From NCBI GenBank assembly GCA_020723855.1, contig DYIB01000014.1, positions 1 to 44,600 on the forward strand: DNA of 44,600 nucleotides. The letters are read 5' to 3'. The stretch comes from Uliginosibacterium gangwonense (lineage in GTDB: Bacteria > Pseudomonadota > Gammaproteobacteria > Burkholderiales > Rhodocyclaceae). Of the stretch, positions 1-44,600 are shown piece by piece; within the stretch, counting starts at the first letter, position 1, and every line of letters starts with the position of its first letter. Below the pieces are notes generated by a model. It was not told the DNA's origin, ran no database searches, and saw only the letters and a program-made list of their open reading frames with translations. A program made the position numbers and the translations under genes.

Positions 1-702
1 GAGGCGGGCGTTGGGCAGGTGCTCGGTCACGCCCTTGATGAAGGCGGGCGACATGTCGATGCTGACCGAGCTGACTTGTTCCGGCGTGGCCTGGTGTTCG
101 GTGAGGTGCCGGGCCAGCCGCTCGATGGTTTCGGCGTCCCGGCCCTCGGTCACGAACACCACCTTGCGCGCTTCGGCATCGGCGGCAATCGTCAGGTAGT
201 TGTGGCCGCGCCGGTAGGAGGTCTCGTCGATGGCCAGCGCCGTCGTCTCGGCGAGAATCGGCCTCGGCCACGGCCAGCTCCACGTAGCGGGCGCGAGAAT
301 CGCCCACACCCGGTGCCAGGATTCGCCCACCGTGCGCGCCACTGCCGCGAAGGACATCTCGCGCGCAAGCGCCAGCACCAGGGCCTCGAAGAGCAGCGTG
401 AAACCGGAGAGCTTGCCCGCCCAGTCGGGCTCGACCAGCACCACCCGCCCGTCGGGCAGCCTCACCCGGGGCTGCCGCACTTCGAGATAGCACTCGTGCT
501 GGAAGAAGTTGAGATGCCGGTAACGCTTGACCTGGGTGTCGTGCACCGGGTGCAGCCCGGCAGCTTGCGGATGGGCAAAGCGGCTGCCGGCGGCAAAGTC
601 GATTCGAATCGTCAGGGTCTTCTTGGCGGCATCGAAATCGACCCCTTGGACGAACCAAGGGGAGGTGACGCCGAGGGCGGCTTCAAACAGTCGGTTGTGC
701 AT
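1..702 (-). CDS. ISL3-family transposase, truncated by the window edge
   Basis: The minus frame is open from ATG at 702 to base 1, giving the first 234 residues without a stop. The start reads MHNRLFEAALGVTSPWFVQG, a typical N-terminus of ISL3 transposases. Further in are the DDE-domain signatures AIDETSYRRGHNYLTI (about residues 156-171) and SIDMSPAFIKGVTEHLPNA (about 214-232), which carry the first catalytic Asp of the DDE_Tnp_ISL3 fold. ISL3 enzymes are usually about 400 residues, so roughly the last 40% is missing, including the catalytic Glu. The truncation is only the end of the window; whether the full gene is intact cannot be told. Confidence 0.85.
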   Translation of the reverse strand, partial: MHNRLFEAALGVTSPWFVQGVDFDAAKKTLTIRIDFAAGSRFAHPQAAGLHPVHDTQVKRYRHLNFFQHECYLEVRQPRVRLPDGRVVLVEPDWAGKLSGFTLLFEALVLALAREMSFAAVARTVGESWHRVWAILAPATWSWPWPRPILAETTALAIDETSYRRGHNYLTIAADAEARKVVFVTEGRDAETIERLARHLTEHQATPEQVSSVSIDMSPAFIKGVTEHLPNARL

Positions 703-717
703 GATCGCGTTGTTGTC

Positions 718-758
718 TCCAAGGCTGGATGCAGCATTCTGCCGCATCCAGCCTTGGA
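718..758. repeat. 15-bp perfect inverted repeat upstream of transposase
   Basis: TCCAAGGCTGGATGC at 718-732 and its exact reverse complement at 744-758 flank an 11-base loop. It begins 15 bases upstream of the transposase start codon. It may act as a hairpin controlling transposase expression or as a site for protein binding; no function is established from the sequence. Confidence 0.7.
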
Positions 759-767
759 CCAGCGTAT

Positions 768-848
768 CGGCTTGAACCCGGCGTCAAGGGTTCGCTGCGC
801 CGGGCGGCAAGAAGCGCGCCGCCCGCCCTTGACCCCGCCTTCAAGCCG
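768..848. repeat. Long imperfect hairpin in the IS subterminal region
   Basis: Three nested pairings are visible: CGGCTTGAA 768-776 with 840-848, GTCAAGGG 783-790 with 826-833, and CGGGCGGC 801-808 with 818-825. The left side carries a 10-base bulge at 791-800, and the inner loop is AAGAAGCGC. With the neighbouring hairpin at 718-758 this forms a strongly structured tract between the transposase start and the presumed IS end. Confidence 0.65.
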
Positions 849-976
849 GTTATGCCAGTAGCACCCATTCGGAATTCAAAAGAGGCAAATTTACAGAAAA
901 GGGGTTGCACAATCGATCGGCGGAAAGAACTGCCGGCGTGCAGTAGCAGGGCAAATGCAGAAATACCGCATTCTTG

Positions 977-1006
977 TTGCATCTCCCTCGCCATGTGGCG
1001 TAGAAT
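977..1006 (+). promoter_or_regulatory. Sigma70-type promoter for the DUF3800 leader
   Basis: TTGCAT at 977-982 and TAGAAT at 1001-1006 are separated by 18 bases. Transcription would begin at about 1012, at the 5' end of the structured leader described next. It is the best promoter match in the 703-1142 gene-free stretch. Confidence 0.5.
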
Positions 1007-1010
1007 TTGT

Positions 1011-1138
1011 ACCGAGGCAGGTAAATCCTGAACCCGCCGGGACGCCAACGCAGGTATCCTAAGCGCGCTGCAAGCGCGTCGGCCTCAGGGGCTGCCACCC
1101 TAATGATGGCTCCGGTTCCGGGGCCATTTTCATTTTTG
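1011..1138 (+). ncRNA. Structured leader RNA upstream of DUF3800, ending in a terminator
   Basis: The sequence between the promoter and the DUF3800 gene can fold extensively. GAGGC 1014-1018 pairs with GCCTC 1082-1086 to close a multibranch structure. Inside are CAGG 1018-1021/CCTG 1027-1030, CCC 1033-1035/GGG 1039-1041 and GCGCGCT 1063-1069/AGCGCGT 1073-1079. AGGG 1087-1090/CCCT 1098-1101 follows, then an intrinsic terminator at 1106-1137. Families of structured RNAs named DUF3800 motifs are known from comparative genomics to lie directly upstream of DUF3800 genes; this is a candidate member, but I cannot assign a class or show covariation. It could equally be a free small RNA or an attenuator. 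Confidence 0.5.
1106..1137 (+). terminator. Intrinsic terminator immediately before the DUF3800 start
   Basis: ATGGCTCC 1106-1113 pairs with GGGGCCAT 1120-1127 (one U-G pair, loop GGTTCC), followed by TTTCATTTTT. It ends about 5 bases before ATG 1143 and occupies the place where a ribosome-binding site would normally be, so expression of the gene should depend on read-through or antitermination. Confidence 0.75.
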
Positions 1139-1142
1139 GATC

Positions 1143-1799
1143 ATGGCGGCGCACATCTACCTGGACGAGAGCGGAGATACCGGCTGGCAATTCGACCGTC
1201 CCTATACCAAAGGCGGTTCGAGCCGCTTTCTCGTCATTGCGGCCTGTCTCGTCACGCCCGAAAAAGACCACAAACCGGAGCGCCTCCTGCGTCACATCTA
1301 CCGGCACCGGAACTGGAATCCCGGCAATGAGAAGAAGTGGGTACGCATGTCGCCCGAGGCCCGGTCGGCCTTCGCCAAGGCGGCGGCGAAACTCGCCGGC
1401 AACGATGCCGATATCGGATTTCACGCCATCGTCGCCGACAAGCGCAACGTGCAGGCCCACATCCGCGAGGATGCCAACAAGCTTTACAACTACATGGTCA
1501 AGCTGCTGCTACTGGAGGTCATGGCGCGGCATGACCGGGTGACTCTCGTGCCCGATCCGCGCTCGATCAAGGTGCAGAGCGGCAACAGCCTGCACGACTA
1601 CTTGCAGACCGAGCTGTGGCTTGGCCTGGGTGCCGCCACTCGGCTCGAAACGACGCCCCGCGACAGCCGCCACTGTCTCAACCTCCAGTTCGCCGACATG
1701 CTTGCCGGTGTCATTCAGTCCCATTTCGAGTTTGGCGACAGCCGGCACTGGGACCACTTGCGCGAGCACGTCCGGATTAAGCGGCTTTTCTGCGGCTGA
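1143..1799 (+). CDS. DUF3800 domain-containing protein
   Basis: A 218-residue protein opening with MAAHIYLDESGDTGW; the YLDESGD motif and the C-terminal NLQFADMLAGVIQSHFE segment (about residues 178-194) are the two hallmarks of DUF3800. The family is probably RNase-H-like judging from these conserved acidic residues, but its biochemical role is not established; members are common in genomic islands and near defence genes. There is no good Shine-Dalgarno sequence: the bases before the start are the U-tract of an intrinsic terminator. Length is normal for the family. It lies between an ISL3 element and a tRNA-fragment attachment site, so it is most likely island cargo. Confidence 0.85.
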   Translation: MAAHIYLDESGDTGWQFDRPYTKGGSSRFLVIAACLVTPEKDHKPERLLRHIYRHRNWNPGNEKKWVRMSPEARSAFAKAAAKLAGNDADIGFHAIVADKRNVQAHIREDANKLYNYMVKLLLLEVMARHDRVTLVPDPRSIKVQSGNSLHDYLQTELWLGLGAATRLETTPRDSRHCLNLQFADMLAGVIQSHFEFGDSRHWDHLREHVRIKRLFCG

Positions 1800-1877
1800 C
1801 AAGGCTATTTCGTCGACGACCGCCTAGAAGGCAGGTGTCACCGCTCCGACACTTTTCCGACACTGACGCGGTGAAAT

Positions 1878-1893
1878 CCCGGTATAATCCGGG
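1878..1893. other. Palindrome around a TATAAT box near the island end
   Basis: CCCGG-TATAAT-CCGGG forms a 5-bp-arm inverted repeat. Just upstream, CCGACACT occurs twice in close succession (1847-1865), and a related GTGTCGGGAACAC lies near 1935-1947. Such short repeats beside an attachment core may be recombinase or excisionase arm sites; no suitable -35 box is evident. This is inference only. Confidence 0.3.
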
Positions 1894-1957
1894 AGGTGTG
1901 AAGGTCGCAAGTGACTGACTTTTCAGCGTTGCCAGTGTCGGGAACACGCGCCGGAAA

Positions 1958-2005
1958 GCCTTCACACGGCAGGGGTCACAGGTTCGAACCCTGTGCCGCC
2001 CACCA
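1958..2005 (+). tRNA. 3' fragment of tRNA-Val(CAC), probable att scar
   Basis: The 48 bases match the 3' part of a tRNA: a partial anticodon stem GCC/GGC closing the 7-base loop TTCACAC (anticodon CAC at 1963-1965), a variable loop, a perfect T-arm ACAGG-TTCGAAC-CCTGT, the acceptor strand GCCGCCC, discriminator A and encoded CCA. The D-arm and 5' acceptor strand (expected GGGCGGC) are absent upstream, and only three bases of the 5' anticodon stem remain. It is therefore not a working tRNA. It is what is left at one end when an element integrates into the 3' half of a tRNA gene, placing the element on the left and chromosome on the right. Confidence 0.8.
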
Positions 2006-2015
2006 CCGGATCTCG

Positions 2016-2043
2016 AAGCCTGCGCCCGCGCAGGCTTTCTTGT
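2016..2043 (+). terminator. Intrinsic terminator of the former tRNA-Val gene
   Basis: AAGCCTGCGC at 2016-2025 is perfectly complementary to GCGCAGGCTT at 2028-2037, followed by TCTTGTTTG. It lies 10 bases after the tRNA CCA end, where a tRNA transcript would stop. Confidence 0.7.
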
Positions 2044-2060
2044 TTGTTTGGCTACGGCCT

Positions 2061-2079
2061 TAACCTGCTCCGCAGGTTA
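2061..2079. repeat. Perfect 8-bp stem, 3-base loop hairpin
   Basis: TAACCTGC-TCC-GCAGGTTA. There is no U-tract, so it is not an obvious terminator. It lies in the 1800-2174 gene-free stretch between the tRNA remnant and gltX. Confidence 0.55.
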
Positions 2080-2118
2080 GCCTGCGCCGCAAGAAACGGC
2101 TGGCGCCGTGTCTTGTGT

Positions 2119-2148
2119 GCCCGGCCCTGCGGGTTGCCGGGCTAAAAT
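2119..2148 (+). promoter_or_regulatory. Hairpin and candidate -10 box ahead of gltX
   Basis: GCCCGGC 2119-2125 pairs with GCCGGGC 2136-2142 and is followed directly by TAAAAT (2143-2148), a plausible -10 element 26 bases before the gltX start. A matching -35 at proper spacing is not clear, so this is a weak promoter call. Confidence 0.3.
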
Positions 2149-2174
2149 GAAATTTTGTCATTATCCCCTCGCCC

Positions 2175-3572
2175 ATGAACGGCAACAAGATCCGCACCCG
2201 TTTCGCCCCCAGCCCGACCGGCTATCTGCATATCGGCGGCGCCCGCACTGCGCTGTTCTCCTGGGCCTTCGCGCGCAAGCACGGCGGCAAGTTCATCCTG
2301 CGCATCGAGGACACGGACCTGGAGCGCTCCACCAAGGCCTCGGTGCAGGCGATCCTCGACGCCATGCACTGGCTGGGCCTGGACTACGACGAAGGACCCT
2401 ACTTCCAGATGCAGCGTCTGGCGCGTTATCGGGAGATGGCCGAGAAGCTGCTCGCCGAGGGCAAGGCCTACTGGTGCTATGCCAGCAGGGAAGAACTGGA
2501 CGCCCTGCGCGAGGCCCAGCGCGCACGCGGCGAAAAGCCGCGCTACGACGGCCGCTGGCGCCCCGAGAATGCCCGGGGCAAGACGCCCCCGGCGGGGGTG
2601 AAGCCGGTGCTGCGCTTCCGTAATCCCGAGGAAGGCTCGGTGGTGTGGAACGATCTGGTCAAGGGCCCGATCGAGTTCGCCAACAGCGAGCTGGACGACC
2701 TGGTGCTGCTGCGCGCCGACGGCGTGCCCACCTACAACTTCGGTGTCGTGGTCGATGATGTCGACATGGAGATGACCCATGTCATCCGCGGTGACGACCA
2801 CGTGAACAACACGCCGCGCCAGATCAACATCTATCGCGCCCTGGGCGCCGAGGTGCCCCTGTTCGCCCATGTGCCCATGATCCTGGGGGCCGACGGCGAG
2901 CGCCTGTCCAAGCGCCATGGCGCGGTGTCGGTGATGCAATACGAGCAGGACGGCTACCTGCCCCAGGGCCTGCTCAACTATCTGGCGCGCCTGGGCTGGT
3001 CCCACGGCAACGACGAGGTATTCTCGCTGGAGCAGTTCGTCGAATGGTTCGACCTGGAGCACATCAGCCGTTCGCCCGCCCAGTTCAACCCTGAGAAGCT
3101 GCTATGGCTCAACCAGCAGCATCTGAAGGCCGGCTCCGACGGCGAACTGGCGGTGCTGGTGGAGAAGCGGCTGGTGGCCGCGGGCATCGACATTCTTGCA
3201 GGACCGCCGCTGCCCCTGGTAGTGGGCCTCTACAAGGAGCGGGTGGCCACCCTCAATGAACTGGCCGATGCCATGCATCCCTTCTACGCGGTGCCCAAGC
3301 CGGCGGCCGAACTGGTGGCCCAGCACCTGACCGAGGCCGCACGGGAGGCGCTGCGCGAGCTGCGCGAGCGGCTGGCGGCAACGGAGTGGAACCGCGCCGC
3401 CCTGAGCCAGACACTCAAGGACGTGGTGGCGGCACGCGGCATGAAGCTGCCGCAGGTGGCGATCCCGCTGCGCGTGGTGTTGCTTGGGCAGACCCAGACG
3501 CCGTCCATCGACGCGCTGCTGGAAGTGTTCGGCCGCGACGCGGTGCTGCAGCGGCTCGAACCGTATATCTAA
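2175..3572 (+). CDS. gltX: Glutamate--tRNA ligase
   Basis: A 465-residue class I aminoacyl-tRNA synthetase that charges tRNA-Glu with glutamate in the cytosol. The N-terminus has the [18 protein letters not shown] signature, with HIGG at about residues 19-22 as the HIGH motif, and ERLSKRHG at about 241-248 is the KMSKS-equivalent loop. The region after about 330 is the anticodon-binding helical domain. Length is normal. The start at 2175 gives the canonical N-terminus; an upstream ATG at 2108 lies in another frame. It is a single gene on + facing a minus-strand gene, with a shared terminator-like hairpin between them. It begins just right of the tRNA-fragment junction and so is the first core chromosomal gene. 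Confidence 0.97.
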
Positions 3573-3605
3573 AAAAACGGTGCCCGCCGCGCCGGCGAGG
3601 CGGGC
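3571..3605 (-). terminator. Hairpin terminator between convergent genes
   Basis: GCCCGCC 3582-3588 pairs with GGCGGGC 3599-3605. Read on the minus strand the stem is followed by ACCG and then seven T, matching an imperfect intrinsic terminator for the glycine-zipper gene. The A7 tract overlaps the gltX stop codon. Confidence 0.45.
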
Positions 3606-3626
3606 GGGCGGTTCCCGGCGCGGCGC

Positions 3627-4304
3627 TCAGCCGCGCGCCAGGATCATGCCGTTCTGTACCCGCACCCGGTCGCCGGTGCGCCAGGAGGGCGCAGTGTCCT
3701 GCTCGAAGACGCGCGAGGTGCCGTCATCGAAGCGCACCACCACTTCGTAGCGCATGGTCTTGCGCATGGTACGTTCGATCTGATGGCCCGCCATGGCGCC
3801 GCCCACCACGCCGGCCACGGTGGCGAGCTTCCTACCGTCGCCCTTGCCCACCTGGTTGCCCAGCAGGCCGCCGAGTACGCCTCCGGCGACTGCGCCCATG
3901 CCTGTGCCTTCGTCCTTCTGTGCCACTTCACGCACCGATTCGATCACGCCGCAGTCCTTGCACACCGCCGGCTCGGCGGGTTTCGGGCCATAGGTCACGG
4001 GCGGCGCCGGGCGCTCGGCGGGCGGCTCGGTCCGCGCCACCTTGACAGGGGTGTGCCTGGGTGCCGCTTTCGGCGCCTCGGCCTTCTGCACGGGCTTGGC
4101 TGCCTCGGTCTTGTCGCCGGATTGCACCAGCGGTGCCGTTGCCGGCGCCGAGGCGCTTGCTTCCGGGAGCGTATCGTTGGTCTTGCTGCCGGCGGGCGGA
4201 ATGACGCCAAAAATGGCGGCTATGCCGCTCAGGCTGAAGAGAATGACGGCAATCGCCGCCACCCACAGTACCGGGTGCAGCTTGCGTGTGCCTTGAGTTT
4301 CCAT
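3627..4304 (-). CDS. Glycine-zipper 2TM envelope protein
   Basis: A 225-residue protein. Residues about 9-32 form one membrane segment (VLWVAAIAVILFSLSGIAAI); residues about 38-110 are a Pro/Ala/Lys-rich linker typical of periplasmic spacers; then a glycine-zipper block, MGAVAGGVLGGLLGNQVGKG, continues through VAGVVGGAMAGH. The C-terminus (YEVVVRFDDGTSRVFEQD) matches the end of 17-kDa surface-antigen/glycine-zipper 2TM proteins. The start at 4304 is chosen because AAGGAGG lies 5 bases upstream; the frame is open further but without membrane-protein character. The exact role is unknown; related proteins affect outer-membrane integrity. Confidence 0.8.
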   Translation of the reverse strand: METQGTRKLHPVLWVAAIAVILFSLSGIAAIFGVIPPAGSKTNDTLPEASASAPATAPLVQSGDKTEAAKPVQKAEAPKAAPRHTPVKVARTEPPAERPAPPVTYGPKPAEPAVCKDCGVIESVREVAQKDEGTGMGAVAGGVLGGLLGNQVGKGDGRKLATVAGVVGGAMAGHQIERTMRKTMRYEVVVRFDDGTSRVFEQDTAPSWRTGDRVRVQNGMILARG

Positions 4305-4452
4305 GTGTCCTCCTTGCGCGGTAGCGTTTTGGTTGCTGCCAACAATAACGCCTGCGGCAGGGAGCTGATGACCAGGGAAACAAACTGTTACAAAGCGCGG
4401 CGGGTTTTTACAAATGTATGCTGCGACTGTCGCCGGTGGGCGACGAAAGGCG

Positions 4453-6393
4453 TCACTCCTCGTCGGCCATGCCCCAGCCGGCCAAGGCATAGGGCAGCCC
4501 GGGGCGGCGCTGGGCGCGCAGGATGAAGCGTCCCGGATCCAGGGCGTCGGCCAGTTCGGCTTCGATGGGCCAGGGCTCGGCCGACAGCCGGCTGGCGAGC
4601 AGTTCCGCCGCCAGGGCCGACCAGATGATGCCGCGGGCGCCGTAGCCGGCAGCGGTGAACAGTCCCGTCCAGCGCGGCAGTTCGCGCAATGTCCTGGCCG
4701 GCGGCGCATCGGCGCACGTGAGCGGCCCGATCAGGGGCAGCTTGTCGGGCGATACCGGGCGAAAGCCCACGCGGCCGTCCAGCACTGCTGCGGCGAGCCC
4801 GGCGCCGTAGCCCGGCAGCATGCGCTCCAGGCGCTGCAGGTTGCCTTCCTGGTCGGACAGCCGAAGGGCAGGCTCTTCCGAGGCGTGGAAGCTGGCGCCG
4901 ACGCAGCGGACGCCATTCACTGCCGGGGTGATATAGCCTTCCCGGCAGACGACGATGTCCAGGAGCGGGGTCGCCGCTTCGGGCAGATAAGTGACTTGGC
5001 CGCGAAAGCAGCGCAGGGGCAGATGGGCCGCTTGGGCCAGGCGTTTCACCCCCAGCCCGTTGGCGAGGATCACCACCGGCGCTTCGGCAATCGCTGTGCC
5101 GGCGTCGTCGCGCAGCAGCCAGCCCGCTTCGGTGCCTTCAAGGCCGGCAATGGATACGCCAAAGCGAGTGCGCACGGGGTGCTTGGCCAGATTGGCGGCG
5201 CACAGGGCGGGCGGACTGGCCCAGGCGCCAGCGGGAAACCACCAGCCGCCGCCCGCCACCTCGCGACCGACGAGGCGCGCGGCTTCGGCGGCGTCTACCC
5301 AGCGCACGAACTCGGCGGGGAAGCCGCGCCGTTCCACGATTCTGCGTTGATTCTCCAGGTGCACTTGGTCACGCGCCAACTGCAGGACGCCGCAGGCCTG
5401 CCAGGGTACGTGCAGCCCTTGTTCCGCCAGCGCGCGCAGATGGCGCAGCGCGTAAAGAAAGCCGGCGCGGGCCAGGCGCGACAGACGGTTGTCGTCCAGG
5501 CTCAGGACGGGAAGCAGGGCACCCGTGAGGTTGCCCGACGTCTCCCGCCCCGGGCCGGGCTGGCGGTCGATGACGGTGACATCCCAGCCGCGTGCGGCGA
5601 GCCGTTCGGCGCAGGCGCTGCCGGCCAGCCCCGCGCCCAGCACGACGGCCCTGCGCGCCACGTCCTGGTCGTCCGCGGCGCTTGCCGATGTCATCCGGGC
5701 GTACAGCATTTCGCGCTTGCCGCCGAAGCCGGGCCGCTTGTGCACGGCAAAGCCGGCGGCAGCGAGGGCCTGGCGCACGCCGCCGGCCACGCTCCAGGTG
5801 GCGGCGCTGGCATCCGCCGCCGCCAGGCGGCCGAGCGCCGCCATGAGTTCCGCCGACCACAGCTCGGGGTTCCGGGCTGGCGCGAAGCCGTCCAGGTAGA
5901 AGGCGTCGAAGCGGCCGGCGATCTGCGGCAGAGCGAGGCGTGCATCGTCGAAAGCCAGGGTGAGGGTGACGCGCCCGTCGTCGAAATGCAGGCGATGGAA
6001 GCCGGGCACTAGCACCGGCCATTGGCCTCGCAGCTCCTGCGCCAGCTCGGCCAGCTCGCCGTAGCGCTCGTGAAGCACGGCGAGATCGGCAGGGCCGAAG
6101 GGATGCTTTTCCACCGAGAAGAAATGCAGGCGCTGCGGGCGCTGGGGATCGGCGCGCCAGGCGGCCCAGGTGGCAAGGAAGTTGAGGCCCGTGCCGAAGC
6201 CGGTCTCGAGTATGGAGAAGAGCGGGCGCCCGCGCCAGCGCGCCGGCAAATCGTTGCCGCCGAGGAAGACGTGGCGCGCCTGGCCGAGCCCGCCGTCGGC
6301 GGAATGATAGACGTCGCCGTAGGCTTCCGAGTAAGGCACCCCCTGCGCGGTGAAGGCGAGGCGGGCAGGCTCCAGGGGCGCGCGCTCGGTCAC
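4453..6393 (-). CDS. mnmC: tRNA mnm5s2U biosynthesis bifunctional protein MnmC
   Basis: A 646-residue bifunctional enzyme that completes the 5-methylaminomethyl group on wobble U34 of tRNA-Lys, tRNA-Glu and tRNA-Gln. The N-terminal half is the SAM methyltransferase ([13 protein letters not shown] at about 60-72, [17 protein letters not shown] at about 173-189). The C-terminal half is the FAD-dependent demodification oxidase beginning at [20 protein letters not shown] (about 251-270). GTG 6393 is taken as start because it gives the family N-terminus and lies 8 bases after the lysS stop, with GGAGAG inside the lysS end as ribosome-binding site. The longer frame to 6570 merely overlaps lysS. It is cotranscribed with lysS, whose tRNA it modifies. 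Confidence 0.93.
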
Positions 6394-6400
6394 GGCCCGG

Positions 6401-7909
6401 TCAGCTCTCCTTGCGCAGTTGCGGGAACAGGATGACGTCGCGGATGGACGGGCTGTCGGTGAGCAGCATGACCAGGCGATCGATGCCGATGCCGCAGCCG
6501 GCGGTGGGCGGCAGGCCGTACTCCAGGGCGCGGATGTAGTCGGCGTCGTAGTACATGGCTTCCTCGTCACCCGCTTCCTTGGCCTTGACCTGTTCCAGGA
6601 AGCGCTGGGCCTGGTCTTCCGGGTCGTTCAGCTCGGAGAAGCCGTTGGCGATCTCGCGCCCGACGATGTACAGCTCGAAGCGCTCGGTGATGTCCGGGTT
6701 CTTGTCGCTGCGCCGCGCCAACGGGCTGGTCTCCGCCGGCCAGTCGATGATGAAGGTGGGATCGAACAGCTCCTGCTCGGTGGTCTCCTCGAACAGGGTG
6801 AGCTGCAGCGTGCCAAGCCCGGCGTGCGGGCGCGGCTCGATCTTGAAATCCTTGAGCTTGTTGCGCAGCCAGGCTTCGTCGTTGAGCTGGGCCAGGCTCC
6901 AGCCGGGATGGTACTTGTGGATGGCTTCCACGATGGTCATGCGCGCGAAGGGCTTGGAGAAATCCAGGGTGCGCCCCTGGTACTCGAACTGCAGCATGCC
7001 CAGCGCCTCGTGGGCGGCGTGGCGCAGCAGGCCTTCGGTGAAGTTCATGAGCAGCCGGTAGTCCGAGTAGGCCTCGTAGAACTCCATCATGGTGAATTCG
7101 GGGTTGTGGCGGGTCGAGATGCCTTCGTTGCGGAAGTTGCGGTTGATCTCGAACACCTTCTCGAAGCCGCCCACCACCAGGCGCTTGAGGTAGAGCTCGG
7201 GTGCGATGCGCAGGTACAGCTCCATGTCCAGGGCGTTGTGGTGGGTCTTGAAGGGACGCGCCGCAGCGCCGCCGGGAATGGGATGCATCATGGGCGTTTC
7301 GACTTCCAGGAAGCCGTGCTCCACCATGTAGGCACGGATCGACTGCACCAGGCGCGAGCGGACGACGAAGACGAAGCGCGAGCGCTCGTTGGTGATGAGG
7401 TCGAGGTAACGCTGCCGGTACTTCTGCTCCGTGTCGGTGAGGCCGCGGAACTTCTCCGGCAGGGGGCGCAGTGCCTTGGTGAGCAGGCGTAGTTCGCGTG
7501 CTGACACCGTCAGCTCGCCGGTCTTGGTCTTGAACAGGGTGCCGCGCACGCCGACGATATCGCCGATGTCCCAGTGCTTGAAGGCGGCATGCACCGCCTC
7601 GCCTGTGACGTCGTTGCTGACGTAGATCTGGATGCGGCCGGAGAGATCCTGGATGGTGGCGAAGCTCGCCTTGCCCATGACGCGCTTGAGCATGATGCGC
7701 CCGGCCACGGCGACCTCCACCGGCAGCTGTTCCAGTTCCTCCCGCGACTTCTCGCCGTAGGCCTCGTCCAGCTTGGCGGCAACGGTGTTGCGGAAGAAAT
7801 CGTTGGGGAAGGCGATGCCTTCCTGGCGCAGCCTGGCGAGCTTCTCGCGCCGCTCGGCGATGATCTGGTTCTCGTCCTGGACAGAGGGGGGGGGGGTTGC
7901 TTCGGACAT
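6401..7909 (-). CDS. lysS: Lysine--tRNA ligase, class II
   Basis: A 502-residue cytosolic enzyme that charges tRNA-Lys. An OB-fold anticodon-binding domain (about 60-160) precedes the class II core: motif 2 around [20 protein letters not shown] (about 265-284) and motif 3 [13 protein letters not shown] (about 475-487). Codons 5-8 (Thr-Pro-Pro-Pro) are encoded by an uninterrupted run of 11 C. The start has no visible Shine-Dalgarno sequence. Its usual partner prfB lies upstream, but here a toxin-antitoxin pair is inserted between them, leaving 24 bases between the toxin stop and this start, so lysS is probably expressed as part of the same transcript. Confidence 0.97.
7882..7892. repeat. Homopolymer run of 11 G (11 C in lysS)
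   Basis: An uninterrupted G11 tract on + falls in codons 5-8 of lysS. Runs of this length are prone to slippage in replication and to read errors. Confidence 0.85.
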
Positions 7910-7933
7910 GATCGATGGATAAGAGGGAAGGAG

Positions 7934-8386
7934 TCAGGGTTCCTCGGGGCCGAAGAATACGACCTCGAGCCCGAGGGCGATGGCGGCTGCGCGCATGACG
8001 TGATCGGCCGTTGCGATTGCAGTGAGTCCAAATTGTCGGGCGGCGGCCAGATGCAGGGCATCGAGGGTGCGCAGCGCAACGGCAGGCAACTGCTCTATCA
8101 GATGGTAGGCGTCCACCAGATGCTCGTCGTGGTTTGCACGCACGACCAGGGCGCCGTCAAGAATGTCCGTCTGCACTTCCTTGACTGCGGCCTGCTCCCG
8201 GTCGAGGGGGATTTGGCCCGCCCGGCGGCGGCGAGCCAGGGCGCAGCGCATTTCCAGCACGCCGAGGCGGGTGATCACCACCGGGGCGTGGTTTGCGAAC
8301 CACTCGTCGAAAGCGTCGCTGTTGCGCTCCGGGACGAAGCGCTTGAGGAGCGCGCTCGTATCGACGTAGTGCATCGCGGCAATCAA
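7934..8386 (-). CDS. vapC: PIN-domain toxin of a type II TA pair, VapC-like
   Basis: A 150-residue PIN-domain ribonuclease. The four acidic positions are visible: Asp in MHYVDTSALLKRF, Glu in LGVLEMRCAL, Asp in RTLDALHLAAA and Asp in IATADHVM, so the metal site looks intact. Known VapC toxins cleave tRNA or rRNA. The start at 8386 overlaps the antitoxin stop by ATGA; an internal ATG four codons later (8374) is also possible. It lies between the antitoxin and lysS, in the same orientation. The target cannot be deduced from sequence. Confidence 0.88.
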   Translation of the reverse strand: MIAAMHYVDTSALLKRFVPERNSDAFDEWFANHAPVVITRLGVLEMRCALARRRRAGQIPLDREQAAVKEVQTDILDGALVVRANHDEHLVDAYHLIEQLPAVALRTLDALHLAAARQFGLTAIATADHVMRAAAIALGLEVVFFGPEEP

Positions 8387-8616
8387 TCGCGCGCATCCCG
8401 ATCTTCGCGGACCAGTTCCTCGCTGGGAATCTCCTGGAACGGCATGGTGGCGCGGAAAGCTGCAAGGGATCGTATCTTGGGCCGGGGTGCTTCCACCGGC
8501 AGCAGGCGCGCGATGGGCTTGCCGTGCCGGGTCACGACCACCTCACCCTCTTTGGCCAATAGTTGATCCAGGTGGCCAAGCTGGCAGCGGATTTCCCGGA
8601 TGTTGAGATTTTTCAT
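8383..8616 (-). CDS. Phd/YefM-like antitoxin
   Basis: A 77-residue protein starting MKNLNIREIRCQLGHLDQLL, followed by EGEVVVTRHGKPIARLLPVE, the usual layout of prevent-host-death-type antitoxins: an N-terminal DNA-binding fold and a charged C-terminal tail (EELVREDRDARD) that would block the toxin. Its last codons overlap the toxin start by 4 bases, as expected for a coupled TA pair. A strong palindrome at 8629-8657, just upstream of the start, is the likely autoregulatory operator. Confidence 0.88.
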   Translation of the reverse strand: MKNLNIREIRCQLGHLDQLLAKEGEVVVTRHGKPIARLLPVEAPRPKIRSLAAFRATMPFQEIPSEELVREDRDARD

Positions 8617-8628
8617 GGTACTACCGAA

Positions 8629-8657
8629 TGTGACACATTGTGACGCATTGTGTCACA
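8629..8657. promoter_or_regulatory. Candidate TA operator palindrome
   Basis: TGTGACACA at 8629-8637 and TGTGTCACA at 8649-8657 are exact reverse complements, 11 bases apart. The segment between holds a further TGTGAC half-site. The palindrome ends 13 bases upstream of the antitoxin start, where Phd-type antitoxins normally bind to repress their own operon. Confidence 0.6.
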
Positions 8658-8765
8658 AACCTCGGGTGGCGGCAACAGCCATGGCTCTACGGCGATGCTT
8701 TCCGGGGCTGACACGCTCTCGCCAGGGCTGCCCTCGAAATGGGGTGGGTTCCTCAGGGCAAAAAG

Positions 8766-9870
8766 TCAAACCCCCTGCTTCAGGCTCGCTTCGATGAATT
8801 CGTCCAGATCGCCGTCGAGCACGGCCTGGGTGTTGCCGACCTCCACGTTGGTGCGCAGGTCCTTGATGCGCGACTGGTCCAGCACGTAGGAACGGATCTG
8901 GTGGCCCCAGCCGATGTCGGTCTTGGAGTCTTCCAGCTTCTGCTGTTCGGCCTGGCGCTTGCGCAGCTCGGCTTCGTACAGGCGCGACCTGAGCATGGCC
9001 ATGGCCTCGGCCTTGTTGCGGTGCTGCGAGCGGTCGTTCTGGCATTGCACGACGATGCCGCTCGGAATGTGCGTGATGCGGATGGCCGACTCGGTCTTGT
9101 TCACGTGCTGCCCGCCGGCGCCCGAGGCGCGGAAGGTGTCGATGCGCAGATCGGCGGGGTTGATCTCCACTTCGATGGAATCGTCTACCTCCGGATAGAC
9201 GAACACGCTGGCGAAACTGGTGTGGCGGCGGGCGTTGGAGTCGAAGGGCGACTTGCGCACCAGACGGTGGATGCCCGTTTCCGTGCGCAGATAGCCATAG
9301 GCGTATTCGCCCGTCACCTTGACGGTGGCGGTCTTGATGCCCGCCACTTCGCCTTCCGACTGCTCCAGCACTTCCGCCTGGAAGCCCTTGCGTTCGCAAT
9401 AGCGCAGGTACATACGCAGCAGCATGGAGGCCCAGTCCTGGGCCTCGGTGCCGCCGGCGCCGGCCTGGATGTCGATGAAGCAGTTGTTGGGGTCCGCCGG
9501 GTTGGAGAACATGCGGCGGAATTCCAGGGCCGCCATTTGCTTCTCCAGCTCGGCGACGTCGGATTCGATGCTGATCAGCGTGCCGTCGTCATTCTCGCCG
9601 CTGGCCAGATCGAACAGCTCGCGCGCGTCCTTGAGGCGCTGGTCCAGGTCGGACAGGGTGAGGACGATGCCTTCCAGGGATTTCTTTTCCTTGCCCAGTT
9701 CCTGGGCGCGCGGCGCGTCGTTCCAGATGCCCGGATCTTCCAGCGCCTGGGTGACTTCCTTCAGTTTCGATGCCTTGGCATCGAAGTCAAAGATACCTCC
9801 GCAACTCTAGCTCGCGCCCGGCGAGATCGGCGAGACGGTGGTCTATGGCGTTGAGGCGTTCCGCTTCCAT
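8766..9870 (-). CDS. prfB: Peptide chain release factor 2, programmed +1 frameshift
   Basis: RF2 recognises UGA and UAA stops and triggers peptide release. The gene is in two frames: codons 1-27 run from ATG 9870 to an in-frame TGA at 9789-9787, and translation must slip +1 at CTT-TGA-C to continue in the frame that ends at 8766, giving 367 residues. The slippery site is classic: GGAGG (internal Shine-Dalgarno-like), TAT, CTTTGAC. The body contains [12 protein letters not shown] with the SPF stop-codon-recognition motif and [15 protein letters not shown] with the catalytic GGQ. The frameshift is the known feedback device: low RF2 lets the ribosome pause at UGA and shift. It lies between recJ and the TA pair. 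Confidence 0.95.
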
Positions 9871-9917
9871 TGCTGAATCCGAAAAAGCAAAATTATACCG
9901 CTCCGGGAGCCGCGAGC

Positions 9918-11624
9918 CTAAAGAGGCTGCAGGTGCTCGATCACCAGTTGCACGCTCTGCAAGCCGTTGTACTCGTTTACGGCCAGGCGGTAGGCCGCAT
10001 GCACCGAGGGCCCGGCGCTGTCGCGGAAATTGAACTGGATGGCGTCGAAGCGCGCGGCGCCCTTGCGCAGGGCGAGCTTGAGGTGCTTGTCCTTGAGCAC
10101 GCGCTGGCTGTCCACGCTGAACTCGTCGCTGAACAGCGGCGCGGGAAAACCCTGCCCCCAGATCTCGCCGTTCAGGAGCTGGACGCCCTGCAGCGACATG
10201 TAGGCGGCCTCCAGGGCGCCGTCGGTTTCGACGGTGCGCTGCAGATCGGCGGGGGTGAGCAGGCTCTGCACGGCCTCTTCGAACAGGGCGTCGAAACGGG
10301 CGAAGTCCCGTTCCCGCAGCGCCAGCCCCGCCGCCGCCGCATGGCCGCCGAAGCGCAGCAACAGGTCCGGCGCGCGCTTGGACAGCAGGTCGAGGGCGTC
10401 GCGCAGATGCAGCCCGGGGATGGAACGGCCCGAACCGCGCAGGATGCCGTCGCCGCCGTCGCCCGCGTTCTCGCGCGCGAAGGCGAACACCGGGCGGTGC
10501 AGCCGATCTTTCAGGCGCGAGGCGATGATGCCCACCACACCCTGGTGCCAGCCGGGGTCGAACAGGGACAGGCTGGCGCGCTCGCCTGCAGGAATGTCGT
10601 CGATGAGTAGCCAAGCCTGGTCCTGCATCTGGCTCTCGATGACGCGGCGCTCGCGGTTCAGGTCGTCGAGTTGCCGGGCGATGTTCAGCGCCCGTCCCAG
10701 GTCGTCGGTGATGAGGCATTCTATCCCCAAGGCCATGTCGGCCAGCCTGCCGGCGGCGTTGAGGCGCGGCCCCAGCACATAGCCCAGGTCGAAGGTGGTA
10801 GCCTGGGCCGGGTCGCGCCCGGCGATGCGGAACAGGGCGCGCAGCCCCGGCTGCATCTTGCCCTGGCGGATGCGCGCCAGTCCCTGGGCGACGAGCACCC
10901 GGTTGTTGTGGTCCAGCCGCACCACGTCCGCCACCGTGCCCAGGGCGACGAGGTCCAGGTAGTCGGACATGCGCGGCTCCGGCCGCTGGGCGAAGGCGCC
11001 GCGGCGGCGCAGTTCGGCGCGCAGCGCCAGCATCACGTAGAACATCACGCCCACACCCGCCAGGTTCTTGCTGGGGAACTCGCAGCCCGGCTGGTTGGGA
11101 TTGACGATGCAGTCGGCCTCGGGCAGGAGGTTGCCGGGCAGGTGATGGTCGGTGATCAGGGTCCGTATCCCCAGGGCGCGCGCCGCGGCCACACCTTCGA
11201 CGCTGGCGATGCCGTTGTCCACCGTGATGATCATGTGGGGCTTGGAGGCGGCCGCCAGGCGTACGATCTCCGGCGTCAGCCCATAGCCGTACTCGAAGCG
11301 GTTGGGCACCAGGTAGCTCACCCGGGCGCCAAAGGCGCGCAGCGCGCGCACGCCCAGGGCGCAGGCGGTGGCGCCGTCGCAGTCGTAGTCGGCGACGATG
11401 AGGAGGCGGCGCCCCGCCTCGATGGCGTCGGCGAGCAGCCGGGCTGCGGTTTCGCTGCCCTTCAGCAGGGCCGGGTCGAGCAGGGCGGAGAAGCCGTAGT
11501 CCAGCTCGGACCTGGCGCTGATGCCGCGGGCGGCATAGAGGCGCGCGAGCAGAGGATGGACGCCCGTGTCGATCAGCCTTTGCGCGGCGCGCGGGAACCC
11601 TTCCCGTACGACGATGCGCGCCAT
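9918..11624 (-). CDS. recJ: Single-stranded-DNA-specific exonuclease RecJ
   Basis: A 568-residue 5'-3' ssDNA exonuclease of the DHH phosphoesterase superfamily, used in recombination and mismatch repair. The motif LLIVADYDCDGATACALG (about residues 73-90) is the DHH-family metal-binding loop, with VDNGIAS and ITDHHLPG carrying further ligands, the latter the DHH signature. The C-terminal half has the DHHA1 signature in RFGGHAAAAGLALRE. ATG 11624 is chosen as start because it overlaps the TAA of the upstream gene (TAATG) and gives the usual N-terminus; the longer frame intrudes on that gene. It is followed 47 bases later by prfB. Confidence 0.95.
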   Translation of the reverse strand: MARIVVREGFPRAAQRLIDTGVHPLLARLYAARGISARSELDYGFSALLDPALLKGSETAARLLADAIEAGRRLLIVADYDCDGATACALGVRALRAFGARVSYLVPNRFEYGYGLTPEIVRLAAASKPHMIITVDNGIASVEGVAAARALGIRTLITDHHLPGNLLPEADCIVNPNQPGCEFPSKNLAGVGVMFYVMLALRAELRRRGAFAQRPEPRMSDYLDLVALGTVADVVRLDHNNRVLVAQGLARIRQGKMQPGLRALFRIAGRDPAQATTFDLGYVLGPRLNAAGRLADMALGIECLITDDLGRALNIARQLDDLNRERRVIESQMQDQAWLLIDDIPAGERASLSLFDPGWHQGVVGIIASRLKDRLHRPVFAFARENAGDGGDGILRGSGRSIPGLHLRDALDLLSKRAPDLLLRFGGHAAAAGLALRERDFARFDALFEEAVQSLLTPADLQRTVETDGALEAAYMSLQGVQLLNGEIWGQGFPAPLFSDEFSVDSQRVLKDKHLKLALRKGAARFDAIQFNFRDSAGPSVHAAYRLAVNEYNGLQSVQLVIEHLQPL

Positions 11625-12664
11625 TACTCGGCTCCTGCCGCGGCGAGCTGCCGCGGCGCAACGGGGCGGCGCCACAGTTTCCACAGGTCCTGCCGGGTCA
11701 CCGTCCATTCGATGCAGCCTTCGTCGCCCAGCGCCGTCATGCGCAGCGCGGCGAATCGTCCGCGCTTGAGCGCCTGCAGCGCCGGGGCGAACCAGTCCAG
11801 CTCCAGTCGCTGCAGCGCCTGGCGCCAAGCGACGCTGTCCCGGTTCTGGGCGGGCAGGGACAAGTCTTCCAGGATGATCAGCGTGTCCTGGGCGGGCATG
11901 GCCGGTGCCTGCAGAGCGGGCGGGACGGCGGCGGCCGGCACCCCGGCCACCTGGGCCAGGCCCCGGACGATGGGGTGGGACGAGAGAATCCGCCGCGCCG
12001 GCGCCCGCGCCGCTGCCGGCAGGGTGCCGGCGCCCCAGAACCAGACGCTGTTGGCCGTGGCACGCCCGGATGCCGCGCGCCGCGCGTTTATGTCATCGGC
12101 ATGAAGCAGCGTCTGGATCTCGTTGAGCAGGCGCAGCCATTGCCGCGCCTCGTCGCCGCCGGGAAGAAAGGACTCCATCCGGCGGCCGCGCACGAAGTCG
12201 AGAGGGTGAGTGGCAATGCGCGGCAGGCGGGGGAGGCGCAGGGCCCAGCACTCGGCCCGCTGCAGGACGAATTCCCCCACGTCGGCGAAGTGGGCGTTGA
12301 GGGCGGCCACCAGGCCACGGGCTTCCGCTTCCGACAGATCCAGTTCGTCGCGGCCGCCGATCACCACCGTGTCGCGCACCAGGCGCAGGTGCACCGGATC
12401 GGCGCAGATCCAGGCATCGGCGCCGGGGGAGAAACCGTCGGCCAGCAGGCGCAGGGCGGCGCTGGGCGGTTCGGCATCGCCGAGGCCGAAGGCCGAGGCC
12501 AGCCATCGCTCCAGCGTCAACGTCCCGCGCCGCACGGTGCGGCCGCGCGCGCGCAGCGTCCCCAGTGCCGGCAGGCGCAGGCCTTGCGCCGCCTCGTTGA
12601 CCGAGGCGGCGGGCCAGAGCAAACCGGGTAGCACGAGATGGAGCTGCGCGGGAGAGAGCGGCAT
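11624..12664 (-). CDS. RpfE-type protein, phosphoglycerate-mutase-like annotation
   Basis: A 346-residue protein beginning MPLSPAQLHLVLPGLLWP. Its composition, length and position directly upstream of recJ match the family annotated as regulatory protein RpfE, or as a phosphoglycerate-mutase-like protein, in betaproteobacteria and Xanthomonas. Visible conserved-looking segments are WFWGAGTLP (about 209-217) and ECWALRLPRLP (about 138-148). I see no clear catalytic metal motif, so enzymatic activity is doubtful. It is coupled to recJ by TAATG overlap. The start codon is only 24 bases from the oppositely oriented lolC start. The function is not established. Confidence 0.7.
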   Translation of the reverse strand: MPLSPAQLHLVLPGLLWPAASVNEAAQGLRLPALGTLRARGRTVRRGTLTLERWLASAFGLGDAEPPSAALRLLADGFSPGADAWICADPVHLRLVRDTVVIGGRDELDLSEAEARGLVAALNAHFADVGEFVLQRAECWALRLPRLPRIATHPLDFVRGRRMESFLPGGDEARQWLRLLNEIQTLLHADDINARRAASGRATANSVWFWGAGTLPAAARAPARRILSSHPIVRGLAQVAGVPAAAVPPALQAPAMPAQDTLIILEDLSLPAQNRDSVAWRQALQRLELDWFAPALQALKRGRFAALRMTALGDEGCIEWTVTRQDLWKLWRRPVAPRQLAAAGAE

Positions 12665-12688
12665 CGCGGCATGTTAACATAGCGCCCC
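12665..12688. promoter_or_regulatory. Very short divergent gap with palindrome ATGTTAACAT
   Basis: Only 24 bases separate the rpfE-like and lolC start codons; they include the 10-bp palindrome ATGTTAACAT at 12671-12680. TAACAT within it could be a -10 element for lolC. Promoter elements must reach into the opposite coding regions, or one of the starts is further inside. Confidence 0.3.
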
Positions 12689-13922
12689 ATGCCCTTCGAA
12701 CTGTTCATCGGCCTGCGCTATACCCGCGCCAAGCGCCGCAATCATTTCATCTCCTTCATCTCGCTGATCTCCATGTGCGGCATCGCGCTGGGTGTGGCCG
12801 CCCTGATCGTGGTGCTGTCGGTGATGAACGGCTTCCAGCAGGAGCTGCGCAGCCGCATCCTGGGCGTGGCGTCCCACGTGCAACTGACCGGGGCCAACGG
12901 CGAACTGGCCGACTGGCAGCAGGTGGCGCAGCAGGCGCGGCAGCATGCGGAAGTGGTGGCGGCGGCGCCCTTCGTCTCCGTCCAGGGCCTGCTGTCCTTC
13001 GATCAGGTGGTGCGCGGCGCGGGCGTACGCGGCGTGGTGCCGGAGCTGGAGGACAAGGTGGCGGATTTCAGCCGCCACATGCGCGCCGGCAGCCTGTCGG
13101 CGCTGCGGCCCGGGGAGTTCGGCATCGTCCTGGGCGCCGAGCTGGCCCAGGCGCTGCACGTGTTCGTGGGCGACAAGGTGACCCTCATCGCCCCGCAGGG
13201 CCTCGTTACCCCGGCGGCGGTGCTGCCGCGGCTGAAGCAGTTCCGCGTGGTGGGCATCTTCGAGGTGGGCATGTACGAATACGACTCGGGCCTGGCCCTG
13301 ATCCACCTGGAGGATGCGCAGAAGCTCTATCGCCTGGAGGACCGCGTCTCGGGCGTGCGCCTGAAGGTCGGCGACCTGTTCCGGGCGCCGCGGGTGGCGC
13401 GCGAGCTGTTGAATGTGGTCAATGCCGACGTCTATGTCAGCGACTGGACGCGCAGCCACGCCAACTTCTTCCGGGCCGTGGCCATCGAGAAGACCATGAT
13501 GTTCATCATCCTTTCCCTCATCGTTGCCGTGGCGGCGTTCAACATCGTGTCGACCCTGGTGATGGCGGTGACCGACAAGGAAGCCGATATCGCCATCCTG
13601 CGCACCCTGGGCGCGGCGCCGGGCAGCATCATGACGGTGTTCATCATCCAGGGCGCACTGATCGGCGTGGTGGGGCTCGCACTGGGGGTGATCGGCGGCC
13701 TGCTGCTGGCGAACAACCTGGATGTGGTGGTGCCGGCACTGGAGCGCCTGCTGGGCATGCAGTTGTGGAACAAGGAAATCTACTACATCACCGAGCTGCC
13801 TTCCGAGGTGTTGTGGAGCGATGTGATCTCCATCGTCGGTCTGTCCTTCGTGCTCACCCTGGTGGCCACCCTCTATCCGAGCTGGCGCGCCGCGCGCGTC
13901 AATCCGGCGGAGGCGCTGCGCT

Positions 13923-13930
<8 letters not shown>
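12689..13930 (+). CDS. lolC: Lipoprotein-releasing ABC transporter permease LolC/E
   Basis: A 413-residue inner-membrane protein that, with LolD, extracts outer-membrane-destined lipoproteins and passes them to LolA. The N-terminus [20 protein letters not shown] and first membrane segment [20 protein letters not shown] (about 29-48) are typical. A large periplasmic domain follows (about 50-265), then three membrane segments around 275, 320 and 375 (FtsX-like permease domain). The end [14 protein letters not shown] is the usual LolC/E tail. One permease gene is present; many betaproteobacteria use a single LolC/E-type subunit. It overlaps lolD by 8 bases. Confidence 0.93.
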
Positions 13931-14612
<682 letters not shown>

Positions 14613-14700
14613 CGACCACTATCAAGTATTGCCTCGCCCTGCCGTTAGGACAAAGGGGAGAACCATGTCGCCCCGCTTTGGCTTGAGGTGAGAAACAACG

Positions 14701-16728
14701 ATGAAGACCATCCTGGCGCCCGCCGTGGCTTTGATGAACCGCCTGAGATATCCCTACAAGTTCGCCCTCATCGGGGTACTGGCCTTGATCGCCGTCGCCT
14801 ACCTGCTGATCACCCTGTCGATCAACCTGCGCGCGGGCGTCAACCTGGCCCAGGGCGAGCTGGCGGGGGTGCGGGTGGTCAAGCCGCTGCTGGGCTTCGT
14901 GCAGCAGGCCCAGCAGCATCGCGGCCTGGCTGCCGGCGTGCTGGGCGGCGAGCCCACCTGGGAGCCGAAGGTGGCGGAGAAGGCCAAGGAAGTGGAGGCC
15001 GCCATCAGGGCCGTGGACACGGCCATGGCCGCCGACGGCAGGGCCTTCGGCGTGGCCGAGCATTGGCAGACGATCAAGGGCAAATGGACCGAGCTGGCCA
15101 AGGAGTGGCCCGAGCTGACCGGCCCGGCCAGTTTCCTCGCCCACACCGAGCTGATCGGCGAGGTGCTGGCACTGGTGAGCAAAGTGGGCGATGCCAGCAG
15201 CCTGGTGGTCGATCCTGCCCTGGATTCCTTCTACGTGGTCGATGTCGCCGTGTCGCGTCTGCCCGAGACCCTGGAATATCTGGCGCGCGTACGCGGCAGC
15301 GGCACCGGCATCCTGGCGCGCAAGTCGGCGACCGACGACGAGCGCTTCGATTACGGCGGCCGTGTCGCGGTGCTGGAGAAGATGATGGCGCGCCTGCAGG
15401 AAAACCTGACCCGGGCCGGCAAGTACAACGCGGACATCAAGGCCGAGCTCGATCGGTTCCTGGAGAAGTTCACCGGGGCCAGCGGCGATGTGCTGCAGAT
15501 CGTGCAGCGCGAGATCGTCACCGGCCGTCCCGTGAGCGAGGCCGGTGTGTTTTTTGCCAAGGCCACCGATGCCATCGACATCGGCTACGGCCAGCTCGGC
15601 ACGGTCTTGCTGCCGACGGCGGAAAACCTCATCGCCGAGCGCATGCGCCGCCTGGAGGCCCAGTTCTACGTCAGCGTCGGCATCGCCCTGCTGGCGGCGC
15701 TGGCGGTCGCCTATCTGCTGGCGGCGTCCTATGTGGCGATCACGGGGACCATAAGGGAGCTCACGGCCGGCACCGACCGCCTTGCCTCGGGCGATCTCGC
15801 CGCCCGCATCGAGACGGAAGCACGCGACGAACTGCGCCTGGTGGCGGAGCGCTTCAATGCCATGGCGGCAAGTTTCTCGGAACTGATCCGCAGCATTCAG
15901 GCGAGCGCCGCCAAGGTGTCGACCTCGTCCGCGGCGCTGGCGCGTTCGGCCGCGCAGGTGTCGGGCGGCTCGGAGCAGCAGAGCGAGGCGGCGTCGAACA
16001 TGGCGGCGGCGATTCAGCAAATGACCGTCAGCATCGACGAGATCAGCAAGAACGCCGAGACCGCCCAGGAAGTTTCGGAGCGCTCGGGCAAGCTGTCGGC
16101 CGAGGGCGGCAACGTGGTGCAGGAAACCGTGCGCGAGATCAACGGCATCGCCGCCGACGTTTCGGCCTCGGCCAGGATCATCGAGCGCCTGGGCGAGCAG
16201 TCCGATCAGATCACCGCCATTGTCAAAGTGATCAAGGACATCGCGGACCAGACCAATCTGCTGGCCCTGAACGCCGCCATCGAGGCGGCGCGCGCCGGGG
16301 AGAGCGGGCGCGGCTTCGCCGTGGTGGCCGACGAGGTGCGCAAGCTCGCCGAGCGCACCGGCAACTCCACCCAGGAGATCGCCGCCATGGTGGCGGCCAT
16401 CCAGAAGGGCACCGCCGAGGCGGTGGCCGCCATGCACAGCGGCGCCGGGCGCGTGAGCGGCGGCGTGGAACTGGCGCACCGCGCCGGCGAGTCCATGGAG
16501 CGCATCAAGGAGGGCGCGAGCCAGGTGGTGCACACCATCAACGAGATCTCCCTGGCACTCAAGGAGCAGGGCGTGGCCAGCACCGACATCGCGCGTAACG
16601 TGGAGCGCATCGCCCGCATGGCCGAGGAGAACAGCGCCGCCGCTTCGGCGGCGGCGCACACCGCCCAGGAAATGGAACACTTGGCGGCGGAGCTGAATTC
16701 GGCCATGACACGCTTCCGCGTCGCCTGA
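14701..16728 (+). CDS. Methyl-accepting chemotaxis protein
   Basis: A 675-residue chemoreceptor. TM1 is about 20-42 and TM2 about 323-346; the roughly 280-residue periplasmic region between them is predicted helical and contains [12 protein letters not shown] (about 64-75), a pattern seen in NIT-like helical-bundle sensors; the ligand is unknown. HAMP follows (about 347-400), then a cytoplasmic signalling domain with the hairpin tip [21 protein letters not shown] at about 513-533, which contacts CheA/CheW. The start at 14701 has GAGGTGAG upstream. It is an isolated receptor gene between lolD and DUF2062, with no other chemotaxis genes in the window. Confidence 0.93.
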
Positions 16729-16741
16729 GCGGCGCGAGCGT

Positions 16742-17284
16742 TCAGCCTGCGGCCCGGCGCCGCCTGCGCTTGCGCCAGGCCCATACCAGGTAGTAGCGCC
16801 AAGCGACGCGTACCGCCACGTACCCGGCCGCGGCCAGCAGGCAGGCCAGCAGCACCAGGCCCAGCACCAGGGGTTTGCCCAGTCCCGCCATCCAGCGCGT
16901 CAGCTCCTCTACCCAGGCGATCAGGCCGTCCGCTCCCCACTCGGGCGGCGCGACGAACTGGCCGCCTATGCCCAGGGCCAGCCGTCCCAGCCCGTAAGCC
17001 GCCACATAGAGGGGTACGATGGTGAGCGGGTTGGTATATAAGGTGGTGAACAGGGCCAGGGGCAGGTTCACCCGCAGGGCCACGCAGAGAATGGCGGCGC
17101 CGGCCATCTGGAAGGGGCCGGGAATCAGACCGCAGAACAGTCCCACGGCGACCGCGCCGGCGGCCGAGTGGCGGTTCAGATGCCACAGGCGCGGATGCAG
17201 CAGCGTGTTGCAGAAAGGGGCCAGCCAGCGATTGCCGCGTATGGCCTCGTGGTCTGGCAGGTACTTGCGAAGATGCCGGCGCAT
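16742..17284 (-). CDS. DUF2062 membrane protein
   Basis: A 180-residue protein with the DUF2062 domain: LHPRLWHLNRHSAAGAVAVG leading into membrane segment LFCGLIPGPFQMAGAAILCV (about 49-68), a second at LALFTTLYTNPLTIVPLYVA (about 77-96), and a third at LVLGLVLLACLLAAAGYVAV (about 138-157), ending in an Arg-rich cytoplasmic tail. Function is unknown. It converges with the chemoreceptor gene (13 bases apart) and diverges from comEC, a neighbour it often has in betaproteobacteria. Confidence 0.85.
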   Translation of the reverse strand: MRRHLRKYLPDHEAIRGNRWLAPFCNTLLHPRLWHLNRHSAAGAVAVGLFCGLIPGPFQMAGAAILCVALRVNLPLALFTTLYTNPLTIVPLYVAAYGLGRLALGIGGQFVAPPEWGADGLIAWVEELTRWMAGLGKPLVLGLVLLACLLAAAGYVAVRVAWRYYLVWAWRKRRRRRAAG

Positions 17285-17355
17285 GGCTCCCGTTCCGAGG
17301 GCTTGAATTCTAGCGAAAACGAGGCCCCGGCGGACCTCGATTAGAATCGCTCCCC

Positions 17356-19704
17356 ATGCGCTTGTCCATCCTCGGCTTCGTCCTCGGCGTCTGGCTGTGC
17401 CAGCAGCAGGCGCAGTTGCCTGGCGTAGGACCGTTGCTGGCGGTGGCAGGCGCTGCCGTCATGCTGACCCTTGGCGCCGGCTTCGCCGCACGGCGCCGGG
17501 CGCGGCTCGCGCCGGCATTGGCGGTGGGCGCGGCGCTCGCTGCGGGCTTCGCCTGGGCCAACGCCGCAGCCCACTGGCGCCTGGCCGATGCGCTGCCCGA
17601 GGAAAACGAGGGGCGCGATGTGCGCGTCGTCGGCGTGATCGCCGATCTGCCCCAGGCGTTCGAGAACGGTGTGCGCTTCCAGTTTGCGGTGGAAGCGGCC
17701 GACGCCGCCGTGCCGTCGCGCCTGCTGCTGGCCTGGTATCAAGGCCGCCAGGGCGAGGCGGAGGAGGGGGCGCAGGCGCCGCCGCCGGTGCACGCAGGCG
17801 AGCGCTGGCAGCTCACGGTGCGGCTCAAGCGGCCCCACGGCAACCGTAATCCCCATGGCTTCGACTACGAAGCCCATCTGTTCGAGCGTGCCATTCGTGC
17901 CACCGGCTACGTCCGGGCGGCGGACGGCAACGGTCGCCTGGACGCCTTCGTGTGGCGGCCGGCCTATGGCGTCGAGCGCCTGCGCGAGGAGATCCGCAGC
18001 CGTTTCCTGAACGCTCTGCCCGGACACGATTACGCCGGCGTTCTCGTCGCGCTGGTGGTGGGGGACCAGCGTGCCGTCGAGACCGGCCTGTGGCAGGTAT
18101 TCAGCCGGACCGGTACCACCCATCTCATGAGCATATCCGGCCTGCATGTGACCATGGTCGCCGGGCTGTTCGGGCTGGTCGTGTCCTGGTGCTGGCGGCG
18201 AGCTCCGCCCTGGGCGTTGCGCCTGCCGGCGCAGAAGGCGGCCGTGGCCGCCGGGGCCGCCGGGGCGCTGCTCTACGCCCTGCTGGCGGGCTTCGGCGTG
18301 CCGGCGCAGCGCACGCTGTACATGCTGTCGGTAGTGGGGGCGGCGCTGTGGCTGGGCCGGACTGCCGCTCTCAGCCGGGTGCTGGCCCTGGCCCTGCTGG
18401 CCGTGCTGATCGCCGATCCCTGGGCCGTGTTGTCGGCCGGATTCTGGCTTTCTTTCGGCGCGGTCGCCGTGCTGTTCTTCGTCGGCAGCGGCCGCCTGGC
18501 GCCGCGCCACTGGCTCGCGCAGTGGGGCAAGGCCCAATGGGCCGTCACGGTCGGCCTGATGCCGGCGCTGCTGGCGCTGTTTCAGCAGTTGTCCCTGGTG
18601 TCGCCGCTGGCCAATGCCGTGGCGATTCCCGTCGTCAGCCTGGTGATCACGCCGGTCGCACTGCTGGGCGCCGTGCTGCCCCTGGATGCCCTGCTGCTGC
18701 TCGATCACACCCTGTTGTCCTGGCTCATGCGGCTGCTGGAATACCTGGCCGACCTGCCCGCCGCGGTCTGGCAGCAGGCGGCGCCGCCGCCCTGGGCGCT
18801 GCTTCTAGGCGGCGCCGGCTGCGTCTGGTTGCTGCTGCCGCACGGCTTTCCGACGCGCTGGCTGGGCGCGGTGCTGCTGCTGCCGCTGCTTACCGTCGCG
18901 CCGGAGCGGCCCGCGCCGGGCGAAGTGAAGATGACCGTGCTCGACGTCGGCCAGGGGCTGGCGGTGCACGTCCAGACCCGGGGGCACGATCTGCTCTACG
19001 ACACCGGTCCCTTGTACTCGCCCGATGCCAACGGCGGCAACCGGGTGATCCTGCCCTATCTGCGCGCCCTGGGCGTGCGGCGCGTTCATGGCCTGATCGT
19101 GACCCACCAGGACAAGGACCATTCGGGCGGTGTGCTGTCGGTGCTGGATGGCCTGCCGGTGGAGTGGATCGCCAGCTCGCTGCCGGCGCAGGCCGGCCTG
19201 CACGAGGCGGGCGGTCATCGCCCCTGTCTTGCCGGGCAGTCATGGGAATGGGACGGCGTGCGCTTCGACGTGCTGCATCCGCGCTTCACCGACTACGCAG
19301 CGCCGCGCAAGAGCAACGACCTGAGCTGCGTGCTGCGCATCACCGCTGGCGGCCGCCGCGTGCTGCTGACCGGCGACATAGAAGCCCCATCCGAGCGGGC
19401 GCTGCTCGCGCGCGGGCGCAAGGACGTGTCCGCCGACATCCTGCTGGTGCCCCATCACGGCAGCAAGACCTCCTCCAGCGAGGATTTCGTCGGCGCCGTA
19501 TCGCCGGCGACCGCCATTTTTACGGTGGGCTATCGCAATCGTTTCCGCCATCCGCATCCCGATGTGACGGCGCGCTACCGGGACGTGGGAGCGCGCCTGC
19601 TGCGCACCGACCGGGACGGCGCCATCACCATACGGATCGATGGGAAGGGAGCCGCGGTCGAATTGGAGAGGGAAGTGGGTAGGCGCTATTGGCACGGAGT
19701 CTGA
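17356..19704 (+). CDS. comEC: DNA internalization protein ComEC/Rec2
   Basis: A 782-residue inner-membrane channel protein of natural transformation that carries single-stranded DNA into the cytoplasm. It begins with membrane segments and a DUF4131-type region (about 10-190), then the Competence domain with SISGLHVTMVAGLFGLVVSW (about 257-276) and multiple helices to about 510. The C-terminal metallo-beta-lactamase-like domain (about 525-760) carries VTHQDKDHSGG, the HxDxDH metal motif, and VPHHGSKTSS. All three parts are complete, so the protein should be functional. No other competence genes are in the window. Confidence 0.95.
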   Translation: MRLSILGFVLGVWLCQQQAQLPGVGPLLAVAGAAVMLTLGAGFAARRRARLAPALAVGAALAAGFAWANAAAHWRLADALPEENEGRDVRVVGVIADLPQAFENGVRFQFAVEAADAAVPSRLLLAWYQGRQGEAEEGAQAPPPVHAGERWQLTVRLKRPHGNRNPHGFDYEAHLFERAIRATGYVRAADGNGRLDAFVWRPAYGVERLREEIRSRFLNALPGHDYAGVLVALVVGDQRAVETGLWQVFSRTGTTHLMSISGLHVTMVAGLFGLVVSWCWRRAPPWALRLPAQKAAVAAGAAGALLYALLAGFGVPAQRTLYMLSVVGAALWLGRTAALSRVLALALLAVLIADPWAVLSAGFWLSFGAVAVLFFVGSGRLAPRHWLAQWGKAQWAVTVGLMPALLALFQQLSLVSPLANAVAIPVVSLVITPVALLGAVLPLDALLLLDHTLLSWLMRLLEYLADLPAAVWQQAAPPPWALLLGGAGCVWLLLPHGFPTRWLGAVLLLPLLTVAPERPAPGEVKMTVLDVGQGLAVHVQTRGHDLLYDTGPLYSPDANGGNRVILPYLRALGVRRVHGLIVTHQDKDHSGGVLSVLDGLPVEWIASSLPAQAGLHEAGGHRPCLAGQSWEWDGVRFDVLHPRFTDYAAPRKSNDLSCVLRITAGGRRVLLTGDIEAPSERALLARGRKDVSADILLVPHHGSKTSSSEDFVGAVSPATAIFTVGYRNRFRHPHPDVTARYRDVGARLLRTDRDGAITIRIDGKGAAVELEREVGRRYWHGV

Positions 19705-19757
19705 CCGGGCGATGGTAGACTTCGGCGCAGGAAGCGGACAGGAAGAGAGAGACACCG

Positions 19758-20639
19758 ATGGCTTCGAACGACAAGCTGCCCATGCGCAACCGCAGCGTGC
19801 AATGCCTCGGCCCCCACGGGCTGCATCGCATGGCCTACACGGAATGGGGCGATTCCCGCAACAAGCGGGTGCTGATCTGCGTGCACGGCCTGAGCCGCAA
19901 CGGCCGCGATTTCGATTTTCTCGCGAGCCGCCTGTGCGGGCATTACCGCGTCGTCTGTCCCGACGTGGTCGGGCGCGGAGGCAGCGACTGGCTGCCGGTC
20001 AAGGACGACTATGCCATTCCCACCTATGTGAACGACATGGTGACGCTCATCGCGCGCCTGGACGTGGAGGAAGTGCATTGGGTGGGGACCTCGATGGGCG
20101 GGCTCATCGGCATGACCCTGGCCAGCCTGCCCGGCAACCCCATCACGCGCCTGGTGCTGAACGATGTGGGGCCGGTGATCACCGCCGTATCGATCAAGAG
20201 GCTGGGCGAATATCTGGGCCGGGCGCCCACCTTCGCCAGCTTCGAGGAAGCCGAGCGCTACGTGCGGACCATCAGCGCGCCCTTCGGCGCCTTAAGCGAC
20301 GAGCAGTGGCGTCATCTTACGGAGAACGTGGTGCGCCCGGGCAAGGACGGCGGCTATGAGATGCATTACGACCCGGGCATTGCGGAGCCCTTCCGCAAGG
20401 CCATGAGTGACGAGGACGTGAGCCTGTGGCCCGTCTATGACGCGGTATGCTGTCCCACCCTGGTGGTGCGCGGCGCCCAGTCCGACCTGCTGACCGCCGC
20501 CACCGTGGCGGAAATGGCCAGGCGCGGTCCGGCGGCGCAGGTGGTGGAGATAGCGGACGTCGGGCACGCGCCGATGTTTCTCGACGATATGCAAGTGGGC
20601 ATCGTGCGCGACTTCCTCCTCAACGGACAGACGTCATGA
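19758..20639 (+). CDS. Alpha/beta hydrolase
   Basis: A 293-residue alpha/beta-hydrolase-fold protein. The nucleophile elbow is GTSMGG (about 110-115, Ser as nucleophile), the oxyanion region is CVHGLSRNGRDFDFLA (about 41-56), and the final His is in VGHAPMFLDDM near the C-terminus. An acidic residue in VRGAQSDLLT is the likely third member of the triad. Substrate is not predictable from sequence. The start has AGGAAGAGAGA upstream. The stop overlaps the start of the lipoprotein gene (ATGAC), so the two are coupled. Confidence 0.88.
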   Translation: MASNDKLPMRNRSVQCLGPHGLHRMAYTEWGDSRNKRVLICVHGLSRNGRDFDFLASRLCGHYRVVCPDVVGRGGSDWLPVKDDYAIPTYVNDMVTLIARLDVEEVHWVGTSMGGLIGMTLASLPGNPITRLVLNDVGPVITAVSIKRLGEYLGRAPTFASFEEAERYVRTISAPFGALSDEQWRHLTENVVRPGKDGGYEMHYDPGIAEPFRKAMSDEDVSLWPVYDAVCCPTLVVRGAQSDLLTAATVAEMARRGPAAQVVEIADVGHAPMFLDDMQVGIVRDFLLNGQTS

Positions 20640-20965
20640 CCCGGCCACGGAGAGCGTCATGGGCCGCCGGCGCACTGGCGCCGCTTCTGCTCGCCGGCTG
20701 CGGCAGCTTGGGCAGTGGCTTCTTCGGCGGCGGCAAGACCGCTTTCCAATGCGGCAGCGGCGGCAGCTTCCAGGTGGCGATCACGGCGGATTCCGCCACG
20801 GCGCGTTTCCCCGGCGACAAGTCCGACGTCACCTTGCGCCGCGTGATGAGCGCTTCCGGCGAGAAATACAGCGACGGGCGCACCACGCTGTGGCTCAAGG
20901 GCGGGGAAGCCTACGTGGAGCGCAACGGCTCACCGCTGCTGTTTGCCTGCCGCGCGGCGAAGTGA
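20636..20965 (+). CDS. MliC-family lysozyme-inhibitor lipoprotein
   Basis: A 109-residue lipoprotein: signal peptide with lipobox LLLAGC (Cys about 21), followed by a MliC-like domain. Visible marks are FQCGSGGSFQVAI, the core VMSASGEKYSDGRTTLWLKG and the closing LLFACRAAK, with the two Cys that form the MliC disulfide. MliC proteins inhibit C-type lysozyme in the periplasm or at the outer membrane. The start ATG 20636 overlaps the hydrolase TGA. It converges with boxR, 6 bases away. Confidence 0.8.
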   Translation: MTRPRRASWAAGALAPLLLAGCGSLGSGFFGGGKTAFQCGSGGSFQVAITADSATARFPGDKSDVTLRRVMSASGEKYSDGRTTLWLKGGEAYVERNGSPLLFACRAAK

Positions 20966-20971
20966 CAACGC

Positions 20972-21865
20972 TCAGCTATCCGCGTTGTGCAGGCTGAGTA
21001 GTTGCGCCAGGGCGTCCTCGGCCGACCGCCCGGAGGTGTCCACGATGGCGTCGGCCATGCTGTACAAGTCGTGGCGCTCGGCCAGGATGCGGCGCAGATC
21101 CGCCATGGCTTCCTCGCGTCCGCTCATGGGGCGCAAGTCCCCCTGGGCGATCACCCGCTGCATGTGTTCTTCCGGCGTGCAGCGCAGCCATACGGTGTAG
21201 CAGGTGGAGCGCAGCAGTTCGTAGGTGGCGGCATCATTTACCAGGCCGCCGCCGGCAGCGATGATGGCCCGTTCGTGGCTTTCCAGCACCCTTTCCAGAC
21301 AGCGGCGCTCCAGCCGCCGGTAGGCGTTCTGGCCATAGAGGGAGAAGATCTCGGCCAGGGGCACGCCGGCTTCGCGCTCCACTTCGTCGTCCAGTTCGAT
21401 GAAGGGCAGGGCGAGGCGTTCGGCCAGCAGGCGCCCGAGAGTCGACTTGCCGGCACCGCGCAGGCCGATGAGGGCGATGCGGTTGCGCCGCTCTGCAGGG
21501 TTTTGCTCGCCGAAGGCGCTGATGAGGATGTTCTTCGCCTGCAGCAGCTTTTTCGGCGACAGCTTGTCCAGGTATTGCAGCAGCAGGGTGAATTCGATGG
21601 GGCGGTCCTGCTCTTCGCGCAGCAGCTCCGGCAGGGTGGTGTCGAGGGCACGGGCCACCTGCCGCAGCAGGAGAATCGAGATGTTGCCGTGGCCGCTCTC
21701 CAGTTGCGCCAGGTAACGCTCCGACACGCCGGAGCGCGCCGCCAGCGCCTTCCGGCTCAGGGCCAGCCGGTTGCGCGCGTCGCGCACGCGGCTCCCCAGG
21801 AGCTGCAAATAGTCCTCATCCTCGGCCTCGGCCGAGGGGATGCCGCTCAACGCATCAGCCGCCAT
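20972..21865 (-). CDS. boxR: BoxR/BzdR-type regulator, XRE HTH plus shikimate-kinase-like domain
   Basis: A 297-residue transcriptional repressor. Residues about 20-78 are an XRE helix-turn-helix (RKALAARSGVSERYLAQLES); a linker (about 80-130) joins a shikimate-kinase-like domain with Walker A GLRGAGKST at about 134-142 and GGGLVND. In Azoarcus this fusion is known to repress benzoate genes and to be released by benzoyl-CoA bound in the kinase-like domain. It diverges from the benzoate-CoA ligase operon, as expected, with a 227-base control region. AAGGA precedes the start. It could regulate an aerobic box or anaerobic bzd pathway; the absence of bzd genes here favours box. Confidence 0.93.
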   Translation of the reverse strand: MAADALSGIPSAEAEDEDYLQLLGSRVRDARNRLALSRKALAARSGVSERYLAQLESGHGNISILLLRQVARALDTTLPELLREEQDRPIEFTLLLQYLDKLSPKKLLQAKNILISAFGEQNPAERRNRIALIGLRGAGKSTLGRLLAERLALPFIELDDEVEREAGVPLAEIFSLYGQNAYRRLERRCLERVLESHERAIIAAGGGLVNDAATYELLRSTCYTVWLRCTPEEHMQRVIAQGDLRPMSGREEAMADLRRILAERHDLYSMADAIVDTSGRSAEDALAQLLSLHNADS

Positions 21866-21912
21866 GACGAAAGTCCTTTCCGGCCTCCTGCCGCCGGGAA
21901 TATGCGGATGTT

Positions 21913-21951
21913 TGCAATATACCGCTTGTCAAGCCCATTTCATGCATTATA
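21913..21951. promoter_or_regulatory. Candidate BoxR operator pair TGCAATATA / TGCATTATA
   Basis: TGCAATATA at 21913-21921 and TGCATTATA at 21943-21951 are near-identical, 30 bases apart, about three helical turns on one DNA face. They flank the -35 and overlap the -10 of the promoter. TGCA-containing sites are known for this regulator family. Confidence 0.45.
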
Positions 21952-21953
21952 AT
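21926..21953 (+). promoter_or_regulatory. Promoter of the benzoate operon
   Basis: TTGTCA 21926-21931 and TATAAT 21948-21953 with 16-base spacing give a strong sigma70 promoter. The ATG at 21952 lies inside the -10 box, so it cannot be the translation start of this transcript; the true start is 22093. Confidence 0.6.
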
Positions 21954-22092
21954 GGTTTACCCAAAAAGGCGCTCCATATCCCTGAAACCCGCGCTCCTTC
22001 TTGATTTGGGCGTACCGGCCGACCGGGCCCGGGGTGGCAGGGTGGAAGGGCGAGTGCGCTATTATGCCGGTGAAACCACCGCGAGGAGACAA

Positions 22093-22560
22093 ATGGAAGT
22101 AGATCGCTTCTCCGGCCTGATCGCCCAGGTGACGGAGCGAATTAAAGGCCTTCCCCTCGATGGGGACCTCGAGCGTACCCTCAACCGGGAATTTCCCGCA
22201 GACGGCCCCCTTTTCAATGGCATTTTCGAAGCCTGTCGGGCGGCGGTGGCCGCCGGCTGGATGTGCAACCGGGAGGCGGGCGGAATCAAGTTCGGCCGGG
22301 TGCTGAAACCGGGCGCCGCCACCCACGGCTTCAGCGTGGACGTGGTCGAGATGAACGACGTCAAGGGGCCCCACCATCGCCATCCCAATGGCGAGATCGA
22401 CATGATCATGCCGCTCGATGCCTCCGCCCGCTTCGACGGCCGCGGCAAGGGGTGGCTGGTGTATGGGCCCGGCAGCGCCCATCATCCCACGGTGAGCGAA
22501 GGCAAGGCCCTGGTGCTCTACCTGCTGCCCGCTGGGGCCATCGAGTTTACCAAGGGCTGA
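22093..22560 (+). CDS. DUF4863 / 4-hydroxylaminobenzoate lyase-like protein
   Basis: A 155-residue small protein. The start MEVDRFSGLIAQVTERIKGL is taken because GAGGAGA lies 4 bases upstream and the promoter -10 overlaps the longer candidate start. The second half contains the cupin-like pattern KGPHHRHPNGEIDMIMPLD and WLVYGPGSAHHPTVSEGKAL, with several His likely to bind a metal. The family includes 4-hydroxylaminobenzoate lyase of nitrobenzoate degradation, and relatives recur in benzoyl-CoA (box) clusters, where their role is not established. It is the first gene of the operon, 53 bases before benzoate-CoA ligase. Confidence 0.75.
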   Translation: MEVDRFSGLIAQVTERIKGLPLDGDLERTLNREFPADGPLFNGIFEACRAAVAAGWMCNREAGGIKFGRVLKPGAATHGFSVDVVEMNDVKGPHHRHPNGEIDMIMPLDASARFDGRGKGWLVYGPGSAHHPTVSEGKALVLYLLPAGAIEFTKG

Positions 22561-22612
22561 CCCCGGTTCCTTACATAACGGCGCAACGGTTCATACCAAA
22601 GGAGACCCGGCC

Positions 22613-24199
<1,587 letters not shown>

Positions 24200-24310
24200 C
24201 GCGGATCGGTTGACGCACCGAAACGGAAATGTTGTGATAGCCGCGCCGAACAACGCGAGCGGACGGCCCCGCCGTCTGCGCCGAGTCAAAACACACCTGG
24301 AGGAGACAAT

Positions 24311-25519
24311 ATGAGTGACAAGGACAAGATGGGCATCGACCGCCGCGAGTTCCTGCTCAATGGCGCGGCGCTGGCCGGTGCCACGGCGCTGGGCATGCTG
24401 CCCTCCGGCCTGGCCCTGGCCCAGTCGGCCAGGGTGCGCGTGGGTCTCATGCTGCCCTATACCGGAACCTACGCCCAGTTGGGCGTTGCCATCACCAACG
24501 GCCTGAAGCTGGCCATCCAGGAGAACGGCAACAAGCTGGGCGGGCGCGAGGTCGAGTATTTCACGGTGGACGACGAATCGGATCCGGCCAAGGCGCCCGA
24601 GAACGCCAACAAGCTGGTGCAGCGGGACAAGGTGGACGTGCTGGTCGGCACGGTACACTCGGGCGTGGCCATGGGCATGGTGAAAGTGGCGCGCGAGAGC
24701 GGCACGCTGCTGATCATCCCCAATGCCGGGGCTGACGCCGCCACCGGCCCCCTGTGCGCGCCCAACATCTTCCGCACCTCTTTCACCAACTGGCAGCCTT
24801 CCTACCCCATGGGCAAGGTGCTGGCCGACCGCGGCATGAAGAACGTCGTGACCATGGCGTGGAAATACGGTGCCGGCGAGGAAGCCATCAACGGCTTCAA
24901 GGAAGGCTTCACCAAGGCCGGCGGCAAGATCGTCAAGGAGCTGTGGCTGCCTTTCCCCAACGTGGAATTCCAGCCGCTGCTGACCGAGATCGCCTCCCTC
25001 AAGCCGGACGCGGTATTCGTGTTCTTCGCCGGCGGCGGCGCCGCCAAGCTCATCAAGGACTGGCAGGCGGCGGGCCTCAAGGGCAAGATCCCCCTGTTCG
25101 GCTCGGGCTTCCTCACCGACGGCGTGCTCGACGCCGTGGGCGATGCGGCGGAAGGCATGGAGACGACGCTGCATTACGCCGATTCCCTGGATATTCCCAA
25201 GGACAAGAGCTTCCGTCTGGCCTACGCCAAGACCTTCAAGCTGCAGCCCGACGTGTATGCCGTTCAGGGTTACGACGCCGGGCAGTTGCTGGTCCTCGGT
25301 GCCAAGGCGGTCAATGGCGACTTCGGCAAGAAGAACGAGATCATCGCCGCCATGGAGAAGGCGGTGATCGACAGCCCGCGCGGCAAGTGGACCATGTCCA
25401 AGGCCCACAACCCGGTGCAGGACATCTACTTGCGCAAAGTTGTCGGCAAGGAGAACAGATACGTGTCGGTCGCCCACAAGGCGCTGGCCGATCCGGCCCG
25501 CGGCTGCAAGATGGGATGA
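24311..25519 (+). CDS. Periplasmic substrate-binding protein of Liv-type ABC transporter
   Basis: A 402-residue periplasmic-binding-fold type 1 (LivJ/K-like) protein. The N-terminus carries a Tat-like signal, with DRREFLLNGAAL (about 9-20) followed by a hydrophobic stretch and a probable cleavage after ALA (about 37). The mature protein begins VRVGLMLPYTGTYAQLG, as in branched-chain amino-acid and aromatic-acid binding proteins. Being inside the benzoate operon, it most likely binds benzoate or a related aromatic acid; this is inferred from context. GGAGGAG precedes the start. The next gene follows after a terminator-bearing gap. Confidence 0.9.
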   Translation: MSDKDKMGIDRREFLLNGAALAGATALGMLPSGLALAQSARVRVGLMLPYTGTYAQLGVAITNGLKLAIQENGNKLGGREVEYFTVDDESDPAKAPENANKLVQRDKVDVLVGTVHSGVAMGMVKVARESGTLLIIPNAGADAATGPLCAPNIFRTSFTNWQPSYPMGKVLADRGMKNVVTMAWKYGAGEEAINGFKEGFTKAGGKIVKELWLPFPNVEFQPLLTEIASLKPDAVFVFFAGGGAAKLIKDWQAAGLKGKIPLFGSGFLTDGVLDAVGDAAEGMETTLHYADSLDIPKDKSFRLAYAKTFKLQPDVYAVQGYDAGQLLVLGAKAVNGDFGKKNEIIAAMEKAVIDSPRGKWTMSKAHNPVQDIYLRKVVGKENRYVSVAHKALADPARGCKMG

Positions 25520-25528
25520 AGAATGCGT

Positions 25529-25580
25529 GAGGAATGAGGGGTGAGGAGTGAGGGGTGGCGTTTCCCCCCCCCTCGCTCAC
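25529..25580. repeat. Degenerate GTGAGGAGTGAGGGG repeat and C9 run
   Basis: Units of the type TGAGGAATGAGGGGTGAGGA repeat imperfectly, then a run of nine C and CTCGCTCAC. The G-rich and C-rich halves can pair with each other. This fills part of the 132-base gap inside the transporter operon. Confidence 0.55.
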
Positions 25581-25587
25581 ATCGAGA

Positions 25588-25620
25588 AGCCCTCGGTAAC
25601 ATTGCTGAGGGCTTTTTATT
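25588..25620 (+). terminator. Intrinsic terminator inside the transporter operon
   Basis: AGCCCTCGG 25588-25596 pairs with CTGAGGGCT 25605-25613 (one G-U), followed by TTTTATT. Partial termination here would give more binding protein than membrane subunits, as is common in ABC operons. Confidence 0.75.
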
Positions 25621-25651
25621 GTGTTCCTCGTCCCTCCGCCTTTTTATACAA

Positions 25652-26518
25652 ATGGACATCAGCTTCATCCTCATTCAACTGCTCAACGGCCTGCAGTACG
25701 GTTTGCTGCTGTTCCTGGTTGCCAGCGGCCTGACCCTCGTGTTCGGCATCATGGGCATCATCAACCTTGCCCATGGCAGCTTCTACATGGTCGGGGCCTA
25801 TCTCGCGTTTTCGCTTTCGGCCATGACCGGCAGCCTGCTGCTGGCGGTGCTGCTGGGCGTGGTGCTGTCGGTGGTGCTGGGCATCGTGCTGGAACGGCTG
25901 CTGTTCCGGCATCTCTACCAGCGCGACCATCTCTACCAGGTATTGCTCACCTACGGCCTCATTCTGGTGTTCGAGGAATTGCGCAGCATCATCTGGGGCG
26001 ACGACGTGCATGGCGTCGCCATACCGGCGTTGCTCAACTTCTCCCTCCCCCTGACCGACACCCTCAGCTATCCGGTCTATCGCCTGGCCATCTCCGGCGT
26101 GTGCCTGGCCCTGGCCTTAGGGATGTACGTGCTGATCCAGAAGACGCGCCTGGGCATGATGATCCGCGCCGGCGCCAGCAACCGCGAGATGGTCCAATCC
26201 CTGGGCATCAACATCAAGCTCATCTACACCCTGGTGTTCGCCCTGGGCGTGGCCCTGGCGGCCTTCGCCGGCATGATCGCCGCGCCCGTATCCTCGGTGT
26301 TCCCCAACATGGGCGCCCAGGTGCTGATCATCTGCTTCGTGGTGGTGGTCATCGGCGGCATCGGCTCGGTGCGCGGCGCGCTGCTGGCGGCCATCCTGAT
26401 CGGCATGGCGGACACCTTCGGCAAGGTCCTGGTGCCCGAGTTCGCCGGCATGACCATTTACGTGCTGATGGCCCTGGTGCTGCTGTGGCGGCCGGAAGGC
26501 CTGTTCAAGCGGGCATAG
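25652..26518 (+). CDS. Liv-type ABC transporter permease, LivH-like
   Basis: A 288-residue inner-membrane permease. The start MDISFILIQLLNGLQYGLLL is the canonical LivH N-terminus; the open frame upstream to 25541 runs through the repeat and terminator and is discarded. Hydrophobic segments cover most of the protein; FGIMGIINLAHGSFYMVGAY (about 32-51) is the conserved LivH motif, and GSVRGALLAAILIGM lies near the end. No clear Shine-Dalgarno is present. It pairs with the LivM-like subunit that starts 1 base after its stop. Confidence 0.92.
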   Translation: MDISFILIQLLNGLQYGLLLFLVASGLTLVFGIMGIINLAHGSFYMVGAYLAFSLSAMTGSLLLAVLLGVVLSVVLGIVLERLLFRHLYQRDHLYQVLLTYGLILVFEELRSIIWGDDVHGVAIPALLNFSLPLTDTLSYPVYRLAISGVCLALALGMYVLIQKTRLGMMIRAGASNREMVQSLGINIKLIYTLVFALGVALAAFAGMIAAPVSSVFPNMGAQVLIICFVVVVIGGIGSVRGALLAAILIGMADTFGKVLVPEFAGMTIYVLMALVLLWRPEGLFKRA

Positions 26519-26519
26519 C

Positions 26520-27512
26520 ATGCAGCAGTCCACTCGCGCCCTGACCCTTACCCTGGCCGCGGCCGCGCTACTGCTGCTGGCGTTTCCCTTCGCCGAGTCC
26601 AAGTTCTATACCCAGCTCCTATCCAAGATCATGATCATGGCCATCTTCGCCATGAGCCTGGACCTGCTGGTGGGCTACACCGGACTGATCAGCCTGGGCC
26701 ACGCCGCCTTCTTCGGACTGGCGGGCTATGCGGTGGCCCTGATGACACCCCAGTACGAGGCGCCCGACCTATGGACCAGCCTGCCGGCGGCCGTCGGCCT
26801 GTGCGCCGCCTTCGCCCTGGTGACCGGCTTCCTGGTGCTGCGCACCAGCGGCGTCTACTTCATCATGGTGACGCTCGCCTTCGCCCAGATGCTGTTCTTC
26901 CTGTTCCACGATACCAAGCTGGGCGGGGGATCCGACGGCATCTACATCTACATCAAGCCCGAGATCAGGCTGGGCGAGACTTCGCTGCTCAACCTGGACG
27001 ACGCCCGGCACTTCTATTATTTCGTCTGGATCATGATGATCGCCGTCTATGGGTTCCTGCGCACGGTGCTGCGCTCGACCTTCGGCCATGCCCTGCTGGG
27101 CATCAAGACCAACGAGCACCGCATGCGGGCGCTGGGCTTTGCCACCTTCCGCTACAAGCTGGCGGCCTATGTGCTGTCCGGCGCGCTGGCGGGGCTGGCC
27201 GGATACCTGGCGGCGCTGCAGTTCGGCTTCGTCAATCCGGAGATCCTGTCCTGGCACCAGTCCGGTGCCGTGCTCATGATGGTGATCCTGGGCGGCATGG
27301 GCACCCTGTTCGGCCCGGTCATCGGCGCTTTCGCTTTCGTGCTGCTGCAGGAGATGTTCTCCAACCAGGCGGTGCTGGGCGCCTTCGCCAAGCATTGGCA
27401 ATTGCTGATGGGCGCGGCGGTGATCCTGGTGGCCCTCTACCTGCCCGGCGGCCTGGCCGGCCTGTTGGCGCGGCCGGGCCGCAAGAAGGCGATCGAGGCG
27501 GACGATGGGTGA
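26520..27512 (+). CDS. Liv-type ABC transporter permease, LivM-like
   Basis: A 330-residue membrane protein. MAIFAMSLDLLVGYTGLISL, GHAAFFGLAGYAVALM (about 41-76) and GGMGTLFGPVIGAF (about 259-272) are hallmark LivM segments; about eight or nine hydrophobic helices are visible. The C-terminus is short and basic. It overlaps the first ATPase gene by 8 bases, so it is translationally coupled within the aromatic-acid uptake operon. Confidence 0.92.
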   Translation: MQQSTRALTLTLAAAALLLLAFPFAESKFYTQLLSKIMIMAIFAMSLDLLVGYTGLISLGHAAFFGLAGYAVALMTPQYEAPDLWTSLPAAVGLCAAFALVTGFLVLRTSGVYFIMVTLAFAQMLFFLFHDTKLGGGSDGIYIYIKPEIRLGETSLLNLDDARHFYYFVWIMMIAVYGFLRTVLRSTFGHALLGIKTNEHRMRALGFATFRYKLAAYVLSGALAGLAGYLAALQFGFVNPEILSWHQSGAVLMMVILGGMGTLFGPVIGAFAFVLLQEMFSNQAVLGAFAKHWQLLMGAAVILVALYLPGGLAGLLARPGRKKAIEADDG

Positions 27513-28266
27513 TCCCATTCTGCGCACCGAAGGCCTCACCAAGCGCTTCGGCGGATTGACCGCCGTGGACCGGGTGTCGCTCGAACTGTACGTGGGCCAG
27601 GTGCATGCGGTGATCGGCCCCAACGGCGCCGGCAAGTCCACTCTCACCAATCTGCTGTCGGGCGACTTGCCGCCTACCTCCGGCTCCGTGTGGTACCGGG
27701 GCCGCGACCTGGCCGGCCTCAAGTCGGACGAGATCTCGCGCCTGGGGGTGGGCCGCAGCTATCAGAAGACCAACATCTTCCTGCCGTTCACGGTGTTCGA
27801 GAACTGCCGCCTGGCCGCCCAGTCGCGCACGCCCCATGCCTGGCGCATCTTCCGCCGTGCGGAAGGCTTCGCCGACATCAATCGGCTGGCCGAGGAGGCG
27901 ATGGAGGCCGCAGGTCTCGCGGCCCGGCGCGACCGGGTCGCCGCCACCCTGTCCCACGGCGAGCAGCGCCAACTGGAAATCGCCATGTGCCTGGCCACCC
28001 GGCCGCGCGTGCTGCTCCTGGATGAGCCCCTGGCGGGCATGGGGCCCCACGAGTCGCTGCGCATCGTCGAACTCATCGGCAGGCTGGCGGCGGATCACGC
28101 CATCATGCTGATCGAGCACGACATGGAGGCGGTGTTCAGCGTCGCCGGCCACCTCACGGTGATGGTCAACGGCGAGGTGCTGGAGTCGGGCGAGCCCGAG
28201 GCGGTGCGCGCCAGTCCGGCGGTGCAGATGGCCTATCTGGGCGGCGAGGAGTTGCTCGATGTCTGA
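27505..28266 (+). CDS. Liv-type ABC transporter ATPase, LivG-like
   Basis: A 253-residue ATP-binding subunit. Walker A is GPNGAGKST (about 38-46); the signature is the degenerate LSHGEQRQLEIAMCL (about 150-164), as usual in LivG; Walker B is VLLLDEPLAGM. The insert RSYQKTNIFLPFTVFENCRL after the Q-loop marks it as the LivG rather than LivF subunit. It overlaps both neighbouring genes by 8 bases. Confidence 0.93.
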   Translation: MGDPILRTEGLTKRFGGLTAVDRVSLELYVGQVHAVIGPNGAGKSTLTNLLSGDLPPTSGSVWYRGRDLAGLKSDEISRLGVGRSYQKTNIFLPFTVFENCRLAAQSRTPHAWRIFRRAEGFADINRLAEEAMEAAGLAARRDRVAATLSHGEQRQLEIAMCLATRPRVLLLDEPLAGMGPHESLRIVELIGRLAADHAIMLIEHDMEAVFSVAGHLTVMVNGEVLESGEPEAVRASPAVQMAYLGGEELLDV

Positions 28267-28972
28267 AACCCTGCTGCGAGCCGACGGGCTGCATACCTAC
28301 TACGGCGCCAGCCATGTGCTGCGCGGCGTCGACTTCGAGGTGGCCAAGGGCGAGACCATCGGCCTCATGGGCCGCAACGGCATGGGCAAGACCACGCTCA
28401 TCCGCAGCATGCTGGGCCTGGTGCGACCGCGCCAAGGCCGAGTGAGCGTGCGCGGCGAGGACATGACCGACGCGCCGCCCCACAGCATCGCGCGCCGCGG
28501 CATCGCCTATGTGCCGGAAGGGCGCGGTATCTTTCCCAATTTGAGCGTGCGCGAAAACCTCGTCATGGCGGCACGGCCGGGAGTAGACGGCCGGCGCGAC
28601 TGGGACTTCGAGCGCGTGGTCGCCACCTTCCCGCGCCTGGGCGAGCGCCTGGGCCACGGCGGCGGCCAGCTCTCCGGCGGCGAGCAGCAGATGCTCACCA
28701 TCGGGCGCGCCCTCATGACCAATCCCGACCTGCTGATCCTGGACGAGGCCACGGAAGGCCTGGCGCCCCTGATCGCGCGCGAGATCTGGTCCATCATCAA
28801 GACCATCCGCGCCTCGGGCATCGCCACGGTGATCGTGGACAAGAACTACGGCGCGGTGATGAGCCTGGCCAACCGTTGCGTGGTGCTGGTCAAGGGCAGG
28901 GTGGTGTTTTCCGGCTCGGCGGCGGAACTCAGCTCCAATCCGGAAGTCATGCACCGTTATCTGAGTTTGTGA
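28259..28972 (+). CDS. Liv-type ABC transporter ATPase, LivF-like
   Basis: A 237-residue ATP-binding subunit. Walker A is GRNGMGKTT (about 36-44), the sequence AYVPEGRGIFPNLSVRENL is the LivF-specific Q-loop region, the signature is LSGGEQQMLTIGRAL (about 137-151), and Walker B is LLILDEATEGLAP; the signature motif LSGGE is intact. It completes the five-gene transporter. The downstream hydrolase begins within or just after its stop. Confidence 0.93.
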   Translation: MSETLLRADGLHTYYGASHVLRGVDFEVAKGETIGLMGRNGMGKTTLIRSMLGLVRPRQGRVSVRGEDMTDAPPHSIARRGIAYVPEGRGIFPNLSVRENLVMAARPGVDGRRDWDFERVVATFPRLGERLGHGGGQLSGGEQQMLTIGRALMTNPDLLILDEATEGLAPLIAREIWSIIKTIRASGIATVIVDKNYGAVMSLANRCVVLVKGRVVFSGSAAELSSNPEVMHRYLSL

Positions 28973-28983
28973 GCAAGGCAGCG

Positions 28984-29754
<771 letters not shown>

Positions 29755-29771
29755 GACGATCAGCAGGCGCT

Positions 29772-30524
29772 TCACGGTTTGATGCGGGCGGCAGGATCCT
29801 GCCGGTAGAACAGGCGCAACTGTTCGTAGACCGCCGGGTACTCCGACAGCAGCAGTTCGGGCGCCTCGAAGAACATTTCGCTCGCCACCGCGAAGAACTC
29901 GGACGGATGCTCGGCGGCGTAAGGGTCCATGGCCGTCTCCTCGCCGGCCTCCACGCGGCGGCAGAAGTCCTCGTAGGCGCTCTTGAAGGCAGCGGCCCAG
30001 CGGCGCCGGTCCATGTCCGCATGCAGGGGCGGCAGGCCGTCCGGTCCGCCGTTGAGCATGTCGATCTTGTGGGCGAACTCGTGGATGACCACGTTCGTGC
30101 CGTCGTCGGCGTCGGCCTCGTCGAACCAGGACAGCAGCACCGGTCCGCCCTGCCAGGCTTCGCCCGCCAGCCGGTCCTCGTACCGGTGCACCACGCCGTG
30201 CTCGTCCATGATCTCGCGCGGCACGATGAAATCGCCCGGATAGACCACGATGCCGACCCAGCCGGCGTAATACTCCAGCCCCAGGTTGAGGATGGGCAGG
30301 CAGGCCTGCAGCGCGATGGACAGGCGCACGTCGTTGGACAGCTCCATGCCGTGGGCGCCGTACATCTCCTTCTCCCCGAGGAAGCGCAGGGCCAGCTCGC
30401 GCAGGCGCTGCCGGTCCCCATCGGAGAGGTAATGGAGGAAGGGCAGGCGCTCCTCGACGCGCCGCCATTGGGCGTCGTCCACCGTGGAGCGGCTGGTGCG
30501 GCGTCTGGCTTTGCGAAACCACAT
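29772..30524 (-). CDS. mtfA: M90-family zinc peptidase, MtfA-like
   Basis: A 250-residue cytosolic metallopeptidase. NVVIHEFAHKIDMLNG (about 144-159) contains the HExxH zinc motif, and HPSEFFAVASEMFFE (about 209-223) supplies the third ligand; EYYAGWVGIVVYPGDF is also conserved. In E. coli MtfA titrates the glucose repressor Mlc and has aminopeptidase activity; whether Mlc exists here is unknown. The start codon is 1 base after the stop of the DMT transporter, so the two genes are probably coexpressed. It converges with the benzoate operon. Confidence 0.9.
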   Translation of the reverse strand: MWFRKARRRTSRSTVDDAQWRRVEERLPFLHYLSDGDRQRLRELALRFLGEKEMYGAHGMELSNDVRLSIALQACLPILNLGLEYYAGWVGIVVYPGDFIVPREIMDEHGVVHRYEDRLAGEAWQGGPVLLSWFDEADADDGTNVVIHEFAHKIDMLNGGPDGLPPLHADMDRRRWAAAFKSAYEDFCRRVEAGEETAMDPYAAEHPSEFFAVASEMFFEAPELLLSEYPAVYEQLRLFYRQDPAARIKP

Positions 30525-30525
30525 A

Positions 30526-31464
30526 TTAGTCGGCGGCGGGCAGGGGCGGACGGGCGCGGGCCGTGAGGTAGATCCCGGCGAGAATCAGCGCGATGCCCGC
30601 GAAGTGGAATAAATAAGGCCGCTCCCCGAGAAAGATCACCGACAGTAGGGTGCCGAAGGCCGGCATCAGATGCATGAACAATCCCGCCTTGTTGCCGCCC
30701 ACTTCCGCTACCGCCCTGTTCCAGAAGATGAAGCCCAGCAGCGCGGGGAAAATGCCGGCGTAGGCGATCGCGGCAAAGGCATGGACGCCGGGGACGATCA
30801 GCCGGCCGGCCGCCATTTCCCACCCGTAGAACGGAGCCAAGGCCGCGAGCCCCACCAGGGAAATCGCCGCCAGGAACGAGTAGGGATGCAGCCCCGGCGG
30901 GCGCCAGGCCAGCAGCACGGTGTACAGCGCCCAGAACAGCATGGCTGCCAATACCCATAGATCGCCCACATTGGGGCGCAGTTCCAGCAGGCGCGCCCAC
31001 TCGCCGTGGGACACGATGACCAGGATGCCGCTGAAGGATACCGTGACGCCGATACCTTCAAGCCGGCGCAGTCGCTTGCCCAGCAGCGCCCAGGACAGGC
31101 CGATGATCATGATGGGGGTGGCGGAGGCCAGCAGCACGCCGTTGGTGGCGGTGGTATGGGTCAGGCCGATGTAGGTCAGGGCGTTGTGGCAGGCACCGCC
31201 GAACAATCCCAGGGCCGCCAGCACTTTCCATTGGCGCAGGAGAGTGCGCCATTGGCGCCGTACATGGGGCCAGGCCACGGGCAGGAGACAAACGAAGGCG
31301 ATCACCCAGCGCCAGAAGCTGAGGGCGATGGGGGGAACGTCTGCCCGGATACCCCGTCCAACGACCCAGTTGCCCGACCAGAACAGGACGGTGAGCACCA
31401 GCAGCAGATAAGGGGAAACACGCCAGCGGGATGACAGGGAGGCTTCGGTGATGGGACGATTCAT
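30526..31464 (-). CDS. DMT-family (EamA) transporter
   Basis: A 312-residue inner-membrane protein with about ten hydrophobic segments in two EamA repeats, the first about 15-145 and the second about 160-305. SPYLLLVLTVLFWSGNWVVG opens the first helix and FGTLLSVIFLGERPYLFHFA (about 268-287) is the conserved EamA end motif. The family exports amino acids, metabolites or drugs; the substrate cannot be told. It precedes mtfA in the same orientation and diverges from relA. Confidence 0.9.
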   Translation of the reverse strand: MNRPITEASLSSRWRVSPYLLLVLTVLFWSGNWVVGRGIRADVPPIALSFWRWVIAFVCLLPVAWPHVRRQWRTLLRQWKVLAALGLFGGACHNALTYIGLTHTTATNGVLLASATPIMIIGLSWALLGKRLRRLEGIGVTVSFSGILVIVSHGEWARLLELRPNVGDLWVLAAMLFWALYTVLLAWRPPGLHPYSFLAAISLVGLAALAPFYGWEMAAGRLIVPGVHAFAAIAYAGIFPALLGFIFWNRAVAEVGGNKAGLFMHLMPAFGTLLSVIFLGERPYLFHFAGIALILAGIYLTARARPPLPAAD

Positions 31465-31558
31465 GGGGGAATTATCGGCGATAAGCGCTCCGGCTCCAAC
31501 GGAGACCTCTCAATTCAGGTAGTTAGACGCGCGCACAGACCGGGCCTCGTCCAGATCT

Positions 31559-31564
31559 TATAAT
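31559..31564 (+). promoter_or_regulatory. TATAAT box 7 bases before relA
   Basis: A perfect -10 hexamer lies so close to ATG 31572 that a transcript starting from it would be nearly leaderless. No convincing -35 is seen. Confidence 0.3.
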
Positions 31565-31571
31565 TTCAATT

Positions 31572-33761
31572 ATGGTTTCCGTCATACATTCCGTGGCCCA
31601 CGCGGGCGTCGAGGGGGCGCCCGTCCCCATGCTGGCCGAAGGTCTGGTGCCCGAGGCGCGTCGCAAGCTGGAGGAGGCCATCGACCTGATCCGGTCCCTC
31701 TACGCAGGCAAGCAACTCTCCAGCGGCGAGGACGTCTGGCACCACGCCGTGGGCATGGGCCTGATCATCGCCTCCCTCAAACTCGACCTGGAGACGCGGC
31801 TCGCCGCCCTGTTGTTCGCCGCCGCGGATTCCCTGCCGGATGCCAAGGAACGGATCGGCGCCCGCTTCGGCGAGCCGGTGGCGCGGCTGGTGGACGGGCT
31901 GCAGCGCCTGAACGGCCTGCGCCTGGTGACACGGGCTACGGCCAACTCCCCAGTACCCGACGTGCGCGCCCAGGCCGAGATCCTGCGCAAGATGCTGCTG
32001 GCCATGGTAGAGGACGTGCGCGTGGTGCTGCTGCGCCTGGCTTCCCGCACCCAGACCCTGCGCTACCTGGGCGATTTTCCCGGCGCACAGCGGGAGGAAA
32101 TGGCGCGCGAATCCATGGACATCTACGCGCCGCTCGCCAACCGGCTGGGCATCTGGCAGCTCAAGTGGGAGCTGGAGGACCTTTCCTTCCGTTATCTCGA
32201 GCCGCAAATCTACAAGAAGATCGCGCGTATGCTCGATGAGCGCCGCGTCGAGCGCGAGCAGTTCATCGCCGATGCGGTGGCGCGCCTGACGCTGGAGCTG
32301 AAGGCGGCGGGCATCAAGGCCGAAGTCTATGGCCGGCCCAAGCACATCTACAGCATCTACAACAAGATGCGCGGCAAGAACCTCGATTTCGAAGAGGTGT
32401 ACGACGTGCGCGCCCTGCGCGTGCTGGTGGACGAGGTGAAAGACTGCTACACGGCGCTGGGCATCGTGCACAACCTCTGGCAGCCCATCCCCAAGGAGTT
32501 CGACGACTACATCTCCCACCCCAAGGGCAACTACTACCGCTCGCTGCATACGGCGGTGATGGTGCCGGACGGGCGCGCCCTGGAAGTCCAGATCCGCACC
32601 TACGAGATGCATCACCATGCCGAGCTGGGCATTGCCGCCCACTGGCGCTACAAGGAGGGCGCGCCTGCCGACAGCAGCTACGACGACAAGATCGCCTGGC
32701 TGCGCCAGCTCTTGTCGTGGCGCGACGAGATCGCCGACAGCTCGGAATGGGTGGAGCACTTCAAGCGCGCCGCCCTGGATGACACCATCTATGTGCTGAC
32801 TCCCCAGAACCGGGTGATCGATCTGCCCCGGGGTGCCACGCCCATCGATTTCGCCTACCGGGTGCATACGGATCTGGGCCACCGCTGCCGCGGCGCGAAA
32901 GTGGACGGGGCGCTGGTGCCCCTGAACACTCCCCTGGAATCCGGGCAGCGGGTGGAGATCATCACCGTCAAGCAGGGCGGACCTTCGCGCGACTGGCTCA
33001 ACTCGGACCTGGGCTATCTCGCCACCCAGCGCGCACGTGCCAAGGTAAGGCAATGGTTCGCCGCCCAGGAGGAAGCGGAGATGTTGGCCCATGGCCGCGC
33101 CCTGGTGACCAAGGAGCTGCAGCGCCTGGGCCAGACCGGCGCCAATATCGAGGACCTGGCCCACAAGCTGGGTTTCCGCAGCGGCAACGACCTTTATCTC
33201 GCCGCCGGGCGCAACGAGGTGGGACCGCGCCAGATCCAGATCGTGTTGGCGCCCGAGACTCAGCAGGCGGAACCGGAGCCGGAGATCCAGACGCGCCGCG
33301 CCAAGTCCACGGGCAGCGGCAGCGGCATCCTGGTGGTGGGCGTGGACAAGCTGTTGACGCAACTGGGGCGCTGCTGCAAGCCGGCGCCGCCCGACGTCAT
33401 CGCCGGCTTCGTGACGCGCGGCAAGGGCGTGTCGGTGCACCGCACAGATTGTCCCAACTTCAAGAACATGGCGGCGCGCAATCCGGAGCGGGTGATCGGC
33501 GCCAACTGGGGCGGCGAGACGGAAACGGCCTTCTATCCCGTGGACATCATGGTGGAGGCCCAGGACCGCCAAGGCCTGCTGCGGGACATCTCGGAAGTGC
33601 TGTCGCGGGAGAAGATCAACGTGACGGCGGTGAACACCCAGTCGCGCCAGGGACAGGCCCACATGGAATTCACCATCGAGGTGAGCGGCGTGCCGCAACT
33701 GCAGCGGGCGCTAAGCCTGATCCGCGAGATTCCCAGCGTGTTTTCCGCAAGTCGGCACTGA
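31572..33761 (+). CDS. relA: GTP pyrophosphokinase RelA
   Basis: A 729-residue long RSH protein that makes (p)ppGpp on stalled ribosomes. The N-terminal hydrolase region is degenerate: the HD pair is lost (LLFAAADSLPDA at about 79-90), so it should not degrade ppGpp. The synthetase domain has GRPKHIYSIYNKM at about 253-265 and the EFDD motif (RelA-type, not SpoT RxKD) at about 309. TGS begins at about 403 (DTIYVLTPQNRVIDLPRGAT), then a zinc-finger/helical region with CCKP, and an ACT domain from about 656. Complete. It converges tightly with ppk1 (3 bases between). Confidence 0.95.
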   Translation: MVSVIHSVAHAGVEGAPVPMLAEGLVPEARRKLEEAIDLIRSLYAGKQLSSGEDVWHHAVGMGLIIASLKLDLETRLAALLFAAADSLPDAKERIGARFGEPVARLVDGLQRLNGLRLVTRATANSPVPDVRAQAEILRKMLLAMVEDVRVVLLRLASRTQTLRYLGDFPGAQREEMARESMDIYAPLANRLGIWQLKWELEDLSFRYLEPQIYKKIARMLDERRVEREQFIADAVARLTLELKAAGIKAEVYGRPKHIYSIYNKMRGKNLDFEEVYDVRALRVLVDEVKDCYTALGIVHNLWQPIPKEFDDYISHPKGNYYRSLHTAVMVPDGRALEVQIRTYEMHHHAELGIAAHWRYKEGAPADSSYDDKIAWLRQLLSWRDEIADSSEWVEHFKRAALDDTIYVLTPQNRVIDLPRGATPIDFAYRVHTDLGHRCRGAKVDGALVPLNTPLESGQRVEIITVKQGGPSRDWLNSDLGYLATQRARAKVRQWFAAQEEAEMLAHGRALVTKELQRLGQTGANIEDLAHKLGFRSGNDLYLAAGRNEVGPRQIQIVLAPETQQAEPEPEIQTRRAKSTGSGSGILVVGVDKLLTQLGRCCKPAPPDVIAGFVTRGKGVSVHRTDCPNFKNMAARNPERVIGANWGGETETAFYPVDIMVEAQDRQGLLRDISEVLSREKINVTAVNTQSRQGQAHMEFTIEVSGVPQLQRALSLIREIPSVFSASRH

Positions 33762-33764
33762 ACT

Positions 33765-35855
33765 TTATTCCGGCACCGTAGCCGCGGTGAGTTCCGCCAG
33801 CAGCGCTTCCTGGGCGCAGTAGCGTGCCTTGCGTGCCGTGTTGCGGTGGTAGCCGCCGTTGGCGTCCATCTCCCATGCCTGGCTGTTGTCCGCGAGATAG
33901 GGCCTGAGGCCCTCCTTGATCACCCGGCGCTTGAGCTTCTCGTCGAGGATGGGGAAGGACAGCTCGATGCGGCGGAAGAAGTTGCGCTCCATCCAGTCGG
34001 CGCTGCCGAGATAGACCTTCTCCGCGCCGCCGGCCAGGAAATAGAACACACGGGTGTGCTCCAGGAAACGCCCGACGACGGAGCGCACCCGGATATTGTC
34101 CGAGACCCCCGGTATGCCGGGACGCAGGGCGCACACGCCGCGCACGATCAAATCGATCTCCACGCCCGCCCGGGAAGCGTCATACAAGGCCTCGATCACT
34201 TCCGGCTCCAGCAGGGCGTTCATCTTGGCGATGATGCGGCCCTTGCCGCCGGCACGCGCAGTGTCCGCCTCCGCCCGGATGGCGGCCAGCGTGTTGGCGT
34301 GCAGGGTGAAGGGCGCCTGCCACAGGTGATGCAGCTCGCCGGCGCGGCCCAGGCCGGTGAGCTGCTTGAACACCTCATTGACGTCGGCACAGATCTCCTC
34401 GTGGCAGGTGAGCAGGCCGAAGTCGGTATAGAGCCGCGCCGTGCGCGGGTGGTAGTTGCCCGTGCCCAGGTGCGCATAGCGCCGCAGCCCGGCGTCCTCG
34501 CGCCGCACTACCATGATCATCTTGGCATGGGTCTTGTAGCCGACGACGCCATATACCACGTGGGCTCCCACTTCCTCCAGCCGCGTCGCCCAGCTCAGGT
34601 TGGCCTCCTCGTCGAAGCGCGCCATGAGCTCCACCACGGCCGTCACTTCCTTGCCCTTGAGGGCGGCGCGCACCAGTTGTTCCATGAGAATGGAGTCGGT
34701 ACCGGTGCGATAGACCGTCATCTTGATCGCCACCACCTGGGGATCGTCCACCGCCTGCTGCAGGAAGGCGACGACCGGGCTGAACGACTGGTAGGGGTGA
34801 TGCACCAGGACGTCCTGCTTGCGTATGCTGGCGAAAATGTCGTAGCGCTTGTGCAGCACCTTGGGCAGGCCCGGCTGGAAGGGCGGGTATTTGAGATCCG
34901 GCCGGTCCACCGCGTCCGGGATCTGCATCAGCCGCACCAGGTTCACGATGCCCGGTACGCGGTAAAGGTCGTCCCGGCCCAGGGCGAACTGCTGCAGCAG
35001 GAAGTCGGCCATGGCCTCGGAGCAGTTGTCCGCCACCTCCAGGCGCACCGCATCGCCGAAATGCCGCTGGGGCAGCTCCCCCTGCAGGGCGATGCGCAGA
35101 TTCTTCACCTCCTCCTCGTCCACGAACAGGTCGCTGTTGCGAGTGACGCGGAACTGGTAGCAGCCCAGCACATGCATGCCGGCGAACAGCTCGCCCACAT
35201 GGGCGTGCAGCACCGAGGACAGGAAGACGAAGCCGTAGGGCACATCGCTCAGGTGCTGTGGCAGGCGGATGACGCGGGGCAGCACGCGCGGGGCTTGCAC
35301 GATGGCGGCGCGCGAGCTGCGGCCGAAGGCATCCTTGCCTTCCAGCTCCACGGCGAAGTTGAGGCTCTTGTTGAACACGCGCGGGAAGGGATGCGACGGA
35401 TCGAGGCCGATGGGCGTCAGCACCGGCATCACTTCCCGGAAGAAATAGTCCCTGATCCACGCCTGCTGCGCTTCGTTCCACCTGCTGCGGCGGAGAAACA
35501 CGACGCCGTTGCGCGCCAGCTCGGGCAGGATGGCGTCATTGAGCAGGGCGTATTGCTCGGCGACCAGGGTGTGCGCCTCGGCGCTCACCAGGCGGAACAC
35601 CTCCTGGGGCTTGCGGCCGTCGGTGCCGGTAGCCACCGCGCCCAGCTTGATCTGTTCCTTCAATCCGGCAACACGGATCTCGAAGAATTCGTCGAGATTG
35701 CTGGAGACGATGCACAGGAAGCGCAGGCGCTCCAGCAAGGGCACGGCGGGATCGGCCGCCTGGGCGAGCACGCGCCGATTGAAGGCGAGCAGGCCCAGTT
35801 CGCGGTTGAGGAAGTGTTCGGCGACGAAACGCCGGTGAGCCGGTGCGCGGTCCAT
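33765..35855 (-). CDS. ppk1: Polyphosphate kinase 1
   Basis: A 696-residue enzyme that polymerises the gamma-phosphate of ATP into polyphosphate. The start MDRAPAHRRFVAEHFLNREL fits the family; an upstream ATG at 35915 would add 20 residues. The FLNRELGLLAFNRRVL motif opens the N-domain. Phospholipase-D-like catalytic domains carry the two key His: KTHAKMIMVVRRED (about 450) and RFLEHTRVFYFLAGG (about 585), followed by YLGSADWMERNFFRRIE. All catalytic features are present. It diverges from ppx and converges with relA. Confidence 0.95.
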   Translation of the reverse strand: MDRAPAHRRFVAEHFLNRELGLLAFNRRVLAQAADPAVPLLERLRFLCIVSSNLDEFFEIRVAGLKEQIKLGAVATGTDGRKPQEVFRLVSAEAHTLVAEQYALLNDAILPELARNGVVFLRRSRWNEAQQAWIRDYFFREVMPVLTPIGLDPSHPFPRVFNKSLNFAVELEGKDAFGRSSRAAIVQAPRVLPRVIRLPQHLSDVPYGFVFLSSVLHAHVGELFAGMHVLGCYQFRVTRNSDLFVDEEEVKNLRIALQGELPQRHFGDAVRLEVADNCSEAMADFLLQQFALGRDDLYRVPGIVNLVRLMQIPDAVDRPDLKYPPFQPGLPKVLHKRYDIFASIRKQDVLVHHPYQSFSPVVAFLQQAVDDPQVVAIKMTVYRTGTDSILMEQLVRAALKGKEVTAVVELMARFDEEANLSWATRLEEVGAHVVYGVVGYKTHAKMIMVVRREDAGLRRYAHLGTGNYHPRTARLYTDFGLLTCHEEICADVNEVFKQLTGLGRAGELHHLWQAPFTLHANTLAAIRAEADTARAGGKGRIIAKMNALLEPEVIEALYDASRAGVEIDLIVRGVCALRPGIPGVSDNIRVRSVVGRFLEHTRVFYFLAGGAEKVYLGSADWMERNFFRRIELSFPILDEKLKRRVIKEGLRPYLADNSQAWEMDANGGYHRNTARKARYCAQEALLAELTAATVPE

Positions 35856-36000
35856 GGGGAGAGTTTTATTCAGGCAGGATTCGTTCCCGGGCGCAGGACA
35901 GTTTGCGGCGGGCATGTTGCATCTTCATAACGGGCGGCGGAGCCGGGTGCTAGAATCCCGCCCATCCGGCGCTGTCCAACCGCGAGGCGGTGAAGAGCAA

Positions 36001-37506
36001 ATGGAATACGAAATGATTGCCGCGGTCGACCTCGGTTCCAACAGCTTTCGGCTGGAGGTGGGACGCATCGAGGGGGACCAGATCTATATCCACGACTCCC
36101 TCAAGGAGTCGGTGCGCCTGGCCGCCGGGCTGAACGCCGCCAAGCTCCTGGACGGTCCCTCCCAATTGCGCGCCCTGGAGGCTCTGCGCCGTTTCGGCGA
36201 GCGCCTGCGCGGTTTCGATCCCCAGGCGGTGCGGGCCGTGGCGACCAACACCTTGCGCGCCGCCAAGAACGCGCCCCAGTTTCTCGCCCAGGCGGAGGCC
36301 GCGCTGGGCTTCCCCATCGAAGTGATCGCCGGGCGGGAAGAGGCACGCCTGATCTATCTGGGCGTCGCCCATGCCATGGCCAATCCACGCACCCAGCATC
36401 TCATCGTCGATATCGGCGGCGGTTCGACCGAGTTCATCATCGGCCGCAACTTCGAGCCCATCGAGCTGGAGTCGCTCTACATGGGCTGCGTGGGGTTCAG
36501 CCTCAAGTATTTTCCCAAGGGCAGGGTGGACAAGCAGGGCCTCAAGCAGGCCGAGCTGGCGGCGCGCAAGGAGCTGCAGGCCATCGTGCGGCGCTACCGG
36601 GAGACGGGCTGGGAGGAGGCGGTGGGCTCCAGCGGCACGGCCAAGGCCATAGCGGACCTGCTGGAGCAAAACGGCTTCGGCCGCCACGGCATCACGCGCG
36701 ACGGTCTGGAAATGCTCAGGCAAGTGATGCTGCGTGCGGGCGATTGCGAGCGGCTCAACCTGCAGGGCATCCGCGCCGACCGGCTGCCGGTGCTGCCCGG
36801 CGGCGTGGCGATCATGTCGGCGGTATTCAAGGAATTCGATCTGACCCACATGAGCTTCTCCGACGGCGCGCTGCGCCTGGGGGTGCTCTACGACCTGCTC
36901 GGGCGCTACCATCATCACGACATGCGCGATGCCACGGTGGAGCAGTTCCTGCGCCGCTACCAGGTGCATCGGCGCCAGGCGGAGCGGGTGGCGGCAACCG
37001 CCCTGGACATCCTCGCCCAGTTGCTGCCCGGGGCGGCGCAGGCTGATCACGGCCACGCCCGCTTCCTGCGCTGGGCTGCGCTGCTGCACGAGATCGGCAT
37101 TTCCGTGGCCCACTCCAGCTACCACAAGCACAGCGCCTACATCCTCGCCAACGCCGACATGCCCGGTTTCTCGCGCATGGACCAGGGGCGCCTGTCGCGG
37201 CTGGTGCTGGCCCATCGCGGCAAGCTGGAAAGGGTGCAGGCCATCGGGTGCGACAGCGCCGACTGGGCGCTGATATTCAGCCTGCGCCTGGCCGTGATCC
37301 TGCACCGCGCGCGCGACGATGCGCCGCTGCCCGCCTTCGGCGTGCGCCGCACCGACAAGGGCTTTCAGTTGGCCGTGGCCTCCGCGTGGCTCGACGCCTC
37401 GCCCCTCACCGCCGCCGCCCTGGAAGAGGAAACGCGCCAATGGGCCAGCGTCGGCATGGAATTGCGCGTCAAGCCCAGCCTGGGGAGGAGCTGGGCGGTG
37501 GCATAG
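36001..37506 (+). CDS. ppx: Exopolyphosphatase (Ppx/GppA)
   Basis: A 501-residue ASKHA-fold phosphatase that hydrolyses terminal phosphates from polyphosphate; the family also includes pppGpp phosphatase GppA. The phosphate loops are AAVDLGSNSFRLEVG (about 7-21) and VDIGGGSTEFIIG (about 137-149). The C-terminal half (about 315-500) is the HD-like helical domain with RWAALLHEIGISVAHSSYHK. The start at 36001 is chosen over the longer frame to 35854 because AAGAG precedes it and the family N-terminus begins here. It diverges from ppk1 over 145 bases. Confidence 0.93.
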   Translation: MEYEMIAAVDLGSNSFRLEVGRIEGDQIYIHDSLKESVRLAAGLNAAKLLDGPSQLRALEALRRFGERLRGFDPQAVRAVATNTLRAAKNAPQFLAQAEAALGFPIEVIAGREEARLIYLGVAHAMANPRTQHLIVDIGGGSTEFIIGRNFEPIELESLYMGCVGFSLKYFPKGRVDKQGLKQAELAARKELQAIVRRYRETGWEEAVGSSGTAKAIADLLEQNGFGRHGITRDGLEMLRQVMLRAGDCERLNLQGIRADRLPVLPGGVAIMSAVFKEFDLTHMSFSDGALRLGVLYDLLGRYHHHDMRDATVEQFLRRYQVHRRQAERVAATALDILAQLLPGAAQADHGHARFLRWAALLHEIGISVAHSSYHKHSAYILANADMPGFSRMDQGRLSRLVLAHRGKLERVQAIGCDSADWALIFSLRLAVILHRARDDAPLPAFGVRRTDKGFQLAVASAWLDASPLTAAALEEETRQWASVGMELRVKPSLGRSWAVA

Positions 37507-37558
37507 GGCCCACCGGCATCGCGGGTTACATCAACAATAACGCTTCCAGGAGAACCCT

Positions 37559-38680
37559 GTGGCCGGCGCTGCGCTCGCCCGAGAAGACAATGCCGAAGGA
37601 GGGCGCGTGGTCCTGCAGGGGGAGTGGACCCTTGCTGCCATCGGCCTCGCCTACCCGAGGCTGCGCGCCAGGCTGGAACAACACTGCGACCGGCTGGATC
37701 TGGAGTGGGACCTGAGCGGGGTCGACGCCCTCGACAGCGTCGGTGCGCTGATGCTGTGGCGGGCGTGGGAGCGGCGCATGCCGGGACGCGTGCGCATGCG
37801 CCCGGATCAGGCGCCGGTGTTCGAGCGCATCCGGCTGGCCGAGGAAAAAGGCGTGCTGCGCAAGGCGCCGCGCTCGCCCTTCGAGTGGCTCATGGCCATC
37901 GGCGATCTCGCTTTCAAGGCCGGCCGCAACCTGCGCGAGATCACCATCCTCGTGGGACAGTTGCTGCTCGACCTGGGCCACATCCTGCGCCATCCGGGCG
38001 ACATGCCCTGGCGCGAGACCTCGGCCAACCTCTACAAGAGCGGCGTGCGTGCCATGCCGGTGACGGCGCTGGTAGGCTTCCTCATCGGCGTGGTGCTGAG
38101 CTATCTTTCCGCGCTGCAGCTCAAGAGCTTCGGTGCCGACGTCTACATCATCAACATCCTCGGCATCGGCATCATCCGCGAGCTGGGCCCGGTCCTGGTG
38201 GCGGTTCTGGTCGCCGGCCGTTCCGGCTCGGCCATGACCGCCCAACTGGGCGTCATGCGCGTGACCGAGGAGATCGACGCCCTGGCCGTCATGGGTGTGT
38301 CGCGCACCCTGCGCCTGGTGTTCCCCAAGGTGCTCGCCCTAGCCCTCGCCGTGCCGCTGCTGGTGTTATGGACCAGCTTCGTGGCCATCATCGGCGGCAT
38401 GGTGTCAGCCCGGTTCCAGCTCGACATCAGCTATGCCTTCTTCATCGACACCCTGCCCAAGGTGGTGCCGGTGGCCAACCTGTGGATCGCCCTGTTCAAG
38501 GGCTTCACCTTCGGCATCCTGGTGGCCCTGATCGCCAGCCATTTCGGCCTGCAGGTGAAGCCCAACACCGAAAGCCTGTCGGCCAACACCACCTCCTCGG
38601 TGGTGACGGCGATCACCATCGTGATCCTGGTGGACGCGATCTATGCCATCGCCACGCGGCGGATCGGCATGCCCACATGA
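37559..38680 (+). CDS. mlaE: Lipid ABC transporter permease MlaE with N-terminal STAS-like domain
   Basis: A 373-residue inner-membrane permease. A GTG start with AGGAG 7 bases upstream is used. Residues about 15-95 (GEWTLAAIGLAYPRL, LDLEWDLSGVDALDSVGALM) resemble a STAS/MlaB domain fused to the permease; the MlaE domain then runs from about 145 to the end with FLIGVVLSYLSALQLKSFGA, IGIIRELGPVLVAVLVAGRS and AGRSGSAMTAQLG. It moves phospholipids between membranes with MlaF and MlaD. It overlaps mlaF by ATGA. Confidence 0.92.
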   Translation: MAGAALAREDNAEGGRVVLQGEWTLAAIGLAYPRLRARLEQHCDRLDLEWDLSGVDALDSVGALMLWRAWERRMPGRVRMRPDQAPVFERIRLAEEKGVLRKAPRSPFEWLMAIGDLAFKAGRNLREITILVGQLLLDLGHILRHPGDMPWRETSANLYKSGVRAMPVTALVGFLIGVVLSYLSALQLKSFGADVYIINILGIGIIRELGPVLVAVLVAGRSGSAMTAQLGVMRVTEEIDALAVMGVSRTLRLVFPKVLALALAVPLLVLWTSFVAIIGGMVSARFQLDISYAFFIDTLPKVVPVANLWIALFKGFTFGILVALIASHFGLQVKPNTESLSANTTSSVVTAITIVILVDAIYAIATRRIGMPT

Positions 38681-39456
38681 CCATGGGCGAATCACCCGCC
38701 ATCCAGGTGGAGCGTTTGTCGATGCGCTTCGGCCGCCAGTGGGTGCTGCGCGAGCTCGACTTCACCGTGGACAAGGGCGAGGTGGTGGCGCTGGTGGGCG
38801 GCTCGGGCAGCGGCAAGACGACCCTGCTGCGGGCCATCATCGGCCTACTGCGGCCGACGCAAGGGCATGTGCGCCTGTTCGGCGAGCCCCTGTTTTCGGG
38901 CGACGCCAAACGCGACCGGCTGCTGCGCCGGCGCGTCGGCATGCTGTTCCAGCATGGCGCACTATTTTCCGCATTCAACGTCTATGAAAACGTGGCCTTC
39001 CCCCTGCGCGAACTGAAGGTCCTGGACGAAGACCTGATCCGTGACCTGGTGAGGCTCAAGCTCTCCATGGTGGAATTGCTGCCGCGCCACGCCTGGCTCA
39101 TGCCCGCGGAGCTGTCGGGCGGCATGATGAAGCGCGCGGCACTGGCACGGGCCTTGTCCCTGGAACCGGAGCTGTTGCTGCTGGACGAGCCGACCACCGG
39201 GCTGGACCCGGACCGCAGCGAGAGCTTCGTGCATCTGATCCGCAGCCTGCGCGACGAGCTGGAATTGACGGTGGTACTGGTCACCCACGATCTGGAAACC
39301 CTGGGGGCGCTGGCGACGCGCGTGGCGGTGCTGGCCGAGCAGCGTATACTCGCCTTCGGCACGCTGGACGAGGTCATGGGGGCAGACCATCCTTTCGTGC
39401 ACAATTTCTTCCGCACCGGGCGCAGCCAGCGGGCGCTGCAGCGGGCGGAGCAATAA
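38677..39456 (+). CDS. mlaF: Lipid ABC transporter ATPase MlaF
   Basis: A 259-residue ABC ATPase. Walker A is GGSGSGKTT (about 42-50), the Q-loop region is GMLFQHGALFSAFNVYENV, the signature is LSGGMMKRAALARAL (about 146-160), and Walker B is LLLLDEPTTGLDP. LSGGM followed by KRAALARAL is the usual MlaF form. It is translationally coupled to mlaE by a 4-base overlap, with mlaD 7 bases downstream. Confidence 0.93.
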   Translation: MTMGESPAIQVERLSMRFGRQWVLRELDFTVDKGEVVALVGGSGSGKTTLLRAIIGLLRPTQGHVRLFGEPLFSGDAKRDRLLRRRVGMLFQHGALFSAFNVYENVAFPLRELKVLDEDLIRDLVRLKLSMVELLPRHAWLMPAELSGGMMKRAALARALSLEPELLLLDEPTTGLDPDRSESFVHLIRSLRDELELTVVLVTHDLETLGALATRVAVLAEQRILAFGTLDEVMGADHPFVHNFFRTGRSQRALQRAEQ

Positions 39457-39463
39457 TGAACCC

Positions 39464-40399
39464 ATGGAGAACAGAGCGCACGCCCTTGCCGCCGGCATCT
39501 TCACCATCGTGCTCGCCCTGGCCGCCGCCTTCGCCATCTGGTGGCTGTCGGGGAAGCGGGAGGAGATGCGCGAGTACGTGCTGGTCACGCGCAGCAGCGT
39601 GACCGGGCTCAACGTCCAGGCGCAGGTGCGCTATCGCGGCATACGCTCCGGCAAGGTGCTGGACATCGGCCTCGATCCGGACGACCCGCGCAATATCCTG
39701 GTGCGCGTCGCCGTGGACGCGGATATGCCGGTCACCGCCGCCACCGTGGCCAAGCTCAAGTACCAGGGCCTCACCGGGCTGGCCTACATCCAACTGGAGG
39801 ACGAAGGCGACAGCCGCGAGCCGTTGCGCGGCCGGGACGGCCAGCCGCCGCGCATCGTGCTCAAGGGCTCCGCCTTCGACGATATCGTCGAGGCGACCCT
39901 GGCGACCATGCGCGAAGTGAAGAAGATCGCCGAGCGCGCCGACCGTATCCTCGACGAGGCCAATGTGGAACGGGTGGCGTCGGCCCTGGCCAACATCGAG
40001 AGCGCCTCGCAGCGCCTGGATGCCTCCCTCAAGGAAACCCCGGAAGCGGTGGCGGCCCTGCGCCGGGCCCTCAACGACGAAAACCTGAAGCGTCTCGAGC
40101 GCACCCTCGCCAATCTGGAGAAAGCCAGCCGGGACGCCGGGCCTCTGACGGCCGAGGCGCGGCGGCTCATCGCCTCCTTGGACGGGCTGGCGCAGCGGCT
40201 GGACGGCGTGGCGGGGGAGGCGAGCGGCGAACTGGTGCAGGGGACCCTGCCCAAGCTGAACGTGCTGCTGGAGGACTTGGCGGCCAACTCGCGCCAGTTG
40301 GGCAAGCTGCTGGAGGAACTGGAAGGGTCGCCCAACATGCTCATTTTTGGTCGCAGCGGCCGGCAGCCTGGGCCGGGCGAAGCGGGATTCCAGCCATGA
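39464..40399 (+). CDS. mlaD: MCE-domain lipid-binding protein MlaD
   Basis: A 311-residue membrane-anchored periplasmic protein. One N-terminal helix (AAGIFTIVLALAAAFAIWWL, about 9-28) is followed by a single MCE domain (about 38-115) with VTGLNVQAQVRYRGIRSGKV and KYQGLTGLAYIQLE. The rest (about 130-300) is a long helical, coiled-coil-like tail, longer than in E. coli MlaD and more like Pqi/Yeb-type MCE proteins. It should form a hexameric ring receiving lipids from the MlaEF complex. It is coupled to the following lipoprotein gene. Confidence 0.9.
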   Translation: MENRAHALAAGIFTIVLALAAAFAIWWLSGKREEMREYVLVTRSSVTGLNVQAQVRYRGIRSGKVLDIGLDPDDPRNILVRVAVDADMPVTAATVAKLKYQGLTGLAYIQLEDEGDSREPLRGRDGQPPRIVLKGSAFDDIVEATLATMREVKKIAERADRILDEANVERVASALANIESASQRLDASLKETPEAVAALRRALNDENLKRLERTLANLEKASRDAGPLTAEARRLIASLDGLAQRLDGVAGEASGELVQGTLPKLNVLLEDLAANSRQLGKLLEELEGSPNMLIFGRSGRQPGPGEAGFQP

Positions 40400-41031
40400 C
40401 GAGGAGGGGCGTGGAGCGCATGAAGATGATGCTTTCCCTGGCCGGCGCGGCCCTGTTGCTGGCGGCCTGCGCCGTCGGCGGGCGCGGCGGTGCCATCGGC
40501 TATTACGATCTGGGTGCTTCCCGGCAAGCGGCAGTCTCGTCCGCTGCCGCGGGTGTGGGCAGCGTCGAAGTGCGGGCCCCTTCCTGGCTCGAATCCTCGG
40601 CCCTGCAGTATCGCCTGCTATACCGGGACGACCACAGGCGCCGCAGCTATGCGGAATCACGCCTGGTCGCGCCGCCCGGCGAGCTGGTGGAGCATGCGCT
40701 GCGCCGCCGGCTGGTGGCGGCCGGGGCGCGCTTGAGCGGCTGCCGGCTGAGGGTGAGACTGGACGAATTCTTGCAGGTGTTCGATGCGCCGGCCGACAGC
40801 CGCGCCGTGCTGGAGGCGCGCGTCCAGTTGCTCGGCGCCGGCGGTCTGCCGCTTGCCGAGCGCGGCATCTCCATCAGCCGGCCGGCGCCGGCGCCCGACG
40901 CCCAGGGCGGCGTGACGGCCCTGGGCGCCGCCGTGGACGAACTGGCTGCAACCCTGGCCGAGTGGCTCGCCGGACTTGACCGCGGGCAGGGCGCGGGCTT
41001 GAATATAAGCGAACGCTGTCGCAGCACCTGA
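40396..41031 (+). CDS. ABC-type transport auxiliary lipoprotein
   Basis: A lipoprotein of 211 residues from ATG 40396 (overlapping the mlaD stop) or 203 from ATG 40420 (MKMMLSLAGAALLLAACAVG), the latter giving a better signal peptide; GAGGAGG lies ahead of it. The lipobox is LLAAC. The body matches the ABC_trans_aux/PqiC-like family: YYDLGASRQ near the start, SALQYRLLYRDDHRRRSYAE in the middle. Such lipoproteins link an MCE transporter to the outer membrane. The exact partner contact is not known. Confidence 0.83.
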   Translation: MTRRGVERMKMMLSLAGAALLLAACAVGGRGGAIGYYDLGASRQAAVSSAAAGVGSVEVRAPSWLESSALQYRLLYRDDHRRRSYAESRLVAPPGELVEHALRRRLVAAGARLSGCRLRVRLDEFLQVFDAPADSRAVLEARVQLLGAGGLPLAERGISISRPAPAPDAQGGVTALGAAVDELAATLAEWLAGLDRGQGAGLNISERCRST

Positions 41032-41065
41032 TTTTTTGCTGGATTTCCCTTTTCCCGAGACCGCC

Positions 41066-42712
<1,647 letters not shown>

Positions 42713-42735
42713 AAATTTACGAGGAGACATCATAT

Positions 42736-43536
42736 ATGAGCGCAGCCCTGCAATCCCCGGCCGAACCCATTCTGTTGCGTGCCGACGACGAGGGCATCAC
42801 CACCCTGACCCTCAACCGGCCGGCCCAGTTCAACTCCCTGTCCCAGGCGATGATGACCGAGCTGCAGGCGGCGCTCGATGCCATCGCCAAAGACACGTCG
42901 GTGCGCGTGGTGGTCATCGCCGGCGCCGGCAAGGCCTTCTGCGCCGGCCACGATCTCAAGGAGATGCGCGCCAACCACACCAAGGAGTTCCAGCAGGCGC
43001 TGTTCCGCCAGTGCTCGAAGCTGATGATGACTTTGACGGAGCTGCCCCAGCCGGTGATCGCCCGCGTTCATGGCATCGCCACGGCTGCCGGCTGCCAACT
43101 GGTCTCCATGTGCGACCTGGCGGTGGCGGCGCAGGAGGCGCGCTTCGCCGTGTCCGGCATCAACGTCGGGCTGTTCTGCTCGACGCCGGGCGTCGGGCTG
43201 TCGCGCAACATGGGACGCAAGCAGGCCATGGAGATGCTGCTCACGGGCGACTTCATCGATGCCGAGACGGCGCGCAGCCGCGGCCTGGTCAACCGCGTCG
43301 TGCCGGCCGACCAGCTCGATGCGGAGGTGCGCAAGCTGGCCGAGTCCATTCGCGCCAAATCCCCCGTGGCCGTGTCCATGGGCAAGCAGATGTTCTACAA
43401 GCAACTCGAAATGGGCCTGGACGCCGCATACCAGTATGCGGCCGAAGTGATGGCATGCAACATGATGGCCGAAGATGCCGCGGAGGGCATCGACGCTTTC
43501 ATGGCGAAGCGCAAGCCCGAATGGAAGGGGCGCTAA
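42736..43536 (+). CDS. Enoyl-CoA hydratase/isomerase
   Basis: A 266-residue crotonase-fold protein. ITTLTLNRPAQFNSLSQAMM opens the domain; GAGKAFCAGHDLKEM (about 61-75) is the first oxyanion loop, and VHGIATAAGCQLVSMCDLAV (about 111-130) is the second. The residue normally acting as Glu in hydratases is not evident near GVGLSRNMGRKQAMEM, so hydratase activity is not certain. GAGGAG precedes the start. It follows the acyl-CoA ligase by 23 bases and is probably in one operon with it. Confidence 0.88.
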   Translation: MSAALQSPAEPILLRADDEGITTLTLNRPAQFNSLSQAMMTELQAALDAIAKDTSVRVVVIAGAGKAFCAGHDLKEMRANHTKEFQQALFRQCSKLMMTLTELPQPVIARVHGIATAAGCQLVSMCDLAVAAQEARFAVSGINVGLFCSTPGVGLSRNMGRKQAMEMLLTGDFIDAETARSRGLVNRVVPADQLDAEVRKLAESIRAKSPVAVSMGKQMFYKQLEMGLDAAYQYAAEVMACNMMAEDAAEGIDAFMAKRKPEWKGR

Positions 43537-43570
43537 TTCGTCTTCGGGTAAACCCTAATGGGTGGCGACG

Positions 43571-43599
43571 TTGCGAAACTCGGTTCGATTGCCGATAAT
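43571..43599 (+). promoter_or_regulatory. Promoter ahead of second Liv-type ATPase gene
   Basis: TTGCGA 43571-43576 and GATAAT 43594-43599 at 17-base spacing. Directly upstream, GGGTAAACCC (43546-43555) and GGGT (43560-43563) form a repeated GGGT/ACCC pattern that could be an operator. The 126-base gap otherwise shows nothing. Confidence 0.45.
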
Positions 43600-43662
43600 G
43601 CACGAGGACAATAATCGAACAATCAATAGAAGCGGTTGTTACCCGCCGCTCCCGACCCAGGC

Positions 43663-44436
43663 ATGGCTGACGACTACATTCTCGAGACAAGAGGTCTCGT
43701 CAAGGAATTCAAGGGTTTCGTTGCGGTCAACGATGTCAATCTGAAGGTCAGGCGCGGCCACATCCATGCGTTGATCGGCCCCAACGGCGCGGGCAAGACC
43801 ACGGTCTTCAACCTGCTGACCAAATTCCTCAGTCCCACGCGTGGCACCATTCTCTACAAGGGCGAGGACATCACCCACGAGAAGCCGGCCCAGATCGCGC
43901 GCCGCGGCATCGTGCGTTCCTTCCAGATCTCGGCGGTGTTCCCGCACCTGACCGTCCTGGAGAACGTGCGCGTCGCCCTGCAGCGCAAGCTCGGCACCTC
44001 CTTCCACTTCTGGCGCCCGGAAGCCTCGTTGAACGTGTTGAACGATCGGGCACGCGAGCTGCTGAGCTACGTCGGCCTGGAAGAGTTCGCCGCCATGGTC
44101 ACGGTCGAGCTGCCCTACGGACGCAAGCGTGCACTGGAGATCGCCACCACCCTCGCCCTGGAGCCCGAGCTGCTGCTGCTCGACGAACCCACCCAGGGCA
44201 TGGGCCACGAAGACGTAGACCGGGTCAAGCAGCTCATCAAGAAAGTTTCGGCCAACCGCACCGTGCTCATGGTCGAGCACAACATGAACGTCGTCTCGGG
44301 CATCTCCGACATGATCACCGTACTGGCGCGCGGCTCGGTGCTGGCCGAAGGCCCCTACGCCGAAGTGTCGCGCAACCCCCAGGTGATCGAAGCCTACATG
44401 GGCAGCGCCACCGAACTCGCGGGAGCGCATGCATGA
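43663..44436 (+). CDS. Second Liv-type ABC transporter ATPase, LivG-like
   Basis: A 257-residue ABC ATPase. Walker A is GPNGAGKTT (about 38-46), RSFQISAVFPHLTVLENVRV is the LivG-type Q-loop region, the signature is degenerate (LPYGRKRALEIATTL, about 150-164), and Walker B is LLLLDEPTQGMG. The start MADDYILETRG at 43663 is chosen over an in-frame upstream start at 43636. It begins a second branched-chain-amino-acid-type transporter, distinct in sequence from the one in the benzoate operon. Its stop overlaps a repeat-encoded ATG. Confidence 0.92.
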   Translation: MADDYILETRGLVKEFKGFVAVNDVNLKVRRGHIHALIGPNGAGKTTVFNLLTKFLSPTRGTILYKGEDITHEKPAQIARRGIVRSFQISAVFPHLTVLENVRVALQRKLGTSFHFWRPEASLNVLNDRARELLSYVGLEEFAAMVTVELPYGRKRALEIATTLALEPELLLLDEPTQGMGHEDVDRVKQLIKKVSANRTVLMVEHNMNVVSGISDMITVLARGSVLAEGPYAEVSRNPQVIEAYMGSATELAGAHA

Positions 44437-44588
44437 GCGCGTCGCCGAGCCGCCTCAAGACGCGCTCATACCCCCTTGGGGGGTTGGCGCGCAGCGCCGG
44501 GGGCAGACTGAGCGCGTCGCCGAGCCGCCTCAAGACGCGCTCATACCCCCCTGGGAGGTTGGCGCGCAGCGCCGGGGGCAGACCATGA
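44433..44588 (+). CDS. Repeat-encoded small frame, 51 residues
   Basis: ATG 44433 overlaps the ATPase stop (ATGA) and opens a frame of two 25-codon repeats (each with RLKTRSYP and LARSAGGR), ending at TGA 44586-44588, which overlaps the next ATG (44585). It is Arg/Ser/Gly-rich with no known domain and may be just the insertion read in frame. Coding use would mainly keep ribosomes coupled through the junction. Confidence 0.3.
   Translation: MSASPSRLKTRSYPLGGLARSAGGRLSASPSRLKTRSYPPGRLARSAGGRP
44434..44583. repeat. 75-bp tandem repeat, two copies, hairpin-rich
   Basis: Copies start at 44434 and 44509 and differ at only a few bases. Each holds TGAGCGCGT pairing with ACGCGCTCA (perfect 9-bp inverted repeat), a C-run/G-run hairpin around CCCCCTTGGGGG (less regular in copy 2), and GGCGC-GCA-GCGCC. 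A further TGAGCGCG follows at 44586, so the unit seems inserted at, and duplicating, a gene start. Confidence 0.85.
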
Positions 44589-44600
44589 GCGCGCGCCCGG
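44585..44600 (+). CDS. Start of next transporter gene (partial)
   Basis: ATG 44585 begins MSARP and runs off the window. By position it should be another subunit of the second Liv-type transporter; its nature cannot be confirmed from five codons. Confidence 0.35.

Follow-up and report, generated by a model that had tools for sequence, protein, structure and literature searches.

The first kilobases of the Uliginosibacterium gangwonense DNA analysed here (44,600 nucleotides, hereafter the window) carry a two-part module: a compact structured RNA and, behind an intrinsic terminator, a gene for a DUF3800 protein. We judge, with confidence slightly outweighing doubt, that this locus functions in the manner of a type III toxin-antitoxin or abortive-infection unit, in which the RNA probably keeps a nuclease in check. 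The features computed here are the fold of the RNA, its linkage to the gene, the occurrence of free-standing RNAs and the presence of broken genes behind intact RNAs. They also include the designs of the terminators, the fold predicted for the protein, the lack of a recurrent flanking family, and carriage by plasmids and viruses.

Layout of the locus

All parts of the module lie on the forward strand of the window. A putative promoter (977-1006) is followed by the structured RNA (1014-1097), which represents a divergent DUF3800-I branch, by the intrinsic terminator (1105-1137) and by the DUF3800 gene (1143-1799), an intact reading frame of 218 codons. The final T of the terminator tail is at 1137 and the ATG at 1143, with GGATC between them; the spacing of five bases given in the initial annotation is exact.

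The promoter is the weak part of that annotation. Its -10-like box, TAGAAT (1001-1006), matches the consensus at five of six bases, and from it the transcript would be expected to start near 1013. The -35-like box, TTGCAT (977-982), is poor (three of six), and a consensus scan of window 1-3000 called no promoter. Leader statistics were compiled for 113 of 167 loci (97 sources and 16 less redundant viral loci, near-identical viral loci being omitted by hand), and a -10-like box lies 8-17 nt ahead of the RNA model start in 76 of these 113, where control windows predict 21.

An ISL3-family transposase gene (1-747, reverse strand), cut by the contig start, lies upstream of the module. Behind the DUF3800 gene is a tRNA-Val(CAC) gene of which only the 3' half is present (about 1958-2005, forward strand); the tRNA identity was read by eye, and ARAGORN calls none. 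The word GTGTGAAGG at 1896-1904 (forward strand) reappears inverted as CCTTCACAC at 1959-1967. In the assembly, which is 84% complete, the tRNA-Val 3' end occurs solely at this site, and no whole tRNA-Val(CAC) copy matched the pattern used. This tRNA-Val half behind the gene raised the possibility of a tRNA-targeting element. The stretch 1896-2005 looks like an island border within a tRNA anticodon loop, and the module is perhaps at the edge of such an island.

Structure and family of the RNA

The RNA is built from five helices. P0 (1015-1020/1092-1097) closes the whole molecule, its outermost pair being unformed in the window, and encloses P1 (1027-1031/1085-1089), P2 (1036-1039/1080-1083), P3 (1040-1046/1053-1059) and P4 (1063-1068/1074-1079), all on the forward strand. 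Folded as a single sequence, the window RNA does only modestly better than chance (z -2.05, matched by 6 of 200 shuffles), yet covariation in 76 homologues supports the pairing. In an alignment of 76 leaders of the commoner type (A2), the window among them, 94.6% of cells are paired and both-side changes occur in 23 of 27 pairs. The covariation score is 0.606, as against 0.253 for shuffled alignments and 0.067-0.102 with the partners slid. The first pair of P3, for example, is C-G in 47 leaders, U-A in 22, G-C in six (including the window) and U-G in one. The foldable leader proposed from the window letters thus proves to be conserved as a paired structure among its homologues.

The unpaired stretches GUAAA and UAAG and the P4 loop are conserved, and variation, judged by eye, is confined to a joint of some 5 nt and to the P3 hairpin. 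An RNA-guided reading was set aside, since inspection of the alignment by eye reveals no variable single-stranded stretch of guide size.

At gathering scores, Rfam gives no match in the window and no DUF3800 family in 17 relatives, and the RNA family was therefore modelled afresh as a covariance model (R1) built from the 76-leader alignment. Model R1 scores the window RNA at 83 bits, the window being one of its 76 training rows. In a permissive scan of 4227 Rfam families the best match is RF02969 (DUF3800-I) at 1004-1138 (34.2 bits; E 0.0044 in 1331 bases), aligned over model positions 1-115 of 115, and the RNA sits just upstream of a DUF3800 gene as this family does. Full length and first rank support the earlier assignment to the DUF3800-associated RNAs; formal membership does not follow, the score lying below the gathering score of 44.2 bits. 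On 16 whole genomes RF02969 has a match at E <=1 in 14; each of these 14 has an R1 site as its best match, but in none of the 16 does the score exceed the cut-off. Because of this agreement below the cut-off, the window RNA is best described, on sequence comparison, as a branch of DUF3800-I-like RNAs beyond the reach of that cut-off. An E-value scan of eight relatives gave DUF3800-I in L008 alone (37.6 bits). RF02969 has no match on 299 genomes of the phylum, but control genomes were equally silent, which makes that search uninformative. The branch resembles RF02969 in its position before a DUF3800 gene and in its terminal terminator, and differs in architecture: here P0 closes the whole RNA, whereas the Rfam model has a 5' hairpin.

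The DUF3800 protein

The window protein matches Pfam DUF3800 (PF12686) at 48.4 bits (E 2.1e-12), above the cut-off of 21, and phrog_9243 at E 1.5e-66. PADLOC assigns it to the candidate PDC-M04A; a literature search on PDC-M04 found nothing. A sequence search of the PDB has no match up to E 10, and in Pfam the protein matches DUF3800 and one sub-threshold family only, with no RNase HII match. An AlphaFold2 model built with 87 aligned relatives (pLDDT 93.6, pTM 0.90) leads, by Foldseek against the PDB, to RNase HII at E 1e-5. VIA-align superposes the model on the RNase HII structure 1eke_B with a Z of 13.4 over 164 residues (rmsd 2.7 A). The next structural neighbours are H2 and H3 enzymes, with Argonaute/PIWI proteins up to Z 8.9; ToxN-type proteins are absent among the structural matches listed.

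Residues D8 and E9 are invariant in the 87 DUF3800 sequences, and D138 and D185 are present in at least 90% of them. Residues 2..199 of the model align on 1..173 of 1eke_B, which suggests, from aligned ranges rather than residue by residue, that D8 and E9 should fall on the Asp-Glu pair of RNase HII strand 1, which we take to be catalytic. On the model, the DUF3800 protein is thus a predicted nuclease of RNase HII-like fold. Like RNase HII, it has this fold and a first-strand Asp-Glu pair; it differs in an identity of 11%, in the absence of a Pfam RNase HII match and in the acidic residues D138 and D185, which may sit differently. Such a displacement would be in line with the available portion of one report, which already describes an RNase H fold with "catalytic rearrangement" for DUF3800 (PMC10910872).

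Linkage of the RNA to the gene

Relatives of the DUF3800 protein were collected from plasmids and phages (nine regions), from IMG/VR (77 loci) and from GTDB species genomes (the best 80 of 129 relatives). A loose motif finds the leader upstream in 116 of 118 loci; the two that it missed (L051 and L057) were found by model R1. The model detects the RNA upstream of the gene in all 97 sources, of which 67 supplied sequences to the model and 30 were held out. Of the held-out leaders, 22 had been left out by the selecting pattern, including those of the Burkholderiales and Acinetobacter type; these 22 match at E-values from 4.6e-17 to 4.5e-4. The RNA also precedes the gene in 69 of 70 further viral loci (nine of them in model R1, many near-identical, and L165 weak at 20.9 bits), the exception being L106, which starts at the gene. 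In sum, none of 166 DUF3800 loci, related loci not being independent, lacked the RNA. The leader proposed for the window thus recurs before every gene for which upstream sequence is present.

The RNA is a single element at most of these sites: model R1 matches the window once, and among the 97 sources further copies occur only in L023 and L025, hundreds of bases apart. Identities of RNA and protein are correlated (rho 0.54, permutation maximum 0.18, 64 loci), which shows co-inheritance, not function.

RNA copies without an intact gene

Two pattern scans of IMG/VR yielded 61 and 22 stretches. Model R1 confirms 25 of 60 tested stretches of the first scan plus L101, and three of 22 of the second, giving 29 viral RNAs. 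A pattern scan for another RNA form in viral contigs found nothing. An apparently whole gene follows 19 of the 29 (including L198 and L213, which are cut by the stretch end), a broken gene follows three (L214, L225 and L216) and seven are without a gene (L190, L205, L209, L228, L229, L239 and L245; about 290 bases are visible downstream of L229). Ten of the 29 are therefore without an intact gene, and 22 precede DUF3800 or its remnant. Some orphans resemble one another (L209 and L228; L239 and L245).

Genomes contribute further solitary copies. The 80 genomes (best 80 of 129) contain 87 RNA copies, 81 beside a DUF3800 gene and six alone: two in L025 (3324 and 6902), one in L023 (1529), two in the L021 genome and one, eroded, in the L038 genome. 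At eight distinct loci the gene that follows a matching RNA is frameshifted or truncated, though sequencing errors may account for some of these cases (L010/L127, L022, L058, L059, L071, L080, L124/L216 and L170/L214/L225). When seven of the 13 gene-free RNAs and four broken-gene RNAs are aligned with the window, 95.4% of cells are paired and 16 of 27 pairs have both-side changes. Orphan RNAs may also be decaying relics: L288 is visibly eroded, and L239 and L245 diverge directly behind P0.

Unrelated phage genes stand behind the orphan RNAs, such as a peptidase M15 gene in L190. Related phages appear to have a swappable slot behind the RNA terminator: the RNA and terminator region of L209 (2731-2811, reverse strand) and L228 (9567-9647, forward strand) is common with that of L188 (7339-7419, reverse strand). 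Behind the terminator the likeness breaks off, and a KilA-N gene (Pfam 87.6 bits in L228) replaces the DUF3800 gene that L188 retains. The richest case is L025, whose stretch 3324-6985 holds four RNA copies and two DUF3800 genes within 4 kb, with a ribbon-helix-helix/ParE toxin-antitoxin pair between RNA copies, amid inverted REP-like repeats. In L231, a decayed fragment (about 670-730) upstream of an intact module resembles by eye an internal part of the DUF3800 gene next to it and may be the trace of an earlier copy or a duplication.

The asymmetry between RNA and gene is the pattern expected if the protein depends on the RNA but not the RNA on the protein. It speaks against the reverse arrangement, in which the protein would be the protective part and would restrain a harmful or selfish RNA. 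Transposon sequencing of Legionella pneumophila placed a DUF3800 gene among essential accessory genes alongside antitoxins, according to the available part of that report (PMC7811196). This would suit a protective protein and would speak against a simple toxin. With many RNAs lacking a gene or preceding a broken one, and no gene with upstream sequence standing without the RNA, we regard a protective protein as very improbable.

The asymmetry alone does not separate an antitoxin from a cofactor. The nuclease could need the RNA as a cofactor or scaffold, the two making up an RNA-protein enzyme, with perhaps a role in defence and without any inhibition. Constant linkage (97/97 and 69/70) and the highly conserved unpaired nucleotides of the RNA would fit such an enzyme, as would the RNase H-type fold with Argonaute PIWI domains among its neighbours (Z up to 8.9), and the RNA-gene asymmetry would fit too. 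DUF3800 proteins also accompany some Cas12a2/V-A2 and VI-F CRISPR loci, as described in the available parts of two reports (PMC10910872, PMC12669027). An inhibitor, however, accounts more naturally for an intervening terminator and for RNAs that stand alone, and the alignment shows by eye no variable stretch of guide size; we consider a pure cofactor role unlikely, though it deserves some weight.

Terminators and control of the gene

The window terminator consists of a 10-pair hairpin (1105-1128) and a T-rich tail reaching 1137. The segment 1103-1142 folds at -17.2 kcal/mol (z -3.47), and none of 200 shuffles folds as well. A plain scan of window 1-3000 finds three terminator-like sites as against 2.4 expected, which is near chance; support for the terminator therefore comes from its folding energy, its position and its recurrence in homologues. 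Two loci (L013 and L095) whose start was not recognised were dropped from the leader statistics, leaving 111, in which the distance from the RNA end to the start codon is 3-116 nt (median 33). A hairpin with a U tract is found in 46 of these 111 gaps, as compared with a mean of 6.95 and a maximum of 11 in 20 rounds of shuffling. Folding energy and recurrence together uphold the terminator called in the initial annotation.

A terminator-like stop separates RNA from gene in 91 of 111 loci overall, in varying designs. In 45 loci a U tract lies directly behind P0 (the shuffle control covers the hairpin form only), and there the RNA would appear to act as its own terminator. A separate hairpin and U tract of the window type occurs in 40 loci, both rules are satisfied in six, and neither form is recognised by the rule used in 20. 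Control of the RNA-to-protein ratio by termination therefore cannot be universal.

The terminator may also act on translation. The words GGAG, GAGG or AGGA occur in 28 of 45 terminator 3' arms, as against 16 of 307 control terminator-like hairpins from the same loci, and a ribosome-site-like word remains in 19 of 35 arms when identical hairpins are counted once. At nine loci GGAGG stands exactly 10 nt ahead of the start codon. We hold that in a Burkholderiales group the terminator would hide the ribosome site. The same arrangement was rejected for the window, where the G-rich arm of the terminator is too far from the start codon; the window DUF3800 start codon is without a well-placed ribosome-binding site. 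A ribosome-site-like word at a useful distance is found in three of 45 loci of the U-tract form and in one of 20 without a recognised terminator. Overall such words precede the gene in 23 of 111 loci as compared with 66 of 237 neighbouring ORFs, a weak comparison as the neighbours' starts are unrefined. The DUF3800 protein seems to be made sparingly, whether because transcription terminates, because the ribosome site is hidden or missing, or for both reasons.

These arrangements would also suit a purely cis-acting leader of DUF3800, that is, an autoregulatory binding site, an attenuator or a riboswitch. The RNA lies directly before the gene, with a terminator at its end in most loci, and the terminator appears to hide the ribosome site in the Burkholderiales group. 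The AbiF system demonstrates that terminator attenuation and antitoxin action can coexist, as far as the available text of that study goes (PMC12373285). Against a solely cis-acting role are the 13 RNA copies with no DUF3800 gene behind them, the failure to find the RNA before a range of metabolic genes, and the loci in which a recognised terminator is missing; such a role is accordingly quite unlikely. The terminator-based riboswitch, one of two comparisons offered at the outset, is disfavoured for the same reasons. Rather than preceding several gene families, as a riboswitch leader would, the RNA is tied to one (81 of 87 genomic copies precede DUF3800), has free-standing copies and is without a recognised terminator in 20 of 111 loci.

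Distribution and genomic surroundings

The ORFs that flank the 80 genome loci (best 80 of 129) most closely number 147, called mechanically with at least 70 codons. No Pfam family recurs in more than three of them and no PADLOC family in more than two, and hence no third partner is apparent. The module is found in 33 PLSDB plasmid records, in three Acinetobacter phage records (one amid tail genes) and in many IMG/VR contigs. According to record titles, the same 80 loci fall in classes of Pseudomonadota, in Acidobacteria, Bacteroidota, Chloroflexi, Nitrospirae and Planctomycetota, in Campylobacterota genera and in others; metagenome bins are numerous among them, and individual placements may be mistaken. 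The module is rare per genome: a DUF3800 protein search of 61 near genomes found the window's own genome and one other, and model R1 on 369 genomes of the class found only the window's genome and that of L026.

Two carriers have further features. A small Acinetobacter pittii plasmid (L005) holds an intact module at 3039-3692 alongside a carbapenemase gene and VapBC. A module-bearing viral contig (L014) has an ALIL pseudoknot (RF01497, 114.9 bits) at 3481-3597; this pseudoknot is a frameshift signal of IS elements.

Comparison with known RNA-protein systems

Classical type III systems (ToxIN, CptNI and TenpNI) have the same order of RNA, terminator and protein gene, and produce excess RNA through termination. 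The likeness to type III loci noted earlier is sound as regards this order, with the intrinsic terminator present in the window and a terminator-like stop in 91 of 111 loci. Strict membership does not follow. The classical antitoxin is a tandem-repeat RNA, cut by the toxin in ToxIN, and the protein is of ToxN type, as far as the available text describes them (PMC12373285). The DUF3800 RNA is a single unrepeated unit and the best fold match of its protein is RNase HII; the module is not a classical type III system.

The closest bench-proven parallels of the DUF3800 module are AbiF/RCd22 and AvcID. In AbiF/RCd22 of Clostridioides difficile, the RNA is reported to bind the protein and thereby neutralise it, in cis as well as in trans, and the RCd22 terminator also to lower abiF expression (PMC12373285). 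The accessible part of that study describes the same succession of promoter, structured non-coding RNA, Rho-independent terminator and protein gene, likewise prophage-borne. There are three differences: AbiF belongs to the Abi_2/AbiD/F family linked to Cas13, whereas the DUF3800 protein is RNase HII-like; RCd22 has two motif copies and the DUF3800 RNA one unit; and a ribosome site precedes abiF, with none well placed in the window (PMC12373285). In AvcID, described as type III, a non-coding RNA is reported to inhibit an enzyme and to vanish once transcription stops (PMC10511110). The enzyme there is a deoxycytidylate deaminase, and AvcI is about 280 nt long with no terminator predicted in the available portion of the source, as against about 120 nt with a terminator for the window RNA (PMC10511110). 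These two parallels underlie our judgement that the module works like a type III toxin-antitoxin. A literature search that combined RNase HII with toxin, non-coding RNA and anti-phage defence found no paper.

Proposed mechanism

In the inhibitory scheme, the promoter just upstream would give rise to a terminated RNA of about 120 nt, made in excess, and a minority of read-through transcripts would serve as DUF3800 mRNA. This mRNA would probably be translated poorly, because the start lies directly behind the terminator and lacks a well-placed ribosome-binding site. The folded RNA would bind the nuclease of RNase HII fold and hold it inactive. Upon a stop in transcription or loss of the element, the RNA would decay first and the nuclease would be freed. 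Several elements of this scheme are inferred rather than computed: that the protein is toxic, that the RNA binds it directly, that the RNA is in excess and labile, what the trigger is and what substrate the nuclease has.

Significance

DUF3800-associated RNAs have been on record hitherto without a function, and none was found in the literature searched. For one branch of them, the analysis adds a strong RNA structure, an asymmetry between gene and RNA, and a tie between the protein and an RNase HII-like fold. Tentatively, and at somewhat less than even confidence, the module may represent a widespread kind of RNA-inhibited toxin, in which a compact, unrepeated RNA checks an RNase HII-fold nuclease. 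Going by record titles, it would span about a dozen bacterial phyla, carried by plasmids, prophages and islands, and the free-standing RNAs, including those of phages, would serve as anti-addiction or immunity genes against the nuclease. If the RNA neutralises the protein in trans, RNA-inhibited toxins would extend to a further nuclease fold, and the stand-alone RNAs would become candidate anti-addiction genes.
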